In this document: positions 1-51,079 of the stretch, in pieces | Layout: the number at the start of each line of letters is the position of its first letter | Numbering within the stretch: position 1 is the stretch's first letter | From: Candidatus Nomurabacteria bacterium GW2011_GWE2_34_25 | Lineage (GTDB): Bacteria > Patescibacteriota > Minisyncoccia > Phycocordibacterales > UBA9973 | Assembly (NCBI GenBank): GCA_000990325.1 | Contig: LBPS01000003.1 | Span: forward strand, 1 to 51,079 | Reading direction: 5' to 3' | Length of the DNA stretch: 51,079 nt | The notes under the pieces: generated by a model | What the model was told of the DNA's origin: nothing | The model's input: only the letters and a program-made list of their open reading frames with translations | Databases searched by the model: none | Translations under genes and position numbers: made by a program

Positions 1-98
1 CACCTCGATGTCGGCTCACCTTATCCTGGTGGTGGAGAAGCTGCCAAGGGTTTAGCTGTTCGCTAATTAAAAAGGTACGCGAGCTGGGTTCAAACCGT
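1..98 (+). rRNA. 23S rRNA, 3' part, exon upstream of intron (5' end outside window)
   Basis: CACCTCGATGTCGGCTC...CCAAGGGTTTAGCTGTTCGC...GGTACGCGAGCTGGGTT matches the conserved peptidyl-transferase region of 23S rRNA (E. coli ~2496-2593). Confidence 0.95.
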
Positions 99-498
99 TG
101 AGACCGTAATTAAAAATTACCAATTACCAATTACCAATGAAAATGCATTTGCATCAAATTAGTAATCAGTAATTAGTAATCAGTAATTATTATTTCGACA
201 GTTTGAACCGTCGAGGAAAGTAAAGAAATAAACGATATTTCTTTCAATGTTTTAATCTGAGAAAAAACCGTGTGTACTGTGGTACACTCACGGCGGCATA
301 CAATTAATTGTATGAGAATTTCACTTATATCGGTGAAGTCCCAAGTGGATAATACCGAGGGAAGTCGCAAGACACCCGTAGAGACTAAATGTGAAATAGC
401 CAAATTTATTTGGTGAAAGTTATAGTCCAATCCCATAAGTAATTGTGGTTCGATCATTATTATTGAAACGCGATAATGAGAGAAGTAAAATATAGATG
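99..498 (+). other. Group I intron (ORF-less) in 23S rRNA, E. coli position ~2593
   Basis: Interrupts ...GGGTTCAAACCGT | CGTGAGACAGG...; contains R-like GAGACTAAATG (GACTA 383-387) and S-like TATAGTCC (TAGTC 423-427) able to form P7; last intron base is G498. Confidence 0.88.
108..191 (+). repeat. AATTNNN heptamer arrays forming an imperfect hairpin inside the group I intron
   Basis: AATTAAA AATTACC x3 ... AATTAGT AATCAGT AATTAGT AATCAGT AATTATT. Confidence 0.9.
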
Positions 499-790
<292 letters not shown>

Positions 791-866
791 AAATGTGAAA
801 ATCATTGTTGTTGTGTTCTACAGTATTCAGTTTTCAGGTATCATGTATCTGAAGATTTGTTGAATT

Positions 867-1000
867 TTTTGTTCTGGTGATTCGATATGGTGGTCACACC
901 TGTTCTCATTCCGAACACAGAAGTTAAGCACCGTTATGCCGATGATACTCTTTTATGGGGAAAGTTCTATTTATAGGGGTATTTTGTTGTTTTATATAGT
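867..1000 (+). rRNA. 5S rRNA-like copy A (5' part; 3' helix I strand not adjacent)
   Basis: GGTGGTCACACCTGTTCTCATTCCGAACACAGAAGTTAAGCACCGTTATGCCGATGATACTC is a canonical 5S core; 3' end diverges after GGGGAAAGT. Confidence 0.65.
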
Positions 1001-1045
1001 AGTCCCGCCTTACAGGCGCAGTACACCTTTCGCTCTATGATTACA

Positions 1046-1172
1046 TAGTGCTCAAGGTCTTGCGATTGGGTCCCTTACCCAATCTCACCTGTTCTCATTC
1101 CGAACACAGAAGTTAAGTCTTGTAGTGTCGATGATACTCTTTCATGGGGAAAGTAGATAGCCGCCAGCACTA
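1046..1172 (+). rRNA. 5S rRNA-like copy B
   Basis: Repeats 32 nt CACCTGTTCTCATTCCGAACACAGAAGTTAAG of copy A at constant offset 189; 7-bp closing helix TAGTGCT/AGCACTA; ends GGGGAAAGTAGATAGCCGCCAGCAC. Confidence 0.55.
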
Positions 1173-1226
1173 AGCAATGAATTTTTTCGTTTCTGGTTGC
1201 CGCCAGAACAAAGTATTCAACTCATG

Positions 1227-1254
1227 AAAAACACCCGTTTGGGTGTTTTTTATA
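1227..1254 (+). terminator. Rho-independent terminator after the rRNA locus
   Basis: AAAAACACCC-GTTT-GGGTGTTTTTT. Confidence 0.8.
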
Positions 1255-1255
1255 C

Positions 1256-1284
1256 TTGACGTAATTTATTTATTGTTTTAGAAT
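1256..1284 (+). promoter_or_regulatory. sigma70-type promoter
   Basis: TTGACG - 17 nt - TAGAAT, upstream of the ORF at 1311. Confidence 0.65.
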
Positions 1285-1310
1285 AAACAAAACTTTAAAA
1301 AATCGAAATC

Positions 1311-1913
1311 ATGAATTTATCTTTAATTGGTGGGGTGATTGGTCTACTCGTTGACATACCTCTTGTAATTGGCATACTAAAAGGCAAAATTATACAAAAT
1401 TACGTTACCTACTTTCTTTGGGGAGTATTAGATGTAATAATATTTGCAACAATTATTTTTCAGAATGGAAAAAATTTTTGGCTATCATTATTCTACGCAG
1501 TTGGATCTTTTACGGTTGCTATTTTTCTTGTTTTCAAGGGTCAAACTAAATGGACACGAATTGAATCAATGGTTATATTCTTAATAATTATTTGCATGAT
1601 TATTTGGTGGCAAATTGGTAGCAAGGCTGCGAATATTGCTGCTGTTGTAGCCTTGGGAATTGCCAGTATTCCACAAATTTTGGATACAATAAAAAATCCA
1701 AATTTTACGCCAACTGGAATATATCTAATTTATTCTTTTGCCGCATTTCTTTCTTTTGTTGGGGGAGAAAATTGGAATGTTAAAGATAAACTTTACCCAG
1801 GAGGGGCTTTAGTTTTATCTATCCTCATAACGATATTGTCTATGAGGAAAATGAGAGCTATGTGGCTTCATCAACTTTTATCTTTTGAGTCACCATATAA
1901 AGTTTTTTGGTGA
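1311..1913 (+). CDS. polytopic membrane protein, unknown function
   Basis: ORF of 200 aa with multiple hydrophobic segments; promoter just upstream. Confidence 0.7.
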   Translation: MNLSLIGGVIGLLVDIPLVIGILKGKIIQNYVTYFLWGVLDVIIFATIIFQNGKNFWLSLFYAVGSFTVAIFLVFKGQTKWTRIESMVIFLIIICMIIWWQIGSKAANIAAVVALGIASIPQILDTIKNPNFTPTGIYLIYSFAAFLSFVGGENWNVKDKLYPGGALVLSILITILSMRKMRAMWLHQLLSFESPYKVFW

Positions 1914-1992
1914 TATTAATTTTTTACAATTCCGCTTCAATTTTGAGGCGGATTTTTGTTTAGGGGGAGTGGATGTGGTATAGTATAGACAT

Positions 1993-2769
1993 ATGACTTG
2001 GGCAACTAAAAGAAAAATACAATATTTAAGTGGATTTTTTGGTGTTATTTTAGTAATTCTTTTTATCTTCTTGTATCCAGTTATTTTCAAGAAACCGACT
2101 TGTACAGATGGGAAAAAGAACGGAACAGAAACGGGGGTTGACTGTGGTGGGGCTTGTTCTCGTATGTGTAAAGAAGTTACATCTGATCCTGTTATTTTAT
2201 GGAGCAGAGCTTTTCCTGTTATTCTAAATACATATAATTTTGTTGCCTTAGTAGAAAATCAGAATAAAAATTCTGCTATTGAAAAAATCGATTATGAATT
2301 TAGAGCCTATGATGTAAACAACAGGTTGCTTGGTCGAAGAAAGGGAACTACATATATTCCCCCAAGTAAACAATTTGCCATTTTTGAAGCTCGATTTGAT
2401 TCAGGTGAAGCGAAAGTTAAGAGTATTACCTTTGAATTTGTACCTCCATTTAATTGGACTAAAAAAGAACCAACTGTAAACAATCTTGATCTGTATGTTG
2501 ATAATGTATTGATGGGTGAAGATGATAAAAATCCAAGTCTTTCTGCACGCATAAAGAATGAGTCCATACAAGACATACCGTCATTTGAAGTTTTTGTAAT
2601 CCTCTATGATCAAGAGGGTAATGCAATTAACGTTTCTAAAACCGTCAAAGAAGGTCTTTCTAGTGGGGAGTCTCTTCCGGTTTTCTTTACATGGCCAGAA
2701 GAACTTACGGGTGATCCTGTAGTTAAAGATATTTTGATTGAGATTAATCCATTTAAGGTATCATTTTAA
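1993..2769 (+). CDS. membrane-anchored extracytoplasmic protein with CxDGxxNGxETGVDCGGxC cysteine motif
   Basis: N-terminal TM then PTCTDGKKNGTETGVDCGGACSRMC, beta-rich remainder. Confidence 0.7.
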   Translation: MTWATKRKIQYLSGFFGVILVILFIFLYPVIFKKPTCTDGKKNGTETGVDCGGACSRMCKEVTSDPVILWSRAFPVILNTYNFVALVENQNKNSAIEKIDYEFRAYDVNNRLLGRRKGTTYIPPSKQFAIFEARFDSGEAKVKSITFEFVPPFNWTKKEPTVNNLDLYVDNVLMGEDDKNPSLSARIKNESIQDIPSFEVFVILYDQEGNAINVSKTVKEGLSSGESLPVFFTWPEELTGDPVVKDILIEINPFKVSF

Positions 2770-2775
2770 AATTCT

Positions 2776-3894
2776 ATGAAATCACGTTATTTTGGAATCG
2801 ATTGGCTTCTTCTCGTTTTTATAGTACCAGTCCTATTGGCAGGCCTTGTAACGATGAAGTCATTTACAGAGGTAACGCCATTTTTCTCACATCAACTCGT
2901 ATGGATTGGTATTTCTTTTTCAGTTTTTTTCTTATTGTCGTATGTTGATTTTAGATTTTTAAAAAGGACAGAAGTTTTAGTGACAATCTTTGGAATATTT
3001 TCTTTTCTACTTATCTTGTTGTTTATCTTTGGGCATACTGCCAATGGGGCACAGTCATGGTTTTCCTTTGGGGGGTTTTCTTTTCAGCCATCAGACTTGA
3101 TGAAGTTGGTGGTGATTTTGATGTTGGCTAAATATTTTTCACGTCGACATGTTGAAATAGACAATTTTAAACATATTTTTATATCAGGAATTTACGCTTT
3201 TATTCCGTTTCTTTTAGTGTTTTTACAGCCTGATTTTGGAGGAGCGATTATTATTCTCTTTATTTGGATTGGCATGACCTTGGTTTCTGGAATTTCTCGT
3301 AAATATTTTATGATTGTTGTTGGGATAGGGGCTGTTGCTTTTGCTTGTCTTTGGCTTTTTGTATTTCAACCTTACCAAAAAGCTCGTATTATAAATTTCG
3401 TGAATCCCATGACTGATATTCGTGGAACAGGTTATAATGTTTACCAGTCTACAATAGCAGTTGGTAGTGGGCAATTAACAGGTAAGGGGGTTGGATTTGG
3501 AACACAGTCTCGGTTAAAGTTTTTACCAGAGTATCAGACTGATTTCATTTTTGCAGCTTTCGTAGAAGAATGGGGGTTTGTAGGATCAATGTTTTTGTTT
3601 TTATTTTTGGGTCTTATTATATGGAGAATACTGCACATATCACTACTGGGGGCGACGAATTTTGAAATTCTTTATGGAGTAGGTTTATCCATTTATTTTA
3701 TGAGCCATTTTATTATTAATATCGGAATGAATATTGGGATAATGCCCGTCACAGGAATTACCTTGCCATTTATGAGTTATGGTGGATCTCATTTATTAAC
3801 TGAATTTATAGGACTTGGTATTTTGATGGGAATGAATAAATATAGTCGGGTGGCACATAGAGATGATATGAGGAATGAGTTTTTAGGTATATAG
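2776..3894 (+). CDS. rodA: RodA/FtsW/SpoVE family peptidoglycan glycosyltransferase
   Basis: QPSDLMKL, QPDFGGAIIILFIWIGM, GSGQLTGKGVGFGTQSRLKFLPEYQTDFIFAAFVEEWGF, GITLPFMSYGGSHLLTE. Confidence 0.93.
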   Translation: MKSRYFGIDWLLLVFIVPVLLAGLVTMKSFTEVTPFFSHQLVWIGISFSVFFLLSYVDFRFLKRTEVLVTIFGIFSFLLILLFIFGHTANGAQSWFSFGGFSFQPSDLMKLVVILMLAKYFSRRHVEIDNFKHIFISGIYAFIPFLLVFLQPDFGGAIIILFIWIGMTLVSGISRKYFMIVVGIGAVAFACLWLFVFQPYQKARIINFVNPMTDIRGTGYNVYQSTIAVGSGQLTGKGVGFGTQSRLKFLPEYQTDFIFAAFVEEWGFVGSMFLFLFLGLIIWRILHISLLGATNFEILYGVGLSIYFMSHFIINIGMNIGIMPVTGITLPFMSYGGSHLLTEFIGLGILMGMNKYSRVAHRDDMRNEFLGI

Positions 3895-3907
3895 TATAGA
3901 AACAATT

Positions 3908-4741
3908 ATGCAAATTATAGACGGAAGAAAAATTAAAGATGAAATTTTAAAAGACCTGAAAGATAAAGTTGAGGCGCTTCCTTTTCCTCCTATTTTTTGT
4001 GATATTTTAGTGGGGGATGATACTGTTTCAGCTTCATATGTAAGGATTAAAGGTAAGGCAGCTGAATCTGTAGGAATAAAATTTCGAACTGTTAATTTTC
4101 CTAAAGGTATTACAACAGAAGAGGTCGTTGAAGAAATAGAAAATTTAAATCATGTCCCTTTGATGTGTGGTATTATTGTACAGTTGCCATTACCAGCACA
4201 TATAGATACACAAACAGTTCTAGATGCTATTTATCCAAAGCTAGATGTTGATTGTTTGGGAAAGTTAAATAATAATAACTTTTATAATGATACAGGAAGC
4301 ATTGGTTATCCAACGGCTCTTGCGTGTATGAAACTTTTAGAAACACTCCATATAGATTTGAAAGATAAAAATATTGTGGTTTTAGGTCAGGGTAAACTTG
4401 TAGGACTTCCAGTGACGCATTTACTAAAAAAACAAGGACTAAATGTTTCGGTTGTAAATAGTCAGACTGAAAATGTTGATACTCTCACCAAAGAAGCTGA
4501 TTTGATAATCTCAGCTATTGGTCGTGGAAAATTTATAACTGGTGACATGGTCAAAGATGGAGTGGTTATTGTAGATGCTGGAACTTCAGAAGAAAATGGT
4601 TCTGTTGTTGGGGATGTCGACATGGAATCAGTTGGGGATAGGGCTTCTTTTATAACACCTACACCAGGAGGGGTAGGGCCTGTAACTGTCGCTATGTTAC
4701 TTGAAAATGTTTACCAAGTTGCTAAAAATAAAAATGAATAA
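3908..4741 (+). CDS. folD: bifunctional methylenetetrahydrofolate dehydrogenase / methenyltetrahydrofolate cyclohydrolase
   Basis: SASYVRIKGKAAESVGI, GIIVQLPLPAHID, KDVDC-like LDVDCLGKLN, PTPGGVGPVTVAMLLEN. Confidence 0.95.
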   Translation: MQIIDGRKIKDEILKDLKDKVEALPFPPIFCDILVGDDTVSASYVRIKGKAAESVGIKFRTVNFPKGITTEEVVEEIENLNHVPLMCGIIVQLPLPAHIDTQTVLDAIYPKLDVDCLGKLNNNNFYNDTGSIGYPTALACMKLLETLHIDLKDKNIVVLGQGKLVGLPVTHLLKKQGLNVSVVNSQTENVDTLTKEADLIISAIGRGKFITGDMVKDGVVIVDAGTSEENGSVVGDVDMESVGDRASFITPTPGGVGPVTVAMLLENVYQVAKNKNE

Positions 4742-5321
4742 TACAATCTTTTTCAGCCTTTATAATTTAACTCATCGTTCAGCAATTTTTGATTGGATTG
4801 TTTTATTTTTTGCCAATCCTTTTATTTATATTTTAATTCTCATCGCTATAATTTTTCTAGTTTTTTATACCAATGGAGTTTTTGATTCAAAGAATTTTTC
4901 TCAGCAATATAATTTAGGTCCTCGATTAAAAGTTATATTCTTTATTGGGTCTTCAGCTGTTTTTGCTTGGATTATTACGTCCATTCTGAAAGCTATCATT
5001 GTCTATCCTCGTCCATTTATTGTTTTTGAAAATATTAAGCCTTTATTTCTCCATGGTGGTATGGATTCCTTTCCCTCTGGTCATGCGACATTTACAGCAG
5101 CCTTGGCTATGTCTTTATTTTTGATAAATAAAAAGGTTGGAATTTATTTTGCAATTGGAGCTTTATTTGTTGGTTCATCTAGAATTGTTGCGGGAGTTCA
5201 TTTTCCAATTGATATTCTCTTTGGTTATATTATTGGAATTTTAGTTTCTTTCATTTTCAGCCTTATTTTTAAGGCCAAATTCATCGATCGTTTGCTTGCT
5301 ATTTTCACCAAAACGCTATAA
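4734..5321 (+). CDS. PAP2 superfamily phosphatase
   Basis: KAIIVYPRP...SFPSGHATFTAA...SRIVAGVHFPIDILFG; likely start is the internal ATG near the folD stop (MNNTIFF...), ORF track start 4701. Confidence 0.88.
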   Translation: MNNTIFFSLYNLTHRSAIFDWIVLFFANPFIYILILIAIIFLVFYTNGVFDSKNFSQQYNLGPRLKVIFFIGSSAVFAWIITSILKAIIVYPRPFIVFENIKPLFLHGGMDSFPSGHATFTAALAMSLFLINKKVGIYFAIGALFVGSSRIVAGVHFPIDILFGYIIGILVSFIFSLIFKAKFIDRLLAIFTKTL

Positions 5322-5333
5322 AATAGGCCTATT

Positions 5334-6722
5334 ATGTTGAAAACAAGAATTACAGCATTACTTATCTTATTATTAGGCGCGGGTATTGGTTTTTTTGTTT
5401 ATAAGTCAGAGATCGCTAAAATGGCAGTTGCCAAAGATGCTACTCCTAAGGGATTTTTAGCTACACATCCATTCAAGCTTGGGCTTGATCTATCGGGTGG
5501 TACACACTTGGTGTACAGAGCAGACGTATCAGAGATTGATGCGACAGAGATAGGAGACTCCATGAGTTCTCTTCGTGATGTCATCGAAAGACGTATCAAT
5601 ATTTTCGGAGTTTCAGAACCTTCTATACAAGTACAAGATGGTGGATTCTCTAACCAAGGGGAGCAACGTCTTATCGTTGACCTTCCAGGAGTTACAGATG
5701 TCTCAAGCGCTATTGCAATGATAGGTGAGACACCAATGCTTGATTTTCGTACAGAGAATCCTATAAAAGATGCTCCAGTAGAAGCTACTGTAGGCAAAGA
5801 CGGTAATGTCGTGTTTGATCCTTATGCTTCTCAATACATAAAAACTGAACTTACTGGTCGTTATCTCGATAAGGCAATTCTCGAATTTGATCAAACTACT
5901 GGTGAAGCAATAGTGGCATTACAGTTTGATGAAGAGGGGTCAGCATTATTTGAAAAAATTACAAAAGAAAATGTTGGTAAAAGTGTTGCCATCTTTTTAG
6001 ATGGGGCACCTATTTCTATCCCTACTGTAAACGAAGCTATCTCTGGGGGTAAGGCTCAGATATCTGGAAATTTCAAAGCAACAGAAGCTAAGCTCCTAGT
6101 TGGACGTTTGAATTCTGGAGCTCTTCCTGTCGCTATTGAACTTATCTCTACACAAACTATTGGTCCATCACTTGGTACCGCTGCTACAGCTGCAGGGGTA
6201 AAGGCTGCACTTATCGGATTCCTCGCTATTGCACTCTTCTTGATCATTTGGTACAGACTTCCAGGACTTATAGCAACAGTTGCTCTCTCTATCTACGTGG
6301 TTGCAATGCTCGCTATTTTCAAGCTTGTCCCTGTGACTTTGACCGCTGCAGGTATTGCAGGATTCATCATCTCGCTTGGTATTGCGGTAGATGCAAACGT
6401 ACTCATATTTGAACGTATTAAAGAAGAGTTAAGAGGTGGAAGCACTGTAGGGGATTCTATGCATCATGGTTTTAAGCGTGCATGGCTCTCAGTTCGGGAT
6501 TCTAATATTTCAAGTATCATCACTGCCATTATCCTTTACTGGTTTGGTACGACTCTTATAAAAGGGTTTGCCCTAGTATTCTTGATTGGTGTATTGGTCT
6601 CTTTGATTTCTGCAATTTCTATTACAAGAATATTCCTTTATACTCTCAATATCAAAAAAACAAACGGATTCACCAACTTTTTATTCGGGTCGGGGCTTAG
6701 TAGCGCTAAATCTCAAAAATAA
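5334..6722 (+). CDS. secD: protein translocase subunit SecD
   Basis: LGLDLSGGTHLVYRAD, RRINIFGVSEPSIQ, AGIAGFIISLGIAVDANVLIFERIKEE. Confidence 0.95.
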   Translation: MLKTRITALLILLLGAGIGFFVYKSEIAKMAVAKDATPKGFLATHPFKLGLDLSGGTHLVYRADVSEIDATEIGDSMSSLRDVIERRINIFGVSEPSIQVQDGGFSNQGEQRLIVDLPGVTDVSSAIAMIGETPMLDFRTENPIKDAPVEATVGKDGNVVFDPYASQYIKTELTGRYLDKAILEFDQTTGEAIVALQFDEEGSALFEKITKENVGKSVAIFLDGAPISIPTVNEAISGGKAQISGNFKATEAKLLVGRLNSGALPVAIELISTQTIGPSLGTAATAAGVKAALIGFLAIALFLIIWYRLPGLIATVALSIYVVAMLAIFKLVPVTLTAAGIAGFIISLGIAVDANVLIFERIKEELRGGSTVGDSMHHGFKRAWLSVRDSNISSIITAIILYWFGTTLIKGFALVFLIGVLVSLISAISITRIFLYTLNIKKTNGFTNFLFGSGLSSAKSQK

Positions 6723-6725
6723 TTT

Positions 6726-7610
6726 ATGTTTATCATTAAATACAAAAAAATATTTGTTTCAATTTCAATCGCCTTAGTAGTATTATCAATCGGTGCAATC
6801 TCGTTCTTTGGTTTAAATATGGGTATTGATTTTAAGGGCGGATCTCTCGTAGAAGTAGAATACACCAATGTTCGCCCAGAGCAGTCAATCATCGAAGCTA
6901 GTCTTAAGCCTCTAGCAGTTGGTCAAGTATTAATACAGCCAATAGGAGAAAAGGGTTACAGTATTAAGGCTCGCGATATAACAGACAAAGAACACAAAGA
7001 TATCTTGTCGGTTTTAGGTACTGATGCTGTAGAGAAAAGTTTTAATTCGATTGGTCCTTCCGTTGGAAAAGAACTTGCTCGAAAATCAATTATTTCATTT
7101 ATTTTAGTATCACTTGGAATTATTTTTTGGATTGCATTTTCTTTCCGTAAAGTTTCAAAGCCAGTTTCATCTTGGAAGTATGGTTTCATCGCTATCATTT
7201 CTCTTGTTCACGATATTATTATTCCAGTTGGAGTATTTGCTGTTATGAGTCACTTCTCAGGAGTAGAAGTAGATACTCTCTTTGTAGTTGCTGTACTTAC
7301 AATCCTAGGACTTTCGGTTTCTGATACTATTGTTGTGTTTGATCGTATTCGTGAGAATATCCGAATGGGTCAATTCAAGACTTTTGATGAGACCGTAGGA
7401 AGAAGTTTAAATCAAGTCTTTGCTCGTTCTATTGCTACTTCCTCAACTGTCATCATCGCATTGCTAGCCCTTGTATTCTTTGGTCCTACAAGTACGAAAA
7501 TTTTCGCTTTAATGCTTACAGCTGGTATGTTCTTTGGAACATATTCATCTATCTTCTTGGCAAGTCCTATGTTGGTTTTAGTACAGGATATGCAGAAGAG
7601 TAGAAAATAG
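6726..7610 (+). CDS. secF: protein translocase subunit SecF
   Basis: MGIDFKGGSLVEVEY, SIGPSVGKEL, LGLSVSDTIVVFDRIRENIR. Confidence 0.95.
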   Translation: MFIIKYKKIFVSISIALVVLSIGAISFFGLNMGIDFKGGSLVEVEYTNVRPEQSIIEASLKPLAVGQVLIQPIGEKGYSIKARDITDKEHKDILSVLGTDAVEKSFNSIGPSVGKELARKSIISFILVSLGIIFWIAFSFRKVSKPVSSWKYGFIAIISLVHDIIIPVGVFAVMSHFSGVEVDTLFVVAVLTILGLSVSDTIVVFDRIRENIRMGQFKTFDETVGRSLNQVFARSIATSSTVIIALLALVFFGPTSTKIFALMLTAGMFFGTYSSIFLASPMLVLVQDMQKSRK

Positions 7611-7651
7611 AAAGTATATAATAGATTGGGAAATTAGTTTAGTGATTAGCA

Positions 7652-7684
7652 AAATGCCCCGCAAGCTTCGCTTGCGGGGCATTT
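7652..7684 (+). terminator. strong stem-loop terminator
   Basis: AAATGCCCCGCAAG-CTTCG-CTTGCGGGGCATTT, 14-bp perfect arms. Confidence 0.8.
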
Positions 7685-7780
7685 ATGCTATAATATAATA
7701 CATTGAAAGTCGTTTATCAAAATTAATAATAAAAAAGCATCGCGCCTAAAGGACTTACGCGATGTGATTCGCAAAATCAT

Positions 7781-8338
7781 ATGCCAATTTTATATATAGT
7801 TATAGCAGTAGTAGTCGCATTTGTTTTGTATTTAGTTGTTAAATACAATGGTTTCGTTACTTTAAAAACTCGTGCACAAGAAGCATGGGCAGATATTGAT
7901 GTTCAGCTTAAACGTCGTTATGACTTGATTCCAAACTTAGTAAACACAGTGAAGGGTTATGCTACACATGAAGCAGGAACTTTCGAGAAAGTTACAGAAG
8001 CTCGTTCAAAAGCTATGCAAGCTGGAACTCTTGCTGAAAAAGGGGAAGCTGAAAATATTTTGACTGGTACATTAAAGTCTTTATTTGCGATATCTGAAGC
8101 TTATCCAGAATTGAAAGCCAATACAAACTTCATTGAGTTACAAAGAGAGCTTTCAGATACAGAGAACAAGATTATGGCCTCACGCCGATTTTACAATGGT
8201 AATGTCCGTGATTTCAATATTGGAGTTCAAACATTCCCAGGTAACATAATCGCCGGAATGTTTAAATTCACAGCATTAGAATTCTTTGAACTTGAGCAAG
8301 ATAGTGCAGAGAAGAATCCTGTAGAAGTTAAATTCTAG
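7781..8338 (+). CDS. lemA: LemA family protein
   Basis: YNGFVTLKTRAQEAWADIDVQLKRRYDLIPNLVNTVKGYATHE; NxxVRDFNIGVQTFPGNIIA. Confidence 0.95.
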   Translation: MPILYIVIAVVVAFVLYLVVKYNGFVTLKTRAQEAWADIDVQLKRRYDLIPNLVNTVKGYATHEAGTFEKVTEARSKAMQAGTLAEKGEAENILTGTLKSLFAISEAYPELKANTNFIELQRELSDTENKIMASRRFYNGNVRDFNIGVQTFPGNIIAGMFKFTALEFFELEQDSAEKNPVEVKF

Positions 8339-8342
8339 GAAT

Positions 8343-8873
8343 ATGGAAAAAAAGTATTTTGGATCAAAATTTTATAGTTCAACATTAAATACAATTCTTC
8401 TATTTGTACTGATTGTTTTGATGATTGTAGCCTTACGATTCATGTACAAGAACCAAGAGACTTATTTGCCAAATTTAAAAGACAAGAATGATGTTGTTAC
8501 GATAGATAAGAATATGACCCCTATTGAGAATAAAGAGCAAATTTCTGGCAATAAAGACGATTTAGTAGCTTTTTCTATAATGCCAAATACGAAGGTTAAG
8601 GGAATTGTTTCTTATAGAGGAATTGTCAAAGGAGGGTACTTTTTTGAAGCCAATATTTTAATCAATGTTTTAGATTCAAACAAAAAAGTTCTACTCAAGA
8701 GTAATGCTATGGCAAAAGACGATTGGATGACTTCCGGCCCTGTAAACTTTGAGGGGAATATAGATTTTACAAATCTAAAGAAAGGCCAAGCTTACATAGA
8801 GATTCACAACGATAACGCTTCAGGTCTTTCCGAGAATGATAAAAATATTTTAATTCCGATTATTATCGAATAA
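8343..8873 (+). CDS. membrane-anchored protein with Gmad2-like (Ig-like) domain
   Basis: N-terminal TM; MPNTKVKGIVSYRGIVKGGYFFEANILINVLDSNKKVL pattern. Confidence 0.6.
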   Translation: MEKKYFGSKFYSSTLNTILLFVLIVLMIVALRFMYKNQETYLPNLKDKNDVVTIDKNMTPIENKEQISGNKDDLVAFSIMPNTKVKGIVSYRGIVKGGYFFEANILINVLDSNKKVLLKSNAMAKDDWMTSGPVNFEGNIDFTNLKKGQAYIEIHNDNASGLSENDKNILIPIIIE

Positions 8874-8913
8874 TTACTAATCACTCTAAACTAATTACTA
8901 GAACCTAATTCAT
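8872..8913 (+). repeat. degenerate AATTNNN heptamer array immediately before htpX
   Basis: AATTACT AATCACT CTAAACT AATTACT AGAACCT AATTCAT then ATG. Confidence 0.7.
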
Positions 8914-9804
8914 ATGGCTACACTATATACACATCAAGGAGAAAATGTTACGAAAACTTGGATTTTAATGTCCATGTTTTTGATCATAGTTATAGGGCTA
9001 GGATACATCTTTGCTAGAGTGTACGGAAACCCAAATATACTTTATATATTTGTTGTTTTTTCTTTAATTATGAATATTACAAGCTACTGGTTCTCAGATA
9101 AAATCGCACTCTCTTTAGCCAAGGCTCATCCTGCTACTCGCGAACAGTATTTTGATTTTTATACAATCGTTGAAAATTTAGCTATTACAGCTGGCCTCCC
9201 AATGCCGAAAATATACGTGATAGAAGATCCTTCTCCTAATGCTTTTGCTACAGGAAGAGACAAGAATCATGCAGTAGTTGCAGTTACGACAGGGTTACTT
9301 TCTATTATGAATAAGTCCGAACTTGAAGGAGTAGTTGCTCATGAGATGAGTCACATAGGGAACAAGGATATGCTTGTGTCAACCGTGGCTGTTGTTCTCG
9401 TAGGCTTTGTAGCTATCGTTTCAGATATGATGATGAGAATGTCTATTTTTGGTGGACATCGTGACAATGATCGGGGCAGTGGTTTATTAATGATTATAGG
9501 TATTGTTGTTGCTATTTTGGCTCCTATCGCTGCGACTCTCATACAGCTTGGTATTTCTCGTAAAAGGGAATACTTGGCCGATGCATCAGGAGCACTTCTC
9601 ACACGCTATCCAGAGGGCCTAGCTTCGGCTCTAGAGAAGATTAGTCAATATGGTAGACCAATGCAGAGCCAATCTGGAGCGATAGCTCACCTATATATTG
9701 CAAATCCTTTAGGCTCGGGGAATTTTAAGAAAAAAACAATGAATTTGTTTTCTACACATCCGCCAGTAGAAGAGAGAATTAAAAGATTAAGAGGGAGTTT
9801 ATAA
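8914..9804 (+). CDS. htpX: M48 family zinc metalloprotease HtpX
   Basis: VVAHEMSHIGNKDMLVST, PSPNAFATGRDKNHAVVAVTTGLL, REYLADASGA. Confidence 0.95.
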   Translation: MATLYTHQGENVTKTWILMSMFLIIVIGLGYIFARVYGNPNILYIFVVFSLIMNITSYWFSDKIALSLAKAHPATREQYFDFYTIVENLAITAGLPMPKIYVIEDPSPNAFATGRDKNHAVVAVTTGLLSIMNKSELEGVVAHEMSHIGNKDMLVSTVAVVLVGFVAIVSDMMMRMSIFGGHRDNDRGSGLLMIIGIVVAILAPIAATLIQLGISRKREYLADASGALLTRYPEGLASALEKISQYGRPMQSQSGAIAHLYIANPLGSGNFKKKTMNLFSTHPPVEERIKRLRGSL

Positions 9805-9824
9805 TTATCAATTAATTTAATAAT

Positions 9825-10712
9825 ATGAATATATTTATACAAATTAAAAATAGTATTTACAATAAAGAATATTATAAAACAACAGTTTTAGAAGAACCAC
9901 TTAGGCAATCTATTAAGTATTTGGCCAAATTATCATTACTCATAGCGTTCTTGCTATCTGTTATTTTTCTTGCTTCCATGCCTTTTATGATAAAGGCTAT
10001 AAAAACTAATCTGACTTCGTTTACAGAGACAGGATACCCTGATGGTCTTGTAGTTTCAATAAAAAATGGAAGTGCCTCTGTCAATCAACCAGAGCCTTAT
10101 TTTATAAAAGTACCCGATTCGATTAAAAGTGATTTAAGTTCTAGTTCAACGAAAATTGAGAATTTAATGGTTATAAATACAAGTGAACCATTTAGTTTGG
10201 ATAAATTTAAAGAGTATGCAACATTTTCATATTTGACTAAAAACGAAGTAGTAATGATGGGGGAAAATAATGAAATCAAAATTATATCTCTTTCAAAATT
10301 TGGAAATGCCGATATTACAAAACCTTGGATTTTAGAAAAACAAGCTTTGTTGTATAAATTATTACCAGTAATATTAATCTTCTTGGTATTAATGGCTTTT
10401 ATATTTATATTTATTTTTGAATTTATAGGTAGCCTTGTTATTCTTTTACTGTATGCACTCGTTGTATGGGGATTAATGTCTATTAAGGGGATTAAATTAA
10501 CTTATGGAAGATCCTACCAGATAGCTATACACGCTATCACTTTAGTTGTTTTTATTGGTTTGATTGGTCAATTTATAAAACCATTAAATAATTTCTTTGT
10601 TAAATTACTAATCTTAATTATTATAGTTTATTTAAATTTTGAAAAGGTTTCTACTTTAATCAAAACGGAAGAGCAAACAGTAATAAGAGAGGGTGAGGGA
10701 CCAACAGCTTAA
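9825..10712 (+). CDS. DUF1189-like membrane protein
   Basis: N-terminal IFIQIKNSIYNKEYYKTTVLEEPLRQSIKYLAKLSLL and TM layout typical of DUF1189. Confidence 0.6.
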   Translation: MNIFIQIKNSIYNKEYYKTTVLEEPLRQSIKYLAKLSLLIAFLLSVIFLASMPFMIKAIKTNLTSFTETGYPDGLVVSIKNGSASVNQPEPYFIKVPDSIKSDLSSSSTKIENLMVINTSEPFSLDKFKEYATFSYLTKNEVVMMGENNEIKIISLSKFGNADITKPWILEKQALLYKLLPVILIFLVLMAFIFIFIFEFIGSLVILLLYALVVWGLMSIKGIKLTYGRSYQIAIHAITLVVFIGLIGQFIKPLNNFFVKLLILIIIVYLNFEKVSTLIKTEEQTVIREGEGPTA

Positions 10713-10888
10713 AAACTTATAGGTAATAGCTTATTTTAAAATCATCTAAATATTAATTTAGGTGATTTTAAGTAGTGAAGTTGCTTGGTAAAAGTTAAAA
10801 TATTTAGTATTATGTCCTTGGATGTTCTTTTTAGAACATGGGTTTTTATTATTAATTCCCATGTGTATCCTGACTTCGGTCAGGATAT

Positions 10889-10975
10889 GGAGAGATGCGT
10901 GAGTGGTTTAAACGGCAACCCTGGAAAGGTTGTGTATGAGAAATCGTACCGGGAGTTCGAATCTCCCTCTCTCCG
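10889..10975 (+). tRNA. tRNA-Ser (anticodon GGA)
   Basis: GGAGAGA/TCTCTCC acceptor, anticodon arm CAACC-CTGGAAA-GGTTG, long variable arm, T-arm GGGAGTTCGAATCTCCC. Confidence 0.95.
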
Positions 10976-11108
10976 CAAGTATAAAAATAAGCACATTTAA
11001 ATACTAAAGTTATCCACTTGTCAGAATAGACACTCTCTGGTATGATATTTCTTATGTTAAAAAGGTTAAATTATTATTCAAATAAAATTGGAGAAGAGAC
11101 CATTATGT

Positions 11109-11132
11109 AGACCGCCCGAAGCGGTTTTTTTA
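11109..11132 (+). terminator. stem-loop followed by T run
   Basis: GACCGCCCGAAGCGGTTTTTTT. Confidence 0.55.
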
Positions 11133-11142
11133 ATATAAAATT

Positions 11143-12972
11143 ATGGAAAAATACAAAGAAAAATTGTTAAATAGCCTTAAATTGCACATTGATTTTATCC
11201 GAGGGAGAGTACAGGAAAGTTTTAAAAAAGTAGAAATATTAGCTAGTAAAAGTACCCGTGAGATTGCTAGAATGCGACCAGAAGACCAACTAGTCCAAAT
11301 GCAACTAAAGGCCAACGCCGAGAATAGAATAATTGAACTCAATAATTTAGAAAGTTCCCCGTATTTCTTTAAGTGTTATATCGCCGATGAAGATGGGGTA
11401 GACAAAGAATATTATTTCGCCAAGCATCAATTTTCAGAAGAATCAATATATTCATGGGTGGCACCTGTGGCGTCAATTCGTTTTGAAAATCTAGGGCCGG
11501 TCTCTTATAGACTTCCAGACGGAACAAAGAAAAATATAATTATAAGAAGGAAAGAACAATACATGATCGTTGATGGCAAGGTCATATTCTTTGCCTTAGA
11601 AGTAAAGGATAAGCCTCGAGAGCTTATTTACCAAGAACATTTTACAAGATTAAAAAGTGAATTTGCATTACCAGAAATTATTGCTCAGATGGAAAAAGCC
11701 CAAGACCAAGTCATAAGGGCTCATCATCAAGGACCACTCGTAATCTCAGGGCCAGCTGGTTCAGGCAAGACGACACTGGCTCTCCATAGAGTTGCATATC
11801 TGACTCAAGCTCCTGATACAGCAGGGCTATATAAAGCTCGCTCTATAATTGTTTTTGTTCAAGACAATGGAACGAAAGAATACTTCGCGACCTTACTTCC
11901 TGGTCTTGGTATCAAAGATGTAAATATCACAACATTTTGTGAATGGGCTATGTTTACTTTAAATTTGTTCGGATATTCATATATCGAAAGGTATGGCGAA
12001 AGTGAAGAAGAAAGAGATATATATGAGTATCAAAAATTAAGAGCCTTAAGAGAAAAGCCAATTGTTAAATGGAATTCAAATATAGACAAGGTGCTGTATG
12101 GAACATACGAAGATTATTTTTCAAAAGAAAATATTAAATTATTTGATAAACAGAAGAAAGAAAAGAGGCTCGATCGATTTGACCTCTCAATTCTTTTAAA
12201 GTCACATTTTGAAAAATTTAAAAAATTTGAAACTAGAAGGGAATATCAGACTTTTGTAAAAGATAATCTAGTTAAAAAAATAGAAAAGAACAAGGTTGAG
12301 TACTCACTTATGATAATAGACGAATTCCAGAACTATCTACCGGAACAATTACAAATTTTTCGAGGTTGTTTAAATAAAGATACTACCTCATCTGTTTATG
12401 TCGGAGATATTGCCCAACAAGTAAAACTAGGCACTATAAGAAGTTTAGAAGATATAGGGGAAACAATAAACTCAGATAGGAATATCGTCTTGAATAAGGT
12501 CTATCGAAATACAAAAAATATACTTTTGTTTATTGAGAGTTTGGGTTATAAAACCATAATCCCTGAAGGAGCAAAAATAGGTCCAGTTGTTGTAGAAAAA
12601 GAATTTCAAACAATAGAGGGCGAAATTGAACACATCAAGAATAATATTAATGGATACGAAAAGGGGACCATTGGTATTATTTTAAAAAACGATGCTCATT
12701 TGTCTCAGTTTAAAAATGAATTTAATGATATAAAGAATATTCACGTCTTGACGATGCTGGAATCACAAGGTGTTGAATTTGATATAGTTTTTATTGTTGG
12801 AATTGATGAGTTTTCATTTAAGATAGCCCACCATATTGATATCCTGCCCGAGCATATTGAAGAGAGAAGAAGAATGCAAAAAGACCTTTTATATGTGGCG
12901 CTGACTCGAGCTATTACAGAGCTTCACATTTTAGGAAAAGAAAAGCTGCTGAATGTTATTAATACGATTTAG
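11143..12972 (+). CDS. HelD/UvrD-like superfamily I ATPase
   Basis: N-terminal coiled-coil, EKAQDQVIRAHHQGPLVISGPAGSGKTTLALHRVAYL (HelD-type Walker A context), LMIIDEFQNY, C-terminal LLYVALTRAITELHI. Confidence 0.82.
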   Translation: MEKYKEKLLNSLKLHIDFIRGRVQESFKKVEILASKSTREIARMRPEDQLVQMQLKANAENRIIELNNLESSPYFFKCYIADEDGVDKEYYFAKHQFSEESIYSWVAPVASIRFENLGPVSYRLPDGTKKNIIIRRKEQYMIVDGKVIFFALEVKDKPRELIYQEHFTRLKSEFALPEIIAQMEKAQDQVIRAHHQGPLVISGPAGSGKTTLALHRVAYLTQAPDTAGLYKARSIIVFVQDNGTKEYFATLLPGLGIKDVNITTFCEWAMFTLNLFGYSYIERYGESEEERDIYEYQKLRALREKPIVKWNSNIDKVLYGTYEDYFSKENIKLFDKQKKEKRLDRFDLSILLKSHFEKFKKFETRREYQTFVKDNLVKKIEKNKVEYSLMIIDEFQNYLPEQLQIFRGCLNKDTTSSVYVGDIAQQVKLGTIRSLEDIGETINSDRNIVLNKVYRNTKNILLFIESLGYKTIIPEGAKIGPVVVEKEFQTIEGEIEHIKNNINGYEKGTIGIILKNDAHLSQFKNEFNDIKNIHVLTMLESQGVEFDIVFIVGIDEFSFKIAHHIDILPEHIEERRRMQKDLLYVALTRAITELHILGKEKLLNVINTI

Positions 12973-13022
12973 TACTTGTTTTTCAATAATTCTGTTCCAA
13001 TGGCGACTTATACTCTCCGTCA

Positions 13023-13062
13023 TTACAAAATGAGCTCAATCTAGATTGAGCTCATTTTGTAA
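13023..13062. terminator. perfect 40-nt palindrome, bidirectional terminator between convergent genes
   Basis: TTACAAAATGAGCTCAATCTAGATTGAGCTCATTTTGTAA. Confidence 0.75.
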
Positions 13063-13065
13063 TTT

Positions 13066-13434
13066 CTATTTACTAGTTTGTATCTTACTGTAACTCACAT
13101 AAGACATGATTAATATAACCATGGCGATTAGTGGCAATGCTAAACCAGCATTGAATCCAGCTACTACCCATATGCTTACAAAGGCACTTATAAAGTCAAT
13201 CATGAATCCTGCGTATGCCCACTCTTTCACTCTGTTGGGGATTTGAGGAACTATTAATACAATAGCCCCGAGAACTTTGAACACAGTTAGTAATGTTACA
13301 AAGTATACAGGATAGCCCAAGCTAGTAATACCTTGAATGGACATCTCTGACTGTGAGGTAAGTGCCGGGACTACTCCTTCAGCTAAGAATATGATAGCTG
13401 TTGATATCCAAAAAATAATTTTTGTTGTTTTCAT
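13066..13434 (-). CDS. DoxX-like family membrane protein
   Basis: LTVFKVLGAIVLIVPQIPNRVKEWAYAGFMIDFISAFVSIWVVA. Confidence 0.7.
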   Translation of the reverse strand: MKTTKIIFWISTAIIFLAEGVVPALTSQSEMSIQGITSLGYPVYFVTLLTVFKVLGAIVLIVPQIPNRVKEWAYAGFMIDFISAFVSIWVVAGFNAGLALPLIAMVILIMSYVSYSKIQTSK

Positions 13435-13654
13435 TTTAATTTTATTATTTAATAATTGTTAATATTTTACGTATTGCATTACTACGACAAGTAATGCAAG
13501 CTTTTATAGATGCTTGTAAAAGGAGATATTTCGTAGTTTTATTTTATTACTATATTTGAGTTAAATCAAGTACTTTGTTGTTTAATGCTTGTTTTATTGT
13601 TATAATACTAGCGTTAGTGTGTAAAATTATTAATATATATTTAAAATTAAAATT

Positions 13655-14434
13655 ATGAAATATAAAATTTTAGCAATTATTGTTTTAATAGTATCTTTTG
13701 CTTCAGCTTCATATGTATTAGCTCAAGGAAAAGATGATTCAAGTAAGAGTAGTTTAGGGGTAAGCATCACAGGATCTGCTCAGGTTTCTGACGAAGATGA
13801 AGATATAGAAACAGAGGTAAAGGGTGATGGAAAGGTGGAGATCGAAGATGATGAGGGAGATGAAGTAGGTTTAGGAGTGGAAGTAAAGACTAAAACACAG
13901 AAAGAATCACAAGAAAAAGACAAAAACGGTACAAAAGTTAAGGATCAAGAAGATGATCAAGATGGATCGGATGATATAGAAGATGATGACAGTGATGAGG
14001 ATAGTAATGATGATGAGGATAAAATTGAAGCCGATGAAAGAAGGAGTCAAGTTGCTAATGCAGTTCAAGAAATTTTAAAAATTGCAGAAAAGAATAAAAG
14101 GATCGGTGAACAAGTTAGAGTTATAGCACAAGCTCAGAATCAAAATCAAGAAGATCTTGAAATTAGTTTAGAAAAAGTACAGACACGGAGTAGCTTCGTT
14201 AAATTTCTTTTGGGCCCAAAATATAATGAAATAAAAAAAGCAGAGAAAATACTAGAACAAAATCGTGAACAAATTACTCTTCTCAATCAGGTTAAGAATG
14301 AAGTTAAGGTTGGCACTGATTTGAAAGTATTAACTGATCAAGTAACTCTTCTTGAAAAAATTAATTTAGAAATTGAAACTAAATTAGATATATATCAGAA
14401 GGGGTTTAGTTTACTAGGTTGGCTTTTTAAATAA
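13655..14434 (+). CDS. secreted/anchored acidic protein with Asp/Glu-rich segment and coiled-coil C-terminus
   Basis: signal peptide then EDEDIETEV...DDQDGSDDIEDDDSDEDSNDDEDK. Confidence 0.7.
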   Translation: MKYKILAIIVLIVSFASASYVLAQGKDDSSKSSLGVSITGSAQVSDEDEDIETEVKGDGKVEIEDDEGDEVGLGVEVKTKTQKESQEKDKNGTKVKDQEDDQDGSDDIEDDDSDEDSNDDEDKIEADERRSQVANAVQEILKIAEKNKRIGEQVRVIAQAQNQNQEDLEISLEKVQTRSSFVKFLLGPKYNEIKKAEKILEQNREQITLLNQVKNEVKVGTDLKVLTDQVTLLEKINLEIETKLDIYQKGFSLLGWLFK

Positions 14435-14442
14435 AATAATTG

Positions 14443-14477
14443 AAACAAAAACACCTTTAAATAAGGTGTTTTTGTTT
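14443..14477 (+). terminator. stem-loop terminator
   Basis: AAACAAAAACACCTT-TAAAT-AAGGTGTTTTTGTTT. Confidence 0.8.
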
Positions 14478-14638
14478 GTTGACTAATTTTTCCTAGAGCG
14501 ATAGAATTAACATGCGATTAATTCTCAAATTTAATAAGTTACTTGGACCTATATCAATAGGTCATGTGTTTTTGCCTCTAAAGTATTCTTTATAGGCGTG
14601 AGGCTTGGTATTTTATTAGTTTAATCTAAATAAATTAT

Positions 14639-15088
14639 ATGAATAAAAAAGTTATTGTATGGGCTGTTGTTGTTATAGTTATTGTAGTTTTTGCTTTTTG
14701 GTTTGTAGGTAAGGATAATAAACAATCAATAAATGAGAATATTACAAATAAAATAGAAAATATTGAGAATACAGAAAAAAATAGTGAAACGGTAAAAGAA
14801 TTTTCTATGACATCCTTTGTTGACATGTCTAGTGGTAGTCCAAAGCCTCAGTATTCTCTAAAGGAAATTACTGTAAATAGGGGAGATAGGGTCAGGATAA
14901 AGATAACTGTGACAAGTGGTATGCATGATTTTAAAATTGATGAGTATAGTGTATATGCCGATACAGAGCTCAACAAAGAATTAATTGTAGAATTCACAGC
15001 CGATAAGGCAGGGGAGTTCGTGTATTACTGTACAAAGCCTGGGCATAGACAGTTGGGCCACTTAGGGACTCTAAAAGTTTTAGAATAA
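14639..15088 (+). CDS. cupredoxin-domain (plastocyanin-like) membrane-anchored protein
   Basis: N-terminal TM; GMHDFKIDEYSV...GEFVYYCTKPGHRQLGHLGTLKV copper-site-like C-terminus. Confidence 0.8.
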   Translation: MNKKVIVWAVVVIVIVVFAFWFVGKDNKQSINENITNKIENIENTEKNSETVKEFSMTSFVDMSSGSPKPQYSLKEITVNRGDRVRIKITVTSGMHDFKIDEYSVYADTELNKELIVEFTADKAGEFVYYCTKPGHRQLGHLGTLKVLE

Positions 15089-15099
15089 AAGCTAAGTTA

Positions 15100-15140
15100 T
15101 AAAACAAAACCTATTAATCAGATTAATAGGTTTTGTTTTA
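15100..15140 (+). terminator. stem-loop terminator
   Basis: TAAAACAAAACCTATTAATC-A-GATTAATAGGTTTTGTTTTA. Confidence 0.8.
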
Positions 15141-15174
15141 TATATATGTTTTTAGTTGTGCTATAATTATAAAT

Positions 15175-15729
15175 ATGAATAAAGATGGTATTGAATATGC
15201 AGACGATGACAAGGAGTCAGTATGGACACTAATGAAGCTACGAGTGCCTTCTCTTGTATTAGGTCTTGTTCTTGGTGTTGCTTTGTCTTTTGTGACATCT
15301 CGGTTTGAAGAGGTTTTGGCGGTAAATATTTCCGTTGCCTTTTTTATTCCCTTTGTTGTTTATATGGCAGATGCTGTCGGTACTCAAACACAAAATATTT
15401 ATAGTAGAGATTTAAAATCGGGCAAGGCTCTCTTTCGCAAATATCTTTTTAAAGAAAGTATTTTAGGTATTACCTTGGGCTTGATCTTTGGATTAATAAT
15501 TTTTCCTGTTATTATTTTTTGGTTTAATTCTTTTGAGTTAGCTCTTGCCGTGTCTCTTTCGACATTTGGAGCTATTGCTTCAGCCCCTCTGATAGCTTTA
15601 CTTATTACTGAAGTTTTAGAATTAGAGCATCTTGATCCAGCGGTTGGAGCAGGGCCTATTGCAACAGTTATCCAAGATACAGCAAGTGTCTTGATTTATG
15701 GTTTTATTGCCAGTGCTTTAATCTTGTAA
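15175..15729 (+). CDS. stand-alone MgtE-type divalent cation transporter membrane domain
   Basis: VPSLVLGLVLG..., FIPFVVYMADAVGTQTQNIYSRDL, DPAVGAGPIATVIQDTASVLIYGF; start trimmed to ATG at 15175 preceded by TATAAT. Confidence 0.8.
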   Translation: MNKDGIEYADDDKESVWTLMKLRVPSLVLGLVLGVALSFVTSRFEEVLAVNISVAFFIPFVVYMADAVGTQTQNIYSRDLKSGKALFRKYLFKESILGITLGLIFGLIIFPVIIFWFNSFELALAVSLSTFGAIASAPLIALLITEVLELEHLDPAVGAGPIATVIQDTASVLIYGFIASALIL

Positions 15730-15836
15730 TAAAAATCCAAATAAGAAGTTTATTTATGCACTGTTTGTTTTCTGAAACTTTGTTATAATATATATGTAAG
15801 GTCTTTTTTATAAAAATGTAACGAATTGTTAATTAT

Positions 15837-16451
15837 ATGAGTAATCTTAAGAAAATAATAATCTGGGGATTGGTTTTGATAGCCTTTGCTATCTTTGCTT
15901 TTGGGATATCTGATAGTAAAAGGATTTCAAATAAACAAGAATTGGACAAGATTGTTTTAGAGGAAAATGCTATCACTACAGTTACACTTGATCCAGAGAG
16001 TATTGAGGCTAAGCTGAAAGAGGATTTTTCCGTTAAGGTTTATACTGATTCTTCAAACGGTAAAAAAACTTGTACTTTAAAAGTGGGATTAAGATTTTCT
16101 CCTGAACAACTCAAGGCAGGGAAATGGGAATTTGCTGATGGTTGGCTTCCTATTGTTCAGCCTGGTTATGATTTAATTGATAATAAAAATGGTTCAATTA
16201 TCAAAACAGCAGGTTTCCCTGGTTGCTGGACTGGGAAGAGACTATTGGGAACTATAACTTTTTCACCCAAGGAAAGTTCTCTTGGGAAGATTGAAGTAAG
16301 TAACAAAACCTTTGCTCTTGATGATGAAAGTGCTGATGTTTATTCTGGAAGTAGCGAAACAAAAGTGACGATATTTAATAATGACGGCACTACTCCTACC
16401 AAAGACGATTCCTTGCCAGTAGAACAAGTAACTCCTGAAAAAGTTATTTAA
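15837..16451 (+). CDS. membrane-anchored extracytoplasmic protein, unknown (possible cohesin-like fold)
   Basis: N-terminal TM, beta-rich, KLGTITF-like segments. Confidence 0.55.
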   Translation: MSNLKKIIIWGLVLIAFAIFAFGISDSKRISNKQELDKIVLEENAITTVTLDPESIEAKLKEDFSVKVYTDSSNGKKTCTLKVGLRFSPEQLKAGKWEFADGWLPIVQPGYDLIDNKNGSIIKTAGFPGCWTGKRLLGTITFSPKESSLGKIEVSNKTFALDDESADVYSGSSETKVTIFNNDGTTPTKDDSLPVEQVTPEKVI

Positions 16452-16538
16452 TATAAATGAATAATGTGATTACCTAATCAAATGAATTTAAAGTGTCGAG
16501 CTTTAAAAAATTTTATTAATTTTAAATAATTTATTTAT

Positions 16539-16679
16539 ATGCTTGGTACAATTGCAATTATATTGTTGATTTTATGGTTACTAGGTTTTATAGGGTTCCA
16601 TGTCCTGGGTGGATTTATTCACATACTTCTAGTTGTAGCTATTATTTTTTTTCTAATTCGAGTTATTCAAGGAGAATAA
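16539..16679 (+). CDS. lmo0937-like small membrane protein (46 aa, not in ORF track)
   Basis: Manual translation MLGTIAIILLILWLLGFIGFHVLGGFIHILLVVAIIFFLIRVIQGE*. Confidence 0.8.
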   Translation: MLGTIAIILLILWLLGFIGFHVLGGFIHILLVVAIIFFLIRVIQGE

Positions 16680-16772
16680 AAGGTTTTGTGCTATAATAGA
16701 GCTTATCCAATTTATAGCCTTACTTTGTAAGGCTTATTGCATTGTTTGTTTAATAGTTAATATATTATTTTT

Positions 16773-18194
16773 ATGATCAAAAAAACAAAAATTGTAGCAA
16801 CTATAGGTCCGGCGACAACTTCAGTTGAAATGCTCTCGAAGCTTCTTAAATCTGGACTCAATGTTATGCGCCTCAATTTCTCTCATGGTGACTTTAAAGA
16901 GCATCAAGAGAGGGTAGACAATTTCAAGATAGCCATGAAAAATACTGGAATAAGAGGAGCTATCATGCAAGACTTATCTGGTCCTAAAATCCGCCTAGGT
17001 GAATTTAGTACAGAAAAAGTAATGCTCAAGACAGGGGAGATGATAACCATTACAACTAAGAAAATCATTGGTGATGAAAAAAGGGTTTCCATCAATTATC
17101 CTTTGTTTGCACGTGAAGTGAAAAAGGGAGACATGATAATGGTAGATGATGGTAAAAAGAGGTTTGAAGTAGTAAGTATAAAAGGAGAGGAAGTTTTATG
17201 TAAAATTCTCGTCGGAGGGGAGACGAAAGGGCGTCGTGGTGTTAATCTTCCCGATTCTGATATTTCAGTCAGTTCTCTGACAGAGAAAGATAAAAAGGAT
17301 ATTGAATTTGGATTCAAGAATAAAGTAGACTTCTTTGCTTTTTCTTTCGTTCGTACAAAAGAGGACGTTATAGAATTACGTGAGATTTTAAATAAAAGAA
17401 AATCAAAAGCCAAAATAATAGCCAAGATAGAGACTCCCCAAGCCGTGAAGAATATCGATGCCATACTAGAACTCTGCGACGGACTTATGGTGGCAAGAGG
17501 GGATTTGGCAATAGAAGTACCAGCGGAGAAAGTTCCTATGATACAGAAGATGCTTATCAAGAAATGTAATGATGCTGGTAAGATGGTGATCACTGCGACC
17601 CAGATGCTTGAATCAATGATCAAGAGTCCAGTACCCACTCGTGCCGAAGTTTCCGATATTGCCAACGCAATACTCGATGGTACGGATGCGGTCATGCTTT
17701 CAGAAGAGACAACCTTAGGTATGTACCCAGTTGAAGCAGTCAAAGTTATGAGTAAAGTTGCTCTAGATATAGAAGAGAATTATCCAGAAAGAGAGATTTC
17801 TTATATAAATGATAAAGGGGAGATAAATGTGACAGATTCTATTACTGGTTCTGTTGTAAAGACGGCTCATAACATAGGAGCTAAGGCGATAATCGCTCTC
17901 ACGAAGACTGGCTTTACCGCCCGCATGATATCTCGTCATAAACCAAAGTCGTTTATCATTGCTGTAACATCAGATGAGCTAACTTCAAACCAACTAGCAT
18001 TATCTTTCGGTTGTTTGCCTTTGAAGGTAGAAGAGTACAAAACAGCCTTAGATGTGGAAGTATTTAAGTCTGTCAGAACTTTCTGTATAAAGAATAATAT
18101 TGCGAACAAAGGCGACCAAGTAGTCATAGCTACTTGCTCTCAATGGGACAAAAAAGGTGGCCCTACCAACATGATAATGGTGGAGACTATTTAA
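16773..18194 (+). CDS. pyk: pyruvate kinase
   Basis: KTKIVATIGPAT, MRLNFSHG, DLSGPKIRLG, VMVARGDLAIEVP, ITATQMLESMIKSPVPTRAEVSDIANAILDGTDAVMLSEETTLGMYPVEAV. Confidence 0.97.
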   Translation: MIKKTKIVATIGPATTSVEMLSKLLKSGLNVMRLNFSHGDFKEHQERVDNFKIAMKNTGIRGAIMQDLSGPKIRLGEFSTEKVMLKTGEMITITTKKIIGDEKRVSINYPLFAREVKKGDMIMVDDGKKRFEVVSIKGEEVLCKILVGGETKGRRGVNLPDSDISVSSLTEKDKKDIEFGFKNKVDFFAFSFVRTKEDVIELREILNKRKSKAKIIAKIETPQAVKNIDAILELCDGLMVARGDLAIEVPAEKVPMIQKMLIKKCNDAGKMVITATQMLESMIKSPVPTRAEVSDIANAILDGTDAVMLSEETTLGMYPVEAVKVMSKVALDIEENYPEREISYINDKGEINVTDSITGSVVKTAHNIGAKAIIALTKTGFTARMISRHKPKSFIIAVTSDELTSNQLALSFGCLPLKVEEYKTALDVEVFKSVRTFCIKNNIANKGDQVVIATCSQWDKKGGPTNMIMVETI

Positions 18195-18246
18195 TTAGCA
18201 AACTTTCTTCTAGGGGTTTTGGCTATTGTTTTGATATAATGTAATT

Positions 18247-18753
18247 ATGAATAAGACAATAAGTTGGTCCAAAGTTGTATTGGTCGCAATTGTGGCCGTA
18301 TACATGTTTTATTATATTACTAGTTTGTCAGATTGGCATTTTGTAGATAATGTGAATTTGATATTTCATGAAGCGGGACATGTCGTCTTTGGATTCTTTG
18401 GTGAGTTTATAAAAATATTGGGAGGAACTTTAATGCAAATTATAATACCTTCGGTATTTTCTTTGTATTTTTATAGGAAAGAGGATTATTTCTCGGCCTC
18501 TTTGCTTCTGTTTTGGCTTAGTCAGAATTTCTTTAATATATCTGTTTATGCAGGAGATGCAATCAAGATGGAGCTTCCACTTTTAGGAGGAGATAGTGTA
18601 TATCACGACTGGAACTATATCTTATCTTCTCTCAATATATTACGTTTTACTGACCAAGTAGCTTCTTTTATGTATATTATCGGCTGGATAATTTTAATAT
18701 TTGCCATTATTTACTCTTTGAAGTTTTCTTTCCGGCCAAATGACGCTATTTAA
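18247..18753 (+). CDS. integral membrane protein with HEAGH motif
   Basis: NLIFHEAGHVVFGFFGEFIKILGGTLMQIIIP; several TM segments. Confidence 0.65.
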   Translation: MNKTISWSKVVLVAIVAVYMFYYITSLSDWHFVDNVNLIFHEAGHVVFGFFGEFIKILGGTLMQIIIPSVFSLYFYRKEDYFSASLLLFWLSQNFFNISVYAGDAIKMELPLLGGDSVYHDWNYILSSLNILRFTDQVASFMYIIGWIILIFAIIYSLKFSFRPNDAI

Positions 18754-18829
18754 TATTTTTTTAAGTTTGTTTGTGGTATCATTATAAGTAGTAAAGTCGA
18801 GTAATTAATTTTTTTAATAAATAAAAAAT

Positions 18830-19099
18830 ATGGATGAGAAAACAAGATATGTTGCAATAATAACGGAAATTATTGCCAGACAATCAATAATATTGGGTCC
18901 AGACATAGCAGTTCTTAAGGCACGTAGTGTGGTGGGTTTGTCGGTCGACGACAAGGGTATTGTCACAGATATAAAAGGTGATGGTAATACTGTTCTTCAG
19001 CAATTAGTAAATACGTACGTAGAATTATCAGGCATGATAGTAAAAAATGCGTTAGGTTCAATTTTCGAAAAATATCCAGAAATTAATAAGGTCAATTAA
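18830..19099 (+). CDS. small hypothetical protein
   Basis: 89-aa ORF in a co-directional cluster. Confidence 0.5.
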   Translation: MDEKTRYVAIITEIIARQSIILGPDIAVLKARSVVGLSVDDKGIVTDIKGDGNTVLQQLVNTYVELSGMIVKNALGSIFEKYPEINKVN

Positions 19100-19123
19100 T
19101 ATAAGTTTTATTTTACAATTAAC

Positions 19124-19450
19124 ATGAATAATTTAATTATGACAATAATATTAGCTGTCGGATGGCCAGTTTTGATAATAGGAAGTATCTATCTTTTTAT
19201 TAAAGGTAGAGTTGTATATGCACTCGTCAAAGGGTCTCTTGTAGGGAAAGTTGTTCGTATTTTGGTTTATACTATGATGGTAGAAATGTATTCACTTGGT
19301 ATTGTAAGTACTGGATTTATGTACTGTTCCACCAAGGGAGTTTACATAGTCATACCAGTGTTTATAGTCTGGTTCATTATGTTTGTTATTACATTAAAAG
19401 TTCTTATGAACGCTGAAAAGGAAGCCAGGGCTCTAACAGGAGGGAATTAG
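19124..19450 (+). CDS. small membrane protein, unknown
   Basis: 108-aa ORF, hydrophobic. Confidence 0.55.
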   Translation: MNNLIMTIILAVGWPVLIIGSIYLFIKGRVVYALVKGSLVGKVVRILVYTMMVEMYSLGIVSTGFMYCSTKGVYIVIPVFIVWFIMFVITLKVLMNAEKEARALTGGN

Positions 19451-19466
19451 ATAATCTTATCTAGCT

Positions 19467-21239
19467 ATGGACTTTTTGTCTCTATTTTCTTTAATAGTTT
19501 TGATTACTACATTAGTATTTTTTGTAGCGGTTTTTTTGTTTTTGAAAAATCTTAAATTAAAAAGGGATATAAAGATTAAAGAAATTAAAGTAGAAGAAAG
19601 AAGTAAGGAGATGGACAGTAAGATGTATGAGCTTGCTATTCTAAAAGAGCTAGGGGACAGAGTAGGATACTCTCTAGATGTTCATCAGATTATGGATGTT
19701 ATTACAGGGTCTTTGCATCAGTTTATAAATTATAGTGCTGTTTCTTATATGCTTCTAGAGTCAGACAAAATATTGTTCAAAATACACCTAGAGAAGTCTG
19801 TGCATCGTGGATTTATCAACGAAGTTAGAGATAGAATGCTCAAGTCCTTGGGGGCACTGCTAGATAAAGAATTTAAAGAAAACCAAGTTGAAGAGCTTAT
19901 ATCAGGAGCAATACTCATAGAGGAAGTCAACGCACCAGTCGAATCTTTTTTCAATATCCCGCTTGTAATTGGAGGAAAAGTCGTGGGGGTTTTAACTGTA
20001 GCGGATACGCAGAATGGCCTATATAAAGAGAATGAAATGACTATTCTTTATAAGATTACGAACCAAGCCTCTTCGGCTGTTACTAAGCTTCAAGAAGTGG
20101 TTACCAACGAGAAGAGTAAGCTCAATGCGATGGTTCTCTCTATGTCCGACGGTATAGTCATGACTGATCTTGATTATAAAATACTCGTTATAAATCCAGC
20201 TGCAAGGCGTGCACTTTCCTTAGATCCAATGAAAGAAGTTACTCTTTTTGATTTTATAGATAACCTAGGTGGCAAGTTTGATATAAGAGGTAGGCTTGAA
20301 GAAAGTGTAAAATTAAAGAAAGAATATACCTCAGAGAGAATATTGCTTGGAGAAAAGTTTTTTCAAATTTTTGTTTTACCTGTCAAGAGTTCTTCTGTCA
20401 TGGGACAAGAAAGTATTACTGGTGGAGTTGTAATTTTTCATGATGTTACTTCTGAAGTGGAAGTAGAAACACTGAGAAAAGATTTTACCTCGATGCTTGT
20501 TCATGAATTGCGTTCACCTCTTGATGGAGTGAAAAAAATCAGTGAAGTTTTGAAAAATAAAAAAATAACTCAAACACCCGAAAGTTATGATGAATATATT
20601 GATCTTATTTATCGAAACTCTTCTGGAATGCTCGAGATTGTAAACGATATACTAGATGTCGCCAAGATTGAAGCCGGTAAGTTTGATATTCACAAGAAAG
20701 AAGGTGATTTTATAAAAATAATTAACGATAGGGTTAACTTTTATTCTATAACTGCTCAAAGCTCCAATATCACACTTAAGTCTTTTTTCGGTAAAGATAT
20801 TCCAGAAAAAGTTATGTTTGATTCTGAGGGGGTTGAGCATATATTAAATAATTTAATATCAAATGCTCTCAAGTATACAAATAAAGAGGGTCTTGTAGAA
20901 GTCATAACATTTTTACACAAAGAGGGGGCATCTCTGCCAGAAGAAGCAAAAATTGCTGGCTATCAATCTGTAAATTCTATTCCGTTAGATTTAGGACAGG
21001 GAACTTTTATTACAGTTATTGTAACAGATAATGGTATTGGTATAGAAGAAGAGAATATCAAGACTATTTTCAGTAAATTCAAACAATTAGATACAAAGAA
21101 TAAGGTTCCTAAGAAAAATGGGACAGGGTTAGGTTTGGTTATTGCAAAGGGTATAATAGAAGAGCACGGGGGTTCTATAGGGGTCGTTTCTAAGATAGGG
21201 GTTGGAAGTACTTTTTACTTTACAATTCCTCTTTCTTAA
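19467..21239 (+). CDS. membrane sensor histidine kinase (GAF, PAS, HisKA, HATPase_c)
   Basis: MLVHELRSPLDGVKKISEVL H-box; NNLISNALKYTN; VTDNGIGIEEENI; GTGLGLVIAKGIIEEHGG. Confidence 0.95.
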   Translation: MDFLSLFSLIVLITTLVFFVAVFLFLKNLKLKRDIKIKEIKVEERSKEMDSKMYELAILKELGDRVGYSLDVHQIMDVITGSLHQFINYSAVSYMLLESDKILFKIHLEKSVHRGFINEVRDRMLKSLGALLDKEFKENQVEELISGAILIEEVNAPVESFFNIPLVIGGKVVGVLTVADTQNGLYKENEMTILYKITNQASSAVTKLQEVVTNEKSKLNAMVLSMSDGIVMTDLDYKILVINPAARRALSLDPMKEVTLFDFIDNLGGKFDIRGRLEESVKLKKEYTSERILLGEKFFQIFVLPVKSSSVMGQESITGGVVIFHDVTSEVEVETLRKDFTSMLVHELRSPLDGVKKISEVLKNKKITQTPESYDEYIDLIYRNSSGMLEIVNDILDVAKIEAGKFDIHKKEGDFIKIINDRVNFYSITAQSSNITLKSFFGKDIPEKVMFDSEGVEHILNNLISNALKYTNKEGLVEVITFLHKEGASLPEEAKIAGYQSVNSIPLDLGQGTFITVIVTDNGIGIEEENIKTIFSKFKQLDTKNKVPKKNGTGLGLVIAKGIIEEHGGSIGVVSKIGVGSTFYFTIPLS

Positions 21240-21278
21240 GAATTTTATTTAATTTATTATTAATGTTAAAATAGAAAA

Positions 21279-21668
21279 ATGAAAAAGATATTAATTATTG
21301 ATGATGATGAGGTTTTTGTAAAAACATTACAAGATTTTCTTCCAAAAGAAAAATATGAGACTGTCCATGCCAAGGACGGGGTAGAAGGTTTAGGTATTAT
21401 TGATAAAGATAGACCGAATCTCATAATTCTTGATTTATTAATGCCAAGAATGGGTGGTATGGAATTTTTAGATGATCTTCGAGAAAAGAAACTAGAAAAA
21501 GAAATTCCAATATTAATATCGTCTCAACTTTCAAAAATTGAGGATATAAGCAAGGCTATTGTGGCTGGAATGGATATTGGAGTCAAAGGGTATATTATCA
21601 AAGCCTCAGAGAATTTAGATATGATTGTTAGTGAAATAGAAAAAACTCTGGAGAAATACTCTGCTTAA
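21279..21668 (+). CDS. response regulator receiver protein (stand-alone)
   Basis: KKILIIDDDEVF, LIILDLLMPRMGGMEFL. Confidence 0.93.
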   Translation: MKKILIIDDDEVFVKTLQDFLPKEKYETVHAKDGVEGLGIIDKDRPNLIILDLLMPRMGGMEFLDDLREKKLEKEIPILISSQLSKIEDISKAIVAGMDIGVKGYIIKASENLDMIVSEIEKTLEKYSA

Positions 21669-21673
21669 TATAG

Positions 21674-22360
21674 ATGACACATCAAGGAAATATATGGGAT
21701 AGGGAATACAAGAACCCTAAATTTGTAACTGGGGGTGATGAACCTCAAGCCGACACTTTGCGATTTTTAAAATTTCTCAAGAAAGAGAAAAAGTATCAAG
21801 TTTTGGATAAAGTAGTGCTAGACCTTGGTTGTGGAACCGGACGGAACTCAAATTATTTGGCAGAAATGGGCAATAGTGTTATCGGTATAGAAATATCAAA
21901 AACAGCCATTAATTTAGCTAAAAATCGAGCCAAAGATTTAGGGGTGGAAGTTGATTACAGATTAAGTGATATGGGAGATAGGTATGACATAGAAGACAAC
22001 TCTGTGGATATTATCCTAGATGTTACATCATCAAACTCACTTAATGAGCATGGAAGAGAAATATATTTAAATGAGATGAATCGTATTTTAAAAACGGGTG
22101 GATATATCTTTATACGTGCTTTATGTAAAGATGGCAATAAAAATGTGAAGAATTTATTAAAGGCAAGTCCAGGGAAAGAATATGATACCTATATAATTAA
22201 AGATATAGGTCTCACTGAAAGAGTTTTCTCTCGGGATGATTTTATAAAAATGTATAGTAAATATTTTAAAATTTTACATTTAGAAAAAAAGACAAATTAT
22301 TCTACCTTCAGTGATCGTATCTACAAGCGCGACTACTGGCTAGCTTATCTGACTAAATAA
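21674..22360 (+). CDS. class I SAM-dependent methyltransferase
   Basis: VVLDLGCGTGRNSNYLAEMGNSVIGIEIS. Confidence 0.9.
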   Translation: MTHQGNIWDREYKNPKFVTGGDEPQADTLRFLKFLKKEKKYQVLDKVVLDLGCGTGRNSNYLAEMGNSVIGIEISKTAINLAKNRAKDLGVEVDYRLSDMGDRYDIEDNSVDIILDVTSSNSLNEHGREIYLNEMNRILKTGGYIFIRALCKDGNKNVKNLLKASPGKEYDTYIIKDIGLTERVFSRDDFIKMYSKYFKILHLEKKTNYSTFSDRIYKRDYWLAYLTK

Positions 22361-22379
22361 AAGATGCTATAATACCCAT

Positions 22380-23165
22380 ATGACAAAAGGAAGTATTGGT
22401 GTATTTGACTCAGGACTCGGTGGTTTATGGGTTTTAAAGCATTTGAAAGATGAATTGCCAGAGTATAATTATATATTTTTGGGCGATCAGGCCAATGTGC
22501 CATTTGGGGGCAAGACTCCAGATGAGCTTTTTAATATTGCAACGAGAGCTCTTAATTATCTATATGGAGAGAAGGAATGTGCAGGAGTTATAATTGCTTG
22601 CAATACTATAAGTTCAACTATATACGAGAGGCTTCGAGATTGGAAAGATGAAAAGTATTTTGGGAAGATTTTATTTGGAATAGTTCGTCCGACAGTCGAA
22701 TCTATTGATAAAGGAAAACCAGTTGTAATATTTGCTACACCTCGTACTTGTGCCTCAGAAGTTTATGAGAATTTTCTGAAGACAAATGTTAAGAATTATA
22801 TTAAAATTCCACTACCACAACTAGCTTACTTGATTGAAAATAGGGAAGACACCCTTTCTTATATAAAATATTTTAAAGACATGATCGGAAGCGACATAGA
22901 AAGTGGGGCACTTCTTTGTACTCACTATGGAATAGTGAGGGATGACTTTAAAAAAGTTTTTCCCCAAATAAAGACATGGGTTTATCAGGAAGATTTGATT
23001 CCAGCATATATTAAAGAGTATTTTATAGAATTTCCGGATCGAGAAGCATTTTTCTCACGTGGGGGTGAATTATCTATTATAATAAATAAAGAAAGTGAAG
23101 TATTTGATAAGTTTGCAAAAGAGTGGTTTGGAGCCCATATTAAACCAGAGGTTATAAATTTATAA
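22380..23165 (+). CDS. murI: glutamate racemase
   Basis: IGVFDSGLGGLWVLKHL, VIIACNTISS, ALLCTHYGIV. Confidence 0.88.
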   Translation: MTKGSIGVFDSGLGGLWVLKHLKDELPEYNYIFLGDQANVPFGGKTPDELFNIATRALNYLYGEKECAGVIIACNTISSTIYERLRDWKDEKYFGKILFGIVRPTVESIDKGKPVVIFATPRTCASEVYENFLKTNVKNYIKIPLPQLAYLIENREDTLSYIKYFKDMIGSDIESGALLCTHYGIVRDDFKKVFPQIKTWVYQEDLIPAYIKEYFIEFPDREAFFSRGGELSIIINKESEVFDKFAKEWFGAHIKPEVINL

Positions 23166-23182
23166 AATGATATAATACATAT

Positions 23183-26179
23183 ATGAGTGATTTTGAAGAA
23201 GCTTATAAAAGTTTAAATAAAGAGCAGAGGGACGCGGTAGATACTATCGATGGTCCTGTAATGGTAGTGGCTGGTCCAGGTACAGGGAAAACTCAGATAC
23301 TTGCCCTTCGCATTGGGAACATTTTAAAGAGGACAGATACAAGCCCCGATAGTATCCTTTGTCTTACTTTTACAAATTCTGGAGTTTCTGCCATGAGAGA
23401 AAGGTTAGAGAAATACATTGGTTCTAGGGGTAGAGAAGTTTCTATTTCTACATTTCATTCTTTTACTATTAAATTAGTTGAGAAATATTATGAGTTGCTA
23501 GACTTCAAACAAATTCCAAAATTATTAGATGATGACGAAGCTGTTTTCTTGGTAGATGAAATCTTAAATGACAATGAATGGGAACACATAAGCCCTCTTT
23601 CAAATAGAGCGATGTATTTTGGTGATTTGAAACATTTAGTTTCAATATTAAAAAGAGAAAGAATTACAGCTGAAGTTTTCCTTTCTTATATTGATGCTGA
23701 CATAGAAGATTTAAAAAAGAGCCCTGATAGTATCTCATCTCGCGGAGAGAGTAAGGGTGAGCTTAAAAAAGAAGTTCTTAAGAAAATAGAATCATTAGAA
23801 AGAACAAAAGAAGTTGTAGAATTCTATCGAATTTATGAAGAGAAAAAGAAGGAGAATTCTTTAATGGACTACGATGATGTTCTAGAATATGCAGTTTCTT
23901 TGGTTGAAAATTTCTCTGATGTCCGAGATGAAATTAGAGAGAACTACTTGTATGTATTGGTAGACGAACACCAGGATTCTAGTGGAGTACAGAATAGTTT
24001 CTTGAAAGCAGTTTGGCAAGAGACCGAAAGACCCAATATTTTCGTAGTAGGGGATGACAGGCAACTCATATATGGATTCTCCGGTGCTAATATTTCTTAT
24101 TTTGAAGAATTTGCACACATTTTTGGTAAGCCAAAGCTCATAGTTCTTACAGAGAATTATCGATCAACTGCACCCATTCTTTCCATTGCCGACGATTTAC
24201 TTCAAAGTTCTGTTGCAAAAGAGAAATTAAATAGCAATAAAAAAGGAGGTGATAAAATAAATCTAGGTGAATATTTCTACCCTCGTGATGAGATTATCGG
24301 AGCAGGAATATACTTCAAAGACAAAATAAATCAAGGCATAGACCCAAATGAGTGTGCCTTACTTATGCCTAGGAATTACCACGTCAGAACTGCGATAGAT
24401 ATACTTTCCAATATGGGTTTGTCTGTATCTGAGGGTAAGAATCTCTCACTCTTTTCACAAACAGAATCTGACTACTTTATACGAGTCTTAGGTGTAATTA
24501 TGGACCCTTATGATTCACTCCTTTTAGCGCAAACTTTACTAGATAAGACAAGTGGTATAGAGCCGATATCGGCGCATATGTACTTGCGGAATAATAAACC
24601 AGATAAATTAAGTATAGAAAGTTTAATAAATTCTAAAGAGGAGAATCTTTTCTCTGAAAGTAACCCCATTTATATTTGGGGGAGTAAATTAGAGAATTGG
24701 ATAAATAAATTACAAGGAGAAAAGTTGAGCAACATTGTAAACATCTTGGGTAACGAACTTCTAGTAAATACTTCGGAGAGTAATACGGAACTTTTAAATA
24801 GAGTGGAAGTTGTTCGAAGTTTTATACATTTAGCTATTATGTTTGAAGAGAAAAACAAGAAGGCCGATCTAAAAACTTTCTTAGAGTATCTGAATCGATT
24901 AGATTCTTATAATACAAATATTGAACTTACAAAATTTGGGGGAGATGACGGTATTAAAGTCATGACTCTTCATAGGTCCAAAGGTTTAGAATATGAAGCT
25001 GTCTGGATTGCTCATATGAATGAAGAAGTTCTTATGTCAGAGAAGAAAGGCGGATTTACTTTGCCAGAAAAGATTAAAGAGCATATGAACCAAAGGAGTA
25101 TTGAGGAAGCTAAAAGAGAGCTTTATGTGGCGATAACTCGTGCGAAAAGTTATTGTAATCTTTCTTATTCTAAAGAGAATTATAATGGTGGAGATATGGA
25201 ATTAGTTTCTATTTTAAGTGATTTAAAGGATATTCATTTTGAGAAAAAGACAGCAAGTGAGAACGAAGCAAGGATGCTTTCTCTTGGAGCAGAAATTTAT
25301 ACAAGCTTTAATAAAAGGGAATATAAAGGAGAAATAATAGATGAAGTTAAGGAATTAGTGAAGAAGAATTATGGAGATTTGAAAGTTTCAGTTTCAATGC
25401 TCAATAATTTCTTTGAATGTCCGTGGAAATGGTATTTCCGAAGTTTTCTTCGTTTACCTGAGACGAAGCCTGTTTATCTTTCACTAGGAACTGTTGTTCA
25501 CGGAGTTATTGAATATATTTTGAAAGAAGAAAAGTTGCCTAGCGGAGCAGACATAAAAGATAAAATTTTAAGAGATCTTAAGAAGGAAGGAGTCGAAGAT
25601 AAGAACGATTTGAATAAATTGTTTAAGAAGGCTGATGAAGCAGTCTCTGGCTGGGTAAAGAACTACTATAAACATATAAGTAAGAATCATAAGTCAGAGA
25701 GGTCTGTATCTTTCAAAGATAAAAATTTCCCAAATCTTTTAATGTATGGAAAGATTGACTTAACTGAGTATGAAGATAGTGGGAATATTGTTGTGACTGA
25801 TTTCAAAACAGGAAGTTCAAAGACGAAAAATATAATAGAAAAGATAAATGAAGAAGGAAGACTCTCCGACCTTATGCGTCAGCTTGCAATGTACACCTAT
25901 CTTCTAGAAGGGGATGAAAAGAATATGAAAGTTTCAAATTCTAGACTCTTATTCTTAGAAGAAGATATAACTAATAAAAATAGTTTATACGAAACTTTCA
26001 TAGGTGAAGAGAAGATAGACTTACTAAAAAAAGATATTAAGGATTATGATTCACTTCTCTCAAATGGGGAATGGATAAGAAACGAATGTCATTTCAAACC
26101 ATTCGGTTCTGGCTCCATGGAGTGTGAATATTGTAAATTGGCTAAAAGACTATTTAGTAGTGGGGCTACTAAAATTTAA
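23183..26179 (+). CDS. UvrD/Rep-type helicase fused to C-terminal PD-(D/E)XK, AddB-like Fe-S nuclease
   Basis: LNKEQRDAVDTIDGPVMVVAGPGTGKTQILALRI; MTLHRSKGLEYEAVWI; FECPWKWYFRSFLRLPE, VTDFKTGSS, C-terminal CHFKPFGSGSMECEYCK. Confidence 0.93.
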   Translation: MSDFEEAYKSLNKEQRDAVDTIDGPVMVVAGPGTGKTQILALRIGNILKRTDTSPDSILCLTFTNSGVSAMRERLEKYIGSRGREVSISTFHSFTIKLVEKYYELLDFKQIPKLLDDDEAVFLVDEILNDNEWEHISPLSNRAMYFGDLKHLVSILKRERITAEVFLSYIDADIEDLKKSPDSISSRGESKGELKKEVLKKIESLERTKEVVEFYRIYEEKKKENSLMDYDDVLEYAVSLVENFSDVRDEIRENYLYVLVDEHQDSSGVQNSFLKAVWQETERPNIFVVGDDRQLIYGFSGANISYFEEFAHIFGKPKLIVLTENYRSTAPILSIADDLLQSSVAKEKLNSNKKGGDKINLGEYFYPRDEIIGAGIYFKDKINQGIDPNECALLMPRNYHVRTAIDILSNMGLSVSEGKNLSLFSQTESDYFIRVLGVIMDPYDSLLLAQTLLDKTSGIEPISAHMYLRNNKPDKLSIESLINSKEENLFSESNPIYIWGSKLENWINKLQGEKLSNIVNILGNELLVNTSESNTELLNRVEVVRSFIHLAIMFEEKNKKADLKTFLEYLNRLDSYNTNIELTKFGGDDGIKVMTLHRSKGLEYEAVWIAHMNEEVLMSEKKGGFTLPEKIKEHMNQRSIEEAKRELYVAITRAKSYCNLSYSKENYNGGDMELVSILSDLKDIHFEKKTASENEARMLSLGAEIYTSFNKREYKGEIIDEVKELVKKNYGDLKVSVSMLNNFFECPWKWYFRSFLRLPETKPVYLSLGTVVHGVIEYILKEEKLPSGADIKDKILRDLKKEGVEDKNDLNKLFKKADEAVSGWVKNYYKHISKNHKSERSVSFKDKNFPNLLMYGKIDLTEYEDSGNIVVTDFKTGSSKTKNIIEKINEEGRLSDLMRQLAMYTYLLEGDEKNMKVSNSRLLFLEEDITNKNSLYETFIGEEKIDLLKKDIKDYDSLLSNGEWIRNECHFKPFGSGSMECEYCKLAKRLFSSGATKI

Positions 26180-26217
26180 AATTTTGAAGAAATGTCTTAA
26201 AATGTTATATTCTATAT

Positions 26218-26925
26218 ATGGAAGAAGATAAAAAAGGAAGAGAGCATCCGCTTTCAGTAATAATAAACGATACAGTTAAGATCTTTACCGAGCTTGGTTT
26301 TGAGGTGACAACAGGGCCAGAATTAGAAGACCTCTGGCACAATTTTGACGCCCTTAATGTTCCCAAAGATCATCCTGCTCGTGATATGCAAGATACATTT
26401 TATATAAAAGGTGATACCGAAAAAGTTTTAAGAACTCACACTTCTTCTGTACAAATTCGCTTTATGGAAGAATTTGCAAAGTCTGGAAAGAAGCCACCAT
26501 TTGCTATCATTGCACCCGGGAAAGTTTTTCGTAATGAAGCTACAGATGCAACTCATGAGATGCAATTCTATCAAATAGAAGGCTTGTTTATAGGAGAAGA
26601 TATTTCAATGGCAAATTTAAAAGGAACTCTTTCTTATTTTTACAAAAAAATGCTAGGAGAAGATACAAATCTTCGTTTTCGCCCAAGTTTCTTTCCTTTC
26701 ACTGAGCCATCCATTGAATTTGATTTAAAGTATAAAGGTAAGTGGATAGAAATGGGTGGAGCTGGAATGGTTCATCCTGAGGTACTTGATAAATGTGGGA
26801 TTGATTCTTCAAAGTATCAAGGATTTGCTTTTGGTCCAGGACTTGAACGTTTAATGGTTATTAAATATTTAATGCCAGACATTCGTCCTGCTTATCATGG
26901 AGATTTAAGATTTAATCAAATTTAA
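26218..26925 (+). CDS. pheS: phenylalanine--tRNA ligase alpha subunit, catalytic domain only
   Basis: HPLSVIINDTVKIFTELGFEVTTGPELEDLWHNFDALNVPKDHPARDMQDTF, RTHTSSVQIRFM, FRPSFFPFTEPSIEFD, GFAFGPGLERLMVIKY. Confidence 0.95.
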   Translation: MEEDKKGREHPLSVIINDTVKIFTELGFEVTTGPELEDLWHNFDALNVPKDHPARDMQDTFYIKGDTEKVLRTHTSSVQIRFMEEFAKSGKKPPFAIIAPGKVFRNEATDATHEMQFYQIEGLFIGEDISMANLKGTLSYFYKKMLGEDTNLRFRPSFFPFTEPSIEFDLKYKGKWIEMGGAGMVHPEVLDKCGIDSSKYQGFAFGPGLERLMVIKYLMPDIRPAYHGDLRFNQI

Positions 26926-26928
26926 TTT

Positions 26929-28722
26929 ATGAAAATATCTTACAATTGGCTACAAGATTATTTTGAAGAGAAATTACCAAACCCTGAAATAATAGCAGAG
27001 GGGATTACTTTTCATTCTTTTGAAGTTGAAGAAAAGGAATTAGTAGGAAGTGATACAGTTTTAGATATAGCAATTTTGCCAGATAGAGCCCATGACTGCC
27101 TTTCACACTTTGGAATTGCAAAAGAGATTTCGGCAATCTTTGATATAAAAATTGCAGATAAAAATTTAGATAAAATTGAGTCAAAACCTACTCCTTTGGA
27201 GATAGATATACAGGACGATAAATGTCTTCGCTATATGGGGAGAATAGTTAGAAACATAAAAGTGGGGGAGAGCCCAGATTGGCTAAAGGAAAAGCTAAAT
27301 GCAATAGGACAAAGGTCTATAAATAACATTGTAGATATTGCGAATTTTGTGATGTTCGACTTAGGTCAGCCTATCCACTGTTTTGATTTGGATAAGTTAG
27401 CAAGTTCTAAAATTATTATAAGAAATAGTAAAGAAGGTGAAAAAATAACGACATTGGACAAGAAAGAAGTAAATCTTGATGAATCGATTTTAGTAATAGC
27501 CGACGAGAGTGATTCACTTGCAATAGCAGGGATAAAAGGTGGTACGAAAGCCGAAGTTGATTTCAACACTAAGAATATTGTTATCGAAGTTGCAAACTTT
27601 AATCCTACTACTACCAGAAAAATAGCTAAGAAAATAAATATCTTAACTGATGCCGTCAAGAGATACGAAAATGAAATCTCACCAGAGCTTTGCTCTCTTG
27701 CTATGGATGAGATGACTTCTTTTGTTTTTGATTTAGCAGGAGGTGAAGTCGAAAATGTTGTAGATGTATATCCTAAAAAAGCAGAAGAGAAAAGTATTAA
27801 AATTACATCTGGATATATAAATAAAAGATTGGGTGGAGAATTTTCAAACGAAGAAATTGAAAGTGTCTGGAATAAATTAAATTTTGTTTACAGTGGATCA
27901 AATGGAGAGTATGAAGTACAAATTCCATCTTTAAGAATTGATCTTGTTGGACCTCATGATTTAACTGAAGAAGTTATAAGAATTTTAGGTTATGATAGAC
28001 TTCCAGAAAAAATTCCTGAAATTAAAAGTGAAAAAAAGGTAAATGATGTTTTTCATAAAATACTTTTAACTCGTAACAAACTTTTGAAAGATGGATATTC
28101 TGAAATCATGACTTATGTTTTCAGAGATAAGGGGGAGATAGAAGTTCTCGCTTCAGCAAATGGTAAGAATTTTTTACGTAATAATATTGCAGATGGATTG
28201 AAAGAGAGTATTAAGTTCAATGTATTAAATCTTCCACTTTTAGATTTAAAAGAAGTAAAAGTTTTTGAAATCGGAACTGTATTTTTGAGTGACAAAGAAG
28301 ATATCCATGTAGCTTATGGTGATAAGAAGGGTGCGACAGAAGTGACGCTAGATGAATTTTGTGAACAAAATAATTTATTCCTCATCGATATTATTCCTGT
28401 AGAAGAATTAATTTCTAAAAGAGAAGATAAGAATATTTTCAAACCTTGGTCTATTTATCCATTTATATCTCGTGATATAGCGGTGTGGGTGCCAGAGGGA
28501 GTTGATAAGGAAAAGTTAAAAAATATTTTTATAGAAAAAGGAACCGATCTACTTATAAAAGAGCCATATCTCTTTGATTCATTTACCAAGGATGGCAGAA
28601 CTTCTTTTGCTTATCGTTTAGTTTTCCAATCTTATGTGAAAACCCTTATGGATGAAGAAATAAATCCAATAATGGAGAAAATTAATACAAAAATTACTGA
28701 ATTTGGCTGGGAAGTACGATAA
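26929..28722 (+). CDS. pheT: phenylalanine--tRNA ligase beta subunit, lacking the tRNA-binding OB domain
   Basis: MKISYNWLQDYF..., INNIVDIANFVMFDLGQPIHCFD, C-terminal FDX-ACB IYPFISRDIAVWVPEGV. Confidence 0.94.
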   Translation: MKISYNWLQDYFEEKLPNPEIIAEGITFHSFEVEEKELVGSDTVLDIAILPDRAHDCLSHFGIAKEISAIFDIKIADKNLDKIESKPTPLEIDIQDDKCLRYMGRIVRNIKVGESPDWLKEKLNAIGQRSINNIVDIANFVMFDLGQPIHCFDLDKLASSKIIIRNSKEGEKITTLDKKEVNLDESILVIADESDSLAIAGIKGGTKAEVDFNTKNIVIEVANFNPTTTRKIAKKINILTDAVKRYENEISPELCSLAMDEMTSFVFDLAGGEVENVVDVYPKKAEEKSIKITSGYINKRLGGEFSNEEIESVWNKLNFVYSGSNGEYEVQIPSLRIDLVGPHDLTEEVIRILGYDRLPEKIPEIKSEKKVNDVFHKILLTRNKLLKDGYSEIMTYVFRDKGEIEVLASANGKNFLRNNIADGLKESIKFNVLNLPLLDLKEVKVFEIGTVFLSDKEDIHVAYGDKKGATEVTLDEFCEQNNLFLIDIIPVEELISKREDKNIFKPWSIYPFISRDIAVWVPEGVDKEKLKNIFIEKGTDLLIKEPYLFDSFTKDGRTSFAYRLVFQSYVKTLMDEEINPIMEKINTKITEFGWEVR

Positions 28723-28783
28723 TGAGCTCTATTTTAAGGATAAAATTACTCTTTAAGCACTAGCCTTTAGAGTGATTTTTTGA

Positions 28784-28789
28784 TATAAT
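28784..28789 (+). promoter_or_regulatory. -10 element upstream of gyrB
   Basis: TGATATAATAATAG, 47 nt before the ATG. Confidence 0.45.
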
Positions 28790-28835
28790 AATAGAGTATT
28801 TAGCCCAATTTAGTAAGGGTATTTTAAATTATTTT

Positions 28836-30956
28836 ATGGCCAAAAAAGAAGAAAAAAAGGTTAAAAAAGAGGGAAGTTATGGAGCAGATCAGATATCAGT
28901 TCTAGAGGGGCTAGAGCCTGTCAGACGACGTCCTGGTATGTACATAGGGTCTACAGGCATAGACGGTCTTCATCATTTGATTTGGGAAATATTTGATAAC
29001 TCCCGCGATGAAGCAATGGGAGGGTTTTGTGATCGTATTGAAGTTACGATGCTTCCCGATAATTCTGTCCGAGTTGTAGACAACGGACGTGGAATTCCTG
29101 TCGACATACATGCAAAGACGAAAGTTTCCGCACTCGAAACTGTTATGACGACTCTTCATGCTGGAGGCAAATTTGGAGGAGATGATAGTGGGTACAAAGT
29201 TTCAGGAGGTTTACACGGTGTTGGTGCTTCTGTTGTAAATGCACTTTCTATTTATACTAAAGCTGAAGTTCATAAAGATGGAGGTAAATATGTTCAAGAA
29301 TATTCTCAGGGTAAGAAAAAGGCAGCAGTGAAAAAGGTTGGCAGTAGCAAAGAACACGGAACGATTATTTCTTTTAGGCCAGATGAAGAAATTTTCAAGC
29401 AAGTTACATTCGATTGGGACACCGTCGTAGCTCACTTGCGTCAGCAGGCTTACTTGGTGAAAGGTTTACGTATAGATATTATTGATGCACGGCAGTGGGA
29501 TCCTATCACCGGAGGCAAGGGTAAGAGTAGCGACTATGATAATGCTTTTTGGTTTAGAGAGTTAGAGATTGAAGTCCCTTCCACCACTTTTTATTTTGAA
29601 GGAGGGCTTGTCTCACTTGTAAAATTTTATAATAAAGCCGAGAAGCCAATTCACTCAAGCGTATTTTATGTAGACAAAGAAGTTGATGGAGTTGGAGTAG
29701 AAGTTGCTTTGCAATATGTAGATAATTTTAGTTCGGATATTATTCCTTTTGCAAACAATATTCATAATCCTGAAGGAGGTACACATATTACTGGATTTAA
29801 GACTGCTCTAACTCGTGTTATCAATACTTATGGTAAGAAAAATAATCTAATCAAAGAAGCTGATGGTGGTTTTACGGGGGACGACGTATTAGAAGGTCTA
29901 ACTGCTGTTGTGTCTGTGAAGCTTCGTGAAATTCAATTTGAAGGTCAGACTAAAGCCAAGCTTGGTTCGACAGAGGCTCAAGGTGCCGTAGCGACAGCAT
30001 TTGGGGAATCATTTTCTGCCTTCCTTGAAGAGAATCCAGATGAGGCAAAATCCATGATCAGCAAGTCCTTACTTGCTTTGCGTGCCCGTAAGGCCGCCAA
30101 AGCCGCTAAAGATTCTATATTAAGAAAAGGTGCATTGGAAGGTATGACTTTGCCAGGTAAGCTTGCCGACTGTCAGGTGAAAGATGCTGAAAGTGGAGAA
30201 CTCTTTATTGTGGAGGGAGATTCTGCTGGGGGTACAGCTAAAATGGGACGCGACAGAAAGACTCAAGCCATTCTTCCTCTTCGAGGTAAAATTCTCAATG
30301 TTGAGCGTGCTCGCTTGGATAGAATGCTAGGAAGTGAACAGATTAAGAATCTAGTTATTGCTATGGGTACATCTATCGGGGACACTTTTGATTTAGAAAA
30401 AATGCGTTACCATAAGATAATTCTTGCAACCGATGCCGACGTAGACGGAGCCCATATTCGTACCCTTATCCTCACTCTCATGTATCGTTATTTCCGTCCA
30501 GTACTTGATGCAGGATATGTTTATATTGCACAGCCACCACTATTTAAAATAAAGATTGGTAAAGAGATTTCCTATGCTTATACTGACGAAGAACGCGATA
30601 AGATACTCGGCAAAGATGCTCCTTCTCTAGAAGATTTATTAACTGAATCTGCAAATGAAGAGGGAAGTGAAGAAGTTGAAGAAGAGGAATCTGAAGAAAT
30701 TTCTAAAAACCAAACAGTAAAAACCAAACAGCAGTCTAATAAGATTCACATCCAGAGATATAAAGGTCTCGGAGAAATGAATTCCGATGAACTCTGGGAG
30801 ACAACCATGGACCCTAAAACTCGTATCTTAAAGCAAGTTTCTGTTGTAGATGCTGAAGATGCCAATAAAGTCTTCGATATGCTCATGGGCTCCGAAGTTC
30901 CTCCACGCAAATCCTTCATCACCTCTCACGCCAAAATGGCAAATCTAGATATATAG
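28836..30956 (+). CDS. gyrB: DNA gyrase subunit B
   Basis: EGLEPVRRRPGMYIGSTGIDGLHHLIWEIFDNSRDEAM, LPGKLADCQVKDAESGELFIVEGDSAGGTAKMGRDRKTQAILPLRGKILNVE, IQRYKGLGEMNSDELWETTMDP. Confidence 0.97.
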   Translation: MAKKEEKKVKKEGSYGADQISVLEGLEPVRRRPGMYIGSTGIDGLHHLIWEIFDNSRDEAMGGFCDRIEVTMLPDNSVRVVDNGRGIPVDIHAKTKVSALETVMTTLHAGGKFGGDDSGYKVSGGLHGVGASVVNALSIYTKAEVHKDGGKYVQEYSQGKKKAAVKKVGSSKEHGTIISFRPDEEIFKQVTFDWDTVVAHLRQQAYLVKGLRIDIIDARQWDPITGGKGKSSDYDNAFWFRELEIEVPSTTFYFEGGLVSLVKFYNKAEKPIHSSVFYVDKEVDGVGVEVALQYVDNFSSDIIPFANNIHNPEGGTHITGFKTALTRVINTYGKKNNLIKEADGGFTGDDVLEGLTAVVSVKLREIQFEGQTKAKLGSTEAQGAVATAFGESFSAFLEENPDEAKSMISKSLLALRARKAAKAAKDSILRKGALEGMTLPGKLADCQVKDAESGELFIVEGDSAGGTAKMGRDRKTQAILPLRGKILNVERARLDRMLGSEQIKNLVIAMGTSIGDTFDLEKMRYHKIILATDADVDGAHIRTLILTLMYRYFRPVLDAGYVYIAQPPLFKIKIGKEISYAYTDEERDKILGKDAPSLEDLLTESANEEGSEEVEEEESEEISKNQTVKTKQQSNKIHIQRYKGLGEMNSDELWETTMDPKTRILKQVSVVDAEDANKVFDMLMGSEVPPRKSFITSHAKMANLDI

Positions 30957-31009
30957 AACTAGACTTCTTTAATAAGAAGAGGAGTATTATAAATAAAAAT
31001 TTATAAGTC

Positions 31010-31441
31010 ATGATTTACCATAAAAAACCAGAAAATTTTTCTCCTCGATTTGAGGTGGTAAGTTGTTTTCTCGAAAATGCTGGGGAATTTTTGCTTTTGC
31101 ATAGATCTGCTCATAAACCACAAGGTAATACTTGGGGAGTTCCAGCCGGCAAAAAAGAAGTGGATGAGACTCCTAAAGATGCAATAATCAGAGAAACAAA
31201 AGAAGAGACGAGGCATAAAATTAATCCTGTAGAACTAAATTATTTTAAAGAATTATATGTTAGATATGATAATTATGATTTTATCTATCATATTTTTTCT
31301 TTAAAATTGAGAGAAAGGCCAGAAGTTATTTTAGAAGAAAATGGTCATAAAGATTTTAGATGGGTAACACCAGAAAACTCACTTCAAATGAATCTGATCC
31401 AGGATTTAGATGAATGTGTGAGGTTGTTTTATGAAATTTGA
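31010..31441 (+). CDS. NUDIX hydrolase
   Basis: GVPAGKKEVDETPKDAIIRETKEETRHKI NUDIX box. Confidence 0.88.
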   Translation: MIYHKKPENFSPRFEVVSCFLENAGEFLLLHRSAHKPQGNTWGVPAGKKEVDETPKDAIIRETKEETRHKINPVELNYFKELYVRYDNYDFIYHIFSLKLRERPEVILEENGHKDFRWVTPENSLQMNLIQDLDECVRLFYEI

Positions 31442-31472
31442 TAAAATACACAACAGGTTTGGCTTGTGTGTA

Positions 31473-31510
31473 TTTTACATTTAACGAACGGCCGTTTCTT
31501 AATTGTAAAA
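31473..31510. repeat. 38-bp imperfect palindrome, left copy of an inverted pair
   Basis: TTTTACATTTAACGAACGGCCGTTTCTTAATTGTAAAA (16/19 arm identity); reverse complement is 37/38 identical to 32086-32123. Confidence 0.95.
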
Positions 31511-31531
31511 TGATAATATTAGAGTTATAAT
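31503..31531 (+). promoter_or_regulatory. promoter of the wHTH/Cas2-like gene overlapping the palindrome
   Basis: TTGTAA (31503-31508) - 17 nt - TATAAT (31526-31531); ATG 6 nt downstream. Confidence 0.55.
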
Positions 31532-31537
31532 ATATTT

Positions 31538-32083
31538 ATGAAATATAAGGGGTACAGAGTAGGCTCAATTGAAAGAGAAATATTAAAAGTAATTCTTAGT
31601 GTTAAAGATAGAGAATTACCCAATAAATATTCTGAGTCTTTTTCTGATATTTTTAAAACAGCTCGTCAAAAATATCAATATTCTGAGACAGTAAATAGAA
31701 TGGAGAAAAAAGGCCTAATTCAATTTGTTAATAAATATGGTGAATTAAAAATCACCATAAGCCCAAAAGGACACAGAATAATAAAAAGTCTTATGTTGTC
31801 TGATTATAAACAGATTAAAAGGCCTGTAAAATGGGACGGTAAATGGAGAATGGTTATGTTTGATATTCCCGAAGATAAGACTAAATTACGTAATATAATC
31901 AGATTTCATTTAAAAAAGATTGGTTTTCTTCAGGTTCAGGGGAGTGTTTGGGTGTATCCTTATCCTTGCGAAGAAATTATAACGATCATCAAAACTAATT
32001 TTAATTTTGATGATGAAATTATTTATGCAACTATTAATTCATTTGATAAAGATTTAAAATTTAAAAAATTATTTAAATTATAA
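31538..32083 (+). CDS. winged-helix + Cas2/PaaX-C-like domain protein
   Basis: N-terminal wHTH-like (RMEKKGLIQFVNKYGELKITISPKGHRII) followed by KWDGKWRMVMFDIPEDKTKLRNIIRFHLKKIGFLQVQGSVWVYPYPCEEIITIIKTNF, ferredoxin-like Cas2/PaaX signature. Confidence 0.78.
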   Translation: MKYKGYRVGSIEREILKVILSVKDRELPNKYSESFSDIFKTARQKYQYSETVNRMEKKGLIQFVNKYGELKITISPKGHRIIKSLMLSDYKQIKRPVKWDGKWRMVMFDIPEDKTKLRNIIRFHLKKIGFLQVQGSVWVYPYPCEEIITIIKTNFNFDDEIIYATINSFDKDLKFKKLFKL

Positions 32084-32085
32084 TA

Positions 32086-32123
32086 TTTTACAATTAAGAA
32101 ACGGCCGTTCGTTAATTGTAAAA
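32086..32123. repeat. 38-bp imperfect palindrome, right copy of the inverted pair
   Basis: TTTTACAATTAAGAAACGGCCGTTCGTTAATTGTAAAA (17/19 arm identity). Confidence 0.95.
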
Positions 32124-32133
32124 TATAATGTAT

Positions 32134-32167
32134 TAAAAATCCAGAAGCAAGGTCTCTGGATTTTTTA
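32134..32167. terminator. stem-loop, probable thrS terminator
   Basis: AAAAATCCAGA-AGCAAGGTC-TCTGGATTTTTT. Confidence 0.65.
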
Positions 32168-32175
32168 ATAGACAT

Positions 32176-33921
32176 TTAGTTTAACGTTCTCTCTTTGATT
32201 TCTTTTTGCAATCTTTCTAGGAAAGATTCTATTGTTATTCCTTCGAGTTTTTCAGTACGGCCTTCTACTGTTATAACTTTTGCATCACGCTCTTTATCAC
32301 CAATGACTATTACATAAGGAGTCTTACTCATCTTTGCATCGCGAATTCTTTTACCGAGAGATTCATTTGAATCATCTAGCTCTACTCTTATGTTGGAATC
32401 TTTGAGTGTTTTATATACACTATTAGCATACTCATGTTGATGTTCTGAAATTGGCAAAACAATCACCTGGACAGGGGAAAGCCAAAGAGGGAATGCTCCA
32501 GCGAAATGCTCTATCAAGAACCCAATAAAACGCTCGTGAGTTCCAAGGGGTGCACGGTGAATTATGTATGGAGTCTTCTTTGTTCCGTCTTTGTCTGTAT
32601 ATTCAAGGTTAAATTTTTTACCCATATATAGATCAAGCTGATTTGTTGAAGCACTGAAAGATCTACCGATTGAAGAGTATACTTGGAAATCCATTTTGGG
32701 TCCATAAAAAGCAGCACCTTCATGAGCAATTTTAAAAGGAACGCCAGATATTTCCATTGCTTCTATTGTCATTTCTTCAGCAAGTTTCCAATCTTTTTCT
32801 TCTCCATGGTATTTGTCCATCTTTTTAGGGTCACGAAGAGCTAATTCCATTTCATACTTTTCAATTCCTAATACTTTGTAGTAGTATTCGTGTAATTTAA
32901 TTACATCTATAAATTCTTGTATTGCTTGTTCAGGAGTAGTGTAGATATGTGCATCGTTCATTTGCATTCCACGAACTCTCATTAATCCAAAAAGACTTCC
33001 AGAATCTTCATACCGATGACACCACCCATATTCAGCTAGTCTTAGAGGTAAGTCTTTATAACTTTTTGGTAAAGCAGAAAAAACCTTATGATGAAAGGGG
33101 CAATTCATAGGTTTTATATAATAATTATCTCCTTCTATTGATATAGGAGCATACATACTATCTTTATACAAAGGCAAATGTCCTGAAGTATAGAATAAAC
33201 TTTCTTTTGTAATTATCGGTGTTGTGACTCTCTGATATCCCCATTTTTGCTCTGTTTCTTTTGCCCAGTTTTCTAGTTCTTCTTTAATTATATTTCCTTT
33301 TGGTAACCATATAGGTAATCCCTTTCCAATCTCTTCATCAAAAGTAAATAATTCTAATTTCTTACCTAGTTCTCTATGGTCGCGTTTTTTAGCTTCTTCC
33401 TGTAGAGTTATGTATGCATCAAGTTCTTCTTTTGTGTTAAATGCTAAACCATATATACGAGTAAGCATTTTATTCTTCTCATCACCACGCCAGTAAGCTC
33501 CAGCTATACGCTCAAGCTTCCATGAACCTTCCTTAATATTTTTCATATTGTCGATATGTCCACCACGACAAAGGTCAGAGAAATTTCCTGACTTATAGAT
33601 TGTAATTTCTTCTCCTTTTTCTACTATGCCATTTATAAGTTCTTCTTTGTATACGTTCCCGGCAAACATTTTAAGTGCTTCTTCTTTGCTTAAAACTTCT
33701 TTTTCAAAAGACGTCCATGTTTTTAAAAGTTCTTTCATTTTAGCCTCAACTTTTTCTAAGTCAGTGTCAGTAATTTTGCCCTTAATATCTACATCATAGT
33801 AGAAACCATTATCTACTGCAGGCCCTAAGGTTATCTGTGAACCTGGGTAAAGTTCCAAAATAGAGGCACCTAATAGATGGGCGAGAGAGTGACGGACATG
33901 TTCTAAATTTTTATTTTCCAT
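32176..33921 (-). CDS. thrS: threonine--tRNA ligase without TGS domain
   Basis: HVRHSLAHLLGASILELYPG, GPAVDNGFYYD, CRGGH, NCPFHHKVF, FRMDAHIY-like RVRGMQMNDAHIY, IIHRAPLGTHERFIGFLIEHFAGAFPLWLSPVQ. Confidence 0.95.
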   Translation of the reverse strand: MENKNLEHVRHSLAHLLGASILELYPGSQITLGPAVDNGFYYDVDIKGKITDTDLEKVEAKMKELLKTWTSFEKEVLSKEEALKMFAGNVYKEELINGIVEKGEEITIYKSGNFSDLCRGGHIDNMKNIKEGSWKLERIAGAYWRGDEKNKMLTRIYGLAFNTKEELDAYITLQEEAKKRDHRELGKKLELFTFDEEIGKGLPIWLPKGNIIKEELENWAKETEQKWGYQRVTTPIITKESLFYTSGHLPLYKDSMYAPISIEGDNYYIKPMNCPFHHKVFSALPKSYKDLPLRLAEYGWCHRYEDSGSLFGLMRVRGMQMNDAHIYTTPEQAIQEFIDVIKLHEYYYKVLGIEKYEMELALRDPKKMDKYHGEEKDWKLAEEMTIEAMEISGVPFKIAHEGAAFYGPKMDFQVYSSIGRSFSASTNQLDLYMGKKFNLEYTDKDGTKKTPYIIHRAPLGTHERFIGFLIEHFAGAFPLWLSPVQVIVLPISEHQHEYANSVYKTLKDSNIRVELDDSNESLGKRIRDAKMSKTPYVIVIGDKERDAKVITVEGRTEKLEGITIESFLERLQKEIKERTLN

Positions 33922-33968
33922 TATTTTATAATATCATAAAAAGGTTTTTTTGTAAGGGTATTTTTTAT

Positions 33969-33997
33969 TTGACAAAACATTGAATATATTATATTAT
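33969..33997 (+). promoter_or_regulatory. near-consensus sigma70 promoter
   Basis: TTGACA - 17 nt - TATTAT. Confidence 0.75.
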
Positions 33998-34061
33998 ACT
34001 GACGAAATGGGACTAGGCGATTATTGCTGAAACCTTAAAAAAATAACCAAAATCAACCATA

Positions 34062-34580
34062 ATGTCTAGAATGTTTTACCGAAATCGCAAATTTCTCGAG
34101 GAGAGATTAGCGGAAGTATTGAGTGAGGGGTATGACAGTCTTCATGTGCCAGGAGGAAGATCTCTGGATTGTACATTTTCAAGTTTTGTATTTGCCTGGT
34201 TTTATGACCAATTATTGAGAGAAAAATTTCTAATAGTTCTGCCATACAAATCAGACTTTTTTAAGCTTGAAATAACTATTCCATTAAAAAAAAGAGAATC
34301 TCCGGCCCAAACAGCTGTCAGGGAATTTGCCGAAGAAACGGGCATAAAGATATCTAGGAGTGATCTCAAGCTTTTCCATAAATTTAATGTATATGAAAAA
34401 GGGAAAGAAAGAATTGCCCATACAAAATACTTTTTTCACTACACAAAGTATTTGACTCTTGTTGAGATTCCTGAAAACTTCTATGAAGCATTAGGTGAAA
34501 TAAGTTCACCATTTTTTATAAAAAGCACACTAGTTAAGTATTTTTTATTCCCCGGCCATTATGCCGCGTTAATAAAATAA
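34062..34580 (+). CDS. NUDIX-box-containing protein
   Basis: RESPAQTAVREFAEETGIKI fits ...E-x7-REUxEExGU. Confidence 0.65.
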   Translation: MSRMFYRNRKFLEERLAEVLSEGYDSLHVPGGRSLDCTFSSFVFAWFYDQLLREKFLIVLPYKSDFFKLEITIPLKKRESPAQTAVREFAEETGIKISRSDLKLFHKFNVYEKGKERIAHTKYFFHYTKYLTLVEIPENFYEALGEISSPFFIKSTLVKYFLFPGHYAALIK

Positions 34581-34600
34581 CTTACATAAATTTTTAATCA

Positions 34601-34625
34601 GCCAGATCTTCAAGATCTGGCTTTT
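34601..34625 (+). terminator. stem-loop terminator
   Basis: GCCAGATCTT-C-AAGATCTGGC TTTT. Confidence 0.75.
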
Positions 34626-34663
34626 CATTTGCATTTTAAGCAAAAATCAGTATACTATTATAC

Positions 34664-34870
34664 ATGGTAATACGAATGCGACACACACGAGCCCATACAG
34701 GGAATCGTCGATCACATCATGCTTTAAAAGCAAAGACTTTTGCTGTCTGTACTAATTGCGAACAGCCAAAGGAAACTCACATTGTTTGTAAGAACTGTGG
34801 CTTTTATCGTGGCCGTAAGGTTGTCGATGTGGTTAAAAAAGTAGAAAAGAAACAAGCAAAGAAGAAGTAG
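34664..34870 (+). CDS. rpmF: 50S ribosomal protein L32
   Basis: RMRHTRAHTGNRRSHHALK...CTNCEQPKETHIVCKNCGFYRGRKVVDV. Confidence 0.95.
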   Translation: MVIRMRHTRAHTGNRRSHHALKAKTFAVCTNCEQPKETHIVCKNCGFYRGRKVVDVVKKVEKKQAKKK

Positions 34871-34973
34871 TTTATAAAGTAGAAAGTTCTAAAGTTTGTA
34901 GAGTATTATTAAGGCATATTTATTATTGCTTTATATCTTTAAAAACTTTATAACTTTTAACTTACCCATAATT

Positions 34974-35879
34974 ATGGCAAACAGGCACCTTTCACGTTCA
35001 ATTGTTCTTCAGACACTCTTTGAGTGGGATTTTGCTATGGAGAAAGATACAACCCCAGAAGAGATGCTCGAGCGTAATATACAAGAGTTTGGTCCAGGTC
35101 TTGATGACTCCCACTTCATGAGTGAGATATTTCTCGGTATCATAAAGAAAAAGGTAATTATAGATGAGATTCTAGAGAAGGCTGCCCCTGACTGGCCTAT
35201 CGACAAGATTTCTATTGTAGATCGGAACATTCTTCGTTTAGGACTATACGAACTTCTTTTTGGAGATAGAGAGCAGGTGCCACCTAAGGTTGCCATAAAC
35301 GAAGCTATTGAACTCGCAAAAAGTTTTGGAGGTGAGAACTCTAGCCGGTTTATAAATGGAGTCCTGGGAGGTGTTTATAAAGAGCTTGGCGAACCTGGCA
35401 AGGATGATGTTGGAAACAAGAAGAAACATAAACATTTTGAGACAGATCCAACTAAATTTCCGATAGAGAAAAAGGCTGGAGCTGTTGTGTATGCCATAAA
35501 AGATGGGCAGATATATTTTGCTTTTGTTCATGATGTATTTGGATACTGGACACTATCAAAAGGAAGTATTGAAGATGGTGAAAATGAAGAGCAAGGCGCA
35601 ATCAGAGAAATAAAAGAAGAAATGGGAGTAGATATAAAAGTCAAAGAACTCCTTGGTCGTAGTGAATATATTGCTACTCATCCAGAGAATGGAAAGATAC
35701 GTAAACAAGTGGTATTCTTTTTAGGAGAGACAGATTACACTGATTTAGTTCTTGAAAAAGATTGTGGTGGGCTAGATGATGCCAGATGGTTTCCAATGGA
35801 AGAAGTGGCAAATCTTAAAATATATGACAATATGGTGCCACTTTTAACAAAGGCCGTTGAAATATTAACAAAAAACTAG
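34974..35879 (+). CDS. nusB: NusB transcription antitermination factor fused to a C-terminal NUDIX hydrolase domain
   Basis: MANRHLSRSIVLQTLFEWDF..., VDRNILRLGLYELLF, VAINEAIELAKSFGGENSSRFINGVLGGV; then KAGAVVYAIKDGQIYFAFVHD...GSIEDGENEEQGAIREIKEEMGVDI. Confidence 0.92.
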   Translation: MANRHLSRSIVLQTLFEWDFAMEKDTTPEEMLERNIQEFGPGLDDSHFMSEIFLGIIKKKVIIDEILEKAAPDWPIDKISIVDRNILRLGLYELLFGDREQVPPKVAINEAIELAKSFGGENSSRFINGVLGGVYKELGEPGKDDVGNKKKHKHFETDPTKFPIEKKAGAVVYAIKDGQIYFAFVHDVFGYWTLSKGSIEDGENEEQGAIREIKEEMGVDIKVKELLGRSEYIATHPENGKIRKQVVFFLGETDYTDLVLEKDCGGLDDARWFPMEEVANLKIYDNMVPLLTKAVEILTKN

Positions 35880-35902
35880 CTACTAATAGTTAGATACTAA
35901 TT

Positions 35903-36598
35903 ATGATTGATTTTTCTTTATTTGAAAAAAAGACAAAAATAATCTTTAAAGACAAAAAGCTTCTCGAGCAAGCTTTTATTCATCGTTCTTATATCAATGA
36001 AAATAGCGGAGGGAGGCTCTGCCACAATGAACGTTTGGAATTTTTAGGTGATGCTGTCCTTGAACTTATCGTCACTGATTATCTTTATAATAAATATCCT
36101 GATAGGGATGAGGGCGAGCTGACGGCTTATCGTTCAGCCCTTGTAAATGCGATTATCATAGGCGAGATAGCTTTATCTTTAGGGATGAACGACTATCTAC
36201 TTTTGTCCAAAGGTGAAGCAAAAGATATAGGGAAAGCCCGTAGCTATATACTAGCCAATACTTATGAAGCTTATGTAGGAGCTGTTTACCTAGATCAAGG
36301 ATATGATGTCGCTCGTGATTTTATTAGCGATACTTTATTTGGTAAGATTGATGACATCGTGGCACAGAAGCTATGGCGTGATGCGAAAAGTCTTGTTCAA
36401 GAAAAAGCTCAAGAATATGTAAATGTTACTCCTTCATACAAAGTTATAAATGAAGTTGGTCCTGACCACGACAAACACTTCACTGTTGGTATTTTCTTTG
36501 GCGAGGATAAAATAGCAGAAGGTAAAGGTCACTCCAAACAAGAAGCTGAACAGTCAGCAGCGAGGAAGGCATTAGAAGTTAAAGATTGGCTCGATTAA
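35903..36598 (+). CDS. rnc: ribonuclease III
   Basis: NERLEFLGDAVLELIVTDYLYNKYPD, ANTYEAYVGAVYLDQGY, dsRBD GKGHSKQEAEQSAARKAL. Confidence 0.96.
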   Translation: MIDFSLFEKKTKIIFKDKKLLEQAFIHRSYINENSGGRLCHNERLEFLGDAVLELIVTDYLYNKYPDRDEGELTAYRSALVNAIIIGEIALSLGMNDYLLLSKGEAKDIGKARSYILANTYEAYVGAVYLDQGYDVARDFISDTLFGKIDDIVAQKLWRDAKSLVQEKAQEYVNVTPSYKVINEVGPDHDKHFTVGIFFGEDKIAEGKGHSKQEAEQSAARKALEVKDWLD

Positions 36599-36599
36599 A

Positions 36600-38882
36600 A
36601 TGACACTAAAGTCTATTGAATTATTTGGATTTAAATCATTCGGGAAAAAAAGTTCTCTTTCTTTTACCAATCCTATTACTTGTGTTGTAGGTCCAAATGG
36701 TTCTGGTAAATCAAATATAGTAGAAGCTATGCGTTTTGTTTTAGGGGAACAATCCATGAAATCTCTTCGAGGGAAAGGAGGGTCTGATCTCATCTTTAAG
36801 GGTTCCAAGATGATCTCCTCATCAAATAGAGCCAGTGTGAATATAACTTTTGATAATAGTAAAAAGATTTTTTCTTTTACAAATAGTGGAATAGGCATAT
36901 CTCTTGATTATGATGAGATTGTTATTGGACGTGAAGTTTTTGCAGATGGAGCGAACAAGTATAGTATTAATGGCACAGAGGTAAGGCTCAAAGATGTCAT
37001 TGATTTGCTTGCATCTGTTAATATCGGTAGTTCAGGACACCATATCATTTCTCAAGGTGAAGCTGATCGAGTACTCAATGCCTCAAACAAAGATCGTCGT
37101 AGTATGATCGAAGATGCTTTGGGTCTAAAGATTTATCAATATCGCATAAAGGAGTCAGAAAGAAAATTAGACAAGACAATAATAAATATGAAAGAAGTGA
37201 CGGCACTTCGTCGTGAGATCGCACCTCACTTGAACTTTTTGAAAAAACAAGTAGAGAAAGTAGAGCGTGCACGCACAATGCGCGAAGATCTTCGGGGTTT
37301 GTACAAGACGTATTTTTCTAGGGAATTTACATATATTAGCAATGAAGGTAGTAGGATAGCAAATATGCGTCGTCAATTAGACGAGAAGGCATTATATTTA
37401 GATAATAAAATAAGTGATTTAGAAAAACTTAAAGATAATAATGTTACAGAAAGTGAAACATTAAAAATAATAAAAGAAAAGGAATTGAAACTTCAGGAAG
37501 TCAGAAGCAAGAGAGACGACGTAGCTCGTTCCTTAGGGCGTATAGAGGGTATTATAGAGGGTATAGAACGGCATTTTGCAAAGATACCGGAAGTCAAAGA
37601 GCATATTATTAAAGAATCCGAATGGAAGTCTCTTGTAGAAGATTTGGAGTTGAAAATTGATGAGGCGATACAGCAAGAAGATATATCTATAGTTATAAAT
37701 ATCCTTCGTAACATCAAATCAAAGCTTGGAGAATTTACACATAGTGTGACAGAAGAGAAATCAGATATGTCAGTACTGACCGAAAATGCTGAGTATCTCG
37801 AAATGCAAAAAGCTAAAGAAGAAATTATCCTTTCTATTTCTAATATAAAAGAAGAAGAAAAAAATATTGTAGATGAAATAAATAATCTAAAAGAAAAAGA
37901 AAAAGAATCACAGTCCGTCTTTCGAGACAATGAACGTGCCTTGTATGACGTCCTTCGTGACAAGAATGAAGTCGTGTCGTCTATACATGGATTAAGTTTT
38001 GAAGAAGAGAGGTTACTTTCTATCAAGAATGCATTTGAGATGGAGCTTGCCGAAGGGGGAGTCCTCATAGGAAGAGAGGTTGTGGATTATGCTCGGATGA
38101 AAGTTGAAGGAGAAATAGTGAGAAGTACCCAAGAAGATCTCCGTCGTAAAATTGAACGCATCAAGATTAAGCTTGAAGATTCTGGTAGCGGTAATGCAGG
38201 AGAAATTATGAAAGAGTATGATGATACTATGGAAAGAGATGTGTTCCTTGGAAGAGAATTAGAAGATTTAAATAAAAGTATTGATTCACTCCGTTTACTC
38301 ATCCAAGAATTAAAAGAAACATTGGACAAAGAATTTAAAACAGGCGTAGAAAAGATAAACAAGCAGTTCCAAGAATTCTTCGCACTTATGTTCGGTGGCG
38401 GTTCTGCATTTTTATCTATCACAATGGAACACAAGAAGCCCAAGAAGAGTGATGAGAAAGTTTCGGCTGATGATGAAGGAGATGAAGAGAGTGAGGGCGA
38501 AGAAGAAAACAGTGACTTAGGATTTGAGCGGGGGATAGAGATCAACGTGACCTTACCTCAGAAGAAGGTGAAAGACTTACATATGCTCTCTGGTGGCGAG
38601 AGGTCACTGACTTCTATTGCACTTCTATTTGCAGTCTCACAAGTGAACCCTCCACCATTTCTAGTTCTCGATGAAACTGATGCGGCTCTCGATGAAGCTA
38701 ACTCTCGTAAGTATGGAAATATGCTTGAGAATCTATCGAAGTATTCACAGCTTATAGTGGTAACTCACAACAGAGAGACAATGTCTCGAGCCCAAGTCCT
38801 CTACGGAGTGACAATGAGTGCCGAAGGTGCATCCAAGCTCCTATCCATACGACTCGAAGACGCCACAAGTTATGCCAAATAA
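36600..38882 (+). CDS. smc: SMC-family chromosome segregation ATPase, short form (760 aa)
   Basis: MTLKSIELFGFKSFGKKSSLSF, VVGPNGSGKSNIVEAMRFVLGEQS, HMLSGGERSLTSIALLFAV, PPPFLVLDETDAALDEANSRKY. Confidence 0.93.
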   Translation: MTLKSIELFGFKSFGKKSSLSFTNPITCVVGPNGSGKSNIVEAMRFVLGEQSMKSLRGKGGSDLIFKGSKMISSSNRASVNITFDNSKKIFSFTNSGIGISLDYDEIVIGREVFADGANKYSINGTEVRLKDVIDLLASVNIGSSGHHIISQGEADRVLNASNKDRRSMIEDALGLKIYQYRIKESERKLDKTIINMKEVTALRREIAPHLNFLKKQVEKVERARTMREDLRGLYKTYFSREFTYISNEGSRIANMRRQLDEKALYLDNKISDLEKLKDNNVTESETLKIIKEKELKLQEVRSKRDDVARSLGRIEGIIEGIERHFAKIPEVKEHIIKESEWKSLVEDLELKIDEAIQQEDISIVINILRNIKSKLGEFTHSVTEEKSDMSVLTENAEYLEMQKAKEEIILSISNIKEEEKNIVDEINNLKEKEKESQSVFRDNERALYDVLRDKNEVVSSIHGLSFEEERLLSIKNAFEMELAEGGVLIGREVVDYARMKVEGEIVRSTQEDLRRKIERIKIKLEDSGSGNAGEIMKEYDDTMERDVFLGRELEDLNKSIDSLRLLIQELKETLDKEFKTGVEKINKQFQEFFALMFGGGSAFLSITMEHKKPKKSDEKVSADDEGDEESEGEEENSDLGFERGIEINVTLPQKKVKDLHMLSGGERSLTSIALLFAVSQVNPPPFLVLDETDAALDEANSRKYGNMLENLSKYSQLIVVTHNRETMSRAQVLYGVTMSAEGASKLLSIRLEDATSYAK

Positions 38883-38883
38883 C

Positions 38884-38908
38884 CAGATAGTGGCAAGGCC
38901 ACTATCTG
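38884..38908 (+). terminator. stem-loop after smc
   Basis: CAGATAGTGG-CAAGG-CCACTATCTG. Confidence 0.55.
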
Positions 38909-38953
38909 TAAAACCTTTGTAATCAAGGGTTTATTTTGATGTACATTTTGTTA

Positions 38954-38982
38954 TTGACATAGCTATGTTTTTGTGATATAAT
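38954..38982 (+). promoter_or_regulatory. consensus sigma70 promoter
   Basis: TTGACA - 17 nt - TATAAT. Confidence 0.85.
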
Positions 38983-39095
38983 AGACCCAAATGAAAGTAT
39001 AAGTTAATAAATACTAAAAGTTGACCTTAAATGTGTCGATGAGGTGGTTTGTTATTATTTTTCATAAAATATTTGAAACTTTAATACATACAATT

Positions 39096-40220
39096 ATGAA
39101 ACGCATGTTTTTTGTTTTCTTCTTGACCGCGATTTTTTTCGCAAGTTTGCCATCATTTGGTCGTGTTCGCATTAAACCAAAAACGGACACAATAGTTGTT
39201 GCTGAACAAAAGCAGTATTCTGCAGAGGAAACTGCCGCTGCTAACTTGGTTCGCAAAGCGAACAAAATTAACAAGTTGGCAAACGAAAACCTAATTAAGC
39301 CAGGCCAAAAGCTGGTGTATCCCTACCCAAGCGATAATGACCGTTTGAATGTCACCGTTATACAGGATGACTATCAATTGAAGATCGCTAAAAAAATTAA
39401 CGCAGGAGGATATAATCCTGGGTATCATTTTGTTCTAGATTCGACACTGCAAATTCCAGAAAAGCAAAAGGCCTCTGAAGACTCTGTTGTTTTCACACTG
39501 GAGCCGGAAACGAAAAATTATACCACTCTGTTGTGGTTCTTGGTTATCTGCTTGATTGTTTTTATTGCTTTTCTTATTTTTAAATTTCTGAAAGCTATTA
39601 AAGAAAAAGAAAATATTGCAGGGCAATTAGAAAATATGTCAGACTCAAACTGGCTGCTGGGACAAGAACTAGAGGAAACAAGAAACAAACTTCCTATTGA
39701 AGCTCCTGAGGTTGTTGATTCAGAATGGCTAAAGCAGAACAATCCTGTCGGAAACGACATTACTAACTCTTCTTCTGATCTCGTTCAGGAAACTATTGCA
39801 AGGGTTTATGGAAAAAAGCCAGATTTCATTGCACAAGCAATGGTTACAACTGGTGAAAATGCAATTTCTATGAACTTTAGTCATAATCGTACAGCTAAAA
39901 CCGGATTAAACAATGTTGTTGTTTATCTTGGTTGGAACTGGGATTTAGAAAAAAATGCATGGATTGAAGTTGGTATGATTGCTTCAGCTTGCTCAAATGG
40001 CTTTGAAGTAAACCCAGAGCGTGTAGAAAAAATGGCTTCATTGTTTGTATTTGTTGAGCTTGCCAAAAAAAATCAGCATCCGGTTGTGTATTCAGGGGGT
40101 ACTGTTCCAGAAGGAACAATCTATCCCGAATTAGTGAAGGAGTTAGTGATTAAATATCACGAAGCCAATATCACTGATTTACGTAAAGCAGGCATGTTGG
40201 TAGAAATACCAAAAAACTAA
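39096..40220 (+). CDS. secreted/anchored protein, possible LysM-like N-terminal segment and one internal TM
   Basis: signal peptide MKRMFFVFFLTAIFFASLPSFG; AANLVRKANKINKLANENLIKPGQKLVYPYP; TM LLWFLVICLIVFIAFLIFKF. Confidence 0.65.
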   Translation: MKRMFFVFFLTAIFFASLPSFGRVRIKPKTDTIVVAEQKQYSAEETAAANLVRKANKINKLANENLIKPGQKLVYPYPSDNDRLNVTVIQDDYQLKIAKKINAGGYNPGYHFVLDSTLQIPEKQKASEDSVVFTLEPETKNYTTLLWFLVICLIVFIAFLIFKFLKAIKEKENIAGQLENMSDSNWLLGQELEETRNKLPIEAPEVVDSEWLKQNNPVGNDITNSSSDLVQETIARVYGKKPDFIAQAMVTTGENAISMNFSHNRTAKTGLNNVVVYLGWNWDLEKNAWIEVGMIASACSNGFEVNPERVEKMASLFVFVELAKKNQHPVVYSGGTVPEGTIYPELVKELVIKYHEANITDLRKAGMLVEIPKN

Positions 40221-40260
40221 CAAGGAAAGAAAGAAATTTTTCTTCTCCTTAATCCTATCT

Positions 40261-40299
40261 AAAGAACCGTTGCAACTAGTTTGCAGGGGTTCTTTTTTT
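40261..40299 (+). terminator. stem-loop terminator
   Basis: AAAGAACCGTTGCAACTAGTTTGCAGGGGTTCTTTTTTT. Confidence 0.65.
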
Positions 40300-40319
40300 G
40301 TGTGGATGGATAAATAATT

Positions 40320-41969
40320 TTATTGCAGAGACTCAAGATACTCGATAGTAGTTTCTCCAGTATTAATTATTTCTTTAGCGTTATCAGCACCTACATATCT
40401 ATAATGCCACGGTTCATATTGATAGCCAGTAATAGATTCTTTACTTAGAGGATAGCTTTCTATAAATCCATAATCTTGGGCATTGTTTTCCATCCAAAGA
40501 GCTTCATTTGTTTTTTCAAAACTTTTTGATGCACTCATGTATTGTATTGACTGTCCAGTGACATCTATCGCTGTACCAAGCTGATGTTCAGAATGGCCAG
40601 CTTTCGCGACGGCTATTTCTGCATTGGGATTACCATTTTTAATTTCTGTGGCCAATATTAATTTCTGAGTAGCATAACTTCTAAAACCTGAACTTCCTTT
40701 GATTATTAAGCCATCCTCTTGTGCCTGTTTGACCATTGATTCAAAACTATCTCGAGCCTCTTTGATGAGGCAGATACCTTTCTTGGTACTCGAATAAGTA
40801 TCAAGTTCTCTTAAATCTTTTGGAATATAAGTTACGTCTGGCAGGCTTACATCTTGGCCTATAGGCAAAAGCCACATATCGGCATAATCTTTATCAGGCT
40901 TGGGGCAAATAAACGAAGCTAATTCATCACGCTCTTTTATTTCTTCTTTGGTAAATATTCCTTCAGGTTGGTATTTTTTATTGAGAGTAATAATTTTACT
41001 TTCTGTATTTTTTAAAATTCCATCTTCAAACTTAGCTTCGAAGGCCATTCCTCTCATTGTATTCTTTGAGAAATATTGATCAAAAATAAAATTACCAAGT
41101 GAGTACACTATTGTCTTACCTTTATATTCACCTATGTCTTGTATGACGTGTGGATGGTGTCCTATTATCATATCTGCTCCGTTATCTATAATTATTTTTG
41201 CGAGGCTTTCCTGATGAGCATTGTGGGTCGTTTTGTACTCATCTCCCCAGTGTATTGAAATAATAAGTACATCAGACTCTAACTTTGCATTTTGTATAAT
41301 TTCCGGCAAGCGAGGGTCACTTGCAAGTAAAATTCCAGCCTTACCTTCTTTTGCTTCCATCCAAGCTGGTCCTACATCTGAAAATCCAAGGAAGCCAAAT
41401 TTTATGCCATTTTTCTCTATGATGACGGGAGTCTCGGCATCTACTTTGTTTATTCCTGCGCCAATTTGGGGAATCTCTGAAACTTCAAATCTCAATAATG
41501 TATCTTTGAAGGCATTTACATTCCAATCCCCAACGTGGTTATTGGCAAAAGACACGATATCAAAACCGGCATTTTTTATCGTAGGCAATATAGATGGATC
41601 CATACGAAAGGAGTATTTACTCCCGACATTATTCCCTATATCAGAAACGGGACCTTCTAAGTTGCCAAATAATATATCTGCTTTTTTTATTTCAGGAATA
41701 TTTTCAAAAAGTTTATTAAAATCACCACCAAAATTATTCTTTACAGAAGTTCCTACTCCGCGAGTTAGCATTATATCTCCGACAAATAGCAAGGTAACTT
41801 CTTTAGGAATTATAGGTTCTACTATTTCTTCTTTGGTTGTTTCCAGCACTTGGGCTTTTTGAGATTCAGATTTAGTCCTTGCCATTTGATTACTCACAAA
41901 GAAAATACTCCAAAGTGAAAGAATTACTATGAAAATAACACCTATTACATATATTGTTCTTTTGAGCAT
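40320..41969 (-). CDS. CapA-family (PGA_cap) protein fused to VanY-type D-alanyl-D-alanine carboxypeptidase domain
   Basis: CapA: VTLLFVGDIMLTRGVG, ILFGNLEGPVSD, VSFANNHVGDWN, IIGHHPHVIQDIGEYKGKTIVYSLGNFIFDQ; VanY: GSSGFRSYATQ, AGHSEHQLGTAIDVT, EPWHYRYVG. Confidence 0.92.
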   Translation of the reverse strand: MLKRTIYVIGVIFIVILSLWSIFFVSNQMARTKSESQKAQVLETTKEEIVEPIIPKEVTLLFVGDIMLTRGVGTSVKNNFGGDFNKLFENIPEIKKADILFGNLEGPVSDIGNNVGSKYSFRMDPSILPTIKNAGFDIVSFANNHVGDWNVNAFKDTLLRFEVSEIPQIGAGINKVDAETPVIIEKNGIKFGFLGFSDVGPAWMEAKEGKAGILLASDPRLPEIIQNAKLESDVLIISIHWGDEYKTTHNAHQESLAKIIIDNGADMIIGHHPHVIQDIGEYKGKTIVYSLGNFIFDQYFSKNTMRGMAFEAKFEDGILKNTESKIITLNKKYQPEGIFTKEEIKERDELASFICPKPDKDYADMWLLPIGQDVSLPDVTYIPKDLRELDTYSSTKKGICLIKEARDSFESMVKQAQEDGLIIKGSSGFRSYATQKLILATEIKNGNPNAEIAVAKAGHSEHQLGTAIDVTGQSIQYMSASKSFEKTNEALWMENNAQDYGFIESYPLSKESITGYQYEPWHYRYVGADNAKEIINTGETTIEYLESLQ

Positions 41970-41972
41970 ATA

Positions 41973-42737
41973 TTATTCTATTATATTCCTTGGATCGACA
42001 TAAGTATATCCAGCTATTTCTAGAGTAGTTAGAAGTGCATCTAAGTTTGCAACTGACCAGGGGTGTTCATGAATTAAAATGATTGACCCTGAATGTACAT
42101 TACTCATGACGTTACTTATAAAGATATCCTTTTCTTTTGTAGATTTATCCCAGTCGAGGGCTGAACCTGACCAATCCATAAATATCATCCCTTGATCTTT
42201 TGCCAATTTTCTTATATAAGTATTACTTTCTCCAAAAGGCGCACGAAAGAAACGAGGATAATTATTTGTAAGTTTAATTATAAGATTTGTATTATCATTT
42301 ATTTCTTTTTCTATAATGTTAGTGTCTTTTTCTTTTTTAAGATTGATATGGCTCCATGTATGATTACCTATAGCAAAACCTTCTTCTTCTAGTTGCTGAA
42401 TGATACCTTGATTATCTTTATCATGAATACCATTTATGAAAAATATTGCCTTGACATTGTGTGTATTTAATATACGGACCATTTCTCTTGTTCGAATACT
42501 TGGCCCGTCATCTATCGTCAAGAGCACAACTTTTGATTTGTTGAGTATGTTTTTGGGTGCGATAGTACTTCTACCTATAACTACGTATTTATCGTTATCT
42601 GTCAGTTCTGTTTTCCATTTTGTTTCAATTTCTTCAGAGAGGAGGGGAGCTTCTGTTTTTGAAAGAGAAAGACTGTACGTAATAATTATTATTGACACAA
42701 AAGACATTATAATAATGTATAACTTTTTATTTTTCAT
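41973..42737 (-). CDS. polysaccharide deacetylase (NodB-like)
   Basis: VVLLTIDDGPSIRTREMVRIL, AIGNHTWSHINL, RFFRAPFGESN, ILIHEH. Confidence 0.93.
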   Translation of the reverse strand: MKNKKLYIIIMSFVSIIIITYSLSLSKTEAPLLSEEIETKWKTELTDNDKYVVIGRSTIAPKNILNKSKVVLLTIDDGPSIRTREMVRILNTHNVKAIFFINGIHDKDNQGIIQQLEEEGFAIGNHTWSHINLKKEKDTNIIEKEINDNTNLIIKLTNNYPRFFRAPFGESNTYIRKLAKDQGMIFMDWSGSALDWDKSTKEKDIFISNVMSNVHSGSIILIHEHPWSVANLDALLTTLEIAGYTYVDPRNIIE

Positions 42738-42761
42738 CTGGGTGTATTTTATTTATTGTAG

Positions 42762-44708
42762 TTATATCAAGGTATAGTCAATAGTTTTCTTGTTCATATC
42801 AGCACCTACTACTCTAAATCTAGTCTTATCTCCGAGGGTATATTTCTTGTGACTTTTTTGACCCCTAATACTCATAAACTTTTTATCAAAAATATAATAG
42901 TCATCCTTAAGGTCGCGCATACGAATCATGCCTTCACACTTAGTTTCACTTTCTTCTACATATAGACCCCATTCTGTCACTCCGGTGATAATTCCTTCAT
43001 AAGTTTGGCCTACACGCTTAGACATGTATTCAACCTGTTTGTATTTGATAGATGCACGCTCAGCCTCGGCTGCCTCCTTCTCTTGATTAGAAGCTTCCTG
43101 ACTCATATGCTCGTATTCATACCACTTCTCTTTTGGGATAACTTTTTCAGAGAGAAAGTCTTTAAGTAATCTGTGAACTATGACGTCAGGGTATCGTCTG
43201 ATTGGCGAAGTGAAATGAGTGTAGAATTTGAACCCGAGTCCATAGTGACCGATATTTTTAGTAGAGTAGATAGCTTTGGCCATTGTTCTGATGATTGCCG
43301 TGTGGACGGTATCACGAAGGGGATTGTGTTCAAGCTTACCTATAAGTATATTTATTTCTTCCGAGGGGATTATGCCATCTTTAAGTTTCATATGATAACC
43401 AAGTCTTTTTAAAAACATAGCCAAATCTTTCATTTTTTCTTTGTTTGGTAAGTCGTGGATTCTATAGAGGAAAACTCCACCAGTGCCTTTTTTCTTACTC
43501 GACATATATTCAGCAACGCGACGATTGGCTAGAAGCATGAATTCTTCTACGAGCTTGTTCGTATCTCCACGTGCTTTTGTGTAAACAGAAATAGGGACAC
43601 CAGAGGAATCTAATTTGAATTTGACCTCCTCTTGCTCTAACATTATTGCTCCCTCATCAAATCTTTTTTTGTTAAGTTTTTTGGCGATTAGATTCAGTGT
43701 ATTTAGCTCATCGTAAAACTCGCCCTTTTTATTGTCTAGAATTTTCTGAGCATTTTCATATGTAAATCTTTTGTCAGAATGGATGATTGTTTCCCCGAAC
43801 CACTCACTATATATCTTGCCACTCATATCAAGTTCAAAAATAGCCGAGAAGGTGAGTCGGTCTACTCCTTCATTAAGACTACAAAGTCCATTTGAAAGTT
43901 CTTCTGGAAGCATAGGGATAGTTCGATCTACAAGATAGACAGAAGTTCCTCTGCTTTGTGCTTCATCATCGAGAGTTGTATTTAATTTTACATAGTGAGA
44001 TACATCAGCGATATGGATGCCAATTTCCAGATGTCCATTTAAAAGTCTTTCAAGAGAGATAGCGTCATCGAAATCTTTTGCATCGACAGGGTCTATGGTA
44101 AATGTCGTCACAGAACGCATGTCTCTACGACTCTTCAAATCCTTATCCGTTATTCCACGTTTCGATATTTCAGATGCTTCATTTTTCACTATAGAAGGGA
44201 AGTCGGAAGAGAAACCTTTCTCCATGGCGATAGCTTCCATTTCTGCGTTATGCTCCATGGGCATTCCCAAGACTTTCTCAATTTTTCCTATTGGAGCCTT
44301 CTTAGCATCTTTCCAGTCGGTAATAACGACGAATACTTTCTGTCCAATTTTAGCTCCAGCCAATTTATTTTGGGGAATTACGATATCAGCATACATTCTA
44401 AGGTCACTAGGTATCAGGAAGTACGTATCATTTTCTTTTTCAAGTACTCCGGAATATCCCTTTTTAGAACGACGAAGAATCTCTGATACTTCACCTGTTT
44501 CTGGTAATCCTGATCTTTTTGGATGTAAGAGTATTTTAACTGTATCGCCATGGCAGGCAGTATGTAAGAAGTTGTGTTCTATCTCTACTGTATCGTCTTG
44601 TCCTTTGATTCGAACAACCCCGAATCCCTTATGAGATATTGTGATGATTCCTTCGGCAGATCGTATTTCCCTTACCTTATCTTTATGTTGTTTTATATTG
44701 CTTTTCAC
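42762..44708 (-). CDS. rnr: ribonuclease R (RNase II family)
   Basis: TIDPVDAKDFDDAISLE, EIGIHIADVSHYVK, LDDEAQSRGTSVYLVDRTIPMLPEELSNGLCSLNEGVDRLTFSAIF, YTHFTSPIRRYPDVIVHRLL; likely GTG start at 44708. Confidence 0.94.
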   Translation of the reverse strand: MKSNIKQHKDKVREIRSAEGIITISHKGFGVVRIKGQDDTVEIEHNFLHTACHGDTVKILLHPKRSGLPETGEVSEILRRSKKGYSGVLEKENDTYFLIPSDLRMYADIVIPQNKLAGAKIGQKVFVVITDWKDAKKAPIGKIEKVLGMPMEHNAEMEAIAMEKGFSSDFPSIVKNEASEISKRGITDKDLKSRRDMRSVTTFTIDPVDAKDFDDAISLERLLNGHLEIGIHIADVSHYVKLNTTLDDEAQSRGTSVYLVDRTIPMLPEELSNGLCSLNEGVDRLTFSAIFELDMSGKIYSEWFGETIIHSDKRFTYENAQKILDNKKGEFYDELNTLNLIAKKLNKKRFDEGAIMLEQEEVKFKLDSSGVPISVYTKARGDTNKLVEEFMLLANRRVAEYMSSKKKGTGGVFLYRIHDLPNKEKMKDLAMFLKRLGYHMKLKDGIIPSEEINILIGKLEHNPLRDTVHTAIIRTMAKAIYSTKNIGHYGLGFKFYTHFTSPIRRYPDVIVHRLLKDFLSEKVIPKEKWYEYEHMSQEASNQEKEAAEAERASIKYKQVEYMSKRVGQTYEGIITGVTEWGLYVEESETKCEGMIRMRDLKDDYYIFDKKFMSIRGQKSHKKYTLGDKTRFRVVGADMNKKTIDYTLI

Positions 44709-44738
44709 AATGTCAGTATAACATAAAATAACGACTTG

Positions 44739-44807
44739 CCCCCACACCTATATTTTTATTGTTTTCAACGCAGATTAAAATCTGCAATAAAAATATAGGT
44801 GTGGGGG
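44739..44807. repeat. large perfect inverted repeat with nested hairpin, between divergent rnr and rpsP
   Basis: 22-bp perfect arms CCCCCACACCTATATTTTTATT / AATAAAAATATAGGTGTGGGGG around a 25-nt centre containing GCAGATTAAAATCTGC. Confidence 0.95.
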
Positions 44808-44846
44808 TTGATTCATTATAGTCTTTATGGTAGGATACTTTTACAT

Positions 44847-45152
44847 ATGTTAAAGATAAGATTACAAAGAATAGGGCGCAAGAATGATCCAGCTTTTCGC
44901 GTGCTTTTGACTGATTCGAAGAACTCAGCTAAGAGTGGTAAATTCAAGGAAATCTTGGGTTCATACAATTTAAAAAAAGGAGAAGTTTTATTTAAAGCAG
45001 ACCGCATTAAGCATTGGATGAGTGTCGGAGCTCAGACTTCAGATACAGTTCACAATTTCCTAGTTAGCCAGAAATTAATAGAAGGCAAGAAGAGAAACGT
45101 ACTTTCAAAGAAGTCTCCAACCAAAGCTAAAAAAGAACTTAAAAAAGCATAA
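44847..45152 (+). CDS. rpsP: 30S ribosomal protein S16
   Basis: MLKIRLQRIGRKNDPAFRVLLTDSKNSAKSGKFKEILGSYNLKK. Confidence 0.95.
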   Translation: MLKIRLQRIGRKNDPAFRVLLTDSKNSAKSGKFKEILGSYNLKKGEVLFKADRIKHWMSVGAQTSDTVHNFLVSQKLIEGKKRNVLSKKSPTKAKKELKKA

Positions 45153-45172
45153 GATTTTGTAAGGTATAAAAT

Positions 45173-45258
45173 CAAAAAACACAATATTAAAATTTTATTC
45201 GCGCTTTACCCCAGAGGGGCCCTACGCGACTCATAAAATTTCAATATTGTGTTTTTTG
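45173..45258. repeat. large inverted repeat with GC-rich structured core, downstream of rpsP
   Basis: 26-nt arms (one mismatch) CAAAAAACACAATATTAAAATTTTAT / ATAAAATTTCAATATTGTGTTTTTTG; centre TCGCGCTTTACCCCAGAGGGGCCCTACGCGA. Confidence 0.92.
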
Positions 45259-45362
45259 CTTTATTATTACGTTTGCAAAGAAAAAGGCTTGTGTGGTATA
45301 TTGTATATAGCAGGAGTAGTCGGTACACTGCAGAAATTATGAATAATTACTAAATACATTAT

Positions 45363-45686
45363 ATGATGGCAGATGATAAAGCATTTCTAGAATATATCGT
45401 TAAGGCTCTTATTACAATGACAGTAAACAGTGCAGACATGGGCAAGATAATCGGTCGCCAAGGTAACACCGCCAAGGCTATCCGTACACTATTACGTGTT
45501 ATCGGTATGAAGAATAATGCTCGTGTTAACTTAAAGATTAATGAACCAGAAGGAGGTAGAGTTGTAAGTGAACATTCTGAGCATGTAGATGCACCAGCAC
45601 CAGCACAAGCACCAGCACCTACTATGTCAGCAAGCGAAGCTTCAAAGTCAGTGGATGCTGCTCTAGATGATCTTAAGGGAATATAA
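45363..45686 (+). CDS. KH-domain RNA-binding protein (KhpA/YlqC-like), shortened
   Basis: FLEYIVKALI...VNSADMGKIIGRQGNTAKAIRTLLRVIGMKNNARVNLKI. Confidence 0.88.
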   Translation: MMADDKAFLEYIVKALITMTVNSADMGKIIGRQGNTAKAIRTLLRVIGMKNNARVNLKINEPEGGRVVSEHSEHVDAPAPAQAPAPTMSASEASKSVDAALDDLKGI

Positions 45687-45860
45687 ATAAAAATTAAAAA
45701 ATGACACGTCTCAATCAGCAGATTGACCTACTGGGTGCTTTGTTGCAGTCTCCGGGTGCTCGGTCAATGTAGAATTACTACATCTCCCTTACATCCTCGA
45801 CTTCGCCTCGCATCTGTGGTCGTTTTCTGTATTTTATTGAATTCGTGGTATAGTAATTTT

Positions 45861-46589
45861 ATGAAATTCCACATAATAACTTTATTCCCCGAAATGTTTG
45901 ACTCTTATTTAGGAGAGTCTATTTTAGGACGAGCTATAAAGGAAAAGAAGATTTCTGTTTCTTTTGTAAATCCTCGTAAATTTGTAACAGGCAAATACAG
46001 AAAAGTTTGGCCAGATGGTAATGTATCTCTCCAAGTAGATGAGCGTCCTTATGCAGGTGGTCCAGGGATGGTCATGATGGCAGAGCCTGTCATCAAAGCG
46101 GTGGAATCTGTTCTTAAGAAAATTACTAATTACCAATTACTAATTACCAAAAATAATTCTAAAAGCCAAAAGCCAAAAGCAAAAAGCAGTATTTTGATTA
46201 TAAATTTTATTCCTTCAGCTGAGAAGTTCACAACGAGTGTTGCCAAAAGTATTTCTAAAAAATACACAGACGTTATTTTAATTTGTGGACGGTATGAAGG
46301 TATTGATGCTCGCGTTGATAAAATTCTTCGAACAAAAAAATATTCAATAGGGGATTATGTACTTACAGGAGGGGAGATTCCTGCGATGATTTTGATAGAT
46401 TGTATCTCTCGTCAGGTAGATGGAGTACTTGGTAATTTCGACTCTCGAGAAGAAGAACGTGTCTCTAGTAGTGAAATTTATACTCGTCCTGAGATACTCA
46501 TTCATAAAGGGAAAAAACACAAAGTACCGAAAGTTCTCCTTTCTGGAAATCATAAAGATATAGAATCTTGGAAAAATAGATTAAAATAA
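45861..46589 (+). CDS. trmD: tRNA (guanine-N1)-methyltransferase
   Basis: MKFHIITLFPEMFDSYLGESILGRA, DERPYAGGPGMVMMAEPV, LICGRYEGIDARVDK, SIGDYVLTGGEIPAMILID, VLLSGNHKDIESW; true start internal to ORF-track start 45723. Confidence 0.95.
   Translation: MKFHIITLFPEMFDSYLGESILGRAIKEKKISVSFVNPRKFVTGKYRKVWPDGNVSLQVDERPYAGGPGMVMMAEPVIKAVESVLKKITNYQLLITKNNSKSQKPKAKSSILIINFIPSAEKFTTSVAKSISKKYTDVILICGRYEGIDARVDKILRTKKYSIGDYVLTGGEIPAMILIDCISRQVDGVLGNFDSREEERVSSSEIYTRPEILIHKGKKHKVPKVLLSGNHKDIESWKNRLK
46121..46187 (+). repeat. heptamer arrays inside the trmD coding region
   Basis: AATTACT AATTACC AATTACT AATTACC ... AAAAGCC AAAAGCC AAAAGCA AAAAGC. Confidence 0.92.
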
Positions 46590-46776
46590 GTAAATCTTAG
46601 CTATTTTACACGCAGTTTTAATATCTGTGGATAACTTTTGTTTTTATTTTGCAGAATACTTATATTATTATATAATATAAGTATTCTTTAAAGCATATCG
46701 GATAAACGAGATAAAGAAAATAGTTTTATCGTTAATCCGAGATTTCTTTATAAATAAAGGCAAGATAAAAATTAGT

Positions 46777-47145
46777 ATGGATTCACTAAAAAAAATTATT
46801 TCCTTAAATCAAGCATCTAAAATTTCAGGGTATACACAAGATTACCTTGGCTTTTTGATACGCAAAGGAGAGATAAAGGGCATGAAAAAGGGTAGAGCTT
46901 GGTTTACTACTGAAGAAGAAGTTAAAAATTATCTTTTTAAAAAGAAAGTTCGTCATGAAGAATTTGCTATTAAAGACTTTTTTTCACCTACCCGTACGAG
47001 GAATATAATCATTGCTACCATTATTGTTTTTATTGGTGGCTTTTTTATATTGTCTAATTTAAATAAGAGCAGGAGTGTTCCTGTAAGTGAAATACAGTCA
47101 GCGGTAACTTCAGATGGGGAGGGGGTAAAAGTAATTACCAATTAA
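46777..47145 (+). CDS. membrane-anchored helix-turn-helix (MerR/excisionase-like) protein
   Basis: LNQASKISGYTQDYLGFLIRKGEIKGMKKGRAWFTTEEEVKNYL wHTH followed by TM NIIIATIIVFIGGFFIL. Confidence 0.75.
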   Translation: MDSLKKIISLNQASKISGYTQDYLGFLIRKGEIKGMKKGRAWFTTEEEVKNYLFKKKVRHEEFAIKDFFSPTRTRNIIIATIIVFIGGFFILSNLNKSRSVPVSEIQSAVTSDGEGVKVITN

Positions 47146-47181
47146 TAATTACTAATTAAGAATTAAGAATTAAGAATTGGG
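47133..47181 (+). repeat. AATTNNN heptamer array
   Basis: AATTACC AATTAAT AATTACT AATTAAG AATTAAG AATTAAG AATTGGG, seven in-phase heptamers. Confidence 0.9.
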
Positions 47182-47214
47182 GACGGGGATGAAAATACAA
47201 AAAATAAAATTAAA

Positions 47215-50200
47215 ATGCAGAAAATTTTTAGAAAAATAAATATCAGAAATAAGAAGATACTAAGTATCCTTACTGTTTCTATGGTAATTATTTTTATTGT
47301 ATTTTCTCAAATATTTAATCTTGAAGCGGCATTCAATAAAGAAATAAATTACCAAGGTAAACTTACGACAGGAGCAGGAGTTGCAGTTGCAAACGGAACT
47401 TACAATATGGAATTCAAACTCTATACTGCCAGTTCCGGAGGAACAACTCTTTGGACTGAGACACGTACTGGTGCGAATAAAGTCCAAGTCACAAATGGAC
47501 TTTTCTCTGTAATGCTAGGAGAAGTCAGTACTTTATCTGGAGTAGATTTTAATCAGACATCGATTTACTTAGGAGTAAATATTGGAGGTACAGATGTAAC
47601 TCCAACTTGGGACGGAGAGATGACTCCTCGTAAAAAGCTAGGTACTGTTCCTGCTTCTCTTGTCTCAGATAAAACTATAAATATCTTTGGTGGTAACTCC
47701 ACTACTCTTTTAGGTTCAATTCCATATCAATCAGATACAGACGTAACTACTCTCCTTGCTCCAAATACAACAACAACTAAGAACTTCCTTGGAATGACAG
47801 GTACAGGTACAAACGGAGCTGTACCTGTATGGGGAGCCTTGGCCAATGCAGATATTCCTACTACTTTAACCGGTAAGACTTACAATGGACTAACTCTTAC
47901 ATCCTTAACAACCGGGTTCTCTGTCGCTGGAGGAACAACTTCAAAAACTCTAACAGTAAATAATACTTTAGGATTATCTGGAACAGATGGATCAACTCTT
48001 AATATTGGTACAGGAGGAACACTGGGAACAGGAGCATTTGCAACAATTGCAAACTATGTCCCTTACACAGGGGCTACAGGTAACGTAACTCTAGGCACAT
48101 ACTCTCTTACTACTCCAAACATCCTCGGAGGAACTTCCACGACTCAAGATCTAACTCTTCAAACAACTTCCGGTGTCGGAGCAACTGGTGCCGACATGCA
48201 TTTCTTGGTAGGTAACGCTGGAGGTACAGAAGCAATGACGATACTGAATAATGGGAATGTGGGTATTGGGACAACAGGGCCCAGTGAATTATTAACAGTT
48301 TCAAAGAGTCAAGCAGATACAACATTTGCAGTAGAAAACTATTCTATTTCAAATGCAGATGTTCCAGAATGGGAATTAAGAAAATCTAATAACAATACTT
48401 TAGATACAAAAACAACAACAGTAAATGGAAATTATCTTGGACAAATTGCATTTAAAGGAGTTGATACAGGAAATAATTGGGATTATGGAGCATATATATT
48501 AGCAGTTCAAGAAGGAAATGCTGGAGTTTATCTTCCAACTAGACTAGATTTTACTACCTATTCATCTAGTGCATCTAATGGACCAGTATTATCTTTAAAT
48601 AGTGCGGGTAAAGTCGGGATTGGGACGACATCGCCTACTGCTTTACTCCATCTAAAAGCAGGAACAGCAACAGCAAACACTGCTCCCTTAAAATTCACTT
48701 CAGGTACAGATCTCACCACACCAGAAGCAGGAGCATTTGAATACGATGGTACAAACTTACACTTCACTCCTGTAGCTACAAGAGAAACTATTGCATATGT
48801 ATCTAACTTAACTTCTGGTTATGTGCCTTACACAGGAGCAAATGCAAATGTAAACTTAGGTACATACTCTCTTACTACTCCAAACATTCTAGGAGGTACA
48901 AGTACCACCGCCGACCTCACCCTTCAAACCACCTCCGGTGTAGGAGCTACTGGAGCCGATATGCATTTCTTGGTAGGGAACAATGGAGCGACTGAAGCCA
49001 TGACGATACTCAATAACGGCAATGTCGGCATCGGGACAACGACGCCTCAATATAGAATCGATACTCCAGTTGCTAGTAAAATTGGTTCATATAGTGATGC
49101 GTCACATAATGCATCTATTGAATTTTATAATGCAACTACTGCTAATATGAATTTTCAAATGACAAATAGTAGTGGCGGCGCTTTTACATTTATGGGAAGT
49201 GCCTCTCCAACAAACGGCAATGTCGGTATCGGCACCACAGCTCCTACTTATAAACTAGACGTTAAAGGTACCGCAGCCGTCGATGGCATTCGTTCCGATA
49301 TGGGATATGAAATAACTCCAGTACTTAATCCAACAACATTAACTGCTGTTGTTAGTAGTGGTGGAGGTGTTGATTCAGGAGATCATATTTATTTTGTAAC
49401 ATTTTATACAGCTTTCGGAGAAACTAGTTCTAAATATACTGGAACTATTACAACAACGGCTGGTAACAACACAGTAACTTTAACTATCCCAACATCAACG
49501 GATCCTCGTGTTGTTGGACGAAAAATATATAGAACAAAAGCCAATTTTTATCATTCTGCTGAATATCTATTAACAACTATAACTAACAATATAGATACAA
49601 CTTATATTGATACTGTTGCGGATAGTACACTCAGTGGTATACAAGGTCTAGCTTTTTATAGATCTAACAAAACTACTAATTATTTTACTGTCAATGGGTC
49701 ACGTTCAATGGTTCTTGGTGATAGAGAAACATATTTTGGGTTAGGGGCTGGCAATGCTGTCACCAGTGGAGGTGGTCATACATTATTTGGGGCAAATGCT
49801 GGTCAATCTATGACAACTGGCACTTACAATATTGCTATAGGCGTGAACACAGGGACTGGAATTACAACAGGCTCAAGAAATACATTAATTGGGTACTATT
49901 CATTAAACAACGGAGAAGGTGCTAGTAATAATGTAGCTATTGGACATGCTGCGATGATATATAATAAGGGACAGGAAAATATTGCGATTGGTTCGCAAAC
50001 TTTAAATGGAGTAAGTTCTACAACAAATACTACTCGTAATATTGCATTAGGTAATCTTGCAATGTACTCAATAGTTTCTGGAGGTTATAATACTTCAATT
50101 GGTCCTTATTCTTTATATGGACTAACTACGGGTTCTAGCAATATTTCTTTAGGTTATCAATCTGGTAGATATATAGCCGATGGTTCAACCGTCAATACTA

Positions 50201-50844
50201 CCTCTGACTATTCCTTATATCTAGGTCAAGACACCAAAGCTGGAGCTGATAATAATCAAAATGAAATTGTGATCGGTTACAATGCCATAGGTGCAGGGAG
50301 TAATACGATAAGGTTAGGAAATACAAGTGTGTTACGAACTTATGCCGCAGGATTAAATTTATCGGCAGGTACAGCAACCGCAGGAACCGCTCCATTGAAA
50401 CTAACCAGCGGTACAGATCTCACCACACCAGAAGCAGGAGCATTTGAATATGATGGTACGAACTTACACTTCACTCCAGTCGCTACAAGAGAAACTATTG
50501 CATATGTATCTAATTTAACTTCAGGATACGTCCCTTACACAGGAGCCACAGCCAACGTAACTCTAGGAACATACTCTCTTACGACTCCCAACATTCTTGG
50601 AGGAACTTCCACCACCCAAGACCTCACTCTCCAAACCACTTCTGGCGTCGGAGCCACCGGTGCTGACATGCATTTCCTTGTAGGTAATGCAGGAGCAACT
50701 GAAGCTATGACGATATTGAATAATGGGAATGTCGGCATCGGGACACCATCTCCAAACAATTTATTGCAAGTTAATGATTTGATAACATTTACTAATGCTG
50801 ACTGGAAAACTCAAATAGGTTATCAAGCCGGAAAATATGATTAA
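47215..50844 (+). CDS. giant repetitive surface / tail-fibre-like (YadA-head-like) protein, N-terminal part before apparent frameshift
   Basis: N-terminal TM; repeated NVGIGTTxP, SLTTPNILGGTSTTxDLTLQTTSGVGATGADMHFLVGN, AIGxxT/GYxAL head-like repeats. Confidence 0.85.
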   Translation: MQKIFRKINIRNKKILSILTVSMVIIFIVFSQIFNLEAAFNKEINYQGKLTTGAGVAVANGTYNMEFKLYTASSGGTTLWTETRTGANKVQVTNGLFSVMLGEVSTLSGVDFNQTSIYLGVNIGGTDVTPTWDGEMTPRKKLGTVPASLVSDKTINIFGGNSTTLLGSIPYQSDTDVTTLLAPNTTTTKNFLGMTGTGTNGAVPVWGALANADIPTTLTGKTYNGLTLTSLTTGFSVAGGTTSKTLTVNNTLGLSGTDGSTLNIGTGGTLGTGAFATIANYVPYTGATGNVTLGTYSLTTPNILGGTSTTQDLTLQTTSGVGATGADMHFLVGNAGGTEAMTILNNGNVGIGTTGPSELLTVSKSQADTTFAVENYSISNADVPEWELRKSNNNTLDTKTTTVNGNYLGQIAFKGVDTGNNWDYGAYILAVQEGNAGVYLPTRLDFTTYSSSASNGPVLSLNSAGKVGIGTTSPTALLHLKAGTATANTAPLKFTSGTDLTTPEAGAFEYDGTNLHFTPVATRETIAYVSNLTSGYVPYTGANANVNLGTYSLTTPNILGGTSTTADLTLQTTSGVGATGADMHFLVGNNGATEAMTILNNGNVGIGTTTPQYRIDTPVASKIGSYSDASHNASIEFYNATTANMNFQMTNSSGGAFTFMGSASPTNGNVGIGTTAPTYKLDVKGTAAVDGIRSDMGYEITPVLNPTTLTAVVSSGGGVDSGDHIYFVTFYTAFGETSSKYTGTITTTAGNNTVTLTIPTSTDPRVVGRKIYRTKANFYHSAEYLLTTITNNIDTTYIDTVADSTLSGIQGLAFYRSNKTTNYFTVNGSRSMVLGDRETYFGLGAGNAVTSGGGHTLFGANAGQSMTTGTYNIAIGVNTGTGITTGSRNTLIGYYSLNNGEGASNNVAIGHAAMIYNKGQENIAIGSQTLNGVSSTTNTTRNIALGNLAMYSIVSGGYNTSIGPYSLYGLTTGSSNISLGYQSGRYIADGSTVNTTSDYSLYLGQDTKAGADNNQNEIVIGYNAIGAGSNTIRLGNTSVLRTYAAGLNLSAGTATAGTAPLKLTSGTDLTTPEAGAFEYDGTNLHFTPVATRETIAYVSNLTSGYVPYTGATANVTLGTYSLTTPNILGGTSTTQDLTLQTTSGVGATGADMHFLVGNAGATEAMTILNNGNVGIGTPSPNNLLQVNDLITFTNADWKTQIGYQAGKYD

Positions 50845-51079
50845 TAATGCTACTGGGAAAGATAATACAGCTGACAATAACACTGCTATTGGTTATAGAT
50901 CTCTATACTCTAATACAACAGGTTACTATAATACAGCTAATGGTTCTCTATCACTTACCTTAAATACTACTGGTTTAGCTAACACAGCTACTGGTTTCTC
51001 TGCTCTTACTGCTAATTTAACTGGTCAATACAATACGGCTACAGGTTACAATTCAATGGTAACAAATGATACCGGTTCT
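50837..51079 (+). CDS. continuation of the surface protein in the +1-shifted frame (runs off window)
   Basis: MINNATGKDNTADNNTAIGYRSLYSNTTGYYNTANGSLSLTLNTTGLANTATGFSALTANLTGQYNTATGYNSMVTNDTGS open to the end. Confidence 0.8.
   Translation, partial: MINNATGKDNTADNNTAIGYRSLYSNTTGYYNTANGSLSLTLNTTGLANTATGFSALTANLTGQYNTATGYNSMVTNDTGS

Follow-up and report, generated by a model that had tools for sequence, protein, structure and literature searches.

The window analyzed here is a stretch of 51,079 nucleotides from Candidatus Nomurabacteria bacterium GW2011_GWE2_34_25, in which a single ORF (31538-32083, forward strand), encoding a 181 amino acid protein, lies between two 38-bp near-palindromes. 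The upstream palindrome (U; 31473-31510, forward strand; TTTTACATTTAACGAACGGCCGTTTCTTAATTGTAAAA) has 16 of 19 pairs complementary, harbors the core AACGGCCGTT at 31487-31496, and stops 27 bp short of the ATG. The downstream palindrome (D; 32086-32123, reverse strand; TTTTACAATTAAGAAACGGCCGTTCGTTAATTGTAAAA), delimited by its sequence, a repeat search, and the geometry of the locus, has 17 of 19 pairs complementary and begins 2 bp after the stop codon. The left and right 38-mers are identical at 37 of 38 positions in inverted order vs. 33 of 38 in direct order, and our re-reading of the sequence agreed exactly with the initial annotation on the positions of the ORF and both palindromes, as well as on their inverted arrangement. 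Strict inversion is not a rule of the family, as direct order is found in several relatives (L042, L046, L047, and L069). An ordinary terminator-like hairpin (AAAAATCCAGA..TCTGGATTTTTT; 32132-32170) lies between the element and the convergent thrS gene, and is also present in the relative G004; judging from the sequence, it is probably not part of the element. A separate observation concerns gyrB, which contains a perfect tandem duplication of the 14-mer TAAAAACCAAACAG (30704-30731).

The encoded protein combines a winged helix-turn-helix (wHTH) with a PaaX_M/Cas2-like ferredoxin domain, as indicated by domain scores, an AlphaFold2 model, and Foldseek. The Pfam scan matched PaaX_M (PF20803; 71.8 bits vs. 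a gathering cut-off of 24) at residues 97-167 (31826-32038, forward strand), in agreement with the alignment, and this match was recovered in 30 of 30 family members scanned. Scores for Cas2 were sub-threshold in both Pfam (19.4 vs. 23.8 bits) and NCBIfam (24.0 vs. 24.5 bits), the PaaX equivalog model of NCBIfam (TIGR02277) scored 28.9 vs. a cut-off of 264.55 bits, and the protein lacks the C-terminal effector domain of full PaaX. No Y1 (HUH) transposase domain (PF01797) was detected by the Pfam scan, the other matches being weak and HTH-type, and no match was found in Rfam. The initial annotation had noted neither a CRISPR array nor cas1 in the window, and no cas1 gene was seen among the neighboring ORFs listed. 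The AlphaFold2 model is of moderate quality (mean pLDDT = 79); its top PDB match by Foldseek was E. coli PaaX (8a39; E = 4e-5), followed by Rv0674 (E = 4e-3), with Cas2 and VapD chains ranking lower (E ~0.04 and weaker). Residues D109, R118, and S136 are invariant among 30 diverse aligned homologues. D109 (codon 31862-31864, forward strand) ends the first strand of the Cas2-like domain and corresponds to the Cas2 beta-1 Asp; since this conserved Asp occurs in PaaX-type sequences as well, it is no proof of nuclease activity. The protein resembles Cas2/VapD-like nucleases in its ferredoxin-like domain, in the Asp ending beta-1, and in a Cas2-like Q-x-S-V-W stretch, and differs from them in scoring under the Cas2 cut-offs, in its fusion to a wHTH, and in having no cas1 among the neighboring ORFs.

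The window gene belongs to a family and is not a lone curiosity. We found four homologues in the window genome (G000), homologues in 32 of 41 genomes (the window genome and 40 relatives), with a maximum of 11 in one 0.7-Mb genome, and homologues in 90 of the 287 genomes sampled from the phylum. Each species is represented by a single genome, in many cases a fragmented one, with many homologues at contig ends and exact empty sites scarce. Named matches, obtained from a single-protein scan of genome contigs, came from Nomura-, Taylor-, Zambryski-, Kaiser-, and Staskawiczbacteria and other Patescibacteria, and then from full-length PaaX-like genes of Bacillales; in all, we read some eighty homologue loci. 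No relative was found in viral contigs, and our literature search found neither a paper combining PaaX and Parcubacteria nor a Cas2-like/palindrome system.

Matched flanking palindromes, defined as two palindromes scoring at least 7 near the start and stop and at least 27/36 identical, were found for 34 of 70 homologues vs. 2 of 650 other ORFs of the same loci (Fisher p = 3e-36), a rate that is descriptive since the rule was set after the first loci had been viewed, with controls scored identically. Both control ORFs that passed are genes adjoining a homologue. Among separately fetched loci from other Patescibacteria and Bacillales, scored with a palindrome threshold of 6, 28 of 61 passed; at this threshold, none of the eight full-length PaaX loci of Bacillales had matched palindromes.

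The palindromes fall into types with cores such as CGGCCG, CTATAG, CCATGG, CTATCG, CACCTG, and CATATG, among others. Core type changes 14 times on the protein tree (shuffled mean 27.5, minimum 24) vs. 30 changes for genome-of-origin labels, indicating that palindrome type tracks the protein clade and not the host. Pairing is retained as the sequence changes: across 22 distinct ACGCTATAGCGT palindromes, 372 of 396 cells are paired vs. a shuffled mean of 246 (maximum 266), a test that is inflated by sequence relatedness and is therefore support and not proof. The outer twelve pairs of these palindromes show up to four different Watson-Crick types, and the inner six are constant since they were the search pattern. 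Comparing U with D within single elements, we found 34 pair positions that are altered on both sides and still complementary. Symmetrization at the time of replication could be another source of such paired changes; whether they reflect constraint or symmetrization, they point to hairpin formation in the cell. At four loci (L213, L218, L219, and L175) the arms extend symmetrically 7-13 bp past the family core with locus-specific sequence, an outcome that could stem from insertion into a small palindrome, from fold-back copying, or from later symmetrization. A very long palindrome with 71-bp arms at the start of contig C35 of G023 was excluded, being a likely artefact of assembly at the contig end.

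Cognate copies of the window palindrome are also found away from the gene, both in this genome and in its relatives. Solo (gene-less) palindromes were counted genome-wide by pattern searches, the counts being lower bounds for the patterns used. The core AACGGCCGTT occurs at four sites in the 767-kb window genome, two of which are the window locus. This genome has two window-type solos, one following a murB-like gene (C8:54247) and the other an rpmA-like gene (C5:89476), where the solo adjoins a palindrome of another clade (both genes were named by eye). In G004 this type has four sites, including the murB one, and neither G017 nor G000 has a counterpart of the G004 solo at 463 kb at the equivalent position. 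For the CTCTGC type, G023 has 16 sites, roughly ten of which are solo, and a control search with the reversed pattern gave none. G022 carries the palindrome type of its own element at six places, and 23 congeners have no copy of it; G022 is rated 100% complete, and the RAYT search gave no match there. Solos of the TACGCTATAGCGTA type occur once each in four genomes in which no matching gene was found. In a cluster at L044:2600-6560 (G022:C12), we observed at least five copies of one palindrome around a wHTH-Cas2 gene, together with a small secreted-looking ORF (5294-5761) that likewise lies between two palindrome copies.

The solos inspected lie outside long ORFs except in miaA, and are mostly downstream of or between genes. 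The linker of miaA (named by eye from the translated sequence) carries an in-frame, element-type palindrome in G000, G010, and G003 (encoding, e.g., TNSAMAEFV and TNSAGAEFV), a similar palindrome at the same site in G020, and REP-like palindromes in G004, G017, and G013; none was found in the linker of G019 and G005. This hypervariable linker (L060:9650-9702 and L220:1930-1975) holds palindromes of several families across species. Rickettsia palindromic elements are palindromic repeats that lie in-frame within genes, and the miaA palindromes offer a lead toward a likeness with them; to our knowledge, no partner gene accompanies the Rickettsia elements, whereas here every palindrome type has a cognate gene.

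The locus itself is variably occupied. A gene of the window clade lies in the gyrB-thrS gap in G000, G004, G008, and G019 and elsewhere in G016, and it is positioned before the NUDIX gene in G008 and after it in G000 and G004. The gap is empty in G014, G001, G021, G002, G005, and G015, and holds NUDIX alone in G003; these data establish presence and absence at gyrB-thrS, with no close empty site for reading a junction. Relatives do not all carry the gene at one locus, and other palindrome copies exist, the opposite of what the initial annotation had named as an argument against mobility. In G017, the gap is occupied by a gene (G017:C1:62078) that we call RAYT-like from reading its sequence, its PF01797 match being sub-threshold, with TAGCCATAGG..CCTATGGCTA REP-like repeats on either side (L142, G017:C1:61900-62500). 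Between G000 and G004, identity is 42% for NUDIX, 64% for ThrS, and 93% for GyrB, and ThrS identity reaches 86% vs. G017. These uneven identities (window positions 31010-31441 and 32176-33921) point to a gyrB-thrS hotspot, with recombination or replacement.

Inheritance differs between clades. The grpE-adjacent clade comprises 22 genes (L056:6007-6528 and 21 orthologues) from nearly every congener, and 122 of 122 tested pairs are syntenic, grpE having been recognized by eye from flanking sequence. In most of these genes the upstream palindrome (AAGTATTTAGCGACCGCT type) is conserved and has no downstream match, and the grpE-linked gene looks like a vertically inherited, domesticated or ancestral regulator. 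Elsewhere in the family, 154 of 201 pairs with at least 50% identity share no neighbors, some of them being 80-86% identical; a few grpE-linked genes with an unrecognized upstream motif fall in this second set, making the contrast conservative, and short contigs around some members bias in the opposite direction, as they leave few neighbors to compare.

Upstream of the window gene, promoter-like boxes overlap the palindrome. A -35-like box (TTGTAA; 31503-31508, forward strand) lies within the right arm of U, 17 bp ahead of a -10-like box (TATAAT; 31526-31531, forward strand), both assigned by consensus match. G004 has the same layout, and many relatives have the -10 box 12-13 bp ahead of the ATG; the placement of the -35 box in the palindrome recurs in several clades, and in others the palindrome is closer to the start codon. 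PaaX represses itself by blocking RNA polymerase at its own promoter, and its reported site is TGATTC(N27)GAATCA, spanning 39 bp (PMC9493321). The promoter overlap and the PaaX precedent suggest autorepression via the U palindrome, which, by analogy with PaaX, would be the most conservative functional inference. The self-contained autoregulatory cassette raised by the initial annotation gains support from these overlapping boxes. PaaX repressors (E. coli PaaX 8a39, Rv0674 3kfw, and 3l09) share with the window protein the wHTH and central Cas2-like domain, provide its best fold match, and include an autoregulator whose 39-bp site is similar in length to the palindromes described here. Unlike PaaX, of about 300 amino acids, the window protein has 181 and is missing the C-terminal effector domain, and its gene is palindrome-flanked, multi-copy, and relocating.

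Members of the family could be autoregulated PaaX-like regulators only, with the palindromes acting as operators at the gene and its regulon, and with ordinary duplication or horizontal transfer in place of any DNA cutting. This explanation would account for the U palindrome overlapping the -35 box, for a closest structure that is an autorepressing repressor (PMC9493321), and for the upstream palindrome retained alone in the vertical grpE-linked clade. We nevertheless consider it unlikely, although deserving serious attention, since a second copy right after the stop codon is frequent, as many as 11 homologues occur within one 0.7-Mb genome, the spacer shows symmetric sequence change, and the solos, mostly downstream of or between genes and in two cases in-frame in miaA ORFs, are in poor places for operators.

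The features recorded here are better compared with those of RAYT/REP systems, for which flanking palindromes, dispersed cognates, co-evolution, and retained palindromicity have been set out as criteria (PMC2817692). As in RAYT/REPtron elements, one gene lies between two palindromes of its own, cognate solos are dispersed, palindrome and protein co-evolve, pairing survives sequence changes, and the gene is not multiplied in near-identical copies. Unlike those elements, the family has a winged helix and Cas2-like fold and no Y1/HUH domain, its palindromes are nearly perfect and present in few copies per genome compared with classical REPs, and the U copy appears to serve also as promoter/operator. 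No GTAG/CGTC head was found beside 31473-31510 or 32086-32123. As RAYT/REP features are reproduced without an HUH domain, the element seems to work like a REPtron without being a RAYT. Matched palindromes, clade-specific cores, solos, locus occupancy, relocation, pairing, and promoter overlap lead us to favor, with moderate confidence, a REPtron-like one-gene palindrome system with a short PaaX-type partner (winged helix plus Cas2 fold) that would bind the palindrome, regulate itself through it, and probably help it to spread. The RAYT/REPtron analogy drawn by the initial annotation, and its idea of a Cas2-fold protein with palindromes of its own, are well supported as architecture by the dispersed cognates, the clade-specific cores, the variable occupancy of the locus, and the relocation among relatives.

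The palindromes might instead be moved by resident RAYTs or another enzyme, the wHTH-Cas2 gene being a passenger or a controller that exploits them. RAYTs were found in 26 of the 41 genomes searched (most congeners, with 1-6 copies), and sites are shared between the two kinds of element, namely the gyrB-thrS gap in G017 and the miaA linker with its REP-like palindromes; however, G022, G009, and G034 carry element palindromes and gave no match in the RAYT search, palindrome type tracks the wHTH-Cas2 clade, and RAYT-type repeats differ in appearance, which makes this explanation improbable. That the palindromes are ordinary transcription terminators or structural hairpins flanking the gene by chance is hardly credible, for although many stand at gene 3' ends and D copies have 27 G.T vs. 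6 A.C mismatches in the gene sense, the control-ORF test (34/70 vs. 2/650) led us to reject a terminator-only reading, a separate ordinary terminator lies 3' of the window element, U copies lie over promoters, and cores are clade-specific. The preference for G.T in the gene sense, seen in D copies and not in U copies among sequences that are not independent, is a lead toward an RNA hairpin.

Under the REPtron-like reading, the protein would probably dimerize via its Cas2-like domain, and the two winged helices of the dimer would read the outer and inner boxes that are conserved in its cognate palindrome. Protein bound to the U copy would cover the -35 box and repress its own promoter in a PaaX-like manner. 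The palindrome, as a hairpin or cruciform, may be the substrate or landing unit that is copied to new sites, probably with the aid of the protein, giving rise to gene-less solos. The layout, the match between clade and palindrome, the scattered solos, the variable presence of the gene, the retained pairing, and the promoter overlap are read from the sequences, and we infer that the dimer binds, that it represses and, most of all, that the protein would cut or transfer the palindrome. That a Cas2-fold (PaaX-type) protein, in place of an HUH transposase, recognizes its own hairpin palindrome and copies it to new sites in Patescibacteria genomes, constituting a new class of palindrome-dispersing system, is a tentative proposal that we place somewhat short of probable.

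Several observations weigh against the REPtron-like reading. No near-identical element copies occur within one genome, no target duplication is demonstrable as palindrome ends vary by locus, solo numbers are low (about 2-10), the TACGCTATAGCGTA solos stand in four genomes that yielded no matching gene, and the relative order of the two copies (inverted or direct) varies among clades; the window copy, which four species share at the gyrB-thrS gap, indicates no recent movement. The low copy number and the plain-regulator alternative hold our confidence at a moderate level.

If the REPtron-like reading is true, REP-type palindromes would have arisen two or more times in association with partner proteins that are unrelated, and bacterial palindromic repeats would gain a second system in which to ask how they spread. 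PaaX/Cas2-fold proteins would act as palindrome-bound genome residents, which would explain why Patescibacteria have PaaX-/Cas2-like genes without a phenylacetate pathway or CRISPR alongside. The pre-CRISPR biology of Cas2-like proteins would become testable, and if the protein also copies the palindrome, the family would illustrate, in living cells, what a Cas2-like protein acting alone is able to do outside CRISPR.
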